Origin: Armatimonadota bacterium
Lineage (GTDB): Bacteria; Armatimonadota; UBA5829; DTJY01
Reading direction: 5' to 3'
Assembly (NCBI GenBank): GCA_017993055.1
Contig: JAGONM010000022.1
Span: 1 to 63,384 of the forward strand
Length of the DNA stretch: 63,384 nucleotides
Shown here: positions 1 to 63,384 of the stretch, piece after piece
Position numbering within the stretch: position 1 is the stretch's first letter
How the letters are laid out: each line of letters opens with the position of its first letter
Notes under the pieces: model-generated
The model's input: only the letters and a program-made list of their open reading frames with translations
Database searches by the model: none
What the model was told of the DNA's origin: nothing
Position numbers and translations under genes: made by a program

Positions 1-239
1 GCCGCTCCCGCGGCGTATCGAGAGGGTTACCCTTGGCCTGGGGGAGCGCGACCTGACGGAGGGGGTCTCTCGTTACGGTTTCCTCGAAACCTACTCGAGA
101 CGGGACGGACGGGGCGAGCTGTTGGGGGAAGTGAATCTCTCGAAGGGGCCTCTGCCTGACTATCAGACTCCGACCGATCTCCTCGAGTAGCCGCTCCCGC
201 GGCGTATCGAGAGGGTTACCGTTGGCCTGGGGGAGCGCG
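1..239. repeat. Two copies of a 50-bp repeat in intergenic DNA
   Basis: Positions 1-50 and 190-239 match at 49 of 50 bases (the difference is C32 against G221), so the copies are offset by 189 bp. Each copy starts with CGCTCCC and ends with GGGAGCG, which can pair as a 7-bp stem; copy 1 also has an inner AGGG-TTA-CCCT hairpin that the substitution weakens in copy 2. No convincing gene covers 1-240. This looks like a dispersed or tandem intergenic element that probably continues upstream of the window. Confidence 0.75.
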
Positions 240-245
240 CTCTGC

Positions 246-274
246 TTGACAAAGCTCGGCCGTTCCTATAGTAT
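246..274 (+). promoter_or_regulatory. Predicted sigma-70 promoter for the sugar isomerase gene
   Basis: A perfect -35 TTGACA lies at 246-251. The -10 is either TAGTAT at 269-274 (17-bp spacer) or TATAGT at 267-272 (15-bp spacer). It sits just upstream of the GTG start at 305 and right after the second 50-bp repeat copy. Confidence 0.6.
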
Positions 275-304
275 GAGCGGGTGAATTTGTACCCGGAGGG
301 CGCC

Positions 305-1147
305 GTGAAGCTGTCAGTCATCACCGACGAGATATCCCAGGACTTCGAGCACGCGCTGGACGTGATGCAGGAGTACCGCGTCCCCGGCGCGGAGCTGAGA
401 TGCCTGTGGGACGTGAACATCGCGGACATGGACGAGGACGGCATCGCCCGCGCGAAGAAGCTCGTCGCGGACAGGGGGGTGGAGGTCTCGTGCATAGCGT
501 CGCCGTTCTTCAAATGCGAGTTGTTCGGCGAGGGCGGGGAGAAGGGAATGACGCACGGGGCGCACGACCGGGGCCTCGACGAGCAGATGGAGCTGCTGGA
601 GCGGTGCATCCGGCTGTGCGACGAGTTCGGGACGAGGTTCATCCGGGTTTTCGCGTTCTGGAAGCGGGGCGAGCTTACCGATGATATAGAGAGCCGGATC
701 GTGGAGGCGTTTATCGAGCCGGCGGAGCGGGCTCGCCGGGCCGGGGTGGTGCTGGGACTCGAGAACGAGCATGCGTGCTACCTGGGCACGGGGGTGGAGA
801 CCGCGCGGGTGATCGAGGCGGTCGGCTCCCCGGGGCTGATGGGCGTGTGGGACCCGGGGAACGCGTTCTGCGCGGGGGAGACGCCGTATCCCGTGGGCTA
901 CGAGGCGATGAAGCATCATCTGGTGCACGTCCACGTGAAGGACGCCGTGCGCGGGGATGACGGAAAGGTGAGCTTCGTGCGGATCGGGGACGGGGAGATA
1001 GACTACCGGGGGCAGTTCGCGGCGCTGAGGGCGGACGGATACTCGGGCTTCATCTCGCTCGAGACGCACTTCAAGCCGGGCGGGAGCTCCGAGGAGGGCT
1101 CGCGGCTGTGCCTCGCGGCGCTGAATGAAATGATCGGGGACGGATAG
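305..1147 (+). CDS. Sugar phosphate isomerase/epimerase (xylose isomerase-like TIM barrel)
   Basis: Predicted cytosolic TIM-barrel protein of 280 residues in the AP_endonuc_2/xylose isomerase-like superfamily, which isomerises or epimerises small sugars using a divalent metal. Visible features are the N-terminal strand beginning KLSVITDEIS, the central LGLENEHACYLGTG segment with a likely metal-ligand Glu, GVWDPGNAFCAGE with the Asp, HLVHVHVKD with the His/Asp pair, and the C-terminal FISLETHF with a final Glu. I chose GTG 305 rather than an upstream in-frame GTG at 281 because GGAGGG (295-300) is correctly spaced before 305 and the protein then starts directly at the first barrel strand. The substrate cannot be read from the sequence. 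It heads a run of same-strand genes. Confidence 0.8.
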   Translation: MKLSVITDEISQDFEHALDVMQEYRVPGAELRCLWDVNIADMDEDGIARAKKLVADRGVEVSCIASPFFKCELFGEGGEKGMTHGAHDRGLDEQMELLERCIRLCDEFGTRFIRVFAFWKRGELTDDIESRIVEAFIEPAERARRAGVVLGLENEHACYLGTGVETARVIEAVGSPGLMGVWDPGNAFCAGETPYPVGYEAMKHHLVHVHVKDAVRGDDGKVSFVRIGDGEIDYRGQFAALRADGYSGFISLETHFKPGGSSEEGSRLCLAALNEMIGDG

Positions 1148-1198
1148 AGGCTCGGCGGGGCATCGGATCAGGGAAACATCACCGTTTGGAGGACGTTC

Positions 1199-2821
1199 AT
1201 GTCAATACAGGGAATGCGGACGAAGATGTCCAGGTATCTCAAGTGGCTCGTGCTGATCATCGCGGCGACATTCGCGATCGGGTTTGTGGGGATGACGCTC
1301 GGCGGAGGCGGCATGGGGGGCCGGGGCGCCAACAAGCAGGTCGGCGTGCTGGCGAAGGTCAACGGGCAGAAGATCAAGTGGGACTACTACCTGGAGATCC
1401 TGCGCAGGCAGATGGAGCAGTACGAACGGCAGAACATTCCGGTGACGACGGAGATGGAGATCCAGATGCGCGGGTCGCTCTTCGAGCAGCTCGTGGACCA
1501 GGAGATGAAACTGCAGGCCGCCAAGAAGGAGCGGGTGCGCGTATCGCGGGGCGAGCTGAACAAGAAGATAGACGAGTACACCGACATGCAGATGAAGTCC
1601 CTGCGGGAGGCGGCCCTGCGGGGGAAGAAGGTCAAGGACGACAAGGTTTTCGCGGCCGAGCTTGCGAAGGCGGAGCCGGGAATGACCATCCAGAAGAAGC
1701 GCAAAGAGATACGGAAGCAGTTCGAGGCGGTTGCTGAGGAGATTCGCAAGTCGCTGATCCTGGAGAAGCTCGACAAGAAGATCGCGGAGACGGCGAAGAC
1801 GGACGACAAGGCGTTCGAGGCGAGCTTCGACCAGGTCAAACTGAGCCAGATTACCGTCGCGTCGGTCGGGAAGCGCTCCGACGAGCAGGCGAAGAAGCGC
1901 GCGGACGACGTGGCGGCCAAGATCCGGAAGGGCGAGGACTTTGCGAAGGTCGCGGGCGAGTTTTCGGACGACATGTACAAGGGCTTCGGGGGGAACCGCG
2001 GCCCGGTGGTGAGAATCCAGCTCGAGGAAGAACTCCGCGACCCGGCATTCGCGCTGAAGGCGGGGCAAGTGAGCGACCCGATCAAGACCGCGGGGGGATA
2101 CGTCATCCTCAAGTCGGCGGGGGTGAGCCGCAACGTGCCGACGGAGCTGAGCGATCCGGCTAAGAAGAAGCAGTACCGGGAGCAGTTCGTCCAGCAGGAG
2201 CAGGAGCGCGCAAAGGCGGAGTATTACGGGAAGCTCAAGAAGGCGATGGCGCTCGAGATAATGGACCCTGAGATGAAGGCGTACATGGCGATGCGCGATT
2301 CGTACGCCGGCATGATGACCGCGTCGGAGTCGGAGCGGAAGGCCCTGATCGAGAAGGTGGCCAAGCTGTACCAGGCGGCCGTGGACGGGGCGGGGGAGGA
2401 CACCGGGATGCGCGCGCGGTGCAGCATCCAGTTGTGGCGCCTCTACGAGATCCTCAGTTCGTCGCCGATGTTCGGCGCGACGGACGCGGAGAAGAAGAAC
2501 TACGCCAAGCTCGGGCGGACGGCGCTGGAGGAGGCGCTGAACTCGACGGAGGACGTGGACCTGCGCCTCGCCCACGCGAAGATGGCGCTGGAGGCGGGTG
2601 ACAAGGCGGCGGCCCTCGAGAGCCTTGACATCGCGTCGGACAACGCGTACGACAACGTGCAGGCGATGGAGCAGATCCGGGACATGTACAAGCAGATGAA
2701 CCGGAACGACCTCGCGGCCGCCCAGCAGGCGGAGATCGACGATTTCAAGCGGAACAACCCTGAAGGCGACTCCTCCACCGCTACTACGGAGCCGATCCGC
2801 ATCCCGGCGGGCGGCGAGTAA
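1199..2821 (+). CDS. Membrane-anchored PpiC/SurA-type peptidylprolyl isomerase
   Basis: Protein of 540 residues. An N-terminal membrane anchor (residues about 11-33, WLVLIIAATFAIGFVGMTL) is followed by a Gly-rich linker, a SurA_N/PpiD-like helical chaperone region (about 45-200), a parvulin rotamase domain (about 205-300, with KRADDVAAKIRKGEDFAKVA, GGNRGPV and AGQVSDPIKTAGGYVI), and a C-terminal helical part (about 360-520) that looks like repeated helix pairs. The family catalyses cis-trans proline isomerisation and helps envelope proteins fold; the layout resembles PpiD, which is tethered to the periplasmic face of the inner membrane. The start at 1199 follows TTGGAGGA. The long helical C-terminal region is more than a standard parvulin carries. 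Confidence 0.82.
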   Translation: MSIQGMRTKMSRYLKWLVLIIAATFAIGFVGMTLGGGGMGGRGANKQVGVLAKVNGQKIKWDYYLEILRRQMEQYERQNIPVTTEMEIQMRGSLFEQLVDQEMKLQAAKKERVRVSRGELNKKIDEYTDMQMKSLREAALRGKKVKDDKVFAAELAKAEPGMTIQKKRKEIRKQFEAVAEEIRKSLILEKLDKKIAETAKTDDKAFEASFDQVKLSQITVASVGKRSDEQAKKRADDVAAKIRKGEDFAKVAGEFSDDMYKGFGGNRGPVVRIQLEEELRDPAFALKAGQVSDPIKTAGGYVILKSAGVSRNVPTELSDPAKKKQYREQFVQQEQERAKAEYYGKLKKAMALEIMDPEMKAYMAMRDSYAGMMTASESERKALIEKVAKLYQAAVDGAGEDTGMRARCSIQLWRLYEILSSSPMFGATDAEKKNYAKLGRTALEEALNSTEDVDLRLAHAKMALEAGDKAAALESLDIASDNAYDNVQAMEQIRDMYKQMNRNDLAAAQQAEIDDFKRNNPEGDSSTATTEPIRIPAGGE

Positions 2822-2832
2822 GATGAACGGCT

Positions 2833-2861
2833 GATCCCCCGGCGGCTCGCGCCGGGGGATC
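2833..2861 (+). terminator. Perfect 12-bp hairpin between ppiC-like gene and rsmI
   Basis: GATCCCCCGGCG at 2833-2844 is exactly complementary to 2850-2861, with a 5-base GCTCG loop. It has no T-run, so it may be an attenuator, an mRNA-stability element or a Rho-aided terminator rather than a simple intrinsic terminator. Confidence 0.55.
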
Positions 2862-2872
2862 GGGACAACCCG

Positions 2873-3721
2873 ATGCCCGGAACCCTTTACCTCGTGGCGA
2901 CCCCGATCGGCAACCTCGCGGACATCACCCTTCGGGCGCTGGACGTCCTCCGGGGCGTGGACGTGATCGCCGCGGAGGACACGCGCGTCACCCGGAAGCT
3001 CCTCGACCACTACCAGATCCCCGTGGCGATGACCCCCTATCACCAGCACAGCCGCGGCCGGAAGGCGGAACACCTCCTCGCGCTGCTGGAGGAGGGGAAG
3101 GACGTGGCGGTCGTCTCCGACGCGGGGACGCCCGGTATCTCCGACCCGGGGCACGAGTTGATCGCCATCGCCATCGCCCGGGGGATCAGGGTGGAGGCGG
3201 TTCCCGGAGCCAACGCGATCATTACGGCCTTGGTGGTCTCCGGCCTCTCCACTCGGAGGTTCACGTTCGAGGGGTTCCCTCCCCGGCCCGTCGGAGAGCG
3301 CAGGGCGTACTTCGAATCGCTCAGGACGGAGCCCCGCACGATGATCTTCTACGAGTCGCCGCTGCGCCTCCTCGCCACGCTCAAGTCCGCGCTCGGAACG
3401 TTGGGCGACAGGAAGGCGGTCGTCGCGCGCGAGGTGACGAAGAAGTTCGAGGAGATTCACCGCGGAACGCTCTCCGACGCGATCGCGCGCTTCACAGAAG
3501 TGAAAGCAAAGGGCGAGATCACGCTGGTCATCGAGGGGTCGTGCGTCGCGGCCGAGCCGGTGTCTGACGACCAGGTGCTGGAGGCTCTGCAGTCGTTCCT
3601 CGCTCAGGGGATGTCCGAGCGGGATGCGGTGAGGCATGTAACCGCGCTCTACTCGCGGCCGAGGAAGGAAGTCTACGCGCGAATGCTCAAACTGAAGGAG
3701 GAGGTCGAGGATGAAGAGTAG
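2873..3721 (+). CDS. rsmI: 16S rRNA (cytidine(1402)-2'-O)-methyltransferase RsmI
   Basis: RsmI methylates the ribose 2'-OH of C1402 in the 16S rRNA decoding centre using SAM. The 282-residue length is typical. The N-terminus GTLYLVATPIGNLADITLRA and the motifs VIAAEDTRVTRKLL, VAVVSDAGTPGISDPG and VPGANAIITALVVSGL are the family hallmarks, as is FYESPLRLLATL. The gene ends 11 bases inside the start of the next gene, so the two are probably translated together. A 12-bp hairpin sits just upstream. Confidence 0.95.
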   Translation: MPGTLYLVATPIGNLADITLRALDVLRGVDVIAAEDTRVTRKLLDHYQIPVAMTPYHQHSRGRKAEHLLALLEEGKDVAVVSDAGTPGISDPGHELIAIAIARGIRVEAVPGANAIITALVVSGLSTRRFTFEGFPPRPVGERRAYFESLRTEPRTMIFYESPLRLLATLKSALGTLGDRKAVVAREVTKKFEEIHRGTLSDAIARFTEVKAKGEITLVIEGSCVAAEPVSDDQVLEALQSFLAQGMSERDAVRHVTALYSRPRKEVYARMLKLKEEVEDEE

Positions 3722-4517
3722 GCTTGCGGTGTACGTGTTGGTGCTGATGCTGTTGGGCAGATGCGTCTTCGCGCAGGACGAGCCGGCAAAGAATGCGGCA
3801 CCCCCGGACTTCGCGTCAGCGGTTGTTCTCGCTGCGGTCGGATTCCTGCCCGATGACCTGAAGGCGCAGTTCTCGGCGGTCGGGACGCAGATCATCTCGG
3901 CGGCAAGGCCGAAGGTAGAAGAGCCGGACAAGTTCTTTGGATTTGCGGAGAAGAATGACGAGGCGGCCCGCAAGCTTTTTGCGGCGCAGTATGAGAAGCT
4001 GCGGAAAGCCGTCGAATCGGGGAAGTCGGCAGCCGACCTGAAGGCGGAACTCGGGATCATCGGGTGGCAGGTGATCGCGGTATGCGATCCGTATCGGGCG
4101 GACAAGGCGTCGTTCGAGAGCGAGGCGCGCCCGGCATTTACAAAGAAACTCGATGCGCTGGCTTCGACGCTCAAGTGCACGCGCGGGACGTTCGCGCGGG
4201 TAACCGATCCGGATCGGTTCGCGCTGGAAATGTCGGCTAAGGCGAGAACGGAACTGAAGAGCCTTCTCGCCGATGAGAAGAAGGGGAAGGACGCGCCGTC
4301 CGCGGTTTTCACGCGGGCTTCGAACTCGCTGGCAGATGTGTGGCAGAGTCTCTTCACCAAAGCTGAGGTGGGAGATTTCATCGGCAACAAATCGAGCAAG
4401 AAGTTCCATCGTGCGACGTGCAGGCATCTGCCCGCCGAGAAGAACCGCGTGCAGTTCAAGTCCAGGGACGAAGCGATCGAAGCGGGTTACGATCCGTGCA
4501 AGGTCTGCAAGCCCTGA
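3711..4517 (+). CDS. Secreted protein with C-terminal Ada-type zinc-binding motif
   Basis: Protein of 268 residues with a signal peptide (KSRLAVYVLVLMLLGRCVFAQ, cleavage near residue 22). The middle part is helical and not recognised. The last 50 residues (about 218-268) contain a GDFIGNKSSKKFH segment, then C-R-H-L-P and a final CKVCKP. This is the Cys-x(n)-Cys-x2-Cys pattern of the small Ada-like metal-binding domain that often ends secreted nucleases and lipoproteins, where it is thought to bind zinc. No nuclease active site is visible. Its ATG lies inside the end of rsmI. The role is unknown. Confidence 0.65.
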   Translation: MKSRLAVYVLVLMLLGRCVFAQDEPAKNAAPPDFASAVVLAAVGFLPDDLKAQFSAVGTQIISAARPKVEEPDKFFGFAEKNDEAARKLFAAQYEKLRKAVESGKSAADLKAELGIIGWQVIAVCDPYRADKASFESEARPAFTKKLDALASTLKCTRGTFARVTDPDRFALEMSAKARTELKSLLADEKKGKDAPSAVFTRASNSLADVWQSLFTKAEVGDFIGNKSSKKFHRATCRHLPAEKNRVQFKSRDEAIEAGYDPCKVCKP

Positions 4518-4541
4518 CGAAGGGGGAGGTTACGCGAGACT

Positions 4542-5270
4542 ATGAAAGGCGTCGTATTGGCGGGCGGGCTGGGGACGCGCTTGTACCCCCTCACCTACGC
4601 CACGAACAAGCACCTTCTTCCAGTGTACGATAGGCCCATGATCTACTACCCGATCCAGACGCTCGTGTCGGCCGGGATCCTTGAGGTGATGGTAGTTACG
4701 GGTGGACCGCACGCGGGGCACTTTCTCTCCGTGCTGAGGAACGGCAAGGACCTGGGGCTGAGCCACATAGAGTACGCGTACCAGGAGAAGGAGGGCGGCA
4801 TCGCGGAAGCCCTCAGTCTCTGCGAGGACTTTGCCGACGGCGGTGACATTGGGGTGATCCTGGGCGACAACACTACCGATGCCGACATCTCCCCGGCGGT
4901 GAGGAGCTTTGAGTCCGGTGCCCGTCTCTTTCTGAAGCAAGTTGTGGACCCCAGGCGTTTCGGTGTCCCGGTGTTCGACGCCGCCGGCGCGATCGCGGCG
5001 GTAGAGGAGAAGCCGGAGGAACCGAAATCCGGCTACGCTGTGACGGGGCTCTACATCTACGACAGCAGGGTATTCGAATACATCCGCGAGTGCCGGCCTT
5101 CCGGGCGCGGCGAGCTGGAGATTACGGACGTGAACAACCTCTACATCCGCGCCGGGAAACTCGACTACGTGGAGCTTGAGGGCTTCTGGAGCGATGCGGG
5201 CACGTTCGAGAGCCTCTACCGCACGAACAGGTTCTGGGCGGAGAAAGCTCTCGCCGGGGGCGCGACTTAA
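4542..5270 (+). CDS. Sugar-1-phosphate nucleotidylyltransferase (short RmlA type)
   Basis: Cytosolic enzyme of 242 residues that joins a sugar 1-phosphate to an NTP, as in dTDP-glucose synthesis. The signature GVVLAGGLGTRLYPLTYATNKHLLPVYD at residues 3-30 is the nucleotidyltransferase G-x-G-T-R loop, and MIYYPIQTLVSAGI, VILGDNTTD (metal-binding Asp) and GYAVTGLYIYD follow in the RmlA order. LEGFWSDAGTFESL is the C-terminal sugar-binding strand. It is shorter than classical RmlA (about 290 residues), lacking the C-terminal dimer extension, so it matches the short glucose-1-phosphate thymidylyltransferase class. Exact substrate not determinable. Its neighbour upstream is unrelated. Confidence 0.85.
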   Translation: MKGVVLAGGLGTRLYPLTYATNKHLLPVYDRPMIYYPIQTLVSAGILEVMVVTGGPHAGHFLSVLRNGKDLGLSHIEYAYQEKEGGIAEALSLCEDFADGGDIGVILGDNTTDADISPAVRSFESGARLFLKQVVDPRRFGVPVFDAAGAIAAVEEKPEEPKSGYAVTGLYIYDSRVFEYIRECRPSGRGELEITDVNNLYIRAGKLDYVELEGFWSDAGTFESLYRTNRFWAEKALAGGAT

Positions 5271-5356
5271 CACCGATTTAACATCCGCGAAACGGCGGCG
5301 AAACCTCGATGGCGTAGACTGGCGTCAGTGAGACTACACTTTCGGGGGTATCGAAT

Positions 5357-7019
<1,663 letters not shown>

Positions 7020-7056
7020 CGTCAGTACGGATGTTCTCAGGCGATGCCGGGCGAGC

Positions 7057-7077
7057 CGGAGGCATCTCATGCCTCCG
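7057..7077. terminator. 9-bp hairpin between glnK and the convergent TPR gene
   Basis: CGGAGGCAT at 7057-7065 is exactly complementary to 7069-7077 with a CTC loop. It overlaps the last codons of the TPR gene on the other strand and lies 38 bp after glnK. There is no T-run, so it is only a possible bidirectional terminator. Confidence 0.45.
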
Positions 7078-7483
7078 CGGGGGCTTCTCCTGAGTCGTCT
7101 GGAGGCTTCATCATCTCCTGTTCCTGCGCGGCGGTCAGTTGCTCCAGCGCCTGCTTGGCCGCGGAGTAGCTCGGATCGAGTCCCAGAGCGCGCAGGTATT
7201 CGTCCTTCGCGAGAGTCGAGTTGTGCGCCTTCTGATAGGCCACCCCGAGGTTGTAATGAATCTGCGGTGAGGTAGGCGCTACGTCAATCGCCTTCTCGAG
7301 AATCTCGATCACGTTCTCGAGGTCGTCCTGCCGGAAATACGCCAGCCCGAGATAGAGGTAGATCTGCGGATCGGACGGGTCCAGCTCGAGAGCCTGCTTC
7401 AGGGCCTCGATTCCCTGCTCGATCAGGCCCTGCCGGAGAAACTCCAGTCCTTGGTCACGGGGGCTTTGTCCTTCAGCCGTCAT
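7067..7483 (-). CDS. Small TPR-repeat protein
   Basis: Protein of 138 residues made almost entirely of tetratricopeptide repeats, about three: RDQGLEFLRQGLIEQGIEALKQALELDPSDPQIYLYLGLAYFRQDDLENVIEILEKAIDVAPTSPQ and so on, with the typical alanine, glycine and proline positions. TPRs form helix-turn-helix scaffolds for protein contacts. There is no signal peptide, so it is probably cytosolic. It is convergent with glnK and divergent from xseA. The binding partner is unknown. Confidence 0.8.
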   Translation of the reverse strand: MTAEGQSPRDQGLEFLRQGLIEQGIEALKQALELDPSDPQIYLYLGLAYFRQDDLENVIEILEKAIDVAPTSPQIHYNLGVAYQKAHNSTLAKDEYLRALGLDPSYSAAKQALEQLTAAQEQEMMKPPDDSGEAPAEA

Positions 7484-7668
7484 CGCTTTGTCCCTCCTGT
7501 CATGGAGCGGAGCGGCCTGCTGGGGTACAGCACGCGGCTAGTCAACGATCAGAGAGTGGTTTCAACAACCGGAGAGATATTTCCTGCTTGAACGCTGCGG
7601 AAGTATGGTGCAACGCGCCTCATACCGTCAAATGAGTCCTGGCGGCTCGGCAGGTACTCCCCGGCTGC

Positions 7669-7698
7669 TTGACCGCAGCAGGCCCGGACCCGTATACT
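7669..7698 (+). promoter_or_regulatory. Predicted promoter directly abutting xseA
   Basis: TTGACC at 7669-7674 and TATACT at 7693-7698 with an 18-bp spacer. The expected transcription start is near 7705, only a few bases before the ATG at 7708, so the xseA transcript may be leaderless or nearly so. Confidence 0.6.
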
Positions 7699-7707
7699 GT
7701 GCGTGGT

Positions 7708-9012
7708 ATGTCCTTCAACAAGCCGACCCGTTCCATCAGCTTCGACGACGAAGGTGCGGTGCTGAGCGATTCCGGTGAGGGATCGTCGCCGCTCGATCAG
7801 CGCAGTAGCGTCCTTTCCGTGCGCCAGCTCTCTGCATGCATCCGCGCTATGTTCGAGACCGAGGAGGCGATGCAGAACGTCTGGGTGCGCGGCGAGGTGA
7901 GCAATCTCACCAGGCATTCGAGCGGGCATATCTACTTCTCTCTCAAGGACGAATCGGCCGCTATACGCTGCGTGATCTGGTCCAACGTGGCGAAGAGTGG
8001 CCGGTTCGAAATCTCGAACGGCATGAAGATCATCGTCCGCGGACGGGTGACCGTATACGAGAGACAGGGGTACTACCAGATTGCCGTGAACGAGGTCACC
8101 CCCGACGGCGTCGGCGCGCTCTACGTTGCGTACGAGCAGCTCAAAGCAAGACTCCAGGCAGAGGGGCTCTTTGAGGACGAGCGGAAGATTGCGATCCCGC
8201 GGTTTTCCAGCAAGGTCGCTGTCGTCACGTCCCGGACTGCCGCTGCCCTTCGGGACATCGTCACGATTGCGGCGCGGCGTTGGCCGGCCGCGAGCATCAT
8301 CCTCGTGCCGAGCCTGATGCAGGGAGACGGTGCTGAGGATGCTGTTGTGGAGGCGGTCCGTACCGCGGACGCCCTTCCGGATGTTGATGTCGTCATCGTG
8401 GCGCGCGGTGGAGGCTCGATTGAGGACCTTTGGACGTTCAACACGGAATCGGTCGCAAGGGCGATCGCCGCCGCTGAGAAGCCTGTGGTTTCCGCGATCG
8501 GGCACGAGACCGACTACACCCTGGCCGACTTCGTGGCCGACCTCCGGGCGCCGACGCCGTCAGCCGCGGCGGAACTAGTGTTCCCGGACTCGAAGGAAGT
8601 GTTGGGGAAGATCGCCCATCTACGCGATGCTATGACCGATGCGCTCAGGCAGTATGTCGTCGACCGAAGGAGCAGGCTCGAAGCCGCGCTGCGTTCGAGG
8701 TGCTTTGCCCATCCAGAGGACTTGTTGCGCGACGACTGGCAGACGGTGGATGCCTTCTCGATGCGCATCTCCTCGTCTGCTAAGGAGTTCGTCACGCAGT
8801 GTGAGAACCGGCTCGGCAAGGCGGCTGCCCGGCTCGACGCCCTCAGCCCGCTTCGAGTGCTGGCCAGAGGATATGCCGTGGTGCGAAGGCTGGACGACGG
8901 CCGGGTTGTCCACGAGGCCTCGAACGTCGCGGCGGGCGATGTGATCGAGACGCTGCTCTCGAACGGGCGGTTGATATCCGAAGTGAAGGAGACTCATGAG
9001 AGGTGGGACTGA
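7708..9012 (+). CDS. xseA: Exodeoxyribonuclease VII large subunit
   Basis: Catalytic subunit of the cytosolic nuclease that degrades single-stranded DNA from both ends, in complex with many XseB copies. 434 residues from ATG 7708. An N-terminal OB fold (about 30-125: LSVRQLSACIRAMFE, VWVRGEVSNLTRHSSGHIYFSLKD) is followed by the catalytic core with VARGGGSIEDLWTFN, SAIGHETDYTLADFVADLRAPTPSAAAE, then a helical tail. A TTG at 7669 is also in frame but coincides with the predicted -35 box, and ATG 7708 lies beyond the -10, so 7708 is the better start; no Shine-Dalgarno precedes it. The stop overlaps xseB in TGATG. Confidence 0.93.
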   Translation: MSFNKPTRSISFDDEGAVLSDSGEGSSPLDQRSSVLSVRQLSACIRAMFETEEAMQNVWVRGEVSNLTRHSSGHIYFSLKDESAAIRCVIWSNVAKSGRFEISNGMKIIVRGRVTVYERQGYYQIAVNEVTPDGVGALYVAYEQLKARLQAEGLFEDERKIAIPRFSSKVAVVTSRTAAALRDIVTIAARRWPAASIILVPSLMQGDGAEDAVVEAVRTADALPDVDVVIVARGGGSIEDLWTFNTESVARAIAAAEKPVVSAIGHETDYTLADFVADLRAPTPSAAAELVFPDSKEVLGKIAHLRDAMTDALRQYVVDRRSRLEAALRSRCFAHPEDLLRDDWQTVDAFSMRISSSAKEFVTQCENRLGKAAARLDALSPLRVLARGYAVVRRLDDGRVVHEASNVAAGDVIETLLSNGRLISEVKETHERWD

Positions 9013-9236
9013 TGGCCGATAGCGAACAGACATTCGAGGATGCCTTGGCGCGGCTCGAGGAGGTCGCGGAGCAGTTGGACGCCGGGAAGCTGCCGCTCGA
9101 TGAGAGGCTTGCGCTCTACGAGGAAGGGATGAAGCTTGTTCGTGAGTGCAACCGTCAACTCACCGAGGTTCAGGGGAAGCTCGAGGTACTGATCAAGGAC
9201 GGTAGCGAAGTCTCCACAGAGCCCCTGGAGTTGTAG
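9012..9236 (+). CDS. xseB: Exodeoxyribonuclease VII small subunit
   Basis: Helical small subunit of 74 residues with the family core FEDALARLEEVAEQLDAGKLPLDERLALYEEGMKLVRECNRQL. It caps the coiled-coil arms of XseA. ATG 9012 was preferred over the in-frame GTG 9003 because AGAGGTG lies at the right distance and the one-base TGATG overlap with xseA gives coupled translation. Confidence 0.92.
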   Translation: MADSEQTFEDALARLEEVAEQLDAGKLPLDERLALYEEGMKLVRECNRQLTEVQGKLEVLIKDGSEVSTEPLEL

Positions 9237-9370
9237 TCCGTCGTGGCGTCTGTCAACGTACTCGCTCCGGGGCGACGATGAATGGCCTTCACGGTCGATT
9301 CGGGCCGCCGCGAGCGCGCCCGCCGTCACCTTGAGGCGGCCCACATCGCGCCTCTCCGATCAACCCTCGC

Positions 9371-9399
9371 TTGACACGCGAGCGCCGCTCGGTTAGACT
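9371..9399 (+). promoter_or_regulatory. Predicted promoter for the transaldolase-like gene
   Basis: Perfect TTGACA at 9371-9376 and TAGACT at 9394-9399 with a 17-bp spacer, about 90 bp before the ATG at 9495. The rest of the 258-bp gap 9237-9494 shows nothing else that I recognise. Confidence 0.6.
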
Positions 9400-9494
9400 G
9401 TACGAGCGTACGCAGCCTCGCGCAACGAAGGCTGCTTCGCCAAGACCACTCGGTGCTGAACCCTGATAAGACTTCTGTCTCGGAGGACTCATTC

Positions 9495-11522
9495 ATGTCT
9501 GATTCATCCTCGAGCTGCTGCAAGTGCGGCTGCTCCGATCCCGCTTCAAAGACGATCTGCTGCCTCGTGCTCGGATGCGATGAGCGCGCGAAGGGTTTCA
9601 TGCCCGGTTGGGACGTCGAACTTGCCCGCCAGAAGCTACTCTTCTTCACCACGCCTTCCGACTTTGCCCGAAGGTTCAACGACGCAACAGGGTGCCTCTC
9701 GACCGCGTTCCAATCGGCCGACCTCCAGGCCAGGAAGAAGTGCATCTCTTTCCTCCTCGGAGTAACCGATTCGCTCGCTTCCGTCGTCGAACTGCGCCAT
9801 AACCTGCAGAGCGCGGCGCTCCACGGCGATCAGTGTTTGAGCGACGATGCCGTTGCCAAGGTGCGTGGCGAGGGCGCGAAGCTGCTCGCCGAATGGGAGG
9901 CCGCCGCCCCGGACGCCGCGCGCCTTGCCCTCGACGAGATCAAGCTCGAAGACCTTGCGGTGAACAAGGGTGACAACATCTTCATCGCGTGGGCGAAGGA
10001 CTGGCAGAAGCTTACTGGGGCAGATCCGTATGCCTCGATCGCCGAGCACCTGAAGTGCTTCGCGGCTCTGTATCAGCCGAAGAACTACTACGTGAAGCTC
10101 TTCCTCGCGTGGGAGCGCGGCGATACCAGGACCCAGTTCTTCAACGACTACGGCATGCAGGCCGCCAGATGCCGCAAGATCGGGAGCCTCGGGGGTACGA
10201 CGAACCCCGCGATCGCCGTCATGGGCGAGGACGACCTCGATGCCAAGGGAAACATCCACGGCGAGGAAGCGGCCGCCTTCATCACCCGCTTCCCGAACAA
10301 GTGGAAGGCCGTCCGCGCCGTTATCGCCAGGGACCAGAAGGCCCGGAACGAGGCAGACGACTGGGGGGCGACCAAGTTTACGGAGTGGGTCGTCGTGGAC
10401 GCGATGCTCGCGCTCCGTCCCGTCTTTCTGATGCGGGGCCTGGGGCGCGTCGCCTTCCAACTGCGGCCCGACTGGCACGACCAGGAGGAGAAGTGCGTCC
10501 GCGCCGGCGGCGAAATATACGCCGTCCTTGGCGAGAGGGTCAGGCAGTTCGACGACATCCTGCTCGAAGGGGCCGGGGAGCCGTATGTCTCCAAGGCCGC
10601 CCCGAGGGTCGGCAAGGCTAACAACCACTTCAAGGTATCATGCACCGGCCCAGTCGCCCTGAACGTCGTCCGCGCGTTCAACGCCGGATACCATCCTGAC
10701 TTCCCCGATGCGTTGAAGGAGCGGATGTTCACCAACATGACCCTGAGCTACGAAGTCCCGCAGATGGTCGCCACATGGTGCGCGGTCAACGAGGGCATCC
10801 GGCAGTGGGAGAAGCGCAACGGCGAGAAGGCGGACGACGGGCTCGGCGGATCGGTCATCACTTCGATGATCGGCCGCTTCAACGATGCCATCCGGGTCTA
10901 CCGCGTCGAGCAGCTCCTCAACTCGCTTCCCCAGGATTCGCCGTTCAGGTCGGAGATCAAGCCCGCCGCCGTCAAGTCGCTGGACGCCCCCCCGCTCAAC
11001 TCCGAGGAGTTCAAGTCCGCCGTCGAGCAGGCCGGGATCGAGTTCGACCCCGAGGGCGAGGAAGACGCGATCAGCCGCGCCGGGACGCTCTGCACGAAGC
11101 GCGCGGCGAGATGGATCGAGTTCAAGTACGGCTCCCTGCAGAATCGCCTGCTCACCGCCTCGAAGAGGGCCGTCCACCAGAACACCGACCTTCTTGACGT
11201 GCCGTTCTCGACGGACTTCGGCAATATCCAGGCGATGTACGTCCGAAAGATGAAGAGGGACCGGCCGCAGATCAAATCGTGGACGACGCTGGAGGACGGC
11301 ATCGACTCGCAGGGCTTCCCCCTTGCGGGCACCGTCTGGCACCTGCGTCATCAGACGCTCCGCCGTATCTGGCCCGCGTGGGACGACGCTTTCCACGAGG
11401 ACGGCGTGCTCCCGTCGGAGTACATCAACACGATCTACGTCCCGCCCACCCTCAATCAGTTCCTGGGCTTCTGGGCGGACAATGTCGCCCGCGCGAAGGC
11501 CGCCCGCGAGGCCCTCGGCTAG
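9495..11522 (+). CDS. Transaldolase-like TIM-barrel protein with Cys-rich N-terminus
   Basis: Protein of 675 residues. I do not recognise the whole, but the middle resembles transaldolase: IGSLGGTTNPAIAVMGEDD (about residue 230) matches the T-T-N-P motif; NNHFKVSCTGPVALNVVRAF (about 375) is where the Schiff-base lysine strand (usually IKIPAT) would be; TNMTLSYEVPQMVATW and SVITSMIGRFND match the strands usually reading VNVTLLFS and SPFVGR. A short Cys-rich start (about 7-33: CCKCGCSDPASKTICCLVLGC) could bind metal. Transaldolases transfer dihydroxyacetone units between sugar phosphates; this one is twice the usual size. ATG 9495 follows CGGAGGAC, better than the in-frame upstream GTG. The adjacent sugar epimerase supports a sugar-metabolism role. 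Confidence 0.55.
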   Translation: MSDSSSSCCKCGCSDPASKTICCLVLGCDERAKGFMPGWDVELARQKLLFFTTPSDFARRFNDATGCLSTAFQSADLQARKKCISFLLGVTDSLASVVELRHNLQSAALHGDQCLSDDAVAKVRGEGAKLLAEWEAAAPDAARLALDEIKLEDLAVNKGDNIFIAWAKDWQKLTGADPYASIAEHLKCFAALYQPKNYYVKLFLAWERGDTRTQFFNDYGMQAARCRKIGSLGGTTNPAIAVMGEDDLDAKGNIHGEEAAAFITRFPNKWKAVRAVIARDQKARNEADDWGATKFTEWVVVDAMLALRPVFLMRGLGRVAFQLRPDWHDQEEKCVRAGGEIYAVLGERVRQFDDILLEGAGEPYVSKAAPRVGKANNHFKVSCTGPVALNVVRAFNAGYHPDFPDALKERMFTNMTLSYEVPQMVATWCAVNEGIRQWEKRNGEKADDGLGGSVITSMIGRFNDAIRVYRVEQLLNSLPQDSPFRSEIKPAAVKSLDAPPLNSEEFKSAVEQAGIEFDPEGEEDAISRAGTLCTKRAARWIEFKYGSLQNRLLTASKRAVHQNTDLLDVPFSTDFGNIQAMYVRKMKRDRPQIKSWTTLEDGIDSQGFPLAGTVWHLRHQTLRRIWPAWDDAFHEDGVLPSEYINTIYVPPTLNQFLGFWADNVARAKAAREALG

Positions 11523-11531
11523 GAGTAGAAC

Positions 11532-12599
11532 ATGCCTGCGGCAGAGAACGCGGCCCAGCCTATTCGCAAGGTGTTCGTCACCGGGGGGTCGGGCTTCCTC
11601 GGGATCAACCTCGTCCGGCACCTGCTTGACAAGGGATGCGAGGTCGTCTCGTTCGACATCGCCCCGTTCGATTACCCGGAGAAGGACCGCGTGCGCTCGA
11701 TCGAAGGCGACATCCGCGACCTCGATCGGGTCCGCGAGGCGATGGCGGGGTGCGATGCCGTCGTCCACTCAGCCGCCGCCCTCCCGCTCTACAGCCGCGA
11801 GGACATCTTCTCGACCGACGTGGACGGTACGGGCAACGTGCTCGAGGCCGCCTCGCAAGAGGGCGTCCGCCGCGTCGTCTTCGTCTCCTCGACTGCGGTG
11901 TACGGCGTGCCTGACCACCACCCGATCTACGAGGACGACCCCAAGGTCGGCGTGGGGCCCTACGGCGAGGCGAAGATCCGCGCGGAGGAGGTCTGCCTCC
12001 GGTACCGGGAGCGTGGGATGTGCGTCCCGATCGTCCGTCCCAAGTCTTTCATCGGCCCGGAGCGGCTGGGTGTCTTCGCGCTGTTCTACGACTGGGCCAA
12101 GGACGGCAGGGGCTTCCCCCTTCTCGGCAACGGGCGAAACCGTTACCAACTCCTGGACGTGGAAGACCTCTGCGACGCGATCTGGATCTGCCTTACCGGG
12201 CCGGACGAGACGGTCAACGACGTCTTCAACATCGGCGCGCGCGAGTTTACGACGATGCGCGAGGACTTTCAGGCCGTCCTCGACCGCGCGGGCTTCGGAA
12301 AGAAGATCAAGTGCATCCCCGCCGGCCCCGCCGTCGCCGTGCTCAAGGTCCTTGAGAAGTTGAAGCTCTCCCCCCTCTACTGCTGGGTCTACGAGACCGC
12401 CTCCACCGACTCCTTCGTCTCGACCGAGAAGGCGGAGAAGGTCCTCGGGTTCGTCCCCAGGTATTCCAACAAGGACGCCCTCATCAGGAACTACGAGTGG
12501 TACCTCGCCAACCTCTCCTCGTTCGAAGGACAGAGCGGGGTCTCCCACCGCGTCCCGTGGAAGCAGGGGATCCTCAGCCTCGCCAAACGCTTCTTCTGA
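11532..12599 (+). CDS. NAD(P)-dependent sugar epimerase/dehydratase (SDR)
   Basis: Extended short-chain dehydrogenase of 355 residues. The Rossmann motif is VFVTGGSGFLGINLVRHLL (about 14-32), followed by SFDIAPFDYP, GDIRDLDRV with the acidic contact, VVHSAAALPLYS, and the catalytic VFVSSTAVYG with G-x-YGEAK (Tyr-x3-Lys) at about 149-153. VRPKSFIGPERLGVF and LLGNGRNRYQLLDVEDLCDAI complete the sugar-epimerase pattern. Substrate is probably a nucleotide sugar. Lies 10 bp behind the transaldolase-like gene with a GGAG 7 bases before ATG, so the two are co-transcribed. Confidence 0.85.
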   Translation: MPAAENAAQPIRKVFVTGGSGFLGINLVRHLLDKGCEVVSFDIAPFDYPEKDRVRSIEGDIRDLDRVREAMAGCDAVVHSAAALPLYSREDIFSTDVDGTGNVLEAASQEGVRRVVFVSSTAVYGVPDHHPIYEDDPKVGVGPYGEAKIRAEEVCLRYRERGMCVPIVRPKSFIGPERLGVFALFYDWAKDGRGFPLLGNGRNRYQLLDVEDLCDAIWICLTGPDETVNDVFNIGAREFTTMREDFQAVLDRAGFGKKIKCIPAGPAVAVLKVLEKLKLSPLYCWVYETASTDSFVSTEKAEKVLGFVPRYSNKDALIRNYEWYLANLSSFEGQSGVSHRVPWKQGILSLAKRFF

Positions 12600-12656
12600 A
12601 CTCCCTACAGCATCCCCCGCGCTCTGCCGATAATGGAAGTGCGCCCGCCGCGGTCG

Positions 12657-12803
12657 GGAGCGGTCCCTTCGGCGACAGGAGCATTCCCGCCCTTGAAGGG
12701 AAGGTTCCCCGCGGCGTCGGGAACCGTCCCTTCGGCGTCGGGAACATTCCCATCCTCAGAGGGAACAGTCCGATCGGGAGGGGGACCCTTCCCTTCGGCA
12801 GAG
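12657..12803 (+). repeat. 21-bp tandem repeat array (7 degenerate units)
   Basis: Seven units of exactly 21 bp at 12657, 12678, 12699, 12720, 12741, 12762 and 12783. Each starts GGA, most carry a central TCCC, and the commonest ending is like CTTCGGCGTCG. A 22-bp degenerate unit precedes at 12635, and the partial unit at 12804 supplies GGAGG, the Shine-Dalgarno for the gene starting at 12815. Because 21 is a multiple of three, one frame reads as heptapeptides such as GTVPSAS-GTFPSSE, but no start signal supports translation. The array fills the 12600-12814 gap. Confidence 0.85.
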
Positions 12804-12814
12804 GGAGGCATCAG

Positions 12815-13489
12815 ATGGCGAGGAAAGACGATTACGTTCCGGTCAACGATCTCGATATGAGTGAGTGGATCGGGCTGTTTGCGGACTACGTGGCCGCGCA
12901 CGGGGTCGAGTACGGTCTCACTCCCCAGCAGATCGCTTCGCTGCCGGCCGCGCGTGAGGAGTTCGACGAGGCGCTCGAAGACTACAGGCGCGCCCTTCTG
13001 CTCCAGCGGAGCGCGTGCGCCCGAAAGAAGAGCGCCCGCTCGGCCCTAGAGGAGGCCCTGCGCCCCATAGCGCGCCAGATGAACCACCACTCGGGGATGA
13101 CGGCCGACGTCCGGGCAATGCTCGGCCTGAAGGAGCCGCAGCCTCACCGCGTTCGCATGGAGGTGGGAGATGAAGCCCCGCTGCTGCACGTGGAGGCGAG
13201 AAAGACCTCCGTGACGGTGCACTTCGGCAGCGATCCGGCGAACGAACAGCGCAACGGGCGCCCCAAGTGGTCGGCGGGGTGCGCAATCTATCGGCGCCGA
13301 TACGGAGAGGCTCAGTACCAACTGGTGGGGTACGCCACGCAGTCGCCGTTTCGCGACCAAGTCCCTCAGGCGCTCACGGAGTACTCCTACGTCGCGCGCT
13401 ACGTAGGTCGGCGGGACGGCGAGATGGGGCGGCCTTCTGCGGAGGCCTCGGTGGCGGCCGGCGTTCGGCCGGAGCTTCGGGCCGCCTAG
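12815..13489 (+). CDS. Conserved hypothetical protein downstream of 21-bp array
   Basis: Protein of 224 residues from ATG 12815, preceded by GGAGG six bases upstream that belongs to the last repeat unit. The N-terminal part (MARKDDYVPVNDLDMSEWIGLFADYV) and the Ala/Arg-rich helical part to about residue 100 are followed by a beta-rich half with VEARKTSVTVHFGSD, KWSAGCAIYRRRYGE and YSYVARYVGRRDGEMGRPSAEASV that looks like a fibronectin-III-like or similar sandwich. From memory, a family of cytoplasmic proteins with this architecture is scattered through diverse bacteria and has no assigned function. The start chosen is far inside a longer open frame because the upstream part only reads through the repeat array and the preceding gene. 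Confidence 0.7.
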   Translation: MARKDDYVPVNDLDMSEWIGLFADYVAAHGVEYGLTPQQIASLPAAREEFDEALEDYRRALLLQRSACARKKSARSALEEALRPIARQMNHHSGMTADVRAMLGLKEPQPHRVRMEVGDEAPLLHVEARKTSVTVHFGSDPANEQRNGRPKWSAGCAIYRRRYGEAQYQLVGYATQSPFRDQVPQALTEYSYVARYVGRRDGEMGRPSAEASVAAGVRPELRAA

Positions 13490-13495
13490 CCGAAG

Positions 13496-14905
13496 TCAGG
13501 CGAGGGCCTCCAGGTGCCGTCGCATGTGGGTCGCGATCCGCTCGTAGTGCCGCGCCTCGTGCTCGGCGAGAAGCGCCCGTATCTCATCGCCCTTCTCCGC
13601 GAGCAGCGCGCCGTAAGAGATATGAAAGAGCTGGACGAGATTCCGGTCGCGGCGGTCCAGGCATTCTCCGGGCGGGATTCGGGGCGGAAGGTCTCGTAGG
13701 TTGATGTCGGTGTCGTAGTCCCGGAGGCTGTCGTGCAGGTGTGCCAGCGCGATTGTGTAGATCACTTTGTACAACTCCGGCTCGTATTCCGAGACAAGAC
13801 TTAACGCCTCGAGCCAGCTCGTGCCGGAGGTCTTCACATGGAATAGCCCCTCGACGGCCTCCCCGAACGGCCGGTAGGCGAGCCACTTGTCGCTGCCGGA
13901 GTGGAGGCTCAGCTTGTACCCGCCGATCTCCCGGGCGAGTCGCGCGTGCATCCGCATCGAGGCCGCAAGGTCGGCCACGTCGCCGATGAAGTCAACTCCC
14001 TTGCGGAACTTGCCCGGGAACCTGGGCGCGAGGCTCGTAAGCGCGACGCCGGATGCGTGGAGGTACTCGGCGGCGAACAGGTGGTCTTCGAGGGTGGTCT
14101 CCTGCGAAGCCTCGTCCATCGAGACCTCGAGATCGAAGTCCGGCATCGCCGCGCGGATGATCCGGTGGAAGCGCACGGCATTCTCGAGGGGGCGCTGGTA
14201 GACCGCCGCCGAGCGTAGGAGTTCCTGCTCTGACGTCGCATGCGCCGCGACTCCCTGGCCGGAGTGCTTCCGTACGATCCGGCGGCTCAGATCCGACAAG
14301 TCCGATTCATCAAACAGGTCAGACGGATCGGACGGTGACACCCATCCGCTGAGATCGAGGGTGTACATGCTGTACCCCGCGCGCACCGCTTCCGTCAGGC
14401 GCTCCTCGTCCTTGATGTGATCCGCGTCCGCGCCCCAGGGAGCGTCGAACCCCACCTCCAGCGCGCCCATCGCGGCGTCGAGGAGGACGTCCCTGAACGT
14501 CCGGAGGGTCTTAGTCAGCTCCCTCGGCGACTGCTGAGCGATCACGGGGAAGACCGGGAAGGGCTCCGCCGCGTCCAGGTGAGCGGGCGTCGCCATCCCG
14601 AGCCGGTCTCCCATGCCGAGAGACGCGTTTCGGTCGCACCTCACGGGACCGAGGGGCATCAACTGCCGGACGGCCTGGTAGTTCTCCCACGTCGGCTCGT
14701 GCAGGCTTGCCTGTGCTCCGGAGGCGAGCGTCATCGGCCCGAACGCGCGGGAATGCATCGGCGGGAAATTGCGCTTGCAGGCGACGCCGATCAGCTTCCT
14801 CGCGCCTTGCCGCGCGACGAAGACGTGCCCGCCTTCGATCGGCTTGACGGAGCGGGGGTAGACAGCGTATCCGTGCTGTTGAAGCGGCTCGAGTAGTTGA
14901 TTCAT
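13496..14905 (-). CDS. uxaE: Tagaturonate epimerase UxaE-like
   Basis: Cytosolic protein of 469 residues matching the UxaE family, which interconverts D-tagaturonate and D-fructuronate in a modified galacturonate route. Supporting segments are RDASLGMGDRLG-type RNASLGMGDRLGMATPAHL, GFDAPWGADADHIKDEERL, YSMYTLDLSGW, EVSMDEASQETTLEDHLFAAEYL, VALTSLAPRFPGKFRKGVDFIGD and GGYKLSLHSGSDKWLAYRPFG. The last two carry conserved acidic and His residues likely to bind metal. Residues about 191-205 are a Ser-Asp-rich insert encoded by a 9-bp tandem repeat. It is convergent with the preceding gene, ending six bases away. No other pectin or uronate genes are next to it. Confidence 0.82.
   Translation of the reverse strand: MNQLLEPLQQHGYAVYPRSVKPIEGGHVFVARQGARKLIGVACKRNFPPMHSRAFGPMTLASGAQASLHEPTWENYQAVRQLMPLGPVRCDRNASLGMGDRLGMATPAHLDAAEPFPVFPVIAQQSPRELTKTLRTFRDVLLDAAMGALEVGFDAPWGADADHIKDEERLTEAVRAGYSMYTLDLSGWVSPSDPSDLFDESDLSDLSRRIVRKHSGQGVAAHATSEQELLRSAAVYQRPLENAVRFHRIIRAAMPDFDLEVSMDEASQETTLEDHLFAAEYLHASGVALTSLAPRFPGKFRKGVDFIGDVADLAASMRMHARLAREIGGYKLSLHSGSDKWLAYRPFGEAVEGLFHVKTSGTSWLEALSLVSEYEPELYKVIYTIALAHLHDSLRDYDTDINLRDLPPRIPPGECLDRRDRNLVQLFHISYGALLAEKGDEIRALLAEHEARHYERIATHMRRHLEALA
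14291..14335. repeat. 9-bp tandem repeat island inside uxaE
   Basis: Five units of 9 bp: ATCCGACAA, GTCCGATTC, ATCAAACAG, GTCAGACGG, ATCGGACGG at 14291, 14300, 14309, 14318 and 14327. On the minus strand they encode a Ser-Asp repeat linker (PSDPSDLFDESDLSDLS). The frame is kept. The same kind of island, also five units, is in ileS at 50022-50066. Confidence 0.8.
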
Positions 14906-14947
14906 GGCAGACTCGCTGCAGTAGGGTCGCCGGACAGCCTGGGTGCC

Positions 14948-16600
14948 CTACTTCGGGAAGACGACCTCGGCGCGGATGCGGTCCGTTCCGGTAAGCGAGA
15001 AACGCCCGTGGAGGTCGTCGCGCACGAGGTTCTCGACGATCTGAAGGCCGAGATTGCGGTTCTTCCGCAGATCGAAGCCCTCCGGCAGGGGATTGCCGTC
15101 GTTTGTCACGGCGAGCATCAACTCCCTGCCCATGTCCTCGATCTCCACTTCCACCCGGCCCGATTCGATGCCCTGGAATCCGTGCTCGACCGCGTTCTGG
15201 ATCAACTCGTTCAGGATCAACGCGACGGAGGTCGCCTTGGCGGGCGGCAGGACGATCTCGGCGCCCGCGACCGACGTCTGCACATGCTTCCCGGGCGGGA
15301 TCAGGCTCTGGGAAGTCGCCTGGAGGATGTTTTCGATCACCGTCTTGACGCTCACCACGTCGAACTGCTCCTGCGAGAGGACTTCGTGGACGGCGGCGAT
15401 GCTCAGTATGCGGTTGATGCTCTCCTGGAGCACCTGCTCGACCGAGGCGAACTTCGAGTAGTGCATCTGGAGGCGCAGGAGGCTCGCGATCGTCTGGAGG
15501 TTGTTCTTCACCCGATGGTGCATCTCCTGGACGATCGCGGATCGGACGACGAGCTTGGCATTGTCAATCGCGATGGCGGCGTGGCTCCCTAGCGCGGAGA
15601 GGACGTTGATCTCCTCGGGGGTGAAGACGTGCGGCTTGTCCGTGTAGCAGTTCAACACCCCTATGATCTTGTCCCGGAAGCGGAGGGGAACGCACACGAG
15701 AGAGCAGAGCCCCTCGCGCCGGGCGATGTCCGGGTATCGGTACTCGGGCGTCTCTCGCACGTCAAGGACGGTGATCGGGCGCGCCTCGGAGATCGCCTTC
15801 CCCGCGAGGCTCTCGTTCAGCTTCAGGTTCGGCTTGTGCGTGTACTCGGAACTGCTGCTCTGAGTTGCGCGGATCACGAGTTCCTGCTTGTCCTCGTCCA
15901 CGAGCATGACGGTCACGATCTTGAAGTTCATTGACTCGGCGGTCATCGCCACTATCAGGTTGAGGATCTCGTCCAGGTACATCCCGGACGTGATTGAGCG
16001 GCTGACCTCCGACAGGGTGGAGAGGTGGGAGACCTGCGCCTGCATGCGGTGGTACAGCTCGGAGCTGTGGATCGCGTTGGCGACCTGCTCGGCGATCCGG
16101 TCCATCAGCCTGCGCTGGCCGTCGGTGTACTCGTGCGAAGGCTTGGTGTGGATGTTGATGACCCCGACGAGTTGGTCGTCGGCGACGAGCGGGACGGAGA
16201 GCATGGACTGGAAGGGGTCTTCGGTCTCCAGCGCCTTGTAGCGTTCGTCGCGGAAGGCGTCCTTCCCGATCGAGACGAACTGCCGGGTCTTGGCGACCCA
16301 TCCGGTGATGCCCTCGCCGATCTTCAGCCGCCACTTGCCTACTATGCTCTTGGAGGGGTCTCCCTTCGCCGAGCGGAGCACGAGTTCGTCGGTGTCTTCG
16401 TCGAGAAGGTAGATGTAGCAGGTGTCGGTGCCGGTCACCTGGACCGCGATCTCCGCTACGACATCGAGCAGCCGCTGGACGTCGAACGATGATCCTATCG
16501 CCTGGCCGAGCTTCCGGAGGGCCTCGACCTCGATCTCCCTCTCCGCGAGTATGCCCTGCAGTCGGCGTATTTCAGCGTCTTGCGCTTCGCGTTCAGACAT
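14948..16600 (-). CDS. Sensor histidine kinase, GAF-GAF-HisKA_2-HATPase
   Basis: Soluble kinase of 550 residues with no membrane segment. An N-terminal coiled coil (1-30) is followed by a first GAF domain (about 35-185, SVPLVADDQLVGVINIHTK), a second GAF (about 205-350, VCVPLRFRDKIIGVLNCYTDK), a HisKA_2 dimerisation region with EMHHRVKNNLQTIASLL (phospho-His near residue 358) and a C-terminal ATPase domain with ALILNELIQNAVEHGF (N box) and NLGLQIVENLV. This HisKA_2 type commonly partners ANTAR regulators. Its ATG overlaps the end of the ANTAR gene by 8 bases, so both form one operon. The signal sensed is unknown. Confidence 0.9.
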   Translation of the reverse strand: MSEREAQDAEIRRLQGILAEREIEVEALRKLGQAIGSSFDVQRLLDVVAEIAVQVTGTDTCYIYLLDEDTDELVLRSAKGDPSKSIVGKWRLKIGEGITGWVAKTRQFVSIGKDAFRDERYKALETEDPFQSMLSVPLVADDQLVGVINIHTKPSHEYTDGQRRLMDRIAEQVANAIHSSELYHRMQAQVSHLSTLSEVSRSITSGMYLDEILNLIVAMTAESMNFKIVTVMLVDEDKQELVIRATQSSSSEYTHKPNLKLNESLAGKAISEARPITVLDVRETPEYRYPDIARREGLCSLVCVPLRFRDKIIGVLNCYTDKPHVFTPEEINVLSALGSHAAIAIDNAKLVVRSAIVQEMHHRVKNNLQTIASLLRLQMHYSKFASVEQVLQESINRILSIAAVHEVLSQEQFDVVSVKTVIENILQATSQSLIPPGKHVQTSVAGAEIVLPPAKATSVALILNELIQNAVEHGFQGIESGRVEVEIEDMGRELMLAVTNDGNPLPEGFDLRKNRNLGLQIVENLVRDDLHGRFSLTGTDRIRAEVVFPK

Positions 16601-17168
16601 CCTGGGTGAGGATGACCGCTTCAGCGATCTCGCGCATCGTCTTGCGAGTGTTCATGCTCTGGGATTGAATCCATCTGAACGCCTCGTGCTCTTTCATCCC
16701 GCGCTTGTCCATGAGGATTCCCTTGGCTCGGTCCACGATCTTGCGGGTCTCGAGCTGCTCGGATACGTCGCCGAGCTCTTTCTCGAGTTCGAGCATCTCC
16801 CGGTAGCGGGATATGGCGATTTCGATGGCGGGAAGGAGATCGGCTTCCTTGAAGGGTTTGACGAGATAGCCGAATACGCCCGCCTCTTTCGCACGGTCAA
16901 TGAGGTCGCTCTGGCTGTAGGCGGTGAGGAGGAGCACGGGAGCGATTTTCTCTTCTGTGAGCGCTTTGGCGACGTCAAGGCCGTCCATCTCCGGCATCTT
17001 GATGTCGAGGATCGCCAGGTCAACGTCGTGTGCGCGCGCGAGTTCGAGCGCCTTCGCGCCGTCGCTTGCCTCGGCGATGACCTTGTGGCCCATGCTCTCG
17101 AGGGTCTTCATGAGGTCCAATCGGATTATCGATTCGTCATCGGCGATCAGTATGCGCAGGGAGTCCAT
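16593..17168 (-). CDS. ANTAR-domain response regulator (RNA-binding antiterminator)
   Basis: 191 residues. The receiver domain (1-125) carries Asp10-Asp11, the phospho-acceptor Asp55 in AILDIKMPEMDG, Thr in LLLTAYSQ and Lys in YLVKPF. The C-terminal ANTAR domain (about 130-188: VDRAKGILMDKRGMKEHEAFRWIQSQSMNTRKTMREIAEAVI) binds paired RNA hairpins and prevents transcription termination when the receiver is phosphorylated. GGAGGTGATGATG places two tandem ATGs after the Shine-Dalgarno; I take the second (17168) for its spacing, the first (17171) adds one Met. First gene of a two-gene operon with the kinase. Targets were not found nearby. Confidence 0.92.
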   Translation of the reverse strand: MDSLRILIADDESIIRLDLMKTLESMGHKVIAEASDGAKALELARAHDVDLAILDIKMPEMDGLDVAKALTEEKIAPVLLLTAYSQSDLIDRAKEAGVFGYLVKPFKEADLLPAIEIAISRYREMLELEKELGDVSEQLETRKIVDRAKGILMDKRGMKEHEAFRWIQSQSMNTRKTMREIAEAVILTQDV

Positions 17169-17191
17169 CATCACCTCCGGGGGAGTCGTCC

Positions 17192-17221
17192 TTGTCCGCA
17201 TATTCTACATCGTGGTATAAT
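17192..17221 (+). promoter_or_regulatory. Promoter of the membrane-protein gene, overlapping a divergent promoter
   Basis: TTGTCC at 17192-17197 and a perfect TATAAT at 17216-17221 with an 18-bp spacer, about 40 bp before the GTG at 17263. It physically overlaps the minus-strand promoter of the ANTAR operon, so polymerase should bind only one at a time. Confidence 0.65.
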
Positions 17222-17230
17222 CTTTGTCAA
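17202..17230 (-). promoter_or_regulatory. Promoter of the ANTAR-kinase operon
   Basis: On the minus strand TTGACA (complement of 17225-17230) and TAGAAT (complement of 17202-17207) are separated by 17 bp. It lies about 35 bp before the ANTAR start and overlaps the divergent promoter at 17192-17221. Confidence 0.65.
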
Positions 17231-17262
17231 AGTGCCGCGTGGCGGTGCTGAAGGAGTGGAAC

Positions 17263-18087
17263 GTGCGGCTCCACGGCGCGAGGTCTGTCCTGATAGCGGC
17301 CGCTCTGTATCTTCTGGTGCGACTCTGCGCTCAGATCGCGCCCATCCAGGATGAGCCCGGGGCGTGGGTGATACTGCTGTCGGTGGCCCTGTTCATGCTG
17401 ATCCAGATGGCGATCGTGCGCGCCGCGTCCGGGCTGCCGTTCCGACAGCGGGCCTTGTGGACGCTGGCAGTAGTCTTCGCGCTGTCGGTAGTCGGGCTGA
17501 GCCTTCTGCTCGTCGGGGTGAAGATGCCCGCCGTGCCTTGGGTGCTGGTCTCGGCGCTGAGAGACTTGGAGCTCATTCTGTTCGCGGTGAGCCTGGGCAG
17601 TGCTGTGAGCGTGGTTATTCGGGAGGTCAATGTGCTCCTCCCGGTTGCGATATTTGCCGCCGTGGTGGACTTCTGGAGCGTGAACTATGGGCCGCTGGGT
17701 ACGCTGCTTGCGACGAAGCCACAGCTAGTGGTGGCAGCCGCCGTCCAGGTGCCCGTCGCGGGTCGTGCGATGCCGATCAGCATGATCGGGGTAGGGGACT
17801 TCGTCTTCCTCGCGCTCTATTTCGCGGTGATGCACCGATTCAGAATGAACACCGCGGGCGCCTTCTGGTGCGGGTTCTTCTTGCTGACGGCCACGATGTT
17901 CGCCGTGATCCGCGTCGAGTGGCTGAATACGGTGCCCGCGCTGGTCCCGATCGGCGTTGCCTTGATCGCCGCGAACGTGAAGCATTTCAGGCTCAAACGC
18001 GAAGAGGTGGTCTCGACGCTGATCGTCGGACTCGGTCTCCTCGTGCTTATGGCGCTGTGGGTAGTGCTTGCCCGCCCTGGCGGCTGA
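17263..18087 (+). CDS. Integral membrane protein of unknown function
   Basis: 274 residues with about eight hydrophobic helices, for example SVLIAAALYLLVRLCAQIAP, AWVILLSVALFMLIQMAIV, LWTLAVVFALSVVGLSLLLVGV and AFWCGFFLLTATMFAVI. No family is recognised. GTG 17263 is the chosen start because AAGGAG lies 6 bases before it; earlier in-frame TTG/GTG codons from 17224 have no ribosome site. It lies 24 bp upstream of leuS, so it may be co-transcribed with it. Confidence 0.65.
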   Translation: MRLHGARSVLIAAALYLLVRLCAQIAPIQDEPGAWVILLSVALFMLIQMAIVRAASGLPFRQRALWTLAVVFALSVVGLSLLLVGVKMPAVPWVLVSALRDLELILFAVSLGSAVSVVIREVNVLLPVAIFAAVVDFWSVNYGPLGTLLATKPQLVVAAAVQVPVAGRAMPISMIGVGDFVFLALYFAVMHRFRMNTAGAFWCGFFLLTATMFAVIRVEWLNTVPALVPIGVALIAANVKHFRLKREEVVSTLIVGLGLLVLMALWVVLARPGG

Positions 18088-18111
18088 CGAAGAGTGCAAC
18101 AAGGTGTGACA

Positions 18112-20739
18112 ATGGCTGAGAAGTACGATTTCCGGGAGATAGAGAAGAAGTGGCAGGAGCGGTGGAAAGAGGCTGATCTATTCCGAACCGAAGACTGCGC
18201 GGACAAGCCGAAGTTCTACGGCCTCGACTTCTTCCCATACCCCAGCGGCGCGGGTCTGAGTGTCGGGCACTGCCGCAACTACATACCTACGGACGTGGCC
18301 TGCCGCTTCAGGAGGATGAACGGTTTCAACGTGCTTCACCCGATGGGCTGGGACGCGTTCGGCCTGCCCGCAGAAAACGAAGCGATCAAGCGAAAGAGCC
18401 ACCCGAAGAAGACCGTGCCCGAGTATGTTGCGACCTACAAGCGCCAGATGGACCTCATCGGCATTGGATACGACTGGTCTCGCGAGGTCAACTCGTCCTC
18501 GCCCGACTACTACAAGTGGACGCAGTGGATATTCCTGCTCCTCTACGAGCGCGGCCTGGCATACCGGTCGCTCGCGCCGGCGAACTGGTGCCCTCAGTGC
18601 GCAACGGTGCTGGCCAACGAAGAGGTCAAGGACGGCCGCTGCTGGCGGTGCGACAACTTCATCGAGAAGAAAGACCTGCCTCAGTGGTTCTTCAAGATTA
18701 CGGCGTATGCCGACCGCCTGATCGAGGACCTCGATACCATAGACTGGCCCGAGTCGATCAAGCTGATGCAGAGGAACTGGATCGGCCGAAGTGAGGGCGC
18801 GGAGGTCATCTTCCACTCCGAGAAGGGCGACGAGATCGTCGTCTACACCACGCGGCCCGACACTCTCTGGGGCGCGACGTTCATGGTTCTCGCGCCGGAG
18901 CACCCGCTCGTCGAGAAGCTGATGTCCCCCGATAAGAAGGCCGAGGTCGAGGCGTACTGCAAGGCGTCTCAGCGTGAGAGCGCGATAGAGCGGCAGGCCA
19001 CTGACAAGGAGAAGACGGGCGTCTTCATCGGCGCACATGCGGTCAACCCGGTGAACGGCTGCAAGATCCCGATCTGGATCGCCGACTACGTGATGATGGG
19101 CTACGGCACCGGCGCGATCATGGCCGTTCCGGGTCATGACGAGCGCGACTTCGCGTTCGCTCGCAAGTTCGGGATCCCGATCGTGCCCGTCATCAGGCAT
19201 CCGGACGCTCCTGCCGGCTACGTCCCTGATGATGCCGAGGACTGGGGGGGACTCACGTTCCACGCTGAATACGGCGACATGATCAACTCCGGTGAGTTTA
19301 CCGGTACATCCGGGTCAGTCGCCAAGAAGAAGGTCACAGAGTGGCTGGAGGAGCAGGACAAGGGCAAGGCGGCGGTCAATTACAAGCTGCGCGACTGGCT
19401 CATCTCCCGCCAGCGCTACTGGGGCGCTCCGATCCCGATCGTCCATTGCGAGAAGTGCGGCGAGGTGCCGGTCCCGGAGGACCAACTCCCGGTCGTGCTG
19501 CCCGACGTGGAGCAATACCAACCGAGTGGCAGCGGGGAGTCGCCTCTCGCCAACATTCCTGATTTCGTGAACGTCACCTGCCCGACCTGCGGCGGTCCGG
19601 CCAAGCGCGAGACCGACACGATGGGCGGATTCGCCTGTTCGAGTTGGTACTTCCTGCGCTACGTGAGTCCGCACCTCGACACCGCCGCTTTCGACAAGGA
19701 CCGGGCGGCGTACTGGCTGCCGGTGGACCTCTACGTTGGCGGCGCGGAGCACGCGGTCATGCACCTCCTGTACGCGCGGTTCTGGACGAAGGTGCTCCAC
19801 GATGCGGGCTGGGTGCCGTTCGTCGAGCCGTTCAAGAAGCTGATGAACCAGGGGATGGTGCTCGCCCATACGCCTCACCGCACGATGGAGGCCGGAGAGT
19901 GCACAGAGTCCGAGGATGGCGACGAAGAGGATCGCGATCTGATCCCGCTGAGCCCAGAGGAGGCCGGAGCACTCGAACCTTCTAAGATCATCTGGAAGTT
20001 CGTGAAGATGAGCAAATCGAAGCGCAATGTCGTCACGCCGGACGCGATGGCCGAGAAATACGGCGCCGACTCGCTCCGTGTATACGAGTTGTTTGTCGCA
20101 CCGTTCGAGGACGCCGTCCAGTGGAGCGAGGATGGGATGAACGGCGCGTTCCGCTTCCTCAATCGGGTGTGGCGGCTCGTCACCGACAACGCAAGTGTAT
20201 TCGATGCGAACTGGCGAGATGGTCTAAAAGGCGCTCAACTAACCGCCGCCGAACGCGACATGCGGCGCAAGACACATCAGACGATTCAGAAGGTGACCGC
20301 CGACATCGAGCGCTTCCACTTCAACACCGCCGTCAGCGCCCTGATGCAGATGCTGAACGTCATGTCGGATTCCAGGAATCAGCCGTCAACCATCAACCAT
20401 TCCGTCATGAGTGAGGCCATCGAGAGCCTGATCCTGCTGCTCGGCCCGATCACTCCCCATCTGGCGGACGAGCTGTGGGAACGACTCGGAAAGTCGGGCA
20501 CGACCTACGAGCAGACGTGGCCGTCGTTCGATCCCGAGATCGCCCGAGCCGACGAGATCACGCTGATTCTGCAGATCAACGGGAAGGTCCGCGACCGCCT
20601 CCAGGTCCCGGCCGGCACCGACGCCGCCGAGTTGGAGCGGATCGCCATGGAGAGCGAGCGGGTGAAGTCGTTCCTGGAGGGCAAGCCGATCCGGAAGGTC
20701 GTCGTCATTCCGGAGAAGCTCGTGAACATAGTGGTCTAG
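18112..20739 (+). CDS. leuS: Leucyl-tRNA synthetase
   Basis: Class I synthetase of 875 residues charging tRNA-Leu in the cytosol. YPSGAGLSVGHCRNYIPTDV (about 42-61) has the HIGH-type site, the editing domain holds TTRPDTLWGATFMVLAPEHPL, the zinc ribbon Cys pairs are seen in NWCPQCATVL, and KMSKSKRNVV (about 631-640) is the KMSKS loop. The anticodon-binding domain carries an insertion-like stretch SRNQPSTINHS (about residues 755-765) encoded by a degenerate 7-bp repeat. ATG 18112 follows AAGGTG; an in-frame GTG at 18094 is less suited. No T-box is seen upstream. Confidence 0.97.
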   Translation: MAEKYDFREIEKKWQERWKEADLFRTEDCADKPKFYGLDFFPYPSGAGLSVGHCRNYIPTDVACRFRRMNGFNVLHPMGWDAFGLPAENEAIKRKSHPKKTVPEYVATYKRQMDLIGIGYDWSREVNSSSPDYYKWTQWIFLLLYERGLAYRSLAPANWCPQCATVLANEEVKDGRCWRCDNFIEKKDLPQWFFKITAYADRLIEDLDTIDWPESIKLMQRNWIGRSEGAEVIFHSEKGDEIVVYTTRPDTLWGATFMVLAPEHPLVEKLMSPDKKAEVEAYCKASQRESAIERQATDKEKTGVFIGAHAVNPVNGCKIPIWIADYVMMGYGTGAIMAVPGHDERDFAFARKFGIPIVPVIRHPDAPAGYVPDDAEDWGGLTFHAEYGDMINSGEFTGTSGSVAKKKVTEWLEEQDKGKAAVNYKLRDWLISRQRYWGAPIPIVHCEKCGEVPVPEDQLPVVLPDVEQYQPSGSGESPLANIPDFVNVTCPTCGGPAKRETDTMGGFACSSWYFLRYVSPHLDTAAFDKDRAAYWLPVDLYVGGAEHAVMHLLYARFWTKVLHDAGWVPFVEPFKKLMNQGMVLAHTPHRTMEAGECTESEDGDEEDRDLIPLSPEEAGALEPSKIIWKFVKMSKSKRNVVTPDAMAEKYGADSLRVYELFVAPFEDAVQWSEDGMNGAFRFLNRVWRLVTDNASVFDANWRDGLKGAQLTAAERDMRRKTHQTIQKVTADIERFHFNTAVSALMQMLNVMSDSRNQPSTINHSVMSEAIESLILLLGPITPHLADELWERLGKSGTTYEQTWPSFDPEIARADEITLILQINGKVRDRLQVPAGTDAAELERIAMESERVKSFLEGKPIRKVVVIPEKLVNIVV
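20371..20408. repeat. Degenerate 7-bp repeat island inside leuS
   Basis: Successive heptamers AGCCGTC, AACCATC, AACCATT, CCGTCAT at 20381-20408, with a weaker match before them from 20371. It encodes a low-complexity S-R-N-Q-P-S-T-I-N-H-S stretch in a variable part of the anticodon-binding domain. Weaker case than the 9-bp islands because only the AACCAT unit repeats well. Confidence 0.4.
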
Positions 20740-20742
20740 AGG

Positions 20743-22782
20743 ATGTCGCCCGGAATGGGTAATGCATCACAGAGCAACATTTCCGTCGTTCCCGGGATCA
20801 TGTTCAGGCGGACGGGATATGTGTTGGCGGCCATAATCGTCATCGCCGTATTCGTCGCATACTGGCCCGCGATGCACGGTGGGTTCGTGTGGGACGACGA
20901 CAAGTATGTCTCCAATAACCACCTCCTCACCGCGCCCGACGGCCTGAAGCGCATCTGGTTCTCGGTCGATCAACCGTCCCAGTACTTCCCACTCGTCTAC
21001 ACGACCTTTCGCTTGGAGTACGCCCTCTGGGGGCTGAAGACGACCGGCTACCACGTCACGAACATCATCCTCCATATCCTGAATGCGCTGCTTATCTGGT
21101 TCATCCTCAGGAAGCTCTCGGTGAAAGGAGCATGGCTTGCGGCGGCGGTCTTCGCCCTCCATCCGGTTCACGTCGAATCGGTCGCGTGGATCACGGAGCG
21201 AAAGAACGTCCTTTCGACGGTCTTCTACCTTCTGACGGTCCTCTCGTGGATGCGGTTCCGTGATCGGGCCGACTGGCGGTTCTACGGCCTGGCCCTGGTG
21301 CTCTCCGCTATGGCGCTCTTCGCCAAGACCACGGCATCCACCATTCCCGCAGCTCTGCTTCTCGTCTCATGGCTCCGACGTGAACGGATCGGGTGGCTTG
21401 AGTTCGCGCTGATTACGCCGTTTGTCACCCTCGGTGTCGGGGCCGGGCTTATCTCGATCTGGTGGGAGAAGAACAAACAGGGCACAACCGGCGAGATGTT
21501 CGATTTCACAGTTGCCGACCGGATTCTTATCGCGGGCCGCGCGCTCTGGTTCTACCTCGGAAAGCTCATCTTGCCCGTGAAGCTCGCATTCAGCTATTCG
21601 AAGTGGAACATCGATCTCTCGCAACCTCCTCAGTACCTCTGGCCCGCGGGATGCGCTGCAGTCGCGGGCGTTCTGTGGTGGTTCCGGCGGACGGTCGGCC
21701 GAGCACCGATCGCGGCGGGCATCTTTTTCGTCGCCGCTCTCGTCCCGATGCTTGGTTTCTTCTCGCTCTTCACATTCCGCTACTCGTTCGTGGCCGACCA
21801 CTATCAGTACATCGCGAGCCTCGGTCCGATCGCACTCATCTCTGCCGGGCTGGCGAAGCTCGGTGAGCGATTGAAAGCACCGAAGGGTGTCGGATACGTC
21901 GTGCCGGGTCTGATCATCGCAGTCCTCGGAGTGCTGACCTGGAATCAGGCGCATGCGTACCAGAGCGCCGAACGACTCTGGCGCCACACCGTAGCCAACA
22001 GCCCCGAATCATGGTTGGCCCACAACAACCTGGCGACCTTGCTGAACGAGGATGGCAGGTCGGAGGAGGCGCTCGCTTACGCCGAGAAAGCCCTGCGCCT
22101 GGATCCGAATCAACCGGAGGGGCAGGATACCATGGGCTGCACGCTGCTGAATCTTGGCAGGGGCGATGAAGCACTGCCGTACTTTCGGAAGGCTATCGAA
22201 TTGAATCCCGCCTGGGTTCAGGCATACTTCGATTACGGCGTTGCTCTGCAGAGGCTCGGAAGGCTCGAGGAGGCCATCGAGCAGTATGGAAAGGCGGTCA
22301 ACTTCAGGCCGGACTATGCGGAGGCTGAACTGAATCTCGGGGTGGTCCTGATGGACCGAGGCCGGTTCGACGAAGCGCTTCCGCACCTTGAGAATGTCAT
22401 AGGAATGAGGCCGGACTGGCCGGACGCACGTAACAACTATGGTTTCGCGCTGAGTAGGCTCGACAGGATTGATGAAGCAATCGAGCAATACAAGAGCGCG
22501 ATTGAACTCAGGCCTGACTATGCCAAGGCTCGACTCAACCTTGGCGTGGCTCTCATCAGCATTGGACGATTCGATGAGGCAATCACCCACCTGCGTGAGG
22601 CGCTCAGCATCGAGCCCGATTTCGTCGGCCCCCACAGCTATCTTGCCGTTGCGCTCTACTACAAGGGTATGTACGCCGATTCCTGGAGCGAGCTCCACGC
22701 TGCTGAGAGGAACGGTGAATCGGCTAACCCCGCGTTCGTGAAGGTGCTCTCCGCGAAGATGCCCGATCCGGGAGCTGAGTGA
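20743..22782 (+). CDS. TMTC-like membrane protein with TPR repeats (copy 1)
   Basis: 679 residues. The N-terminal half (about 25-420) has many transmembrane helices, starting RTGYVLAAIIVIAVFVAYWPAMHGGFVWDDDKYV, where the acidic WDDD loop and the later HPVHVESVAWITERKNVLS motif are typical of transmembrane-TPR (TMTC/PMT-like) proteins, whose relatives are lipid-linked glycosyltransferases. The C-terminal part (about 425-670) is about seven TPRs (EEALAYAEKALRLDPNQPEGQDTMGCTLLNLGRGDEALPYF and so on), probably periplasmic. It starts 4 bp after leuS and overlaps the next gene in TGATG. Substrate unknown. Confidence 0.75.
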   Translation: MSPGMGNASQSNISVVPGIMFRRTGYVLAAIIVIAVFVAYWPAMHGGFVWDDDKYVSNNHLLTAPDGLKRIWFSVDQPSQYFPLVYTTFRLEYALWGLKTTGYHVTNIILHILNALLIWFILRKLSVKGAWLAAAVFALHPVHVESVAWITERKNVLSTVFYLLTVLSWMRFRDRADWRFYGLALVLSAMALFAKTTASTIPAALLLVSWLRRERIGWLEFALITPFVTLGVGAGLISIWWEKNKQGTTGEMFDFTVADRILIAGRALWFYLGKLILPVKLAFSYSKWNIDLSQPPQYLWPAGCAAVAGVLWWFRRTVGRAPIAAGIFFVAALVPMLGFFSLFTFRYSFVADHYQYIASLGPIALISAGLAKLGERLKAPKGVGYVVPGLIIAVLGVLTWNQAHAYQSAERLWRHTVANSPESWLAHNNLATLLNEDGRSEEALAYAEKALRLDPNQPEGQDTMGCTLLNLGRGDEALPYFRKAIELNPAWVQAYFDYGVALQRLGRLEEAIEQYGKAVNFRPDYAEAELNLGVVLMDRGRFDEALPHLENVIGMRPDWPDARNNYGFALSRLDRIDEAIEQYKSAIELRPDYAKARLNLGVALISIGRFDEAITHLREALSIEPDFVGPHSYLAVALYYKGMYADSWSELHAAERNGESANPAFVKVLSAKMPDPGAE

Positions 22783-24596
22783 TGGCAAAGGTATCGCCCG
22801 AGCGGTCTGCCTCCATCTGTAAGTGCAGCCCCTCCCGCATGGACTACCTGCTGGTGGCGTTCATCGCTATCGCGGTATTCGTCGCCTACTGGCCTGCAGT
22901 CCACGGCGAGTTCATCTGGGACGACGAGGAGTACGTCTCAGGAAACGAGCTTCTCACCGCGCCGGACGGTCTTAGGCGTATCTGGCTCTCCACAGACGCT
23001 CCCTCGCAGTACTTCCCCCTCGTCTACACGACCTTCCGCATCGAGCGAGCGATATGGGGACTCGATACGACCGGGTACCACGTTACGAACATCGTGCTAC
23101 ACATCCTGAATGCACTCCTGGTGTGGCTGATTCTGAGGAAACTTTCGGTAAGAGGGGCATGGCTGGCGGCCGCCGTCTTCGCGCTGCATCCTGTGCATGT
23201 GGAATCCGTCGCGTGGATTACGGAGCGCAAGAACGTGCTCTCCACGTTCTTCTATCTGCTGACGGTCCTCTCGTGGATGAAGTTCCGTGACCGGTCCGAC
23301 TGGCGGTTCTACGTACTCGCAGTCCTGGCGAGCGCGCTTGCTCTCTTCGCGAAGACGACTGCATGTACTATACCGGCGGCGCTGTTGCTCGTGTCTTGGT
23401 TCAGGCGCGAGCGGATCGGGTTGCGGGAGTGGGGCCTGATGATGCCGTTCGCTGCGCTTGGCACAGCAATGGGTCTGACCTTGATATGGTGGGAGAAGAA
23501 CAAGCAGGGCACTACCGGCGAGGACTTCGACTTTACGATGCCGGAGCGTGTCCTGATCGCATCCCGAGCATTGTGGTTCTATATTGGCAAGTTGGTTTGG
23601 CCGGCGAGGCTCGCGTTCAGCTACTCACGATGGGAGATCAATTCGAGCCAGCCGATTCAGTACCTGTGGTCGGCGTGCTGGGTTTCGGTTGCGGCCGTGC
23701 TGTGGCGGTCTAGACGGATGGTCGGCCGTGGCCCGATCGCGGCGCTGGTGTTCTTCGTGGCCGCCCTCGTTCCTATGATCGGGTTCTTCTCGCTCTACAC
23801 CTTCCGGTACTCATTCGTCGCCGACCACTACCAGTACGTCGCGAGCATTGGGCCGATAGCCGTCGTTGCGGCCGCCCTGGTGGTTCTGGGTGACAGGATG
23901 AAGCAGGCGGTCCGTCGGGGCTTGTCGGTGTTCGTGCTCTTCGTTCTGGCGGTCCTAACTTGGGATCAAGCACACGCGTATAAGGATTTCGAGCATCTAT
24001 GGAGGCACACGATCAGGAAGAATCCGGTGTCATGGATGGCTCACAACAACCTTGCGGCCCTGCTGAACGAGCAGGGCCGATACGACGAAGCGCGGCCGTT
24101 TGCGGAGGAGTCGCTGCGGCTCAACCCGGACTCCTGGACGGCCCAGGCGACCATGGGGCATCTGCTGATGCATGAAGGCCGACCCGAGGAGTCTCTGCCG
24201 TACTTCCGGAGAGCCATCGAACTGCGTCCGGACTGGGCGACCGCGTATTTCGACTACGGTGTCGCCCTTCAGAGTCTGAACCGATACAAGGAAGCCGCGG
24301 ATAAGTACTCGAAGGCAGTCGAGATCAGCCCCAACTATGCGGATGCCCTGTTGAACCTGGGAGTCGTGCTGGCCGATCTTGGGCGGATTGACGATTCGAT
24401 CGCTCAGTTCCGCCGGATCATCGCAGAGCGCCCCGATTACCCGAACGTCCACGGTAACCTGGCGATGGCGTTGTACTTGAAGGGCGACTATGCGGAAGCC
24501 TGGTCCGAAACCCGGATTGCCGAGCGCAACGGAGACGCTTTGAACCCAGCGTTCATGGAGGCGTTGTCGCGCAAGATGACAAATCCCCGCCGGTAG
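22782..24596 (+). CDS. TMTC-like membrane protein with TPR repeats (copy 2)
   Basis: 604 residues, a close paralog of the gene before it with the same order of motifs: AYWPAVHGEFIWDDEEYVSGNELLTAPDGLRRIWLS, ALHPVHVESVAWITERKNVLST, and IWWEKNKQGTTGEDFDF. It has about five TPRs against seven in copy 1, so the repeats, not the membrane domain, account for the size difference. ATG 22782 follows GGAG and overlaps the stop of copy 1 by one base (TGATG), so the two are translationally coupled. Tandem duplication is the simplest explanation. Function as for copy 1 uncertain. Confidence 0.75.
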   Translation: MAKVSPERSASICKCSPSRMDYLLVAFIAIAVFVAYWPAVHGEFIWDDEEYVSGNELLTAPDGLRRIWLSTDAPSQYFPLVYTTFRIERAIWGLDTTGYHVTNIVLHILNALLVWLILRKLSVRGAWLAAAVFALHPVHVESVAWITERKNVLSTFFYLLTVLSWMKFRDRSDWRFYVLAVLASALALFAKTTACTIPAALLLVSWFRRERIGLREWGLMMPFAALGTAMGLTLIWWEKNKQGTTGEDFDFTMPERVLIASRALWFYIGKLVWPARLAFSYSRWEINSSQPIQYLWSACWVSVAAVLWRSRRMVGRGPIAALVFFVAALVPMIGFFSLYTFRYSFVADHYQYVASIGPIAVVAAALVVLGDRMKQAVRRGLSVFVLFVLAVLTWDQAHAYKDFEHLWRHTIRKNPVSWMAHNNLAALLNEQGRYDEARPFAEESLRLNPDSWTAQATMGHLLMHEGRPEESLPYFRRAIELRPDWATAYFDYGVALQSLNRYKEAADKYSKAVEISPNYADALLNLGVVLADLGRIDDSIAQFRRIIAERPDYPNVHGNLAMALYLKGDYAEAWSETRIAERNGDALNPAFMEALSRKMTNPRR

Positions 24597-24617
24597 CAGG
24601 ACGATGGATCTCCACGC

Positions 24618-25793
24618 TCATTCAAGGGCCAGGATGCTGCCGGCGATATACCGAGTGCCGTCATCCTGGTTGAAGTAGTAGGCTACGAGGACGGTGCCGT
24701 CCGGGAGCATCGCCGCCCAGGGGTAGCCCAAGTCCCCTCCGCCGCCGTCGTCGCGGATCACAAGTTCAGGTGCGTCGGCGATGTTCGTGCAGTCCGGGTC
24801 GAGTAACCTGGCACGGATTCCGTATGGCACGTGGCGGTATCCGTACACCAGCAGCACCCGACCGTCCCGGAGTTTGAGGGCATGGTACGGATGGCCGACG
24901 ATCTCCCCGTCCTCCCACTTGAAGCTCTTGCCGCGGTCTGTCGATCGCCCAACCGCGAGGTGGTCATCGAAATCCGCCGTTCGCATGAAGGCGACGATAT
25001 CGCCTCTCCGAGTCTCGACCAACGATGTCTCGTTGAAAGACACCTTCTCGTCGTCGGCGATCGGGCATGCATACTCCCATGTTTCCCCTCTGTCAGATGA
25101 CATGAGAAGCTGAACCGTTGAGTTCCGTGCCTTGGGATGCTCGTTGCAGCACACTGCCCAGTACAGCTTGCCGTCCTTGCCCTGCATCATCGCTCCGCGG
25201 TTATAGGCCGGAGTCGGTCTGCCCAGCGCGTCGGTCGTACCGTCGAGATCAACGTGTGGTGGCACGAACGGACCCATCCATGTCTTCGCGCCGTCGTCGG
25301 AACGCATTATGTAACCGCCGAGAAAGGCGTATGGCGGGTGAGACAAGCTCTCCTGCAGTTTCTCTACCGTCTCAGGCGGCAGGAGTGCCCATCCGTAGCT
25401 CGTGCATACAATCGAGCCGTCGCTCAGCTGAACCATACATGGGTCCTGCGATCCTCCGAGCGGGTGTGCGAAGATCAACTCAGGATCCTTCGTCCAGGTC
25501 TTTGCGCCGTCCTTGGAGCGTACTAGAACGAGGTAGCTGTTCGCGTCAGTGTGGGAAACGTTGCCCTTCCAGAGGTCGCGTCTGTTCGGCGCGCGTCGGA
25601 ACGCGCACAGTATCTCGCCGCTCTTCCTCACCACGAGCGACGGGAATGCCGAGTAGTACATGTCGTCGCGATAGATGATCAAGTCTGCTTGCTTCTTCAT
25701 GCCTGGAGTGCTCCTCTCGAAGGCCGGCCGGGACATAGATGATCCTGTCGCACAAGCTGCTACAGCCACTACAGCGGCAATCCGCAGGAACAT
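24618..25793 (-). CDS. Sialidase-like BNR-repeat lipoprotein
   Basis: 391 residues from ATG 25793, with a short lipoprotein signal (FLRIAAVVAVAACATG, lipobox VAVAAC). It has the six-bladed sialidase/neuraminidase-fold pattern with four Asp boxes: SKDGAKTW, SDDGAKTW, SSDRGETW and STDRGKSF. An Arg near the start (LCAFRRAPNRRDLW) and an F-N-E-T-S strand with an acidic residue match BNR/exo-sialidase-like enzymes. Family members hydrolyse terminal sialic acid or related glycans, but many are unspecific. AGGAG before ATG 25793 supports this start over an upstream Met at 25835. Confidence 0.78.
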   Translation of the reverse strand: MFLRIAAVVAVAACATGSSMSRPAFERSTPGMKKQADLIIYRDDMYYSAFPSLVVRKSGEILCAFRRAPNRRDLWKGNVSHTDANSYLVLVRSKDGAKTWTKDPELIFAHPLGGSQDPCMVQLSDGSIVCTSYGWALLPPETVEKLQESLSHPPYAFLGGYIMRSDDGAKTWMGPFVPPHVDLDGTTDALGRPTPAYNRGAMMQGKDGKLYWAVCCNEHPKARNSTVQLLMSSDRGETWEYACPIADDEKVSFNETSLVETRRGDIVAFMRTADFDDHLAVGRSTDRGKSFKWEDGEIVGHPYHALKLRDGRVLLVYGYRHVPYGIRARLLDPDCTNIADAPELVIRDDGGGGDLGYPWAAMLPDGTVLVAYYFNQDDGTRYIAGSILALE

Positions 25794-26152
25794 GGCGTAT
25801 CTCCTCTCCGGTGTCAATGATGGTCTCTCCATCACGTATATTGTGCCGGGGGGTCCGCATGTCCTCCCGCGCGGAACCTGTGAACGACAGTAGCTTCGAC
25901 CTCCACTCGCCAGTGGAGATGATCAGCAGGCAAGATCCCATTTTCTTGTGCAGCACCAGGAATAGTTTTCCGCCGAACTGGGTATATGATGCGTGGCTAC
26001 GGCTATAATATGACCAGCGACAAGTGAGCGGTAGAGCTGTCACCGATTGATCTGTCAGAGCTTGCTTTCTTAGCATCGGTCGCTCTCACATCTCCTGGTG
26101 AGTATACCGACAGATTCGCTGGTCGAGAAAACGCAAAGGAGGATACTGAGAA
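25794..26152. other. Divergent intergenic region
   Basis: About 360 bp between the sialidase-like gene (minus) and a secreted Cys-rich protein (plus). It contains a 7-bp hairpin (CTCCACT/AGTGGAG, 25901-25918) and a TATAAT at 26004-26009 pointing to the right, but no good -35 box 17 bp before it. No further feature recognised. Confidence 0.5.
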
Positions 26153-27202
26153 ATGGCTGCGAGACTTGGATTCGGCTGGTGTCTGCTGATCATGGTGGCG
26201 ATGCTTGTGTGTACGGCCGGTGCACAGGACGACGGTTGTCTAGGGCTATACTACACTGGCGATCTGTTCGACAGGTTTGGCGCCACCGCTCTCTGCGCGC
26301 AGGTAGGATGCCCCTGCGATTGTTCTCCCACACGCACCTTCCTTGCGGGTGAGGGTGTCTGGTTTCAGGCACTGGATCTCTGGAACATCAGGAGGACGCA
26401 TGGGGCGTTCACAACTCGCCCCACAAACGCGGTAGGTAGCGTATGCGATCCCCAGAACTTCGGTTCGGGTGTGTTCGAGGTTCAGGCATTCGGCGCGTCC
26501 GGCGGACTGCTGGACGGAGTGACCTCTCCGCCGGTAGCGGTCACGGTGTTCAGCTGCAGACCGGGTGTCGGTATCGCGGCAGGTGGGGCGCTGATGCTCG
26601 ACACATGCCGACCGAGGCCGTGCGGGCCGAGACCCCCGGATGTGCTGACGGACTCGATCCCGACGCAGCCCCTAGGGTACGGATGCATGGAGTACTCATG
26701 TCGGAGGGCGACCTTCGGCCTGTTCTATGATGTATGCAGACCGTCCATTGTCCCGAAACGACCGGTGGCGGGCACTACAGCGGAAGGCCTGAAGCTGAAG
26801 CCCATCGAGTTTTGCTTCGACGTGCCGCTGCCCCACAGTGGCAACGAGCAATTGCTCTTCCTCGATCCGTGCAATCCGGACGGCGCCGTGAAGATCAGAG
26901 TCACTAACTTCAAGAGCGCGACGCTGCCGGTCTTTGCGCACATCAACCTGTTGCCGCCGTGGTGGTATATCAGGTTCGAGGGCCTGAAGCTCATGGGCTA
27001 CTGCGAATACACGGTCGGTGACGGGCCTCCTCAGACCAAGCACTTCGAGGCGATGCTTGGAGTGAACTACTGGGTGTTGTCGAGCCCGCCGTACTTCAAG
27101 TGCAGAGATGCTTCCTTCTCGATCCGGGTATGGGAGTATCCCAGCACCACTCTCTACCAGGCCGGCGGCAAGATACAGGACGGCGGCTGGCAAATCTTCT
27201 AG
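26153..27202 (+). CDS. Secreted cysteine-rich protein of unknown function
   Basis: 349 residues. Signal peptide ARLGFGWCLLIMVAMLVCTAGA, cleaved around residue 24, then DDGCLGLYYTGDLFDRFGATALCAQVGCPCDCSPTRTF with a dense Cys cluster. Later CRPRPCGPRPPDV, CMEYSCRR and CDP-type cysteines give more than a dozen, suggesting disulfides outside the cytoplasm. Beta-rich pattern, no recognised domain. AAAGGAGG precedes ATG 26153 by about 10 bases. It ends in a hairpin region shared with the convergent ECF-cluster gene. Confidence 0.6.
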   Translation: MAARLGFGWCLLIMVAMLVCTAGAQDDGCLGLYYTGDLFDRFGATALCAQVGCPCDCSPTRTFLAGEGVWFQALDLWNIRRTHGAFTTRPTNAVGSVCDPQNFGSGVFEVQAFGASGGLLDGVTSPPVAVTVFSCRPGVGIAAGGALMLDTCRPRPCGPRPPDVLTDSIPTQPLGYGCMEYSCRRATFGLFYDVCRPSIVPKRPVAGTTAEGLKLKPIEFCFDVPLPHSGNEQLLFLDPCNPDGAVKIRVTNFKSATLPVFAHINLLPPWWYIRFEGLKLMGYCEYTVGDGPPQTKHFEAMLGVNYWVLSSPPYFKCRDASFSIRVWEYPSTTLYQAGGKIQDGGWQIF

Positions 27203-27244
27203 AGTTCCGATCTGCTTGACCGCTATGGCAACTGCGACAAAAGA

Positions 27245-27272
27245 GGGGCCGTCCGTTCAACCGGGCGGCCCC
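27245..27272. terminator. Bidirectional terminator hairpin
   Basis: GGGGCCGTCCG at 27245-27255 pairs with 27262-27272 (11 bp, one G-T pair, TTCAAC loop). Reading leftward it is followed by CTCTTTTGT, a good T-tract for transcripts of the minus-strand stress cluster. It separates convergent genes ending at 27202 and 27302. Confidence 0.75.
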
Positions 27273-27301
27273 TGATCTTGTGGATGCGGTGTAGGTTTGG
27301 A

Positions 27302-28138
27302 CTACTTGGCAAGCGGACAGTTTGGATTCATGCCCTGTCCCGCGCCGCGGCCCATGCCGCCTCTGCCCATGCGCATCCCCTGTCCGGGCCCCATCGCGCC
27401 GCTCTGCATTCGGCAGGCGCCGTTCCCGAATCCCTGACCGGCGCCGCCGAACTGCTGGCGAAGCTGTTGATTGTTAGCCATGTAGTCGTACAACTCCGTG
27501 CGCAGCGCCTGTCCCTCTCTCTCCAGATCGGCGATCCTCTTGGGATCGCCGTTGCCGTTTCGGAGTTGCGCCAGCGTCAACTGGTTCTCGCGGATTCGGT
27601 TGTGTAGATCGCCGACCTTCTCTATGAATGCTTTCTGCTCGGGCGTGTTCGGTTGTACTCCTGTCCACCACCCGCCCGCGTTCGGATTCGGCTGATCATA
27701 GCCGTAAGGACAGGGGAGGCCGACCTGACCGTTGCCGGAGCCTCCCATCCTGCCGCCCGGGCCTATCTGCTGGCGAATCTGATGATTGTCGAGCATGTAC
27801 TGGTGAAGCTGCTCGCGGAGGCGCTGCGTGTCCTGCTCCAGAGCCTGGACGCGGTTTGCATCACCGTTCGATGCACGGAGTTGTGCTGCCTCGAACTGCC
27901 TGTCCCGAATCTGCCTGTGCAGATCGGCGACAGTCTCGGTGAAGGCGTTCTGCTCGGGTGTTGTGGTCTGAGTTCTCGTCCACCATCCACCTGCGCCCGC
28001 CGCCGGCTGGGTGTTGCCGTATAGACGCGGCTGACCGGCCCGCGCGAATCCCGCGCCTCTCCCCTGAGCATACACGAGCGTGACGCTTAGCACTATCGCC
28101 ACGATAGTCAGAACTGCGATGATCGTTGTTCTCTTCAT
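27302..28138 (-). CDS. Periplasmic Spy/ZraP-like protein with internal duplication
   Basis: 278 residues with signal KRTTIIAVLTIVAIVLSVTLVYA. Two copies of a roughly 75-residue block share GGWWTxxQ-x-TPEQxAFxExVxDLHxxIRxxQxxxAQLRxxNGDxxRxxxLExxxQxLRxxLxxYMxxNxQxRQQ (about residues 50-125 and 150-230), and a Gly/Met/Arg-rich tail GMRMGRGGMGRG follows. The helical DLH-IR-x-Q blocks resemble the Spy/CpxP/ZraP periplasmic chaperone or metal-stress fold. Last gene of the ECF sigma cluster, so likely its target. A strong AGGAGGTGAG precedes the ATG. Confidence 0.6.
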   Translation of the reverse strand: MKRTTIIAVLTIVAIVLSVTLVYAQGRGAGFARAGQPRLYGNTQPAAGAGGWWTRTQTTTPEQNAFTETVADLHRQIRDRQFEAAQLRASNGDANRVQALEQDTQRLREQLHQYMLDNHQIRQQIGPGGRMGGSGNGQVGLPCPYGYDQPNPNAGGWWTGVQPNTPEQKAFIEKVGDLHNRIRENQLTLAQLRNGNGDPKRIADLEREGQALRTELYDYMANNQQLRQQFGGAGQGFGNGACRMQSGAMGPGQGMRMGRGGMGRGAGQGMNPNCPLAK

Positions 28139-28206
28139 GGAAACTCACCTCCTGGAAATCGTTCTACGCTGTTTAGACGCCCGGGAAGGTGGGCGTATTC
28201 CATCAA

Positions 28207-29205
28207 TCAGAAACTATTGGCGATTCTGCCCAACTCATCTGCGGATAGGTCCCCGACGACGACGATGGTCAGCCCCCCCGTATACGAGCATGCGATCTGC
28301 GCGTGATCTCCCTGATCGAGCATGCAGGAGGCACACCCGCGGCGCGGCGCGCCCTGTCCTCGTCCTCTCCCTCTGCCGAATCCCCAACCGTTTCCACACT
28401 GGCCCTTGCGCTCAAAGATAGAGACGGTGTTCATGCCATTCGTGTATCGCAGGCCCGCAAACCTCATGCCCCTCGGGTTCTCACGGAGATAGTATCCGCC
28501 GAATCCGTATCCGGGAGGGACGTGCGAGGGCTTCCTCGGTGTGAATCCAACCGCTGAGCGCACGGATTCGAGGCTGCTGTCCCCGGATGCGCCGAGGCGG
28601 ACCGTCCTCCACCCTTCCGGTATCGAGAAGATGGAAGGATCAGGACGCTTCGAGTAATCTATGTTCGTGTATTCGGAGGACATGGTACGTCTGCCGTCAA
28701 AGCTGAATCTCTCCGTCTTCAGTGCGAGGAACGTGCCTCGATCCACCCATAGGCGCTTCGATGGGTTTCCCGAGGCCTTGGGGCGGACGGCGATCGTGTA
28801 GCAGTTCCGACCGGCTATGCTATCCTTGCCGACCAGAACGGCGGTGTAGTTGGCGAGCAACAGGTCGAGGCGCTCGGGTGCCTCCGGAGTGCCCGAGACG
28901 TATGCAGTCCTCGCGCGGGAGTCTAGCTGCGTCACGGACTTACCGTCGTCGAGTAGGACGGTTCCCGCCGAGGCTCCGGAGAGATACTCCATCCGCGTCT
29001 TCGCGCCGTTCCGGTTGATGAGCACGTCTGCGGAGGTCCCGCCCGATGCAGTGTAGACCGTGGTGCGTATGCGTCCCGAATACGATGCGCGGGCATCGGC
29101 GTAGTACGACTTCTTCAGTATCTCAGTCGCGCTCATCTCCGCGACTGCAGCAGAGATCGCTAGGCAGAGAATCAGCGGGACGAGTGCGGCAGGCAGCCGG
29201 CTCAT
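28207..29205 (-). CDS. RseB/MucB-like periplasmic sensor
   Basis: 332 residues with signal peptide SRLPAALVPLILCLAISAAVA. The N-terminal domain resembles RseB/MucB and LolA-like lipid-binding folds: SATEILKKSYYADARASYSGRIRTTVY, KTRMEYLSGASAGTVLLDDGKSVTQLD, DSIAGRNCYTIAVRPKASGNPSKRLWVDRGTFLALKTERF. The C-terminal third (GAPRRGCASCMLDQGDHAQ region) has a Gly-Arg-rich stretch and paired cysteines and may read the environment. Such proteins hold an anti-sigma factor until lipid or misfolded protein releases it. ATGA overlap with the anti-sigma gene upstream supports coupling. Confidence 0.7.
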   Translation of the reverse strand: MSRLPAALVPLILCLAISAAVAEMSATEILKKSYYADARASYSGRIRTTVYTASGGTSADVLINRNGAKTRMEYLSGASAGTVLLDDGKSVTQLDSRARTAYVSGTPEAPERLDLLLANYTAVLVGKDSIAGRNCYTIAVRPKASGNPSKRLWVDRGTFLALKTERFSFDGRRTMSSEYTNIDYSKRPDPSIFSIPEGWRTVRLGASGDSSLESVRSAVGFTPRKPSHVPPGYGFGGYYLRENPRGMRFAGLRYTNGMNTVSIFERKGQCGNGWGFGRGRGRGQGAPRRGCASCMLDQGDHAQIACSYTGGLTIVVVGDLSADELGRIANSF

Positions 29206-29573
29206 CTGGAGGCCTCCGATCCGGACTCGGCGTGTGCGACCTGTGCGAGACCGAGGGCCGCCCTGTCTGCGAACGGTTCACGCCAACTCATTGATGCGTG
29301 GTCCAGGAGCATCGCGGAGGGCTCCCACTGCTGTGACGGCTCTCCGGTGAAGAACAAGGCTACGACTACCGCCGTGATCGCGACCGTAGCGCCGATCGCC
29401 GCCTGCACGCGGTGCCGTGCCAGCCACCAGAAGGACCTCGTGCCGACCGCGCCCGACCTCGGTTCGAGCGAGGAGCGTATTGCATCCCAGCGATCGGGCG
29501 CGGTCTCAAGCGCTGTTTGCTCAAGCAGGATGATCATCTCCCGATCTGAATCCCTGTCTGACTGCTTCTTCAT
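29202..29573 (-). CDS. Putative membrane anti-sigma factor
   Basis: 123 residues with a short cytoplasmic N-terminal part (MIILLEQTALETAPDRWDAIRSSLE) and one transmembrane helix (about 54-77, VQAAIGATVAITAVVVALFF), then an extracytoplasmic tail of about 45 residues. Size, topology and position between the sigma factor and the RseB-like gene fit an anti-sigma factor, though no standard zinc-finger motif is present. Starts one base after the sigma stop. Confidence 0.6.
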   Translation of the reverse strand: MKKQSDRDSDREMIILLEQTALETAPDRWDAIRSSLEPRSGAVGTRSFWWLARHRVQAAIGATVAITAVVVALFFTGEPSQQWEPSAMLLDHASMSWREPFADRAALGLAQVAHAESGSEASR

Positions 29574-29574
29574 C

Positions 29575-30147
29575 TCAGGCCTCCTCGACGTACGGCGCGA
29601 GCTTTCGACGGAGCGCTTCCCTTGCTCTGCTGAGTCTCGACATCACTGTTCCTCTTGAGATTCTGAGTGCGTCCGAGATAGCTTGAACATCCATCTCCTC
29701 AAGATGATGCATCGTGACCACGAGCCGGTGGTCCTCACTCAGCGTCCCTATCGCGCGGCGAACGGCCGCGCCCACGTCATCGGCGATCAGTTCCTGCTCA
29801 GGACCCGGCGATTCGTCCGGGATCTCGAACGACACGCCACTCGGACTCGGATCGGCCATCTCCGCAACCGGTCTGCGAGACCGACTCTTCATCGCGTCGC
29901 GGCCCCGGTTAAGGGCGATGCGGTGAAGCCAGCTTCCGAACATCGCATCTTCCCTGAGAGACGGCAGAGCCTTCCACGCTCTGATGAACGAATCCTGGAC
30001 GATGTCCGCCGCGTCCTCCGGAGAGAGTTCCAGTTGCCTGACGAAGTTGTAGAGGCGGTCGTTGTACCGCCGGTACAGCGCCTCGAATGCGGAAACATCC
30101 CCGGTCTTGGCTCTTGCGACGAGTTCCCTGTCCGTGGCCTCTGTCAT
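29575..30147 (-). CDS. ECF RNA polymerase sigma factor
   Basis: Sigma-70 family, extracytoplasmic-function type, 190 residues. Region 2 (DRELVARAKTGDVSAFEALYRRYNDRLYNFVRQLE, then DIVQDSFIRAWKALP) binds core polymerase and the -10 element; region 4 (LSEDHRLVVTMHHLEEMDVQAISDALRISRGTVMSRLSRAREALRRKL) is the -35 helix-turn-helix. ATG 30147 is chosen because the typical start MTEATDRE and CAGGA upstream agree; an ATG at 30207 also exists. First gene of a four-gene minus-strand cluster: sigma, anti-sigma, RseB-like, Spy-like. Confidence 0.93.
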   Translation of the reverse strand: MTEATDRELVARAKTGDVSAFEALYRRYNDRLYNFVRQLELSPEDAADIVQDSFIRAWKALPSLREDAMFGSWLHRIALNRGRDAMKSRSRRPVAEMADPSPSGVSFEIPDESPGPEQELIADDVGAAVRRAIGTLSEDHRLVVTMHHLEEMDVQAISDALRISRGTVMSRLSRAREALRRKLAPYVEEA

Positions 30148-30212
30148 GTGTTGTCCTGACGCGGACGCTCTCTCCTTCAGACTTCCATCGGGCTCGATGG
30201 CATCCATGATAA

Positions 30213-30241
30213 TTGTTCGGACCTGGGCGAAGTGCTATAAT
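30213..30241 (+). promoter_or_regulatory. Promoter of tRNA-Leu
   Basis: TTGTTC at 30213-30218 and perfect TATAAT at 30236-30241 with a 17-bp spacer, 25 bp before the tRNA. Confidence 0.7.
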
Positions 30242-30265
30242 ACCGTCGCATCGGCACTCCGATTC

Positions 30266-30349
30266 GGGCGAGTGGTGGAATGGCAGACACAAGGGACTTA
30301 AAATCCCTCGCCGCAAGGCATGAGGGTTCGACTCCCTCCTCGCCCACCA
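30266..30349 (+). tRNA. tRNA-Leu (anticodon TAA)
   Basis: Acceptor stem GGGCGAG (30266-30272) pairs with CTCGCCC (30339-30345), with discriminator A and encoded CCA to 30349. The anticodon stem AGGGA/TCCCT closes the loop CTTAAAA, giving TAA at 30299-30301, reading UUA. A long variable arm (GCCGCAAGGC) marks it as a class II tRNA, and GGTTCGACTCC is the T-loop arm. Its own promoter lies directly upstream. Confidence 0.96.
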
Positions 30350-30405
30350 GGCGGGAGAGTGATCGGTATCGGATCAAGCTCTTTCCGCCGATCACTGCCT
30401 ACGGA

Positions 30406-32466
30406 TCAGTGATCACTTGCCCCATACACCTCGATTTCTCGGAGTGTGATCCTCTGGTCGCCCGCCTGACCGCCGGCCTCGATGACGTCCGGGGTCGCGC
30501 CGCCGCCGTTGGTGACCCTGTGAATCAGCAGCCGGATTCTCTGCGTTGTGATTGGCTCGAACTTGTGCATGAATATCCACCGATCGCTGAAGAAACTGTC
30601 AACGGTACAGCGCACGGGCGGCGTGTAAACCTTGAATGTCCTGGTCGGTTCGCGCACACGGTCCAGCGTTACCCACTGCCCGGCCTTCTCATACTGAAGT
30701 TCGTAGTTGACGAGTGTGCCCATGCCCTGCCAGGGCGGAGCCGCGAATACGTGCACCCGGCTGATCTCTCGTGCTGCCGGAAACTCCATCTCGACCCATG
30801 CGGGATATACTGTGTCCTTGGGGCTCGTCCACGGACCGGGACTCTCGCCCTGGAGGTAGTACCAGTTCTCCAATTCGCCGCTATTCACCTTCCGGATATC
30901 ATCCGTGCCGGCGGTGGAGTGCGAGCAGACCGTCCCCTCCTCGCGAGCCATGTTCATCCCATAATCCATCGGCACGACCTCGATCCGCTGCCCCTTCGCA
31001 AGCTCGACATAGACCGGCAGTTCGGCGACCGGGAGTGTCGCCTTCCCGTTTATGACCGCGATGGTGGAGGTCACTCCGAACGGCGATACGACCTTGAGCC
31101 GGTTACCGCCTTTCACGAGTAGGTCCACCTCGCCGTCGGTCGCACCCGCGCTCATGAACGCCGCGACCATCTTACCCGACCCCTCGAAGAGACTGCCGAC
31201 GTAAATGTCGTTCCCGCTCGGGCCAAAGTCGAAGGCGCGGACGAACCTCGTGCCGTATAGTTCCTCAGACCAGACACGCATCAGAGGCGCTGCAGGGTTC
31301 ACGCCGCCGTCGTCGTTCTCCCACCAGGTCGGCATGTCCCAGAAGCCGTGGCTCTTGTCATACCAGTAGTGGTCGTGTTCCTTCGGGATGCCGTATTGCT
31401 CGTACATCATGAAACGCACCATGGTCCATCGGCCCTGGAGGCGGGGCTGGTACGATCCGTAGACCGCGGCGAAGTAGCCGTTCTCGGTCTGCCACTTCTC
31501 GATCCTCTCCGCCCCGTATTTCGCCAGAAGTTCGTTCAATCCGTCCAGCGAGGCGCGGGCAAGCCAGACATCGCCGTTGACGTTGTTGTACGCATGGAAG
31601 GAGAAGGCGTCGATATACTTCGCGCCGCCGGCCTTCAGGAAGTCCTCGATGAACGCGAGGCCGTAGGGATTGATCGTGACGGGGTTGGGCGCGACGACCT
31701 TCAGCCCGGGATCAACGCTCTTGACCACCTCGTAGAATGTCTTCAGCTCCTTCTCGACGAACTTGTCTCCCTTGTATCTGAAGTTCGGCTCGTTTCGGCA
31801 CTCCCAGTACTTCACAACGTCCTTGAATCGCTCGACGATCTTCCTCACGCCCTCGAGGTCTTCCGTGCCGTTTGGGAATGCGACGAGCAGGGCGCGTCTC
31901 CTCGACTTGTCGTAAGGAAGATAGTACTTCGCCTCCATCTCGATACCCTTCTCGATATCCGCGATCGTCTCATCCGGCTTGCCCGCGTTCTGCGCCGCAT
32001 GCCGCTGGGGTCCCATGCCGAGGATCGAGCGGGTGGGGGAGTCCTGGGCGGGCTGTCCACTCGGCTCGCCCAGGGGCGGAAGACGGGGGAAGTGGGGGTC
32101 GTCTCGGATCACGGCGAACATCGTACCGCCTACGCTGTCTCCCCACGGCTCGACTGCTTCGGCACCGAAGAGATAGAGCTTGTACCAGCCCGGCTCCGCG
32201 ATGTTGAGCGTGAGAGTCTCGGTAGCCGCGCCCCTGTCCACGATGTTTCCGTAGTAGTTCCGCACCTCATAGCGAATGGCCGCATCGCCCCTGAGTGCAA
32301 ACTTCACTGGCTCACCGGCGTAGAAAATGTTGCTGCGCCGGCCCGAGAGCGGCTCGACCTTGTTCGGTGGCTGCTCCCATTTCCAACCGCTCGTGCCGGG
32401 GCCGCTCGCGAGAATCAGGAAACAGACAGCGCACACCGAGGCCCTGATCAGTCGGGGTAACATCAT
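30406..32466 (-). CDS. Secreted glycoside hydrolase, clan-A fold, with discoidin-like C-terminus
   Basis: 686 residues with an N-terminal signal (RLIRASVCAVCFLILASGPGTSG). After a beta domain (about 30-130) comes a TIM barrel with KYWECRNEPNFRY (about 225, acid/base Glu after Asn) and EKWQTENGYF (about 325, nucleophile Glu), the two-glutamate layout of clan GH-A, in the manner of families 39 or 5. The C-terminal part (about 555-680: WVEMEFPAAREISRVHVFAAPP, YELQYEKAGQWVTLDRVRE, RIRLLIHRV) looks like an F5/8-type galactose-binding module. Substrate is not determinable. GGAGGTG precedes the tandem ATGs. No transporter or regulator adjoins it. Confidence 0.7.
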   Translation of the reverse strand: MMLPRLIRASVCAVCFLILASGPGTSGWKWEQPPNKVEPLSGRRSNIFYAGEPVKFALRGDAAIRYEVRNYYGNIVDRGAATETLTLNIAEPGWYKLYLFGAEAVEPWGDSVGGTMFAVIRDDPHFPRLPPLGEPSGQPAQDSPTRSILGMGPQRHAAQNAGKPDETIADIEKGIEMEAKYYLPYDKSRRRALLVAFPNGTEDLEGVRKIVERFKDVVKYWECRNEPNFRYKGDKFVEKELKTFYEVVKSVDPGLKVVAPNPVTINPYGLAFIEDFLKAGGAKYIDAFSFHAYNNVNGDVWLARASLDGLNELLAKYGAERIEKWQTENGYFAAVYGSYQPRLQGRWTMVRFMMYEQYGIPKEHDHYWYDKSHGFWDMPTWWENDDGGVNPAAPLMRVWSEELYGTRFVRAFDFGPSGNDIYVGSLFEGSGKMVAAFMSAGATDGEVDLLVKGGNRLKVVSPFGVTSTIAVINGKATLPVAELPVYVELAKGQRIEVVPMDYGMNMAREEGTVCSHSTAGTDDIRKVNSGELENWYYLQGESPGPWTSPKDTVYPAWVEMEFPAAREISRVHVFAAPPWQGMGTLVNYELQYEKAGQWVTLDRVREPTRTFKVYTPPVRCTVDSFFSDRWIFMHKFEPITTQRIRLLIHRVTNGGGATPDVIEAGGQAGDQRITLREIEVYGASDH

Positions 32467-32632
32467 CCCAACGCACCTCCTTCAACAGATCCGCATTACG
32501 GACCTGTTCGGCGACGAGCCGGCGGTTTCCTGTAGGTCGGCACGGAAGGTATGAGCGGCCTTCGCGTGGTATTATGACTCGACTGGGGCAACGGGAGCGG
32601 CCTCCGCGGAGTATGGAAGGAAGGGTGACGGG

Positions 32633-34189
32633 ATGAAGAAGGCAGGACGCGAGATCGAGCAGAAGAACTCCTCGGTGGTTGTCGAGAGGCGCGCGGGCGG
32701 ATCCCCGTCGGGCGTCACCCCGTTGGCCCTCGACAAGATCGAGGCGCCCCGAATATCCCCGGATGTGGAGATGAAGATGGCACAGATGATTTCCCCGGCT
32801 GCGGACGTGGTCGTGATCGGCGCTGGCCCGGGAGGGTACGTCGCGGCGATTAGAGCCGCCCAGCTCGGCGGCAAGGTGGTCATGGTCGAGAAGGCCAACC
32901 TGGGTGGCGTCTGCCTCAATCGCGGCTGCATCCCGACCAAGGCGATGCTCGCCAGCGCAGACGCATACGACCTCATCGCCAACCACGGCGCCGACTTCGG
33001 TGTCAACGTCGGCGGCAAGGTCACGCTTGACTATCCGAAGGTATGCGAGCGGCGGGACAAGATAGTGAAGCAGCTCATCTCCGGTGTGGGTGTGCTCATG
33101 AAGAAGCACAACGTCCGCGTCGTCGCCGGTACGGCCGGACTCTCCGGCGCGAATACCGTGGACGTTGCTCTTCCCGACGGGAAGAACGAGCAGATCACCG
33201 CCAGGAACATCATCATCGCCACCGGGTCGGAGCCGGTCCCGCTCCCGATCCCCGGGCTCGACGGCGAAAACGTTTGGGACAGCGACCGGGCGCTCGATGC
33301 AGCCGCCGTCCCGAAACGCCTCCTCGTCATCGGCGGGGGAGTCATCGGCGTCGAGTGGGGCTACATGTTCCGCAAGTTCGGCGCCGAGGTCACCATCGTT
33401 GAGATGATGGACCAGATCCTTCCTCTGACCGATTCCGAGATCGCCGGCGATCTCAAGAAGGTGCTCGACAAGATGGGCATCGAGATACTCCTCGGCGCGA
33501 AAGCATCCAAGGTCGAGCACGCCAAGAGCGGCGAAGTGGTGACGGTCGTAGTGGGAGACTCAGAGCGGGCAATCGTGGCCGACAAGGTGCTCGTCGCCGT
33601 CGGACGGAGGTCAGTCTCGGAGGGTCTCGGCCTAGAGAGCGCCGGCGTCCGGACCGAGAAGGGACGCATCATCGTTGACGAGCGCATGGAGACGAATGTC
33701 CCGGGAATCTACGCCATCGGTGACGTCGTCGGCGGTATGCTCCTCGCGCACAAGGCATCCGAGGAGGGCGTCGTCGCGGCGGAGAACTGCATGGGCCGTG
33801 AGAGCCGGATGTCGTACAAGTCCGTCCCCGCCGCCGTATACACCACCCCCGAGGTGGCGACCGTCGGCCTGACGGAGGATGAACTGAAGAAGCAGGGGAC
33901 CGATTATCGTGCCGGCAAGTTCATGTTCCGCGTGAACGGCAAGGCGATGGGTATCGGAGAGCGCGAGGGCTATGTGAAGTTCCTGGCGGACGCGAAGTAC
34001 GGAGAGATTCTCGGCTGCCACATGATCGGCCCGCACGTCACCGACCTGATCCAGGAAGTCGTCATCGGCATGGACGCGGAGGCGACGATCGAGACGATCG
34101 CGCATGCGGTCCACGGTCACCCGACTCTCTCAGAGGTCGTGAAGGAAGCGGCTCTCGATGTCCTCGGCGATGCGATCCACAAGGGGTAG
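32633..34189 (+). CDS. lpdA: Dihydrolipoamide dehydrogenase
   Basis: FAD flavoprotein of 518 residues that reoxidises lipoamide with NAD. FAD site DVVVIGAGPGGYVAAIRAAQLG (about 58-79), redox disulfide GGVCLNRGCIPTK (about 92-104), NAD site LLVIGGGVIGVEWGYMFRKFG, and the C-terminal HAVHGHPTLSEVVKEA active-site His. An unusual extension of about 57 residues (MKKAGREIEQKNSS...) precedes the FAD motif; ATG 32633 has AAGGGTGA upstream and no internal ATG has a better site. No E1/E2 or glycine-cleavage genes adjoin, so the partner complex is unknown. Confidence 0.92.
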   Translation: MKKAGREIEQKNSSVVVERRAGGSPSGVTPLALDKIEAPRISPDVEMKMAQMISPAADVVVIGAGPGGYVAAIRAAQLGGKVVMVEKANLGGVCLNRGCIPTKAMLASADAYDLIANHGADFGVNVGGKVTLDYPKVCERRDKIVKQLISGVGVLMKKHNVRVVAGTAGLSGANTVDVALPDGKNEQITARNIIIATGSEPVPLPIPGLDGENVWDSDRALDAAAVPKRLLVIGGGVIGVEWGYMFRKFGAEVTIVEMMDQILPLTDSEIAGDLKKVLDKMGIEILLGAKASKVEHAKSGEVVTVVVGDSERAIVADKVLVAVGRRSVSEGLGLESAGVRTEKGRIIVDERMETNVPGIYAIGDVVGGMLLAHKASEEGVVAAENCMGRESRMSYKSVPAAVYTTPEVATVGLTEDELKKQGTDYRAGKFMFRVNGKAMGIGEREGYVKFLADAKYGEILGCHMIGPHVTDLIQEVVIGMDAEATIETIAHAVHGHPTLSEVVKEAALDVLGDAIHKG

Positions 34190-34205
34190 GGGATCGCGAT
34201 GACTC

Positions 34206-34315
34206 CCCGTCCCCTCCACGATCTTGATCTCTTCATCCGTGAGGCGGTAGAGCTCGTAGACGAGTCTGTCAGTCTCCCGGTCGGTGGCGGCTATCTGCGT
34301 CTTGTCGTTCGGGAG
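34206..34315 (-). pseudogene. Duplicated 3-prime fragment of the Eco57I-type methylase gene
   Basis: These 110 bp repeat the 3-prime end of the methylase gene (36191-36312) with one 12-bp deletion and scattered changes. On the minus strand both encode LPNDKTQI-x-AATDRE-x-DRLVYELY-x-LTDEEIKIVEGTG. This copy has no stop where the real gene stops and lacks everything upstream. It abuts the end of lpdA. A relic of a lost methylase copy or of a local duplication. Confidence 0.85.
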
Positions 34316-34335
34316 CGCCGCCCGTCCGCATCTCC

Positions 34336-34734
34336 TCAATAGTCCCGCATATACACGCGAATATCCATTTTCAGCCACTCGTCGAACCAGTTCTTGCTCT
34401 CCAACTTCCCGAAGAGCAGCTTTCCCGCGTCCATGAGCCGCGCGATCACCTCGTTCTTCGCCCTCGGCACATAGCCGAGCTTGTTGCCCGTCTGGTCGAA
34501 GATGAGTATGGCCAACTCGTCATAAGGGTTGTCCGGCTCGCGCTTGAAGAGGAGCAGGTCTGTTGGGCTGAGCGACTCCTCCACCTCCTCCAGGTCGAGG
34601 TACGAAGTCCCCGCCACGTGGCACTCCATCAGGAATATCTCCTGCACGAACGGAAGCGCCAGTCCGTCCTCGCCGAACGAGGCCCGGAGCAGCGCGAGTA
34701 TTGACTTGTCGAATGGGACCAGGGAATCGCTCAT
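34336..34734 (-). CDS. HIRAN-domain protein
   Basis: Single-domain protein of 132 residues. LMECHVAGTSYLDLEEVEESL (about 36-55), REPDNPYDELAILIFDQTGNKLGYVPRAKNEVIARLMDAGKLLFGK (about 66-110) is the HIRAN signature found at the N-terminus of Rad5/HLTF-type helicases, where it binds DNA 3-prime ends, and stand-alone in bacterial genomes. No helicase is fused here. It starts 4 bp behind the J-domain gene, so the two are co-transcribed. Confidence 0.82.
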   Translation of the reverse strand: MSDSLVPFDKSILALLRASFGEDGLALPFVQEIFLMECHVAGTSYLDLEEVEESLSPTDLLLFKREPDNPYDELAILIFDQTGNKLGYVPRAKNEVIARLMDAGKLLFGKLESKNWFDEWLKMDIRVYMRDY

Positions 34735-34738
34735 CGCC

Positions 34739-35551
34739 TCAGTCGCTCCCCTCCAGTCGCTTCAGCATCTCCTCCAACGCCGAGAGCTGCTCCTGCTCGT
34801 GGCTGATCTGCTCTCGAATTACCTCCTGCTGCGACGATACCCAGTCCCGATCGTTCAGCTTGTCTTCCATCTGAAGGAGCGGGTGTCCGCGCAGCTTCTC
34901 CAGCCTTTCGCGCATCATGAGGATCTTGTCCATCAGGCTGCTGAGCTTGTCTCTCATCAGATTCAGCGAGTCAGGCAACGTGTAATCCTCAGGGATGTCC
35001 TCCGCGAGCAGGGCCAGCGCCCGAAGCTGTTCCAGGTCGCCGTTCTCGTAAGCCGCCTGCACCTGAAGCCAGAGGTTCTTTGCCGCCTCGCTCTGGTCGG
35101 GATTGACGTCGGGATGAAGCTTCTTCACCAGCCGGCGGAAGAGCGATCGAAATTCTTCGCTCTCCTCCTCGGTCATCAGGTGGGAAAGCCGCAGTTCGGC
35201 GTATCTCAAGTCGGCGTAACTGCTCTGCAGCCGGAGCATCCATTCCTGGAACTCGAGGTCGAGCTGGTTCTCTATCGCCCCGATATCAACCGGTTCGCCC
35301 CTGTTCAGCGCGGCCTGGATAAGCTCGCATTTCCGTCGAAGGCGGCGCACCCGAATCTGTACCTGCAGGAGTTCATACTGCAGCGTACCGATCACCGTCA
35401 GGTAAGTCGCCTCGATGTTGGGTATGAGCGTCTTGTTCAGATACTCGTACTCCTCGAAGAGCTCTGCGAGTTCCTGCCTGCGCCGTGCGCATTCCTCCGA
35501 CATCCGCTCGAACTCGGGGTCGGGCCGCATGTGAGACGATTTGTCGGTCAC
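34739..35551 (-). CDS. Coiled-coil protein with degenerate J domain
   Basis: 270 residues. Long coiled-coil helices flank a J-like segment EEFRSLFRRLVKKLHPDVNPDQ (HPD near residue 146) followed by AAKNLWLQVQAAYENGDLEQLRALALL, matching helices II-III of DnaJ. The HPD loop in DnaJ proteins stimulates Hsp70 ATPase. Start GTG 35551 has GAGGA eight bases upstream; a TTG at 35620 would add 23 residues. It precedes the HIRAN gene by 4 bp. Function unknown; the partner Hsp70 is not in the window. Confidence 0.6.
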   Translation of the reverse strand: MTDKSSHMRPDPEFERMSEECARRRQELAELFEEYEYLNKTLIPNIEATYLTVIGTLQYELLQVQIRVRRLRRKCELIQAALNRGEPVDIGAIENQLDLEFQEWMLRLQSSYADLRYAELRLSHLMTEEESEEFRSLFRRLVKKLHPDVNPDQSEAAKNLWLQVQAAYENGDLEQLRALALLAEDIPEDYTLPDSLNLMRDKLSSLMDKILMMRERLEKLRGHPLLQMEDKLNDRDWVSSQQEVIREQISHEQEQLSALEEMLKRLEGSD

Positions 35552-35626
35552 TTCTTCATCCTCACGCTCCCATCCTACCACCCTCTCATTCTCCCACACT
35601 CCCCGCGCTTCCTGCGGCAATCAATG

Positions 35627-35655
35627 GTGACTTTGTCTGCATATTGAGGTATAAT
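35627..35655 (+). promoter_or_regulatory. Promoter of hicBA
   Basis: Imperfect -35 GTGACT at 35627-35632 and perfect TATAAT at 35650-35655 with 17-bp spacing, about 70 bp before hicB. Confidence 0.5.
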
Positions 35656-35703
35656 GCATCCGAACAGGGCTAGCCGCCGGTCCACCTGTCCCGGTTCTCC
35701 GGG

Positions 35704-35716
35704 GATATCAGATATC
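35704..35716. promoter_or_regulatory. Palindromic operator candidate before hicB
   Basis: GATATC-A-GATATC is a perfect dyad of two self-complementary 6-mers around one base, placed between the promoter and the hicB start at 35727. HicB antitoxins repress their own promoters through DNA-binding domains in many cases, so this could be the operator; binding is inferred. Confidence 0.4.
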
Positions 35717-35726
35717 GAGGTAACAG

Positions 35727-35960
35727 ATGAGCAAGAAGAAGCTTCACTTTCCCGTGATCATCGAGCAGGACGAAGACGGATGGTTCGTCGCCACTGTTCC
35801 GGCCTTGCGCGGCTGCCATACCCAGGCCCGATCCCTTGCCGAACTGGATGAGCGGATACGGGAAGCGGTGGCCCTCTGTCTCGACGCGGAGTCCGGCAGG
35901 GAAGGCGCGATAACCCAGAACAAGTTTGTCGGCGTGCACGAACTCGAGATCGCCGTATGA
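35727..35960 (+). CDS. hicB: HicB-family antitoxin
   Basis: 77 residues: LHFPVIIEQDEDGWFVATVPALRGCHTQARSLAELDERIREAVALCLDAE is the partial RNase H-like HicB fold that neutralises HicA. A separate DNA-binding C-terminus is absent, so autoregulation would need the fold itself. GAGGTAACAG precedes the ATG. It overlaps hicA by 4 bases (ATGA). Confidence 0.85.
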   Translation: MSKKKLHFPVIIEQDEDGWFVATVPALRGCHTQARSLAELDERIREAVALCLDAESGREGAITQNKFVGVHELEIAV

Positions 35961-36190
35961 CAGGGCTAACCGTCATTCCCCCAAAGAAGATGGCGGCTAT
36001 TCTGCGCAGACTGGGATTCGAACTCGACCGCCAGCGCGGCAGCCACGCCTACTACAAACATCCTGACGGTCGCAGCGTAGTCGTGCCCATACATGCCGGT
36101 GAGGACCTGGGCAAGGGACTCATCCGGGAGATACTCAAGAGCATCGAGCTGTCCGTCGAGGAATATGAGAAGCTCAGACAGAGCGTCTAG
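35957..36190 (+). CDS. hicA: HicA-family mRNA-interferase toxin
   Basis: 77 residues with the double-stranded RNA-binding-like fold: MAAILRRLGFELDRQRGSHAYYKHPDGRSVVVPIHAGEDLGKGLIREILKSI. His30 in GSHAYYKHP is the catalytic residue of the family. Unlike the common hicA-hicB order, the antitoxin is first here. The stop overlaps the convergent methylase stop by 4 bases. Confidence 0.87.
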   Translation: MTGLTVIPPKKMAAILRRLGFELDRQRGSHAYYKHPDGRSVVVPIHAGEDLGKGLIREILKSIELSVEEYEKLRQSV

Positions 36191-39147
36191 CCCGTCCCCT
36201 CCACGATCTTGATCTCTTCGTCCGTGAGGCCGTAGAGTTCGTAGACGAGTCGGTCTATCTCCCGGTCGGTCGCGGCTATCTGCCTCTGTATCTGCGTCTT
36301 GTCGTTCGGGAGTGTCGCCGCGTCGAGCCTCTTGTGCAGGTCCAGCATCCGGTCCACCAGTTCCACCATCCTGTCATGCCGCGCCTTGTCGTCGGGATCG
36401 TCGAAGTTGATGGCGCGAATGGGGAGCCGGGAGACGTACTCCGTGAGATACTCGTAATAGCCACCCCGCCGCTCGACCGCGATTCTTGAGAAGTAGAAGA
36501 AGAGAGGACGAGAGTTCAGCAATCCCAGGAGATACTTGTCTGCCCTGGGGATGAAATAGCAGGTCTTGTCAACGAAAATGCCAGTGTCGTCAAGGGCGAA
36601 AGATGCTCTGCTCGCCACACTCGCGTAGACTATCTTCGGCTTCCGTATCACGTCATAGTAGCTACATGGCCGCAGCTCATACCACTTCTTCGATGGGTGC
36701 TGGATATCGGTGCGCTGTTCCAGGTCGGCCTTGTGCTTGTTGAGATAGGCCATCACGTGCGGATGGCTTTTCTCAGAGATGCCGTCCGTGAATAGAAGGT
36801 ATTCGCCAGTGTGCGAATACGTATATCTCCGGACATTCCTGCCCCGAACGTACGGAAGGAAGATGGCCCGGTCGTCAGAATCGGCAATAACCTCTATCTG
36901 AGGCTGCTTGACGATAAAGACCTCATTCAGTCCGGTCAATACGCCCCGCAGGGGCTGGCATCTGCAATACTCGGGCAAGGGTATTCCGGCCGCATCCATC
37001 CGGGAAAGCACCTGCTGGTCCAGAGCTGGATGCAGTTGCCAGTCGCCATTCTTGAGCGCGGACTGAGGCACGGCAAATCCCTGGTCGGATACATACTGGC
37101 CTAGGTCACCGAAATCCAGAGTCTTGATGTTGCATACTTCCACATTGTTCCCGTCTCGACGCTCTGCAACATTCTCCTTCTGCAGGATGAAGATGCAGGG
37201 GTAGACTGTCGCACCTTGAAACACCGGCAGGTCGGCGAAATCGAGGAACTCGCGTATCACGCTCTGCGACGGCATGAGTTGACGCAACTTGCCCCCATAG
37301 CCGGAGCGGACAAACTTGCTTGAGACAATGAACGAGAACAGCCCGCTCTCCCGCGCTAGCTGCAATGAGCGTTCGATGAAATACACATACAAGTCGGCGG
37401 CACTTGCGTAGGCTTGATAGTGCGCTTGCAGGTAGGTCTTGAACTGACTGATACTCTCCTGCCTCACATACGGCGGGTTGCCGATCACCGCGTCGAAGCC
37501 GCCCGCCTTCATGATCGCGGGGAAGCCATCCTCCCAGTCGAAGGCGTTGATCCGCCGAACCTCATCATCGCTCAGGCCCGAGGTATCGAAATCCGTCCCG
37601 ATCAGCGAGTTCCCACACTTGATGTTCGCCGACAGGTCCGGGAGCGCGCGCTCGTGGAACATCGAGAGCGAGACATCCAGCGTGTCCCGGCTCTCGCCCT
37701 CCAGCACCTTCAGCAGCAGGCTCAGCTTCGTGACCTCCACCGCCTGGCTGTCGATATCCACGCCGTAGATGCTGTTCAGGAGTATCCGCTTCTTCTCGCT
37801 GGTCGTCAGCCGCCACTCGCTCTCTGAGAGGTGGTAGACCGCCTTCTTGAACTTCTCCGGCTCGTGCTTCACGTAGTAATCGAGATGCCAGCTCAGCAGG
37901 AAGGCGTAGGCACTGATTAGGAACGACCCCGATCCGCAGGCCGGGTCAACGATGCGCAGCTTCTCCACCTGCTTGGGCGTCTTCCCCTCGCACAGCTTGC
38001 CGACCGTGTTCCTCACGATGTAGTCCACGATGTACGTCGGCGTGTAGTAGACTCCGCCCGCCTTCTTGACCTCGGGCTTCTCCTCCACCATGGCGGTATG
38101 CCCCGGCGTGAGCCGGATCACCTTGCCGAGGAACTGCTCGTATACGCTGCCGAGGATGTCCGCCCCGATCACGGAGAATTCATAGGGGCTCTGGGGATAG
38201 TACAGCCCGGCGATCATATCCCTCAGCGCCTTGTCGTCAATCGCCAGGCCGGGGGTGATCGTGTCCGGCGCTTCCGGGCGGCCCTTCTCCTCGCTGAAGT
38301 GAAAGAGGCCGGAGTTGTACTTCGCGTCGGCGGCATGATAGAGGTCGAGCAGCCTGCCGTATACGTTTGGGCCGCTCGTCCTTCCGAGCAGTTGGCCCTG
38401 CGGCTCAATGCCCCGATCCTCGCACATGCGCAGGAAAACGATGCGGTCAATGGTATTCTGCACCGCGTAGTTCAACTCCCTAACGTCGAGGCCTGGGTTT
38501 CGGAGCGCGAGGTTGCGGGCGAGGACGGTACGCCATTCCTCGATCTGCTTGAGGAACTCCTGGTCAACCTCCGCCGTGCCGCGCTTGCCCTTGTCGGCAG
38601 CAGCGTACTTATCGAACGAGCCGCGCCACACGGCATCCCGGCTGAATATCCCCGCGATCTCCTCCCAGCGGCTCGCATACTCCGTGTAGGGCACATACAT
38701 CAGCCGTGCATGGCTTGCCTTGTCGGATGGTTTCGGTGGAGTCCGGCAGTCATAGACCGCGAACTCGTGGAAGTTGGTGAGGACGCCGAGAGGGAGCTTG
38801 GCGGTCCAAGAGTAGCGGCGGATCTGGCCGGCGGGCCCGGCATCGAGGTTGATGCTGACGGCGGGCTTCTTCGCTTCTACGAAGAACTTCCGCGTCTGGC
38901 CGACGCGGAAGGTGTAGTCGGGCGCGTTTGCGTTGCCCTCCACCCGGATCGTCCCCTCGAAGACGACATCCATATAGGCGGGTGAGTATCCCTGCTTGTT
39001 CCGCACATCCCAGCCGAGCGCCTCGAAGAAGGGATTCAGGAACTCGGCGCGGGTCTGCTCCTCGTTGTAGGAGGCGCTCCGATACTGATTGCGGTTGCTC
39101 TCATACCGCTCAACCAGTTCCTTGATGATATCCGGCGCATCGGGCAT
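36187..39147 (-). CDS. Eco57I-type restriction-modification methylase (type IIG-like)
   Basis: 986 residues from ATG 39147, where AGAGGTG is a fitting ribosome site; the extra 25 residues upstream lack one. An N-terminal PD-(D/E)xK nuclease-like part has DYTFRVGQTRKFFVEAKKP (about 75-95), as in type I HsdR N-domains. Then come the adenine methylase motifs VDPACGSGSFLISAYAFLL (SAM binding) and VIGNPPYVRQ (catalytic NPPY), and a C-terminal target-recognition region of the TaqI/Eco57I kind. Such enzymes modify or cleave DNA in a single chain. Directly convergent with hicA. A fragment of its 3-prime end is repeated at 34206-34315. Confidence 0.88.
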   Translation of the reverse strand: MPDAPDIIKELVERYESNRNQYRSASYNEEQTRAEFLNPFFEALGWDVRNKQGYSPAYMDVVFEGTIRVEGNANAPDYTFRVGQTRKFFVEAKKPAVSINLDAGPAGQIRRYSWTAKLPLGVLTNFHEFAVYDCRTPPKPSDKASHARLMYVPYTEYASRWEEIAGIFSRDAVWRGSFDKYAAADKGKRGTAEVDQEFLKQIEEWRTVLARNLALRNPGLDVRELNYAVQNTIDRIVFLRMCEDRGIEPQGQLLGRTSGPNVYGRLLDLYHAADAKYNSGLFHFSEEKGRPEAPDTITPGLAIDDKALRDMIAGLYYPQSPYEFSVIGADILGSVYEQFLGKVIRLTPGHTAMVEEKPEVKKAGGVYYTPTYIVDYIVRNTVGKLCEGKTPKQVEKLRIVDPACGSGSFLISAYAFLLSWHLDYYVKHEPEKFKKAVYHLSESEWRLTTSEKKRILLNSIYGVDIDSQAVEVTKLSLLLKVLEGESRDTLDVSLSMFHERALPDLSANIKCGNSLIGTDFDTSGLSDDEVRRINAFDWEDGFPAIMKAGGFDAVIGNPPYVRQESISQFKTYLQAHYQAYASAADLYVYFIERSLQLARESGLFSFIVSSKFVRSGYGGKLRQLMPSQSVIREFLDFADLPVFQGATVYPCIFILQKENVAERRDGNNVEVCNIKTLDFGDLGQYVSDQGFAVPQSALKNGDWQLHPALDQQVLSRMDAAGIPLPEYCRCQPLRGVLTGLNEVFIVKQPQIEVIADSDDRAIFLPYVRGRNVRRYTYSHTGEYLLFTDGISEKSHPHVMAYLNKHKADLEQRTDIQHPSKKWYELRPCSYYDVIRKPKIVYASVASRASFALDDTGIFVDKTCYFIPRADKYLLGLLNSRPLFFYFSRIAVERRGGYYEYLTEYVSRLPIRAINFDDPDDKARHDRMVELVDRMLDLHKRLDAATLPNDKTQIQRQIAATDREIDRLVYELYGLTDEEIKIVEGTG

Positions 39148-39277
39148 TGGGACACCTCTGTGGACGCTGGTATGCGCTGTGCTAACTATGATATTGCACG
39201 GAGGCGCGCCCGAGTCCTGCACAAGCGGGCGTATCTGCGTGGGGAGGGGCCGCCTCGGGCTCTGGGATGTCGCCGGG

Positions 39278-39508
39278 GAGCTCCCCGACGGCGTTGCAGA
39301 GCTCCCTGACGGCGTTGCAGAGCTCCCTGACGGCAGTGCAGAGCTCCCTGGTGTCGTTGCAGAGCTCCCTGACGGCGTTGCAGAGCTCCCTGATGACGTT
39401 GCAGAGCTCCCTGACGGCGTTGCAGAGCTCCCTGACGGCGTTGCAGAGCTCCCCGACGGCGTTGCAGAACTCCCTGGTGTCGTTCCAGAGCTACCCGGTG
39501 GGACAAGG
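39278..39508. repeat. 21-bp tandem repeat array (11 units)
   Basis: Eleven units of exactly 21 bp from 39278; the regular core reads CTCCCTGACGGCGTTGCAG, with each unit starting GAGCTC. Units 4 and 10 carry GGTGTC, unit 6 GATGAC and unit 3 GGCAGT at the same variable window, while the flanks are nearly constant. Being a multiple of three, it is open in several frames on both strands, but no coding evidence supports translation. It occupies the 463-bp gap 39148-39610 between the methylase start and the PAP2 gene; the rest of the gap shows no gene. Confidence 0.9.
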
Positions 39509-39610
39509 TAGGTAACCTGACGCGTTGCGCGGCTCAGAACTCGCGGCGCGGACGGGATGACGGAGGAGGGCTAAGGGTTCGCCGGGTGCGGCCGGCGTCG
39601 CCAACCGGTC

Positions 39611-40144
39611 TCAGAACGAGATGCTGAAGCCGACGGACGGGGAACCTGAGCCGCTCCGATCGTGCGTGAAATGCCTCGCGATGAAGTATCCGATCAGCGC
39701 GCCGGCGACGACTTCGTCCCACCTGTGAGCGCCAACTTCAATCCGCGAGTAGCCGATCGCCGCAGCAGAACCGTAGGCCAGACCACCGGCCTTCGGTTGG
39801 TAGGCGTCAATGCAGGTCGCCATTGCGAATGCTGCTGAGGTATGTCCGCTCGGGAAGCTGTCCATGCCGTCTCCGTTGGGCCGCCGGGTCGGCACGCCGA
39901 GCTTCAAGGCCTGTGTCACGAGGGTGGTGGTAATCAGGGCCTTGGTGGTCTGTACCGCTGCCCGCATGCCACCCTGCCGGTCGGCCGCGATCGCCAATGT
40001 ACCCGCTATCAGGAACGGGCCGATGGAGTCGGATAGGGCCCGATAGGTTGTGTCGCAGACCTGCTTCTCGGTGGCCAGCGCGTGGGCGGAGACGAGCAGA
40101 AGAACGGCGGCAAAGATGAATGGTCGTCCGGTCGGCGTGTGCAT
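39611..40144 (-). CDS. PAP2-family phosphatase
   Basis: 177 residues with a signal-like N-terminus (FIFAAVLLLVSAHALA) and hydrophobic helices. All three motifs of the phosphatidic acid phosphatase/ vanadium haloperoxidase superfamily are present: LKLGVPTRRP (Lys and Arg-Pro), SFPSGHTSAAF (PSGH) and SRIEVGAHRWDEV (Ser-Arg-x5-His-x3-Asp). Hydrolyses lipid or isoprenoid phosphates at the membrane; the exact substrate is unknown. Confidence 0.88.
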   Translation of the reverse strand: MHTPTGRPFIFAAVLLLVSAHALATEKQVCDTTYRALSDSIGPFLIAGTLAIAADRQGGMRAAVQTTKALITTTLVTQALKLGVPTRRPNGDGMDSFPSGHTSAAFAMATCIDAYQPKAGGLAYGSAAAIGYSRIEVGAHRWDEVVAGALIGYFIARHFTHDRSGSGSPSVGFSISF

Positions 40145-40246
40145 GTAGTTGTGTTTCTCCAGTCTTCTGTCGGCGTCTCTGCAATCCCTTGGTGGACTGC
40201 GAGTCGAATCAGGATTCCAGATGCCTTCCCCTTCGCCTCGAAGTCC

Positions 40247-40441
40247 TTACCGGTGAATCCGCACGAACCGTGCGAATGAGCGGTCGTAGGTTTTCTCGAC
40301 GTCGTCCGGAAACGCGCAGGCGGGAAGCTCATTGTTACTCAGGTGGTAGTGCAGGCACTCGCAGCAGTTCCCCTTGCGGGAGCATCCCGGGTAGCTGCAG
40401 TTGCACCGTTGCCCATTCTTGTGAAAACTCGGACAGTCCAT
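40247..40441 (-). CDS. Small Cys-rich protein, DUF6485 type
   Basis: 64 residues: [43 protein letters not shown] holds eight cysteines in C-x-C, C-x4-CC-x2-C spacing, the pattern of DUF6485 proteins, likely binding a metal or Fe-S cluster. AAAGGAG precedes the ATG. Neighbour of the GH94 gene in the same orientation. Confidence 0.75.
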
Positions 40442-40468
40442 CGCAAGTGCTCCTTTCTATGTCTGTAT

Positions 40469-42880
40469 TCAGGGATTCGATCCCATCACGATGCGGACCT
40501 TGTGCGTGCCCTCTGCGAAGATGGGGATGAGGTTGCCTTCAACTCGGCTGCCGTCAACTTCCATTGACTGTACGCGGTGTTGGAGGTGGTTTGGGTTGGC
40601 GACCTCGATCTCGTAGGTCGCGCGTCTGAACTTTCGGGTGATCTTGAACCCGTCCCAGGCGGACGGGATGCACGGATCAACGACTAGTCCGTCGTAGGTC
40701 GGTCGGACGCCCAGGATGTAGTCAATCCCGTCTCGGTACATCCAGACGCCTGAGCCGGTCAGCCAGGAATGGCTCGCCTCGCCGAAGGTCGGATGCTCGG
40801 GGCTGGTGACGTACTCCGAGTAGACGTACGGCTCCATCCGGTAGATGTCCGGGTCTTGCGCCTGGTTGATCGGATTGGTCTTGGTGTAGTACTCATACGC
40901 CCGATCGCCGTTCCCGAGGAGGCACTCGGCCATGATTGCCCACGCCGCCGGGTGGTTGAAGATTGCGCCGTTCTCCTTCTTGCCGGGTACGCACCGAGTC
41001 GCCAGGCCGACGCCCGGGTCCACGTGCCGATATGCCGGCCAGACGAGCTGCGGGCCGCGGGGAGTGTTCAGGAGCTTGTGGACCGAATCCATCGTCATGC
41101 GCGCGCGATCCTCCGGCGCTATGCCGCTGATCACCGCCCATGTGTTGGACTCCAGGAAGATCCGACCCTCCTCGTTGTTGCTCGAGCCTATGACCTTGCC
41201 GTCGTCCCTCGTGCCCCTGATGTACCACTGGCCGTCCCAGGCGATGGCATTCAGCGCTTCGGCGATCTGATCGTATTCCGCCCGATACTTCTCTGCCTTC
41301 GAGCTCGCTCCGATGCGTCCCAGCAGATCCGCGCTCTCCCTGAGGATGTAGCATAGGAACTCGGCAACCCACATGCTCTCGCCCTTGCCCTCGCGTCCGA
41401 CGTAGTCGAGCGTGTCATTCCAGTCCCCCGGGCCGAACTTCGGAAGGTGGCGATCAGTAAGCTGGCTGAGAGGGTAGTCGATCGCCCGCGTCAGATGCTC
41501 GAGCACGTCTCCCTCGCCGTCGTCGTGGTAGGGAACGACTCTGTCGAGGAAGCCGAAGTCGCCGGTCTCCTTGATGTAGCTCATGATTGCGAGCGGGAGC
41601 CAGAGGGGCGTGTCCGAGTGCCCAGTCTTCTCCCCCTGGCCGGTCAGCCGGAAGAAGTTGTGCAGCGTGCTCCCATCCGCGAACTGGTGGGAGATGACGT
41701 CGCAGATCCGGTCGGCGATCTCGGCGGGGTGCGCGAGGAGCGGGCCCAGGAGGTCCTGGGACTGATCCCTTATACCCGTGCCGAAGAGCAGGCCGCCGTG
41801 ATAGTAGCCCGCAGTGCGGTGCATGTGGAATGTCACCCACGCCTGACGCTTCGCCCAGACGTTCAGCATGAGGTTCATGTTCTCGTCAGGGGTGTCCACG
41901 GTCACTGCCGAGATATAGTCGTCCCAGTACTTCTTCACGGCATCGAGGGCCGCATCGACGTTGGCGAGGTCGCGGTACTTGCGCACGAGCGGGATCGCGG
42001 CCTCGAGACCATCATCCTCTCTGCGGTCCACGATCCCCATCAGTATGGAGAACTCGATAGTCTCTCCGGGCTTGATCTCGATATCGCTCTGGAGGGCGGC
42101 GCACGCGTCCCCCGCAGTGATCTCCGTGTTGCGGCACTTCCCTTCCTCCACCGCGACGGGATCGGACTCCGAGCGCCAGGGTCCGATGAACGCGTCCTTC
42201 TTCCCGTCGAAGCCCGTCACGGGGAGTGATGAGGCGAAGTAGACGTACTTGTCCCACGCCTGGTTCGGCTGCTTGACGGTCGCGCCCCGGTACGTGACCC
42301 AGTAGTTCTTCGTCGCATATAGGAACTCGTTGTCCTCGTCGAAACGGACAACGTTGAAGTGTTGGTCGTTCGGCTGATTGATCAGGTCTACGAGCGCGTG
42401 ACCTAGACAAAGTTCAACATAGGAGAATACCTTCAGGCAGAGTGTCCTGTGAGACGTATTCCTCAGACGGACACGCCAGATCTCCAGATCTTCGTCCTGA
42501 GGAACGAAGTACGTGACCTTGCTGCGGATGCCCCGATGCTCCTGTTCGATGCTTGTGTAGCCCATGCCGTGACGGCACTCGTAGAAATCGAGCGCCCGGT
42601 TGGGTGTCGGCTGCCAGGTCAGCGACCAGCAATCGCCCTCGCCCGTGCGCAGGTAGATATAGCGTCCGGGCCGGTCCCAGGGGAGTCCGTTGTATCGGTG
42701 GCGGGTGATGCGTGAATCCTTCGGGCATATCCAGAAACTGTATCCGCCTCCCGCGTTTGTGACGAGGCCGGTGAATCGGGTGTTGCTTATGTAGTTGACC
42801 CACGGCGCTGGCGTGTCGGGTCGTGTGATGATGAACTCCTTGCCGTCATCGGAAAACCGTCCGTACTTCTCGAGTCCCAT
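40469..42880 (-). CDS. GH94 glycoside phosphorylase (cellobiose/chitobiose phosphorylase type)
   Basis: 803 residues, cytosolic (no signal). The N-terminal beta domain includes TNAGGGYSFWICPKDSRITRHRYNGLPWDRPGRYIYLRTGEGD; the catalytic helical barrel has FGPGDWNDTLDYVGREGKGESMWVAEFLCYIL (general-acid Asp near residue 483) and the phosphate-binding region in WAVISGIAPEDRARM. GH94 enzymes cleave beta-glycosides with phosphate to release sugar 1-phosphate, in the style of cellobiose or N,N'-diacetylchitobiose phosphorylase. GGAGGAAGT precedes the ATG. It is the last gene of an operon with a kelch protein and two small paralogs upstream. Confidence 0.88.
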   Translation of the reverse strand: MGLEKYGRFSDDGKEFIITRPDTPAPWVNYISNTRFTGLVTNAGGGYSFWICPKDSRITRHRYNGLPWDRPGRYIYLRTGEGDCWSLTWQPTPNRALDFYECRHGMGYTSIEQEHRGIRSKVTYFVPQDEDLEIWRVRLRNTSHRTLCLKVFSYVELCLGHALVDLINQPNDQHFNVVRFDEDNEFLYATKNYWVTYRGATVKQPNQAWDKYVYFASSLPVTGFDGKKDAFIGPWRSESDPVAVEEGKCRNTEITAGDACAALQSDIEIKPGETIEFSILMGIVDRREDDGLEAAIPLVRKYRDLANVDAALDAVKKYWDDYISAVTVDTPDENMNLMLNVWAKRQAWVTFHMHRTAGYYHGGLLFGTGIRDQSQDLLGPLLAHPAEIADRICDVISHQFADGSTLHNFFRLTGQGEKTGHSDTPLWLPLAIMSYIKETGDFGFLDRVVPYHDDGEGDVLEHLTRAIDYPLSQLTDRHLPKFGPGDWNDTLDYVGREGKGESMWVAEFLCYILRESADLLGRIGASSKAEKYRAEYDQIAEALNAIAWDGQWYIRGTRDDGKVIGSSNNEEGRIFLESNTWAVISGIAPEDRARMTMDSVHKLLNTPRGPQLVWPAYRHVDPGVGLATRCVPGKKENGAIFNHPAAWAIMAECLLGNGDRAYEYYTKTNPINQAQDPDIYRMEPYVYSEYVTSPEHPTFGEASHSWLTGSGVWMYRDGIDYILGVRPTYDGLVVDPCIPSAWDGFKITRKFRRATYEIEVANPNHLQHRVQSMEVDGSRVEGNLIPIFAEGTHKVRIVMGSNP

Positions 42881-42912
42881 ACTTCCTCCAGTGTGTCTTG
42901 CTGCGGTGTACT

Positions 42913-43953
42913 CTATCGGTCGACGAGGCTCCCAACGAGAAGAGCCGCTGAGCGATGGCGCATCGCATCTTCGCCCCCCGCGACATAAATCGTTGCTGCA
43001 CCGTCGCCTGCAGCTGCAGTCGTGGCGACGGCACAGGGTATCGGGTCCGTCTGCAGATACCGGTCGGAATCGGTGTCATAGATCAGAGTATCGTCCAGAA
43101 ACCCAGCGACGGGCGATTCCGCGTATCCGCCCACGAGGACGATCTGACGCGAATCAAGGGGCACGGCGGATGTCCAGCGTGAGGCGAGGGGGACGTTCCT
43201 GGTGGGTTGCCATGTGCCTGAGCTCACGCCGATATCGCGGACGTAAGCGTCTCCGAAGTTGCCGAGAGTCCCGTCCGCCTGAACCCCGTAACCTCCGAAG
43301 ACGAACAGCTTCGTGCCCACGACCACCGCCGCCGCGCCGACCCGCCCCGACGGCATCCCGGGGCCGACCATCTGCAGCCATTCGGGCTTGACGGCGGAAA
43401 CATCGAGCATCAGCAGGCTCGGGCGAGCGGCCTTCATACTGCCGGCGTCCATCCCCTGCGCGCCGCCGACGACGTAGAAGCGGCTGCCTACCGCCGCCCC
43501 GGACGCGCCCCAGATCGGCCGCGGGAGGTCCGGGAGCCGGTCCCACGTCAGGCGCCCTTCAACTCGTCGAAGCCGGAAGCACCGCTTCAGAGCGCCGGTC
43601 GAATCCGCGCCACCCGCGATGAGAAGCCGGTCGTCAATCACCGCCGATGCTCCGTACGCACCCGGCATCGGGAGGTCGGGAAACCTGATCCATCGGTTCT
43701 GGGTCGGAGAGTAGGCGATCGTTTGCTGGCCGAAGTGCTTCGCCTCGTGTTCCCAGTAAGCGCCCCCCGCAACGACGAACAGGCCGTCCGCGATGCCGCA
43801 TCCCAGGTAGTCCCGCGCGCTCGGCATATCCGGCCCGCGATGCCATTCGACCGAGGGAGTGGCGTGAGCAGGCGCGCAGACAGCCAAGCCGAAGGAGAGC
43901 GCCAACAGCACTCTGAACAGATTCGAAGTCCGCAGTCCGAAACTCCAGATCAT
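42913..43953 (-). CDS. Secreted kelch-repeat protein (mutarotase-like propeller)
   Basis: 346 residues from ATG 43953, with an N-terminal signal LFRVLLALSFGLAVCAPAHA. Six kelch-type blades, for example GLFVVAGGAYWEHEAKHFGQQTIAYSPTQNRWIRFPDLPMP, SRFYVVGGAQGMD, KLFVFGGYGVQADG and QIVLVGGYAESPVAG, make a beta-propeller like N-acetylneuraminate epimerase NanM and relatives. ATGA overlap with the small gene before it and 33 bp before GH94 argue for one operon. The activity is not shown by the sequence. Confidence 0.72.
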   Translation of the reverse strand: MIWSFGLRTSNLFRVLLALSFGLAVCAPAHATPSVEWHRGPDMPSARDYLGCGIADGLFVVAGGAYWEHEAKHFGQQTIAYSPTQNRWIRFPDLPMPGAYGASAVIDDRLLIAGGADSTGALKRCFRLRRVEGRLTWDRLPDLPRPIWGASGAAVGSRFYVVGGAQGMDAGSMKAARPSLLMLDVSAVKPEWLQMVGPGMPSGRVGAAAVVVGTKLFVFGGYGVQADGTLGNFGDAYVRDIGVSSGTWQPTRNVPLASRWTSAVPLDSRQIVLVGGYAESPVAGFLDDTLIYDTDSDRYLQTDPIPCAVATTAAAGDGAATIYVAGGEDAMRHRSAALLVGSLVDR

Positions 43954-44375
43954 GTCTTCGTCACCCTCACCTCGCATCGTCCCATCACCGGATCGAATAC
44001 CGTGGTCTCGCACCTAAACCCGAACGGCTCGATTACGTGCTTGTAGAGCACCTTGCAGTGCTCGCAGTAATCGGGGTAGGGCGTGAGGTGTTTGTTGCGC
44101 CGTAGGATCGCGGCCGATGGGCAATGGTCCATCTCGATTCGGAACTGCTCGTCCGTGAGCACCATCCGGCAATCGGCGCCCTCCTCAGATAGTGTGTGTG
44201 ACCAGTACTCGTGCATCCCCTGGAGGCCCTTCTCCGCCACGAGGTCGCGCAGGTTGAAGAGGAACTCGTCCGCCAGTTTCTCCCAGAAGCGTACCAGCTC
44301 TTCCCTGCCGTGCCGTTCCTCGATGAACGCGAACAGCTCGGAGTAGGCCATGATGAACTCGGTGCACGAGATCAT
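43950..44375 (-). CDS. Small Cys-containing protein, ATC-hydrolase-like (copy 2)
   Basis: 141 residues. GLQGMHEYWSHTLSEEGADC, CPSAAILR and DYCEHCKVLYKHVIEPFGFRCETTVFDPVMGRCEVRVTK line up with GLPALQDYWQNIMSLEEADF, CPAIAHMW and the C-terminal cysteines of the next gene upstream, so they are paralogs. The pattern resembles the L-2-amino-thiazoline-4-carboxylic acid hydrolase fold, but that is a weak match by eye. ATG 44375 follows GGAGG and makes an ATGA overlap with the upstream gene. Co-transcribed with kelch and GH94 genes. Confidence 0.5.
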   Translation of the reverse strand: MISCTEFIMAYSELFAFIEERHGREELVRFWEKLADEFLFNLRDLVAEKGLQGMHEYWSHTLSEEGADCRMVLTDEQFRIEMDHCPSAAILRRNKHLTPYPDYCEHCKVLYKHVIEPFGFRCETTVFDPVMGRCEVRVTKT

Positions 44376-44806
44376 CGGTCCGCCTCCCTCATGAAGCGCT
44401 GGACGCACGATGCGTCTTCCTGATCATAGTCGACCTCCGAGGCGTAACCGGCTCGCCGGCAGATTTCGCCGTTCACGACACGGGTCGCCTCACAGAATCG
44501 TCTGCAGACGTCGTAACCCTGCTCCCACATGTGGGCGATTGCCGGGCACGCTCTGACTTCGAGTACGAGTATATCGTCGTTCGCGAAGCGGAGATCGAAA
44601 TCAGCCTCCTCGAGCGACATGATGTTCTGCCAGTAATCCTGCAGCGCCGGGAGCCCCCGTAACCGAAGTGACTCGATCAGGGGGGCGTATGCGTTCCGTG
44701 CCAGCCGAAGGAGGTATTCCTCCATCTCGCCCTCACCGTAGTTGTCGAGCAGGAACTTCAACCCGAAGCTGAAACAACCGTGAAAGTCTTTGTGTACGTT
44801 TGGCAT
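44372..44806 (-). CDS. Small Cys-containing protein, ATC-hydrolase-like (copy 1)
   Basis: 144 residues: FKFLLDNYGEGEMEEYLLRLARNAYAPLIESLRLRGLPALQDYWQNIMSLEEADFDLRF, CPAIAHMWEQGYDVCRRFCEATRVVNGEICRRAGY, and a final ASCVQRF. It is a paralog of the next gene. Both contain a pair of conserved cysteines in the C-terminal half. No convincing ribosome site at 44806. It begins the GH94 operon. Confidence 0.5.
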   Translation of the reverse strand: MPNVHKDFHGCFSFGLKFLLDNYGEGEMEEYLLRLARNAYAPLIESLRLRGLPALQDYWQNIMSLEEADFDLRFANDDILVLEVRACPAIAHMWEQGYDVCRRFCEATRVVNGEICRRAGYASEVDYDQEDASCVQRFMREADR

Positions 44807-44839
44807 GATTCCGACTGCAGGTTTCCGACTCGTGGCTTT

Positions 44840-46054
44840 CTACTTGCTAACCATCTCCATCACTCTGAAGACACTCATCCAGATGAGCACCAGGAGCGCG
44901 ATCACGGCCCATACGTTCGCCAGGAGCGAGTTGCGGTGCGCTCCGACCACGCGCTTGTCGTTCGCCAGCACGATCATCACAAGTGCGCAGAGCGGGACTG
45001 CCAGAATCGTGCTTTTCTGGGCCAGGACGATTCCGCCGATCGGGGTGTTGGTACAAAGCGTGTAGATGCCCGCTCCAAGTCCGACCGCCATGCCGATTGC
45101 AGTCAAAATGCGGGATGGGTTGGCGTTGATGTCTGAGCCCATCCCCAGGGAGTCGGCGAGCAGGCCGCCGCCGATCATCGCGTTCACGACTGTCGAACTG
45201 AACGAAGCCGCCAGGAATCCGAGGCTGAAGAGGACGACCGACGCATGTCCGAGCAGCGGCTCGAGCTGTTTCGCCAGATCGCTCGCGTCGGCAATCGTCG
45301 CGCCTCGGAATACTGATGCCGAGGTCATCGTGACTATCATCGAGATTCCGATCAGGATACTCATTCCGACAAAGGTATCGGTCAGGCCGGTGCGGAGATC
45401 ATCGGATTTCCACCCCTTCTGCTGGGCCATCGTCGACTGGTAGAGCGCCGCGATCACGGAGAAGGTTGTCGCAACCATTGCGGTGATGAGGCCAGTCATC
45501 GCCCCGTCCCAGGGCCGTGGGATCAGCCCGGCGAACATCTCGCCGAGGTCCGGCTTCGACACGATCAGGTTGATGATGAACGCCGCCAGCATGAACATGA
45601 CGAGCGCGAGCATCACCTTCTCCATCGCCTGATAGAGCCGCCTGGCCGCGAATACGAACAGCAGCGCTATCAGCCCGACTGCCGCCATCCAGACCATCTC
45701 GTGGATGCCGGTGAGGGTCGTGAGAGCCGTGCTGCACGCGAGGTAGTTGCCCATCTGGAAGGACGCGCACACGACGAACGCGAGAATTCCCATGATGACC
45801 GCAAGCCACCTGCCATAGTTCGTCGCCACGAGAGTGAGCAGCGACTGCTTGTTCAGCACGCCGATGCGCGCCGACATCGCCGTGTAGAGCATCATGAAAC
45901 TCCCGGCGACGATCACCGCCCAGAGGAGGCTCATGCCCGCCGACGCGCCGATCTTGGATGCCACTGTAACGCTTCCCGGCCCGATCACCACGGCCGCGGT
46001 GATGAACCCCGGTCCGAGCGAGCGCAGAAAGCCGTTCCTCGTCCCTTGTGTCAT
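44840..46054 (-). CDS. NRAMP-superfamily transporter with altered metal-site motifs
   Basis: 404 residues, about eleven helices, start LGPGFITAAVVIGPGSVTVASKIGASAGMSLLWAVIVAG. The first helix in true NRAMP proteins reads D-P-G-N; here it is I-G-P-G-S, losing the metal-binding Asp and Asn. Helix 6 reads VIAALYQSTMAQQKGW where M-P-H would be expected, losing the Met. The overall fold assignment seems sound; the transported ion is not. AGGAG precedes the ATG. Followed by the GH94 operon genes at 34 bp. Confidence 0.75.
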   Translation of the reverse strand: MTQGTRNGFLRSLGPGFITAAVVIGPGSVTVASKIGASAGMSLLWAVIVAGSFMMLYTAMSARIGVLNKQSLLTLVATNYGRWLAVIMGILAFVVCASFQMGNYLACSTALTTLTGIHEMVWMAAVGLIALLFVFAARRLYQAMEKVMLALVMFMLAAFIINLIVSKPDLGEMFAGLIPRPWDGAMTGLITAMVATTFSVIAALYQSTMAQQKGWKSDDLRTGLTDTFVGMSILIGISMIVTMTSASVFRGATIADASDLAKQLEPLLGHASVVLFSLGFLAASFSSTVVNAMIGGGLLADSLGMGSDINANPSRILTAIGMAVGLGAGIYTLCTNTPIGGIVLAQKSTILAVPLCALVMIVLANDKRVVGAHRNSLLANVWAVIALLVLIWMSVFRVMEMVSK

Positions 46055-46094
46055 TTATCTCCTATACCCTTATCAGTCAGTGTGGCAGCAATCC

Positions 46095-48137
46095 TCAACG
46101 CGCGATCCAAGTGTAGAGCGTTTCGTCTGCCGCAAGCATGCGCCTTACCGCCAGGGCCTCCGGATGCCCTGACGCAGCATAGGCGGCACGGATGAAGTCC
46201 GCGTCGAGCCGGCTGCGAGTATTGTGGATCAGCAGCCGTTTCGGTGCGACGAGCGCGCCCGCGGTCCGAAGGTCGCCCACCCGGCGGAGACACGGAGCAT
46301 AGAGCCGTTCGATGAACTCCTGGTCGCTCGACGCATCGAATCCGGCCATGTCCACCACGGCTGATTCGATCCAGGGCGCAAACGGGAGCGCGAGCAGGCA
46401 CCACAGCCCGGCATCTCCAATCCCGATCATTTTGACGGGGGTCACACCGCTCACAAACCTGGCTGCGGTCAGGATGTCCTGGACGCGCTCCATGGTGTCC
46501 GTGCGGTTGTAGGTGTCGAAGAAGCCGTATCTCTTCGTTCGGTCCTGCGGGCCGGAGTGCTCGCCGATGCCGAAGCAGTCTATCATGAGGACGTAGCGAC
46601 CCTCGCTGACCAGTCTTCGGATGAGCGCCGACGGCTCGCCGTTGTCGAATAATGCGGCCTTTCCGGAGGAGTGAACGACCACGACCGCGCCAGAGGTCTT
46701 CCTGTTTTTCGGCCTATAGAGCAACGCCGGAATCGCATCGCCCTTCTCGCTACGAGCGCTCACGAGTTTCTCCAGTGTGAAGTCGTCGGAAGAGTCCTGT
46801 CCTCTGCTTATGGCTCCAGCTCCGGTAGGCAATTCAATTGCCAGCGCATGACGGAGCGCCTCGCCGTAGACGTCACGGAAGCGCTTGAGAGACTCGGCAT
46901 CGTGAGGCTTCATCGAGGCCAGTTGATTCTCCGACGCCTCGATCCGGTTCTTCACGATGCCGTCGGCATCGAGCCAGTTGGTTGGGCGAGGCTCCTTCGC
47001 GAAGACGAGCAGTTCCTCGTCCGTGTGGTGATCGTACGGACGCTCCTTCAGACTTGCTGCCTCGGTGTTTCCGAGTATCCAGCGCCCGAACCAGGCGTAG
47101 ACCGCTTCACGGCTATCCTTGTTGTAGTTGTGCTCTGCATCGAACCGCACGCAAGCGACCTGCTCCGATGCGCCGAGCAGGTCGTAGACGCCCTTGATCG
47201 CCGGGAACTCGACCTCCGGAGTCAGCTTCGTCCAGTCGCCGGTCGCCGATACCATAATCATTGGGCGAGGCGCGGCCATCGCCCCGATCTCCATGTTGTT
47301 CGTGTCGATCCTGACCAGCGGCGGGTTCTCGCAGACGCATCCGCCCTGCATGGTGCTCGAGATCATGTTGACCGGCGCAGAGTACTTCACCCGGTCATCG
47401 ACCGCAGTGAGCAGGAACGTCTGTGTTCCCCCGCCGGACGCGCCGGTGCATGCGATCCGGTCCGGATCGACCTCCGGGAGGCTGAGCAGGAAATCAACCG
47501 CGCGGATGCTGTTCCACAACTGCAGGCCGCCCATGCTGATCCCCCAGAGCCGGAACCGCTCGCCGATAAGATCCTCGCGGTGCTTGAGCTGTGAGGAGTC
47601 GTTGTAGCCGATCATGTCATAGGCGAAGGCGATGTAACCCTGCCTGGCGAAACCGATTGCCCGTCCCGGCCCGGAACTGCGGACGGTATCCTCCAGCCGG
47701 CCTTCCGCCCCGTGTCCGTGCGGGTTCAGAACGGCCGGGAACGGTCCGGTCTTGCCCCTGGGGCGGTAGAGATTGCCAGTGACGTAGAATCCGGGGAAGC
47801 TCTCGAAGTAGACCTTCTCGACGGTATAGCCCGCATGCTCGATCCGGCCGAAGATCCGCGCATGGAGCGCCGTCTTCTCCGGCATTGGCATCAGGCCCGT
47901 GCCAGTGAGAATCTGCGCGCGCAGGTAGGCTGCCCGCTGCTCCCACGCCTCTCGGGTGGCGGGAGCCTTGAACGAGTAGGTCATATCGAGGTGGCGCACC
48001 TCATCGAAGCGCCGGTCGTCAACCGGCCCGACAGTGAACGCATGCATAGTCGCCTCCGCATATCCCAACGCCAGGGCGCATATCGTAACAGCGAGTACCG
48101 TAATACTTACCGCAAGTCGCGACGCCCGCTCATCCAT
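46095..48137 (-). CDS. Secreted esterase/hydrolase with two alpha/beta-hydrolase domains
   Basis: 680 residues with signal RLAVSITVLAVTICALALGYAEA. The first alpha/beta-hydrolase domain (about 70-380) carries IACTGASGGGTQTFLLTAVDD, a G-A-S-G-G nucleophile elbow, in the manner of acetyl xylan esterases. The second (about 480-680) has VVVHSSGKAALFDN, MIDCFGIGEHSG and GIGDAGLWCLLALP, where the nucleophile elbow has no Ser, so it looks inactive. ATG 48137 was preferred over GTG 48140. 15 bp from the ZIP gene. Confidence 0.72.
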   Translation of the reverse strand: MDERASRLAVSITVLAVTICALALGYAEATMHAFTVGPVDDRRFDEVRHLDMTYSFKAPATREAWEQRAAYLRAQILTGTGLMPMPEKTALHARIFGRIEHAGYTVEKVYFESFPGFYVTGNLYRPRGKTGPFPAVLNPHGHGAEGRLEDTVRSSGPGRAIGFARQGYIAFAYDMIGYNDSSQLKHREDLIGERFRLWGISMGGLQLWNSIRAVDFLLSLPEVDPDRIACTGASGGGTQTFLLTAVDDRVKYSAPVNMISSTMQGGCVCENPPLVRIDTNNMEIGAMAAPRPMIMVSATGDWTKLTPEVEFPAIKGVYDLLGASEQVACVRFDAEHNYNKDSREAVYAWFGRWILGNTEAASLKERPYDHHTDEELLVFAKEPRPTNWLDADGIVKNRIEASENQLASMKPHDAESLKRFRDVYGEALRHALAIELPTGAGAISRGQDSSDDFTLEKLVSARSEKGDAIPALLYRPKNRKTSGAVVVVHSSGKAALFDNGEPSALIRRLVSEGRYVLMIDCFGIGEHSGPQDRTKRYGFFDTYNRTDTMERVQDILTAARFVSGVTPVKMIGIGDAGLWCLLALPFAPWIESAVVDMAGFDASSDQEFIERLYAPCLRRVGDLRTAGALVAPKRLLIHNTRSRLDADFIRAAYAASGHPEALAVRRMLAADETLYTWIAR

Positions 48138-48151
48138 CACTCATCTACCTC

Positions 48152-48877
48152 TCAACCGACCCGTCCGATGATGAACGCCGACAGAAAGCCCGATACGGTC
48201 GCCAGCGCCACCATCGGGCCGGCATCGTGATACGCCTCGGGCATCATCGTGTCCGCGAGCATCGCCATAATCGCGCCCGCCGCGACTGCCAGTGCCGCCG
48301 CGATGCCCGATGCCGGGAGCCCGCGGAACAGGACAAAACCGAGGACTGAACTGAGTCCTGTCACCAGGAACACGGCCGACCAGACTCCCAGCGTATAGCG
48401 CGCGCTGTGCCCGGAGTTACGAAGGCATGACGCTCCCGCCAGGCCCTCGGGCAGGTTGCTGATGAAGATCGCTGAGAGGAGCACGACGCTCACCTTGCCG
48501 CCGACGAGCAGGCTCGCCCCGATGACCATTGTCTCGGGGATGTTGTCCAGAATCGTGCCGATCAGCACGCCGGTGCCCGCCTCCGCGCAGTCGCCCTTCG
48601 GGCATTTGCGGGCACCGCCGCCGATCCGGCTTACGAGATAGCTCAGAGAGAGGAAGAAGCAGGCGCCGCCGATGAACCCGACCGACACCGGCACGAATCC
48701 CCCCTGTTTGAAAGATTCCTCGATCAGATCGTAGGCAAGCGCAGAGATCAGCGCCCCGGACCCGAAGCCCAGGACGATCCCAATGGTCCGGTGCGACATC
48801 CTGGCGTAGTAACCGACGAGCGCCCCTATCAGAGACGCCGAACCGACGACGAGTCCCCAGAGCAGAGCGTCAGTCAC
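48152..48877 (-). CDS. ZIP-family metal transporter (ZupT-like)
   Basis: 241 residues, about seven helices. GTILDNIPETMVIG and FISNLPEGLAGA are the transport-site helices with the Asn/Pro/Glu pattern of ZIP zinc/iron permeases; AGAIMAMLADTMMPEAY follows. Starts at GTG 48877 behind AGGAGAGGGG. Metal specificity (Zn, Fe or Mn) cannot be told. Confidence 0.85.
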   Translation of the reverse strand: MTDALLWGLVVGSASLIGALVGYYARMSHRTIGIVLGFGSGALISALAYDLIEESFKQGGFVPVSVGFIGGACFFLSLSYLVSRIGGGARKCPKGDCAEAGTGVLIGTILDNIPETMVIGASLLVGGKVSVVLLSAIFISNLPEGLAGASCLRNSGHSARYTLGVWSAVFLVTGLSSVLGFVLFRGLPASGIAAALAVAAGAIMAMLADTMMPEAYHDAGPMVALATVSGFLSAFIIGRVG

Positions 48878-48920
48878 GGCGATTGCCCCTCTCCTGCATC
48901 AGTGTCAGGTCGGTCTTCCC

Positions 48921-51900
48921 TTATGCCTTCTCCAGCTTCAGGCCAATCTCCTCGCCCGCGATCTTCACTCGCGGGAACGACTCGCCATCCGACGCTGTGA
49001 CGGAGTTCGCCAGCGTCTCCTGTCGGATGTAGTCCGACCACGATCGGATCGCCTCCGACAGCTTGCCGGAGGTCGCGTACTCGATCGTGATGTGGTCGTC
49101 AACGTTGAACCCGGAGTCCTTGCGCATGTTCTGGATCTGGCGGACCAGGTCGCGCACGAGGCCCTCTTGGATGAGTTCCTCGGTAAGCCGTGTGTCGATT
49201 GCCACTACAGTCGCCAGCTCTTCGCAGCAGCAGAGGTTCTCCGGCGCGGTGGTCTCCACGAGCACGTCGTCCGGCTCGAGAGTGAGCCTCTCGCCGGCGA
49301 CCTCGAGCTCGAAGGACTCTCCTGCCGCGACCTTGACCGCGATCGCCGCGCCGTCCGCTTCGGTGAGAGCCGCCGAAATCTTCGACAAGAGCTTGCCGTG
49401 CTTCGGGCCCAGAGTCCTGAGGTTAGGCTTGATGCAGTAGCCCACCAGCCCCGTGGCGTCGTCCGTCAGCGTGAGTGCCTTGATGTTCAGTTCGTCGAGG
49501 ATCAGCCGCTCGTTGCGCCTGACCGCTTCACGCTCGACTCTGCTTGAGGGCTTGACGGTGACTAGCGCGAGCGGTTGGCGCACCTTCATCGCCGATCCGC
49601 TTCGGGCCGCGCGTCCGAGACGGACGACCTTCATCACGGCGTCGGTCTCCTCGATGAGATGCTTGTCTATCAGTGACTCGTCGGCGGCCGGCCAGTCGCA
49701 GAGATGCACGCTCTCCGGCGCATCCGAATCGACCGAGCAGACCAGATTCCGGTACATGTCGTCGGCCATGAAGGGCATCACCGGCGCGAGGAGTTTCGTT
49801 AGCGTGACAAGCACCTCGTAGAGTGTCGAGTACGCCGATTGCTTGTCGTCGTCGCACTCGCTCTTCCAGAACCGGCGTCGGCTCAGGCGGACGTACCAGT
49901 TCGAGAGGTCGTCTACGAACTTGTCGACCAGCCGGGTGACCTCGGCCGCGTCGTAGTCCTCCAGCGACTCGGTAGTTGCCTTGACCAGCGCGTGCAGCCG
50001 CGAGAGTATCCAGCGGTCGATCTCAGACCTGTCTGACACGTCCGACTGCTCTGATCGGTCCGACGGCCGCCATTGATCCACCAAGGCATACGTCACGAAG
50101 AACGAATACACGTTCCACAGAGTCAGCACGTTTCGGACGACTTCGTCGCCCCTGCCGTAGCCGAAGTTCAGATTGTTCTGGATGTTCGCCCCAGCGTAGA
50201 TCCAGCGCATGACATCTGCGCCCATCTTCTCGACCGCCTCGTCGAACCAGATCGCGTTCCCGTGGCTCTTGTGCATCGGTCGGCCCTTCTCGTCGTGGAC
50301 CTTCTCATAGACGAGCACCGACTTGTAAGGCGCCTTGCCCTCCAGTGTCACGCTCATGAAGAGCATCGAGTAGAACCAGAGCCGGATTTGCTCTCGCATC
50401 TCTACCACGAACTCGGCGGGGAACCACTTCTCCCAGTACGACTTGTCCTCATCGAGGTACCCCAGGGTGGAGTAGGGGACGATCCCCGCGTCGAGCCAGC
50501 AGTCGCCGACCTCGGGAACACGCTCTGCCGTTCCTCCGCACTTCCGGCACTTCACCTTCACGTTATCTATCCACGGGCGATGCAGTTCCTTCAACTGCTC
50601 TATGCCGCTGACCGCCAGTTCGTCCAACTCCTTGCGCGACCCGATGAACGTCATCTCGCCGCACGCGCACCTAAAGATCGGCAGCGGCAGTCCCCAGAAG
50701 CGCTTCCGCGAGATGCACCAGTCGCCCATGTTGTTGAGCCAGTCCTCCATGCGCTTTCCGGCGTACTCGGGCACCCAGCGCACCCTGCGGGCCTCTTCCT
50801 TCATCGGCTCGCGGATGTGATCGCACGCGATGAACCACTCATCTACCAGACGGAACACCAACTCAGCCTGACATCTCCAGCACACCGGGTAGCGGTGTTC
50901 GTACCGCTCTGTCTTGTAGAGCATGCCTTTCTCTTCGAGGTCGAGGAAGATTCCCTCGGCGACCTCGCCAACCGATTTCTCTTCGAGCCAGCCGAATCCC
51001 GGGTAGTAGTAGCCGTTCTCATCGATCGGGACGATCACCGGCAGTTCGAGCTTCTGCGAGAGCTCATAGTCCTCAGCGCCGCAGCCCGGAGCGATATGAA
51101 CGACGCCGACGCCTTCCTCCTCGCCGACGTAGTCCCAAGGGACGACTCGTGAATCGACATCCTTCTGGGCTGGCAGATCGAAGAACGGGCCCTTGTAGTG
51201 CAGGCCGACCAGTTCGCTGCCCTTGACGGTGCCAAGCATCTCGTACTCGCCGTCGAGCTTGGTGACCGTCCCGGCGGAGAGGTATAGGATGCCGTCGGTC
51301 TGCCTCACTTTCGCATAGTCGAGCTCAGGATGCACCGCCAGGGCGACGTTCGCGGTAAGCGTCCACGGGGTGGTCGTCCAGACCATAATGTACTCGTCCT
51401 CGCGATCCGTGATCGGCAGCTTGAGGAAGACCGACGTGTGCGTCATCTCGCGGTATGAGTCGATCAATTCGTGCTGAGACAGTGACGTACCGCATCGGGC
51501 GCACCAGGGCATCGCGCGCTGGCCCTTGTAGAGCCAGCCGTTGTCGTGGCACCTCTTCAGGAAATGCCAGATGTGCTCGATATTCGTGTCGGTCATCGTG
51601 TAGTAGGAGTGGTCCCAGTCCATCCACTGCCCGAGCCGTTTCGACTGCTCGCTCTGGATGGCGGAGTACTTCTCCACTCGCGCGCAGCACGCCTCGGAGA
51701 ACTTGTCGAGCCCATACTCCATGATCTCGCGCTTCGAGTTCAGTCCCAGGTCCTTCTCGACCTCGACTTCCACCCAGAGTCCCTGGCAGTCGAACCCGTT
51801 CTGATAGCGCTGGTCGTAGCCCTGCATCGCCTTGAAGCGCTGGAAGATGTCCTTATACGTGCGTCCCCACGCATGGTGAACGCCCATCGGGTTGTTCGCC

Positions 51901-52046
51901 GTGATTGGGCCGTCGATGAACGACCAGTGCTTATTCCCGGCGTTCTTTTCGCGCAGCTTGTCGAATATGCGGCGCTCCTCCCAGAACCGGAGCACCTCGC
52001 GCTCCATATCCGGGAAGCTCAAACCGCTCTTGACCTCTTTGAACAT
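48921..52046 (-). CDS. ileS: Isoleucyl-tRNA synthetase
   Basis: 1041 residues, class I. PITANNPMGVHHAWGRTYKDIFQRF (about 47-71) is the HIGH-type region; editing domain with MVWTTTPWTLTANVALAVHPEL; KMSKS position reads PMHKSHGNAIWF (about 588-596), a divergent form. C-terminal Cys pairs (WRCQAEL, KCRKCGG) suggest zinc. Residues about 661-675 are a Ser-Asp linker (RPSDRSEQSDVSDRSE) encoded by a 9-bp repeat just before the anticodon-binding domain. GGAGGAGA precedes the ATG. Expression is governed by the T-box leader. Confidence 0.97.
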   Translation of the reverse strand: MFKEVKSGLSFPDMEREVLRFWEERRIFDKLREKNAGNKHWSFIDGPITANNPMGVHHAWGRTYKDIFQRFKAMQGYDQRYQNGFDCQGLWVEVEVEKDLGLNSKREIMEYGLDKFSEACCARVEKYSAIQSEQSKRLGQWMDWDHSYYTMTDTNIEHIWHFLKRCHDNGWLYKGQRAMPWCARCGTSLSQHELIDSYREMTHTSVFLKLPITDREDEYIMVWTTTPWTLTANVALAVHPELDYAKVRQTDGILYLSAGTVTKLDGEYEMLGTVKGSELVGLHYKGPFFDLPAQKDVDSRVVPWDYVGEEEGVGVVHIAPGCGAEDYELSQKLELPVIVPIDENGYYYPGFGWLEEKSVGEVAEGIFLDLEEKGMLYKTERYEHRYPVCWRCQAELVFRLVDEWFIACDHIREPMKEEARRVRWVPEYAGKRMEDWLNNMGDWCISRKRFWGLPLPIFRCACGEMTFIGSRKELDELAVSGIEQLKELHRPWIDNVKVKCRKCGGTAERVPEVGDCWLDAGIVPYSTLGYLDEDKSYWEKWFPAEFVVEMREQIRLWFYSMLFMSVTLEGKAPYKSVLVYEKVHDEKGRPMHKSHGNAIWFDEAVEKMGADVMRWIYAGANIQNNLNFGYGRGDEVVRNVLTLWNVYSFFVTYALVDQWRPSDRSEQSDVSDRSEIDRWILSRLHALVKATTESLEDYDAAEVTRLVDKFVDDLSNWYVRLSRRRFWKSECDDDKQSAYSTLYEVLVTLTKLLAPVMPFMADDMYRNLVCSVDSDAPESVHLCDWPAADESLIDKHLIEETDAVMKVVRLGRAARSGSAMKVRQPLALVTVKPSSRVEREAVRRNERLILDELNIKALTLTDDATGLVGYCIKPNLRTLGPKHGKLLSKISAALTEADGAAIAVKVAAGESFELEVAGERLTLEPDDVLVETTAPENLCCCEELATVVAIDTRLTEELIQEGLVRDLVRQIQNMRKDSGFNVDDHITIEYATSGKLSEAIRSWSDYIRQETLANSVTASDGESFPRVKIAGEEIGLKLEKA
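50022..50066. repeat. 9-bp tandem repeat island inside ileS
   Basis: Five 9-bp units: CTCAGACCT, GTCTGACAC, GTCCGACTG, CTCTGATCG, GTCCGACGG. It is 45 bp, in frame and encodes a Ser-Asp/Ser-Glu linker. Same unit family, same copy number as the island in uxaE. Confidence 0.8.
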
Positions 52047-52142
52047 TCGATCTCCTCCACAATCAGGTTACGGGTTGCCCGTTCTGGTCTCCGGGGTTCT
52101 CCATGATCCGAAACCCACAATCCATAGCCCCGGAAACAATAA

Positions 52143-52173
52143 GCCTCTCATCCCTAGTGCAGGGACGAGAGGC
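52143..52173 (-). terminator. T-box terminator hairpin
   Basis: Stem of 13 bp (one G-U pair) built on CCTCTCGTCCCT and AGGGATGAGAGG with a 5-base loop, followed on the minus strand by TTATTGTTT. Confidence 0.88.
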
Positions 52174-52290
52174 CTGATAAACCTTTCGCGGTACCACCCC
52201 GATTCGCGTGCGCCTCACGGCACGTGCCTTCACAGGTACTTGGGCGAACCCACATACCCTGGCTCTGTAACGGGAGCCGCCCGGGAGCAA

Positions 52291-52363
52291 CTACTGGGTA
52301 CCCACTAACCAGGTATCAGCAATCAGTGAAGCTCACTAGCCACACTGGTTACTAGATACTGGT
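52291..52363. repeat. Degenerate ACTGGTT/ACTAG repeat within the T-box linker
   Basis: Between stem I and the antiterminator lie recurring ACTGG, ACTAG and AACCAG words (inverted copies at 52307-52312, 52345-52350 and 52359-52364). They give a low-complexity, partly self-complementary segment not seen in a standard T-box. Confidence 0.55.
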
Positions 52364-52460
52364 TGCTTCCTTTCGCAACTCCGGCTCGGAGGTGATCTTC
52401 CCCGCGCGGAGCTCGGTCCCGGTTCTCAGCTCCCCCGGTTCTCTGTAGCCTATCCGCTCG

Positions 52461-52488
52461 TTCGAACTTCGTGCTTCGATTTTCGAAT
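52461..52488. repeat. TTCG heptamer repeat in stem I of the T-box
   Basis: Four 7-bp units TTCGAAC, TTCGTGC, TTCGATT, TTCGAAT at 52461, 52468, 52475 and 52482. It lies between the AGUA-bulge region and the CAGAGA part of stem I and adds 28 bp to that arm. Confidence 0.75.
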
Positions 52489-52567
52489 CTCCAGCCTTGT
52501 GCTGGTCGGGTACTCTTCCTCGTCATCGCCTCTGTCAACGGTGATGATCCGAGTAAACTCGATCCGT

Positions 52568-52597
52568 ATTATAGGGGTTTCGACATCGAGTTGTCAA
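52568..52597 (-). promoter_or_regulatory. Consensus promoter of ileS
   Basis: On the minus strand perfect TTGACA (complement of 52592-52597) and perfect TATAAT (complement of 52568-52573) with 18-bp spacing. Transcription should start near 52561, giving a leader of about 515 nt. The remaining gap 52598-52699 to the divergent MBL gene shows no clear second promoter. Confidence 0.8.
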
Positions 52598-52699
52598 TGC
52601 CATCGGTGGCTGTGGGCGCAGGAACACTCGGGCACGGTGTCGAATTCGTCCGGAGAGACACTAGGAACGCCTGAACTCAGGGAAGTTAAGAGCTAACCA

Positions 52700-53545
52700 A
52701 TGCGGAGATTTCTGCCTATAATCCTGGTAATAGTAGCGTTGGGCGTGCTCGCTCGAATGATCATGCTGGACGTGGGTTCTGGCGGCGATGAGAAGAGGCC
52801 GCGACTCGTGGTGCATTTCGTGGACGTTGGTCCTGGCGGGTGCACTGTCATACGAACGCCCGATGGTCGCACCATTCTGATTGATGCGGGGAGTTCGGAG
52901 AGGTCGGACCATCTGCTCTCCTATTTGTCGGATCTGGAGATCTCTCGGATAGACCTCTTGGTGATCACGAGTTCGGACGAAGTCCGAGCCGGGGGCCTGC
53001 CGATGTTGCTTGAAGAGGTAGGTGTGTCCAGAGTGCTGGACGCGGCGCGTCGTCCCGGCGGGTCTGCGTATCAGCAGGCGATCCGCGTCATGGATGAGCG
53101 GCGGATCGACCGCGATGCGCTCGACGAGGGGCGAGATCTCGGGATATCGAACTGCGTCCAGTTCAAGGTGCTCTGGCCAGCGGTGGGAGCGACGGTCTCG
53201 GGCGACGAATCGGTGGTGCTTCGTCTGGCATACGGGGAGATTTCGTTCCTGCTGGCCGGCGATATGGCCGCACACTCGGAGGCCCGCCTGCTAGCAGAGT
53301 ATCATGATCTTCGCAGCACCGTGTTAAGAGTGCCGAACTCCGGCGACCCGCTATCGGCGTCGAATGAGTTTCTGCAGATCGTGAGGCCAGAGTATGCGGT
53401 GGTGTTCACGGAAGCGGGCGCGTTTGCCGAAACCGTCATGGATAGGCTGATTGCGTCTGGGTCGAAGGTGTTCCGAACGGATGAGAATGGTGATATCGTG
53501 TTTTCGACTGACGGCCTGCGCGTCTGGACGGAGTGTGCGCAATGA
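52700..53545 (+). CDS. ComEC-type metallo-beta-lactamase fold protein lacking metal ligands
   Basis: 281 residues with one N-terminal membrane helix (RFLPIILVIVALGVLARMIML). The MBL pattern of ComEC/Rec2 C-terminal domains is intact in shape: LVVHFVDVGPGGCTVIRTPDGRTILIDAGS, then LLVIT-SSDEVRAGG, SFLLAGDMAAHSEARLL and LRVPNSGDP. In enzymes these positions read THPHADHIGG, TGDI and PHHGS; here every His is gone. It is probably a non-catalytic or regulatory fold. ATGA overlap with DUF3006 gene follows. Confidence 0.72.
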   Translation: MRRFLPIILVIVALGVLARMIMLDVGSGGDEKRPRLVVHFVDVGPGGCTVIRTPDGRTILIDAGSSERSDHLLSYLSDLEISRIDLLVITSSDEVRAGGLPMLLEEVGVSRVLDAARRPGGSAYQQAIRVMDERRIDRDALDEGRDLGISNCVQFKVLWPAVGATVSGDESVVLRLAYGEISFLLAGDMAAHSEARLLAEYHDLRSTVLRVPNSGDPLSASNEFLQIVRPEYAVVFTEAGAFAETVMDRLIASGSKVFRTDENGDIVFSTDGLRVWTECAQ

Positions 53546-53772
53546 GTACTGTGGGAGTTCGCGCGTCTGTCGATCGCTTCGAAGAGGATCAGGCGGTTCT
53601 GCTTCTGGGCGAACATGGCTCGGAGTCTGGAGCCTGGCCCCGGAGTCTGCTGCCGGACGACGCGGTTGAGGGCACCGTGCTTCAGGTGACTCTGGAAACC
53701 GACGCTGAAGAGTCGGCTGACGCTGCTGGGGAGATTCGTCGTCTGCTTAGCGACCTGGCCGATTCCGAATGA
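53542..53772 (+). CDS. DUF3006 protein
   Basis: 76 residues. VRASVDRFEEDQAVLLLGEHGSESGAWPRSLLPDDAVEGTVLQVTLETDAEE fits the DUF3006 pattern of a short beta-rich domain, often found next to MBL-fold or ComEC-like genes. It overlaps the MBL stop by four bases (ATGA), so a partner role is likely but unproved. Confidence 0.75.
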   Translation: MSTVGVRASVDRFEEDQAVLLLGEHGSESGAWPRSLLPDDAVEGTVLQVTLETDAEESADAAGEIRRLLSDLADSE

Positions 53773-53822
53773 GAAACGGGATCATCGGAGTCTCTTTGTC
53801 TGTTCTTGGGGAAGGTAGCTGA

Positions 53823-55559
53823 ATGGAAGAGTATTACAAGAAACCGCTGGGCGACATCCTGCTGGATCGGGGGATGATTACGGACGAGCAGCTGCATGCG
53901 GCCCTGGACGAGCAGAAACAGAGCCGAAAACGTCTGGGGGAAGTGCTAGTCTCCCTGGGGTTCATCACTGAAGAACAGGTTACGGAGGCTCGCGCCCTAC
54001 AGTTCGACGTGGGATACGTCAACCTGCAGGAGCAGGAATGTGAGCCGGAGGCGATTGCGAGCGTGTCAGATGCCACCGCCAGAACCTACAACCTCGTGCC
54101 GTTCAAGATGACGGGAAACAGGTTAACCGTGGCCATGGCCAACCCCCTCGATGTCGAGGCCATTGACCTTGTGCAGTTCGAGGCGAAGTGCCGCGTCGAG
54201 CCGATGCTTGCGACGGAGTGGCGCATAGTCGAGGTACTGAACAAGCAATATGGCGGCGGTTCGAGCGAAGATCTCCAGGACATGGCGCAGGAAGCTGCCT
54301 CGACTCCGGCCTCGCTGGTGGATTCCGACGAGCACGAGGACATTGACGAGGTCAGGCGTAAGACGAGCAGTGCCCCCATCGTGCGCATGGTGAATATGCT
54401 CCTGACTCAGGCGGTTCGGCGCAAGGCAAGCGATATACACATCGAGCCCAGGCGCGATACCGTGGACGTGCGTTACAGAATTGATGGTGAGCTTCACATC
54501 GTCAGAAGTTTCCCTAAGGCCTTGCATGCAGCGATTGCTTCACGCATCAAGATCATGTCGGAGTTGGACATCTCGGAGCGCAGGCTTCCTCAGGACGGCC
54601 GTATCACCGTAAAACTCGACAAGCGGATGGTGGATCTTCGAGTCTCTACGAGTCCGATCATATACGGAGAGAGAGTGGTGCTGCGGATTCTGGACCGGGC
54701 GAGCGGCATGATCCCGCTCGATCAACTGGGATTCGCGGAGGTGGAACTGGATGCACTCACCAGGTTGGTATCCCAACCCCACGGGATTATTCTCGTGACC
54801 GGACCCACGGGCAGCGGCAAGACAACGACGCTCTATGCTGTACTGAACGTTATCAAGTCAGAGTCTACGAATATCATGACTGTTGAAGATCCTGTAGAAT
54901 ACGAACTGGAGGGGATTAACCAGACCAACGTGCACCATAAGATCGGACTGACATTCGCCAACCAACTTCGCGCGATACTGCGTCAGGATCCGGACGTTGT
55001 ACTCGTAGGTGAGATCAGAGATACCGAGACCGCGGACGTCGCGTTCCGAGCCGCGCTGACGGGCCATCTCGTCCTGAGCACCCTACACTGCAATGACGCC
55101 CCCAGTGCCATCACGCGCCTGGTCGATCAGGATGTCGAGCCGTTCCTGGTGGGCTCGGCTATCAACGGAGTGGTCGCTCAGCGACTGGTCCGGGTGCTCT
55201 GCCCGGACTGCAAGGAGGCTTATTCCGCCGACGAGAAGACCGTGGCTCTGCTCGGACTCGATCCAGGGTCTATAGTGACGCTATACAGGCCGGGCACATG
55301 TGCAAACTGCGACGGAACGGGATATAAGGGCCGCATCTGCATCAACGAACTCATGGTGATGGACGATGAGTTGAGGCGCCTGACGATGCTAAAGTCGCCT
55401 GCGTCCGAGTTACGAAAGGCAGCGATCGCCTCAGGGATGAGACCGATGGCTCAGGATGGCACCGAGAAGGTCCTTGCCGGGATCACGACCATTGAGGAAG
55501 TGCAGCGAAAGGTATTCGTGGAGACCGAGGATACGATCCTGAACGTGCGAGCTGCGTGA
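53823..55559 (+). CDS. PilB/GspE-type secretion or pilus assembly ATPase
   Basis: 578 residues. An N-terminal MshEN-type domain (about 1-150: KPLGDILLDRGMITDEQLHAALDEQKQSRKRLGEVLVSLGFITEEQV) is followed by the ATPase core with GPTGSGKTTTLYAVL (Walker A, about 326-340), VVLVGEIRDTETADVAFRAALTGHLVLSTLHCNDA (Walker B with Asp box) and a four-Cys zinc motif CPDCKEA...CANCDGTGYKGR (about 459-500). Powers type IV pilus extension or type II secretion at the inner membrane. No other pilin genes are near, so which system it serves is open. Confidence 0.92.
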   Translation: MEEYYKKPLGDILLDRGMITDEQLHAALDEQKQSRKRLGEVLVSLGFITEEQVTEARALQFDVGYVNLQEQECEPEAIASVSDATARTYNLVPFKMTGNRLTVAMANPLDVEAIDLVQFEAKCRVEPMLATEWRIVEVLNKQYGGGSSEDLQDMAQEAASTPASLVDSDEHEDIDEVRRKTSSAPIVRMVNMLLTQAVRRKASDIHIEPRRDTVDVRYRIDGELHIVRSFPKALHAAIASRIKIMSELDISERRLPQDGRITVKLDKRMVDLRVSTSPIIYGERVVLRILDRASGMIPLDQLGFAEVELDALTRLVSQPHGIILVTGPTGSGKTTTLYAVLNVIKSESTNIMTVEDPVEYELEGINQTNVHHKIGLTFANQLRAILRQDPDVVLVGEIRDTETADVAFRAALTGHLVLSTLHCNDAPSAITRLVDQDVEPFLVGSAINGVVAQRLVRVLCPDCKEAYSADEKTVALLGLDPGSIVTLYRPGTCANCDGTGYKGRICINELMVMDDELRRLTMLKSPASELRKAAIASGMRPMAQDGTEKVLAGITTIEEVQRKVFVETEDTILNVRAA

Positions 55560-55570
55560 AATCCGTCAAC

Positions 55571-58500
55571 TCAGTGCTGCCAGACCGCGATCGGAACCCG
55601 CCTTCCTTCGGCGCGAGTGTGCGCCACTTGTTCCATGTAACGGCGCATCCGCAGGGGCTCGTCTCGCTCGAACTCACGGGCGCGCCGGAAAAACTCGGAT
55701 GCCGCGTCCGGATCGCCACATGCGAGGCGGTCCAGCCCCCTGAGCATATTCAATCGAGCCTCTGCTTCCGGTGAGTCCGCGGACGGATTGGCGGGAAGGA
55801 TCATCGCATAGGCGTCCCGCGCATCGTGTCTAGCCAGCCTGTCTCTCGCTCTTCCGACGTAGTACGCCTGTTCAGTCCCGCGTATCGGCATGTCATCGGC
55901 AGCCGATCCGTATGCCGACCGCGCCCCCGTGGAATCACCCAGGCAAGTGAGAGCATCTCCATGCAGGCAGAACGCCTGTGCGTCGCTGGAGTCGTGAAAC
56001 CTGCTCGCGCCGAGGTTGGTCGGGTACTCGGTGGCTGCTCGGAAATCCCTTGAGGCTTCAGTGTAGTGTCTCCGATCCATGGACCTCAGTCCCCGCCGTA
56101 CCATAGCCCAGACGTAGAGGATGCGAGTCTGATAGGCCAGTTCGGCTACGAAGAAGTTCTTGTTGGCCAGAATCTCAACGGCCTCGTCCAGTTCGTCTGC
56201 CGCGAGATGAGCGCGCACCGCCCTCTCGAGGCATTCGCTGTCATCGGGCGCGTGCAGCAGTATACGGCGAGCGATGTCGGACCTGATGGCCTCTTCACCG
56301 CTAAGCTCTGCCAGTATGTCGAGATCGCGGAGAATACTCGGATTGTCCGGGCACAGGTCGCTCGCCCGACGCATGAAGTCAAAGGCAGCCGAAAGATCGT
56401 CCAGTTTGTGCCAGTACGCTATGGCCAGATTCCGGCACGGTCGGTAATCGGATGGTTCACTCTTGTACGCGTACAGCCACTTCCCGACAGCCTCATCCGT
56501 CCGCCCCCGGTCATAGAGCATGTTGCCGTACTCTATCAAGGACTCCTTGTCCGATCGGTTTTCGAGCAGTCGCATCAGTACGTCCCCGTGCGCAAAGCAA
56601 CTCACGACGCCCCACTCGTCGTACCCGTACGCCCGCGGTGGCTCGCCGTCCAGTTCCTCAAGTAGCACACGCAGGAACGGGTCACAGGGAGGCACTGCTT
56701 CGACCCAACAGTCTGCTATGCTTCGCGCCTCCTCACCTCTTCCCAGTTCGAGGTACATCGCTGCCGCATCCATGTCTTCCTGGAAGCTCTCGATCGCCAG
56801 TGGAGGCGGCTCACCTTGCTGACTCGAGAAGAAGCTCTCCCAGAGGGCATGTCTCCACAGCGGATCGGCCTCCACCAGCGCCGAGACCTTGTCGTTCTTC
56901 TTCCCAAGGATTCTGGCCGCGATTGCGCCAAGCAGCGAGAGCAGCGGATCGGCTGAGTTCGTCACGAGGTTAGCGACCGCAGCGCAGTCCCCACTGCGGA
57001 TACAGTTCCCTGCCAGCCGACACCTCGCCAGCACGCCGAGCGACGGGTCGCTGATGAGCCGCGTCCACCGATCGCTCGCATCATCTCCCAGCCCTTCGAT
57101 CGAGAGGGCTAGCAGAGCCTCAGACTCCGAGTCAGGCCTGATGACCGTTCTTGCCTGATCGCCGGCATCGCCCCATCGCCCCGCCCTGAGGGCGAAGCGA
57201 GCCAAGCCCTTTCGTGCCTCAGGCTCATGGTCGGTGCCGATGAGCTTCTCAAAGCGCTTGATCGCAGCTTCCGACGAGTCGTGTCGCTCCGCCGTTCTCG
57301 CTGCATCGAGGACGTCGTCGGGAGTGTCGAGATACTCTCTCGATAGACTCGTTCGCGGGACAACGTCGCGTACCCGTTCCGTCCGTCGAGGATCGTAAGC
57401 AAGAAGCACGTTTCGAGCGGCATCCAGTACAACGACAGATACCTTCTGAGGATTGCCCGATGCGTTGAGGGAGACGACCTCGCCGGCCCGAAGATCGTGT
57501 CTCTCGCTGGCCAAGTGTTTGTCGCCCAGAGATACTCTGATCTCGGCGGCTGTGGTGTCTCTGCACATCTGCACGGAGATCATGCCGTCGGGACCGGTGT
57601 TGATGATGCCCTCTCGGTGTGCCTTGACGAAGCCGCCCGTCGGACCCACGGGGAGCCAGTATTCGGTCATCTCGACTAACTCGTGCGGCTGAAGCAGATC
57701 GAAATCACCCTGGGTGGCGAATCTCCCGGCCTGTATCTCCATGTAGTCGCCGGCGTTGTCCGTGAGCATGCTCTGCCATAGCTTGCCCATTGCGTCCTGT
57801 CCCCAGCAGAATACCTTGCGCGCGGGCATCTCTTCCTGCCTGGCCCAGTGCGCCAATCCGTAATCGGTCACATCGTAGTAAACGCCGAAGAACTCGTCGT
57901 ATGTCTCTGCTGCGAAGACGTCTCCGGTGAACTCGTGGTTCTCCATCCTGCTCAGATCCTTGCCGTCGCACACCGGCCACGTCGTGTTCTCCCCATATGC
58001 TCCTGAGACGCACCGTGTCATCGGATAGATCAGTCTCATGTCCGGAGTGGAACTTACGCCGGCGTTAGTCCACCAGTAATGCCTGTGGGGAAGGGAAGTC
58101 CCGTTGTAGAGGCGGATATGGTCTGAGAATCTATACTCCCGTGGTGCGAGTCGAATCTCGACGGTGAAGCGCATGCCCGTCATCTGTTCGGTAAGGCCGA
58201 AGACCACTGCCGCCGATCCGTCGGGGAAGCGCCTCATGGTGTGCGGAATCCTGGAGTGCGTGTATACCGAGTGACTAACGGGAAAGTTGAACTCGATGCC
58301 GCCCGATATCCATGCGCCACGAGTGGCGATAAGTGTGGGCTTGATGCAGTCGTTTCGGTAGAAGACCTCCCGCCCAAGTAGCTTATCGTATACCGAGAAC
58401 AGTCTGCATCCCAGGTCCGGAAGGAAGGTGAGCCGCAGCAACTCGTTCTCGAGCACGAGGGTTTCGTATCGCCGGGAGACGCGCCTGCCCGTTAGGCGGT

Positions 58501-58636
58501 TCTGAAGCCTGTACGGGTAGACGTGTGCGCCAAGTCGTTTGGTGAACGACGGGTCCGGCCTCTCCGGATGCGTCTGGTATGTCGGCAGGTCAATCGACTC
58601 CCTGCGAACTAGAACTCTATGGCTGTAGTTGTCCAC
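55571..58636 (-). CDS. DUF5107 protein with TPR-like repeats
   Basis: 1021 residues, starting at GTG 58636. The N-terminal ~400 residues follow the DUF5107 pattern: ETLVLENELLRLTFLPDLGCRLFSVYDKLLGREVFYRND, ISGGIEFNFPVSHSVYTHSRIP, HYWWTNAGVSSTPDMRLIYPM, GLAHWARQEEMPARKVFCWGQDAMGKLWQ. This fold looks like an aldose-epimerase-like beta sandwich. Then follow many helix-pair repeats (EAAIKRFEKLIGTDHEPEARKGLARFALRAGRW and others). Cytosolic, function unknown. Convergent with PilB, 11 bp apart. Confidence 0.75.
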   Translation of the reverse strand: MDNYSHRVLVRRESIDLPTYQTHPERPDPSFTKRLGAHVYPYRLQNRLTGRRVSRRYETLVLENELLRLTFLPDLGCRLFSVYDKLLGREVFYRNDCIKPTLIATRGAWISGGIEFNFPVSHSVYTHSRIPHTMRRFPDGSAAVVFGLTEQMTGMRFTVEIRLAPREYRFSDHIRLYNGTSLPHRHYWWTNAGVSSTPDMRLIYPMTRCVSGAYGENTTWPVCDGKDLSRMENHEFTGDVFAAETYDEFFGVYYDVTDYGLAHWARQEEMPARKVFCWGQDAMGKLWQSMLTDNAGDYMEIQAGRFATQGDFDLLQPHELVEMTEYWLPVGPTGGFVKAHREGIINTGPDGMISVQMCRDTTAAEIRVSLGDKHLASERHDLRAGEVVSLNASGNPQKVSVVVLDAARNVLLAYDPRRTERVRDVVPRTSLSREYLDTPDDVLDAARTAERHDSSEAAIKRFEKLIGTDHEPEARKGLARFALRAGRWGDAGDQARTVIRPDSESEALLALSIEGLGDDASDRWTRLISDPSLGVLARCRLAGNCIRSGDCAAVANLVTNSADPLLSLLGAIAARILGKKNDKVSALVEADPLWRHALWESFFSSQQGEPPPLAIESFQEDMDAAAMYLELGRGEEARSIADCWVEAVPPCDPFLRVLLEELDGEPPRAYGYDEWGVVSCFAHGDVLMRLLENRSDKESLIEYGNMLYDRGRTDEAVGKWLYAYKSEPSDYRPCRNLAIAYWHKLDDLSAAFDFMRRASDLCPDNPSILRDLDILAELSGEEAIRSDIARRILLHAPDDSECLERAVRAHLAADELDEAVEILANKNFFVAELAYQTRILYVWAMVRRGLRSMDRRHYTEASRDFRAATEYPTNLGASRFHDSSDAQAFCLHGDALTCLGDSTGARSAYGSAADDMPIRGTEQAYYVGRARDRLARHDARDAYAMILPANPSADSPEAEARLNMLRGLDRLACGDPDAASEFFRRAREFERDEPLRMRRYMEQVAHTRAEGRRVPIAVWQH

Positions 58637-58657
58637 TCTCCTGTCACTCCCCCGCTG

Positions 58658-59341
58658 CTAAGGCTTGAATACCATGCCTCCGCCGAGTTGAACCGCGTCC
58701 TTCTTGACGGAAACCGATGCGATCTTCACCGGGTACTTCATCTTTTCCAGGTCTAGAACTGGATTGACCCTGTCCAGAAGTCGGTTGACGATCCACGCGG
58801 GGACAGGGAGGATGCTGAGCGAAGCCTTGTCTGCGACGAAGTTCACCTTGGTTGCGCCCTCGATCTGCGGCTGCCCGGTCACCCTGAACTCCGCGCCGAC
58901 CCCATGGAAGGTCGGCCTGGCGACTACGGTCAGATTGCCCGCTTCGAGTTCAATCAGCATCTGGCTCCCGTCGGGGCGGCTCGCGTTGATATACTCGTTG
59001 ACAGCCTTCTCCGTCATAGTCGCCTGAAAGGCGGTCGAGCCGACGCTCTTCAACTTGCGGTTCGAGGTGTTGAAGGACACGTCGTCCATCTCTACGACGA
59101 GGAGCGCGACTGTAAGGCCCTGGGCAATCTGGGCGTCGGTCCCGGTGATATGCAGGGAGGATATCCGCCCTCCCAGCATATCGGTTTCGGATCCCGAAGC
59201 CTTGACGTCATAGCTGCGGGCCGGGCCGATGTAGGAGGGCAGGGCCTTCTCGATGCCCTGTTCGATCTTGGGACGGATGAGCCCCCCGGAGCATCCCATC
59301 AGCCACGCGCATGCCAGCATCATAACGATGATCTTCCGCAT
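58658..59341 (-). CDS. DUF2993 (LmeA-like) lipoprotein
   Basis: 227 residues, lipobox AWLMGC gives a lipoprotein. The body (KIEQGIEKALPSYIGPARSYDVKASGSETDMLGGRISSLHITGTDAQIAQGLTVALLVVEMDDVSF and VNEYINASRPDG) has the DUF2993 pattern of long beta strands that in mycobacteria help mannan or lipid maturation. ATG 59341 follows GGGAGG. Function in this organism unknown. Confidence 0.72.
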   Translation of the reverse strand: MRKIIVMMLACAWLMGCSGGLIRPKIEQGIEKALPSYIGPARSYDVKASGSETDMLGGRISSLHITGTDAQIAQGLTVALLVVEMDDVSFNTSNRKLKSVGSTAFQATMTEKAVNEYINASRPDGSQMLIELEAGNLTVVARPTFHGVGAEFRVTGQPQIEGATKVNFVADKASLSILPVPAWIVNRLLDRVNPVLDLEKMKYPVKIASVSVKKDAVQLGGGMVFKP

Positions 59342-59530
59342 ATCACAGCCTCCCTTGCGTGGTCGGTAGCCCCGACAGCAGCATCCCACCAGCTTCAGGT
59401 ATTATACATCCGCATCGGTTGCGACGCCAGCGGTGTTCGAGCGGGACGTATCCGTTCGGGCGTTGAGTTGCGACTCATCCGCCTTTGTGCTATACTTCCC
59501 CAAGTTCGTGCCGCGTTGGGAACGGGGGCG

Positions 59531-60472
59531 ATGCAGAAGACAGTCCTTGGGATAGTCGGCCCGACCGCCACAGGCAAGACGGCCGTCGGGATACGACTCG
59601 CTCGAATGCTCGACGGGGAGATTATATCGGCCGATTCGATGGCGGTCTATCGGGGTATGAACATAGGCACGGCGAAGCCCACCGCGGAGGAGCGGCGGGA
59701 GACCGCCTTTCACCTGATTGATGTGGTTGATCCCGACGATGGCTTCAGCGCTTCCCAGTTCAAGACGCTTGCGGACGAGGCGATCGCCGGCATTATGTCG
59801 AGGGGCAGGGTGCCGATCGTAGTCGGCGGGACTGGCATGTACATCAAGGTCTTGACCGGCGGTTTGGATATTCCGGCAGTGCCGCCCGACCAGGAGCTTC
59901 GGGACCGTCTGAGGCATACTGCGGAGAGGCTGGGTGGCGAATGTCTCCTCGAGCAACTCCGCGAGGTGGACGAGACTACCGCCGCGCGACTCAATCCGAG
60001 GGATGTCAAGCGGATAATCAGGGCGCTCGAGGTGTACAAGGCTACAGGAAGGCCGATCTCCCATTTCCATGAGACGGCGGGGTCGGCCCGGACGGATGTC
60101 CGATTTGCTGTTTTCGGCTTGGTGATGGACAGGGCCGCTCTCTACGATCGGATCGGGCGCCGCGTTGACGCCATGATCGAGGCAGGATTGGTGGAGGAGG
60201 TGCGGGGGCTTCTGGATGAGGGGTATGCCGCCGATCTCCCGGCGATGAAGAGCCTGGGGTATAGGCAGATAGCGGGTTTTCTCCTGGGTAAGTGCGAACT
60301 GCGGACGGCGGTAGAGCTCATCAAGCAGGAGACGCGGCAGTTTGCGAAGAGACAGATCACTTGGTTTCGCGCGGATCCAAGCGTTCGATGGATGGACGTG
60401 GGCGATCTCTCCCCGGAGGAAGCCGCCCGGGATATCTATTCCGCGTTTGGCAGAGATGCTCTCGCGCAGTAG
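59531..60472 (+). CDS. miaA: tRNA dimethylallyltransferase MiaA
   Basis: 313 residues. TVLGIVGPTATGKTAVGIRLARML (P-loop, residues 10-17), ADSMAVYRGMNIGTAKPT, HLIDVVDPDDGFSASQFKTLADEAI and VVGGTGMYIKVLTGGL are the MiaA signatures. It adds a dimethylallyl group to A37 of tRNAs reading UNN codons, including UUA-reading tRNA-Leu. Start ATG 59531 is in GGGGGCG context. First gene of a five-gene run with hfq, dapF, dapL and hflX. Confidence 0.97.
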   Translation: MQKTVLGIVGPTATGKTAVGIRLARMLDGEIISADSMAVYRGMNIGTAKPTAEERRETAFHLIDVVDPDDGFSASQFKTLADEAIAGIMSRGRVPIVVGGTGMYIKVLTGGLDIPAVPPDQELRDRLRHTAERLGGECLLEQLREVDETTAARLNPRDVKRIIRALEVYKATGRPISHFHETAGSARTDVRFAVFGLVMDRAALYDRIGRRVDAMIEAGLVEEVRGLLDEGYAADLPAMKSLGYRQIAGFLLGKCELRTAVELIKQETRQFAKRQITWFRADPSVRWMDVGDLSPEEAARDIYSAFGRDALAQ

Positions 60473-60535
60473 CAAGGTGTGGCGCTTGAGAGAAATGCAG
60501 TCACTCGATTGTGCGCTAGGACGGAGGAACGTTAT

Positions 60536-60805
60536 ATGAACAAGGGGCAGGTCAACTTGCAGGATGTGTTCCTGAATCAGGTTCGCAAAGAGAACATCCC
60601 GGTCACGATCTATCTAGTCGGCGGTGTGCAACTGAAGGGGCAGGTCAAAGGCTTCGACGCCTTCACGGTTCTTCTCGATAGCCCCGGGAAGCCGACGCAG
60701 ATGGTATACAAGCACGCGGTCGCGTCCGTCGTACCCTCCAAACAGGTGTCTACGAACGTACAGGAGATGCCTAAGGACTCGTCCGAGACCCCTGCGGAAG
60801 AGTAG
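60536..60805 (+). CDS. hfq: RNA chaperone Hfq
   Basis: 89 residues: [41 protein letters not shown] (Sm1) and [13 protein letters not shown] (Sm2 YKHA). Hexameric RNA-binding protein that pairs small RNAs with mRNAs. The sequence keeps the family's Gln at LQD and the lower-side Phe at the proximal face, with an acidic tail. GGAGG 8 bases before the ATG. Confidence 0.96.
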
Positions 60806-60806
60806 C

Positions 60807-61655
60807 ATGCCGGAACTCAGTTTCGTGAAGATGCACGGGGCCGGCAACGACTTCATTCTCTCCGACCACCTCGATGGAACGGGTCCGTTGGATCAGGCGG
60901 ATCTCGGCGATCTCGCGGTTCTCTTGTGCGAGCGGCACTTCGGCATCGGCGCAGACGGATTGGTCCTCGTGCTCCCGTCGGACTCCGCCGACTACCGAAT
61001 GAGGATAATGAACTCCGACGGCAGCGAGGCCGAGATGTGCGGGAACGCCATCAGGTGCTTCGCGAAGTACCTCTTCGACCGCGGCCTTGCCGGGACTTCC
61101 CTCAGCGTTGAGACGCTCTCGGGGGTCAAGCGCATCGAGGTGCAGTCAGACGAAGGGAAGGCCTTCGCAGCCACGGTGAACATGGGCGCGCCGAAGCTCG
61201 ACGCTTCCGACATCCCTGTTTCAGGTTATGAGGGTCGAGTCATCCTTCAGCCCATCGAGGTGGACGGCCGATCGTTCGAGATCACCTGCGTGAGCATGGG
61301 GATTCCTCACTGCGTGATATTCGTGGACTCCGCCGATGCTGTGCCGCTTCTGGAGATCGGCCCCAGGATCGAGACCCATGCGGCCTTCCCGCAGAAGACG
61401 AATGTGGACTTTGCCCAGGCGGTCTCCCGGCAGGATGTGATCATGCGCGTCTGGGAGCGAGGCGCGGGGGCTACCCTCGCGTGCGGTACCGGCGCCTGTG
61501 CGACGGTAGTGGCCGGCTCGATCACGGGGAAGACGGACGGGCGCGCGGCGGTGCATCTCCCCGGCGGCGATCTCTTCATAGACTGGCGGGACGACGGCAA
61601 CGTATACATGACAGGTCCGGCGGCGGAAGTATACACAGGCAAGATCAGCCTGTAA
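60807..61655 (+). CDS. dapF: Diaminopimelate epimerase
   Basis: 282 residues. FVKMHGAGNDFIL, SEAEMCGNAIRCFAKYLFD (about residue 72, catalytic Cys) and GATLACGTGACATVVAGS (about 222, second Cys) are the DapF signatures. Converts LL- to meso-diaminopimelate for lysine and peptidoglycan. Starts one base after the hfq stop. Its partner enzyme DapL follows. Confidence 0.97.
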   Translation: MPELSFVKMHGAGNDFILSDHLDGTGPLDQADLGDLAVLLCERHFGIGADGLVLVLPSDSADYRMRIMNSDGSEAEMCGNAIRCFAKYLFDRGLAGTSLSVETLSGVKRIEVQSDEGKAFAATVNMGAPKLDASDIPVSGYEGRVILQPIEVDGRSFEITCVSMGIPHCVIFVDSADAVPLLEIGPRIETHAAFPQKTNVDFAQAVSRQDVIMRVWERGAGATLACGTGACATVVAGSITGKTDGRAAVHLPGGDLFIDWRDDGNVYMTGPAAEVYTGKISL

Positions 61656-61748
61656 TCCGGCGTCGGACGCAAGTATCCGAACTACAGACGGTAGACTTTG
61701 GGCACATGCGCCTGCGGTCTGCTGTCTATTGTCTTATTGGAGGTTCTC

Positions 61749-62936
61749 TTGGAGTACGCAAAGAGATTCGAGTGCATCCCGCCATACCTATTCGGCGAGA
61801 TATCGCGGATGAAAGCGAGGGCGATCGCGGAGGGCAAGGATCTGATAGACTTCGGCATCGGCGACCCCGATCAGCCTACGCCCCGGCCGATCATTGACTC
61901 GCTCGCCCGCGCGGCCGCCGACCCGAAGACGCACCGCTACGACGAGAGCGACTTCGGTTGGCCCGCCTTCATCAACGCTGTGGCAAGCTGGTACCGACGT
62001 CGCTTCGGCGTCGAACTCGATCCCGCCGCCGGCGAGGTCCTCGAGACCATCGGCTCGAAGGAGGCCCTCGCTCATCTCGCATGGGCGTTCATTGACTCGG
62101 GCGACATCTCACTCGTCCCGGAGCCGGGGTACACCGTCTACAGGGTGAACACCTGGATGGCCGGCGGAACTCCGCACGTCATGCCGCTCCTCGCGGAAAA
62201 CGGCTTCCTGCCCGACCTCAGCGCGGTCCCCGCCGATGCTGCGCGCAAGGCGAAGCTGATGTACATCAACTATCCGAACAATCCGACGGGCGCTTGTGCG
62301 ACCACGGGGTTCTTCGCCGACGTCGTGGCCTTCGCGAAGGAGTACGAGATCATCGTCTGCCATGATGCGGCCTACACCGAGGTCTCCTTCGACGGATACC
62401 GGCCGCCCAGCTTCCTGGAAGTCGCGGGTGCGAAGGATGTCGGCATCGAGATGCACTCGCTCTCCAAAGGCTGCAACATGACCGGCTGGCGAATCGGGAT
62501 GGCTGTCGGCAATGCGGATGTTCTGCGCGGTCTCAACAAGATGAAGTCGAACGTTGACTCGAAGCAGTTCCCCGCTGTGGCGGAGGCAGGCGCGTATGCC
62601 CTAGGTCATCTCGACGGTAGCCCGGAGACTCTCGCCATTTACCGGGCTCGTCGCGACATCCTGATCGAGGGTCTGAACAGCCTCGGATGGAGCCTGCCGA
62701 TGAGCAAGGCGACCTTGTACGTCTGGGCTCCCGTCCCCGCGAGGTATACGTCAATCGAGTTCGCCAAGATGCTTCTCGAGACGGCGGGCGTGCTTGTCGT
62801 GCCCGGTGTCGGATATGGTGCCCACGGTGAGGGCTACGTGCGCTTCTCCCTCACGGTGGACGGCGACTCGAACGGGGAACGGGTGGCTGAGGCAGTCGAA
62901 CGCCTCAGGAAGCACGGAGTCTCATGCACGATGTAG
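61749..62936 (+). CDS. dapL: LL-diaminopimelate aminotransferase
   Basis: 395 residues, PLP aminotransferase class I. TYPD-type GIGDPDQPTPRPIIDSLARAA, GSKEALAHLAWAF, YPNNPTGACATTGFF, DAAYTEVSFDGYRPPSFLEV and MHSLSKGCNMTGWRIG (PLP Lys near residue 240). It makes LL-DAP directly from tetrahydrodipicolinate, skipping succinyl/acetyl steps. TTG 61749 follows GGAGG at 61739-61743; the open frame to 61698 has no such site. Stands between dapF and hflX. Confidence 0.93.
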   Translation: MEYAKRFECIPPYLFGEISRMKARAIAEGKDLIDFGIGDPDQPTPRPIIDSLARAAADPKTHRYDESDFGWPAFINAVASWYRRRFGVELDPAAGEVLETIGSKEALAHLAWAFIDSGDISLVPEPGYTVYRVNTWMAGGTPHVMPLLAENGFLPDLSAVPADAARKAKLMYINYPNNPTGACATTGFFADVVAFAKEYEIIVCHDAAYTEVSFDGYRPPSFLEVAGAKDVGIEMHSLSKGCNMTGWRIGMAVGNADVLRGLNKMKSNVDSKQFPAVAEAGAYALGHLDGSPETLAIYRARRDILIEGLNSLGWSLPMSKATLYVWAPVPARYTSIEFAKMLLETAGVLVVPGVGYGAHGEGYVRFSLTVDGDSNGERVAEAVERLRKHGVSCTM

Positions 62937-63384
62937 ACGCGAGCGATCGCGCGATACTGGTCAGCCTCGAGTCGGGCGACGATGCCCGCGACCGGGCATC
63001 GCTCGAGGAACTGAGGGAACTCGCCTTTACAGCGGGCGCCCTCGTCGTCGGGGAGTTCGGGCAGAAACGACGCGCCCCCCATGTCGCATGCTACCTCGGG
63101 CAGGGGAAAGCCGAAGAGCTCTTTGCCGAGGTCCGGGAACTCGACGCGAACCTCGTCATCTTCAACGGCGATCTGACCTCAACCCAGCTTCGCAACCTCG
63201 ACGAGGCTGTCGGGGCAAGGCTCGTGGACCGGACGCAGCTCATCCTGGACATATTTGCCCAGCGCGCCCACACGCGGGAGGGCCAGCTTCAGGTCGAGCT
63301 GGCCCAGTTGACCTACCTCCTCCCTCGCATCACCAGCCTCTACACCCAGTTTGAGCGGCAGCAGGGAGGCATCGGCATCCGCGG
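62924..63384 (+). CDS. hflX: GTPase HflX (5-prime part, runs off the window)
   Basis: Start ATG 62924 lies in the last codons of dapL (13-base overlap) after GGAG. The 153 visible residues contain EELRELAFTAGALVVGEFGQKRRAPHVACYLGQGKAEELFAEVRELDANLVIFNGDLTSTQLRNLDEAVGARLVDRTQLILDIFAQRAHTREGQLQVELAQLTYLLPRI, the HflX N-terminal domain and linker. The GTPase domain is beyond the window edge. HflX rescues stalled or hibernating ribosomes. Confidence 0.93.
   Translation, partial: MHDVDASDRAILVSLESGDDARDRASLEELRELAFTAGALVVGEFGQKRRAPHVACYLGQGKAEELFAEVRELDANLVIFNGDLTSTQLRNLDEAVGARLVDRTQLILDIFAQRAHTREGQLQVELAQLTYLLPRITSLYTQFERQQGGIGIR

Follow-up and report, generated by a model that had tools for sequence, protein, structure and literature searches.

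A gene encoding a J-domain helical protein and a gene encoding a HIRAN-domain protein form a conserved two-gene unit, which occurs in more than ten bacterial phyla and is almost certainly a functional pair. The most economical reading of this unit is a targeted co-chaperone: a complex of the two proteins would bring the host's own Hsp70 (DnaK) to DNA ends for genome protection, most likely against phages or invading DNA. We assign a probability of roughly 45% to this model as a whole. Computation supports the pairing, the domain assignments, the conservation of the HPD motif and of the HIRAN pocket, the modelled contact between the proteins, the transfer between lineages and the defence-rich neighbourhoods.

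We analysed the pair in a 63,384-nucleotide stretch of an Armatimonadota genome (contig JAGONM010000022.1), hereafter called the window. The original prediction had placed a HIRAN gene and a J-domain coiled-coil gene 4 bp apart on one strand, inside a block with HicBA and an Eco57I-type restriction-methylase. The sequence bears out the positions, the spacing and the shared (minus) strand, and Pfam and PADLOC matches confirm the composition of the block (Table 1). The J stop codon occupies positions 34739-34741 and the HIRAN ATG ends at 34734; GGAGGGGAG, located in the last J codons, could be the ribosome-binding site of the HIRAN gene. The genes around the pair are hicBA, the type IIG restriction–modification gene and lpd. 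Both hicB and hicA are genuine and diverge from the pair, and the sequence that separates hicB from the J gene presumably holds the promoters of both. The type IIG gene also matches PF07669 and PF12950 (Pfam), and a copy of its 3′ end persists as a remnant beyond the HIRAN gene. This remnant and positions 36191-36319 thereby constitute a direct repeat that brackets the hicBA–J–HIRAN block, with 97 nt at 92% identity and 31 nt at 94% identity, which suggests a past insertion at, or recombination with, the end of the type IIG gene. The window also contains, just upstream of this gene, a tandem array of about 10 copies of a 21-bp unit (GAGCTCCCTGACGGCGTTGCA), which spans positions 39278-39492 and is open in several frames.

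Table 1. Features of the J–HIRAN locus in the window, and Sel1-like genes at related loci (the latter in the coordinates of their own loci).
Feature	Position	Strand	Basis
First gene of the pair: J-domain helical protein (270 aa, GTG start)	34739..35551	-	PF00226, AlphaFold2
Second gene of the pair: HIRAN-domain protein (132 aa)	34336..34734	-	PF08797
J–HIRAN intergenic gap, 4 bp	34735..34738	-	sequence
J–hicB intergenic region, divergent	35552..35726	.	sequence, inference
HicB antitoxin gene, neighbour	35727..35960	+	PF15919, 30.1 bits
HicA toxin gene, neighbour	35957..36190	+	PF07927, 71.2 bits
Type IIG restriction-methylase (Eco57I/TaqI type), defence neighbour	36187..39150	-	PADLOC REase_MTase_IIG, E 3.5e-222
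Remnant copy of the type IIG gene 3′ end, beyond the HIRAN gene	34206..34322	-	nucleotide identity
Sel1-like repeat protein gene, locus L006	2226-3089	-	
Sel1-like repeat protein gene, locus L007	584-1468		
Sel1-like repeat protein gene, locus L096	3-557		

We built a profile from six HIRAN sequences, the first ones collected, and a search with it against one genome per species yielded 80 loci. A J protein is encoded directly upstream on the same strand in 76 of them, which rules out chance adjacency and upholds the expectation that the pair is conserved together in other genomes. The J–HIRAN distance is within 50 bp in either direction in 67 of the 76 pairs, and the two genes often overlap or lie 4 bp apart. 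One of the four exceptions, an Akkermansiaceae locus (L040), is a broken pair, in which the J gene is cut down to its first ~49 codons next to an intact HIRAN gene (J remnant and HIRAN gene at 3160-3719); a type IIG enzyme encoded at 8704, ~5 kb away, is 46% identical to that of the window. The converse searches, by the J protein alone, gave 11 full-length J relatives that were new with respect to the HIRAN search (L003-L007, L122, L123, L125, L127, L145 and L146), and every one of them has a HIRAN gene directly downstream. Moreover, the pairwise distances of the J and HIRAN families correlate with r=0.87, as compared to 0.22 for the best of 2000 permutations. Unsupervised clustering of the neighbours revealed no constant third gene. 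In one small deep clade, a gene for a Sel1-like repeat protein lies directly upstream of the J–HIRAN pair (Table 1), a possible three-gene variant.

The J protein is a true J domain protein. Its match to PF00226 passes narrowly (28.3 bits against a cut-off of 27.8), and a profile of five family sequences matches solved J domains in the PDB with E values from 8e-6 to 9e-4. The AlphaFold2 model of the protein (pLDDT 94.9, pTM 0.87) places HPD, residues 146-148, in the loop between a helix of residues 128-145 and a helix of residues 155-169, as in J domains. Outside the J domain, the modelled protein consists of long helices, so that its earlier description as a coiled-coil protein was a fair one. 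Whole-chain structural searches (Foldseek, VIA-align) found only generic helical bundles and were uninformative on its relatives. H146, D148 and Tyr50 show no variation among 71 J proteins, 69 of which retain P147; damaged motifs occur in two natural paired J proteins, as HAD in L005 and as HPS in L098 (1008-1904). A stretch from about R70 to R84 (RxxR...QAxxNR) and P225 are nearly invariant as well and are specific to the J family of the pair. A second J family, from Verrucomicrobiota (L130-L143), has the J domain and the C-terminal helices in common with this family and differs in the N-terminal half. These proteins have no HIRAN neighbour, and the linkage is therefore specific to the J family of the pair. 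The genome of the window encodes a full DnaK and three further J proteins, and the pair probably works through this DnaK.

The HIRAN domain, in turn, scores well above threshold (PF08797, 61.4 bits against a cut-off of 24.7, residues 35-128), and it is the sole HIRAN in the genome. The modelled HIRAN protein of a relative (L029) adopts the HIRAN beta-barrel fold, since it matches PDB 3k2y with TM scores of 0.89-0.92 and the HLTF HIRAN with TM scores of 0.61-0.67. Across 72 HIRAN proteins, G42, R65, N69, D72, G87, P90, N94, R99-L100 and D102-K105 are invariant. The dinucleotide bound by HLTF stacks against Tyr72 and Tyr93 (PMC4666394). The corresponding positions hold Tyr, His or Phe in 72 of the 72 and 70 of the 72 HIRAN proteins, respectively, where the Tyr93 position is taken from an HLTF–HIRAN alignment and the Tyr72 placement is our own extension of that alignment. 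In addition, the Asp that follows the Tyr93 position is invariant. The position of HLTF Arg71, in contrast, is occupied by Ser, Thr or Gly.

How would the pair act on DNA? Predictions that bacterial HIRAN domains bind DNA ends go back two decades, and the domains are still described as uncharacterised in a 2024 paper (PMC11090510). Because the pocket residues and the HPD motif are conserved, both DNA-end binding by HIRAN and Hsp70 recruitment by J are plausible. The two proteins of the pair are acidic, with pI values of 4.8 and 4.5, a property that does not suggest strong DNA binding. With the Arg71 position changed and both proteins acidic, DNA binding is thus plausible and not secure, and we lean slightly toward HIRAN of the pair binding DNA ends.

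Do the two proteins contact each other? In L029, the J and HIRAN genes are in frame, with a single amber stop between them. Reading through this stop gave a 421-residue chain in the natural order, which we modelled by AlphaFold2 with 113 aligned rows; the predicted chain has a pLDDT of 90.3 and a pTM of 0.80. As a pTM of 0.80 over both parts would be unreachable with a free-floating HIRAN, a defined J–HIRAN contact is predicted, by reasoning that uses the pTM without a PAE matrix and that tethering in a single chain could bias. On the basis of this model, J and HIRAN very probably form a physical complex. A phage-like contig with HNH genes (L097) encodes a protein at 5259-5981 and then a HIRAN protein at 5974-6408. 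The former contains only the C-terminal helical part of J, joined to an unrelated N-terminal part that, we presume, resembles a phage terminase small subunit. The fusion may be natural or may come from misassembly; in the former case, it suggests that the C-terminal helices of J are the HIRAN-docking part.

The 80 HIRAN loci come from Verrucomicrobiota, Bacillota, Chloroflexota, Synergistota, Planctomycetota, Acidobacteriota, Spirochaetota and further phyla. The pair is present in 6 of 291 genomes (~2%) of the window's phylum and at similarly low rates in other groups, overall in ~1-2% of genomes and usually as one copy per genome. Four other members of the window's family were searched, and the pair is missing from all of them. 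The DNA that follows lpd in these four has nothing in common with the hicBA–J–HIRAN block, and a clean empty site could not be demonstrated among them, as lpd and the glycosidase gene are not together there. In a tree of 71 concatenated J–HIRAN pairs, Chloroflexota, Synergistota and Elusimicrobiota are nested in a Bacillota clade, and Planctomycetota are nested in a Verrucomicrobiota clade. This intermixing of phyla points to probable transfer between phyla. The pair is almost absent from the phage and plasmid collections. A single-protein viral scan and a plasmid search with J both gave no match, and no J gene is annotated next to the plasmid HIRAN match in Lactobacillus amylolyticus.

Next to the pairs, defence genes are more frequent than background. 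For 41 pair loci, we scanned the four flanking genes on either side (273 proteins); arbitrary loci from the same genomes (270 proteins) served as controls. PADLOC models at E<=1e-20 numbered 44 and 38 in the two sets near the pairs and 31 and 2 in the two control sets, where all figures count models and not proteins. Of the 25 models listed in the first control set, 17 belong to PD-T4-6, each with one member matched, apparently by one or a few kinase-like proteins. The predicted enrichment is thus borne out to a moderate degree. Among the matches near the pairs are restriction genes of types I, II and IIG, a methyl-directed endonuclease and type I-C cas genes, as well as AbiD, BrxA and several PDC candidates. 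In the unsupervised clustering, C5 methylases recur as neighbours at 6 loci, and Vsr, MmeI-type enzymes and type I/III R proteins at 3 loci each, amid ordinary genes; McrBC genes (Pfam) are found sporadically, near two other pair loci. HicBA, considered as a constant functional partner, is not among the recurrent neighbours and was rejected. We also searched 50 genomes for the PF02384 N6 methylase (type I/II), and it lies within 20 kb of the pair in none of the 20 with known positions. The defence link is therefore to mixed genes and not to one system, and the null result weakens a simple view of the pair as a restriction–modification accessory. The pair is moderately enriched in defence-rich, changeable regions, without a fixed partner system.

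The domains of the pair are known, and the two-gene system is new as far as the open-access literature shows; within that literature, the original prediction of an undescribed module is supported. No paper in it joins HIRAN and a J domain, and papers on HicA contexts and on DefensePredictor mention neither of the two. The described bacterial HIRAN systems have HipA-type kinases as partners (PMC8262856, PMC11706625). The closest likeness in layout is to hipIN/HipL (PMC8262856) and PADLOC PDC-M03, in which HIRAN is likewise encoded in a two-gene operon near defence genes and is also proposed to sense DNA ends (PMC8262856). However, hipIN combines a HipA-type kinase with a HIRAN fused to a HipS-like domain, whereas the pair has a standalone HIRAN of 132 residues and a J partner. 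No PADLOC model covers the J protein, and PDC-M03B matches the HIRAN part only (model positions 129-202 of 250). Membership in hipIN/PDC-M03 was rejected, as no HipA kinase adjoins the pair and HIRAN, at residues 35-128 of 132, is not fused to a HipS-like part; neighbour clustering found no kinase among constant neighbours either. In diDNase–HIRAN–HipA clusters, too, a HIRAN gene shares genomic islands with defence systems, but its partners are a nuclease and a kinase, and no J protein is reported (PMC11706625). Type III CoCoNuTs combine Hsp70-like proteins, coiled coils and HIRAN-like OB folds in one defence system (PMC11090510). They are built, in contrast, on an McrB GTPase and McrC, with an Hsp70 homologue instead of a J protein (PMC11090510). 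We rejected membership of the pair in this type IV restriction group, as neither an McrB-like GTPase nor McrC is among the flanking genes scanned; a gene for an Hsp70 homologue does not adjoin the pair either.

Class C (type III) J proteins have neither the DnaJ zinc finger nor the C-terminal domain, and other regions provide their targeting. The J protein of the pair resembles them, and dedicated Hsp40 co-chaperones in general, in that the zinc finger and C-terminal domain are missing while HPD is conserved. In this pair, unlike in class C proteins, the targeting is apparently provided in trans, by the HIRAN protein of the next gene. HIRAN itself resembles that of HLTF/Rad5 in its fold (PDB 4xzf, 4s0n and others) and in the aromatic and Asp positions of the pocket. 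HLTF has its HIRAN fused to an SNF2 translocase and a RING domain, while in the pair an Hsp70 co-chaperone would supply the motor.

We propose the following mechanism, in which Hsp70 recruitment, DNA-end binding, the direction of action and the anti-phage role are inferred. The helical body of J would carry the HIRAN protein, and HIRAN would direct it to the ends of DNA or to single-stranded 3′ tips, for example at restriction cuts, on incoming phage DNA or at stalled forks. The HPD loop of J would then activate DnaK, which could remodel or strip the proteins bound at the ends, so that the DNA is degraded or repaired. HIRAN would thereby provide the address, the HPD loop the call to DnaK, and DnaK the force. 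Near restriction enzymes, the clearing of proteins from cut phage DNA might accelerate its degradation. Human HLTF is reported to remove Cas9 from cut ends (PMC11237066); there, as a precedent, a HIRAN protein clears ends by means of its own translocase. The unit would accordingly be an accessory, horizontally moving genome-protection module that acts beside restriction systems. The neighbourhood enrichment and the patchy transfer leave an anti-phage role evenly balanced. The boldest form of the model—in which a HIRAN sensor and J load Hsp70 onto invading or cut DNA ends to strip proteins, as the first chaperone-powered DNA-end-processing defence—is doubtful.

The same components might instead serve the cell during DNA damage or replication stress, with HIRAN at reversed or stalled forks and J recruiting DnaK, which would remodel the replisome or keep repair proteins stable; the pair would then be carried as an accessory fitness gene. 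The HLTF HIRAN does work at forks (PMC4666394), Y-family polymerase and NUDIX genes recur as neighbours of the pair, and many loci have ordinary metabolic neighbours; the near absence from phages and plasmids fits as well. The sparse occurrence of the pair and its movement between phyla argue against such a role, as do the defence genes that are over-represented near the pair and scarce at control loci, and we regard this role as possible, on the unlikely side. HIRAN may also bind protein or RNA and not DNA, in which case the pair would be a targeted co-chaperone with a single client, for instance a restriction enzyme or a conserved cellular complex. The acidity of J and HIRAN would suit this, and the segment R99-L-M-D-A-G-K105, outside the pocket, is equally invariant; moreover, the HIRAN-like OB folds in CoCoNuTs are thought to bind RNA (PMC11090510). 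However, the positions that hold the dinucleotide in HLTF are retained, and no constant client gene exists in the neighbourhood. We hold this reading to be unlikely.

A toxin–antitoxin or abortive-infection pair would imply that one protein is toxic when free, that the other restrains it and that infection releases it, and HIRAN could then be a sensor-antitoxin by analogy with the proposal for HipN in hipIN modules. The layout is suggestive: two small (near-)overlapping genes, strictly linked and mobile, adjoin hicBA in the window, and HIRAN is found in putative antitoxins (PMC8262856). Nevertheless, profile searches recognised no toxic or enzymatic domain in either protein, the HIRAN protein is without the HipS part of HipN, and no HipA kinase adjoins it. 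We consider this arrangement quite improbable.

The unit joins HIRAN and a dedicated Hsp70 co-chaperone in a small, portable gene pair, which makes both chaperone action at DNA ends and a contribution to immunity directly testable. If the model is true, DnaK gains a role at DNA ends, and the targeted co-chaperone would be a class of component that current defence catalogues do not list. If the role is in repair instead, the pair would still represent a new kind of accessory repair factor.
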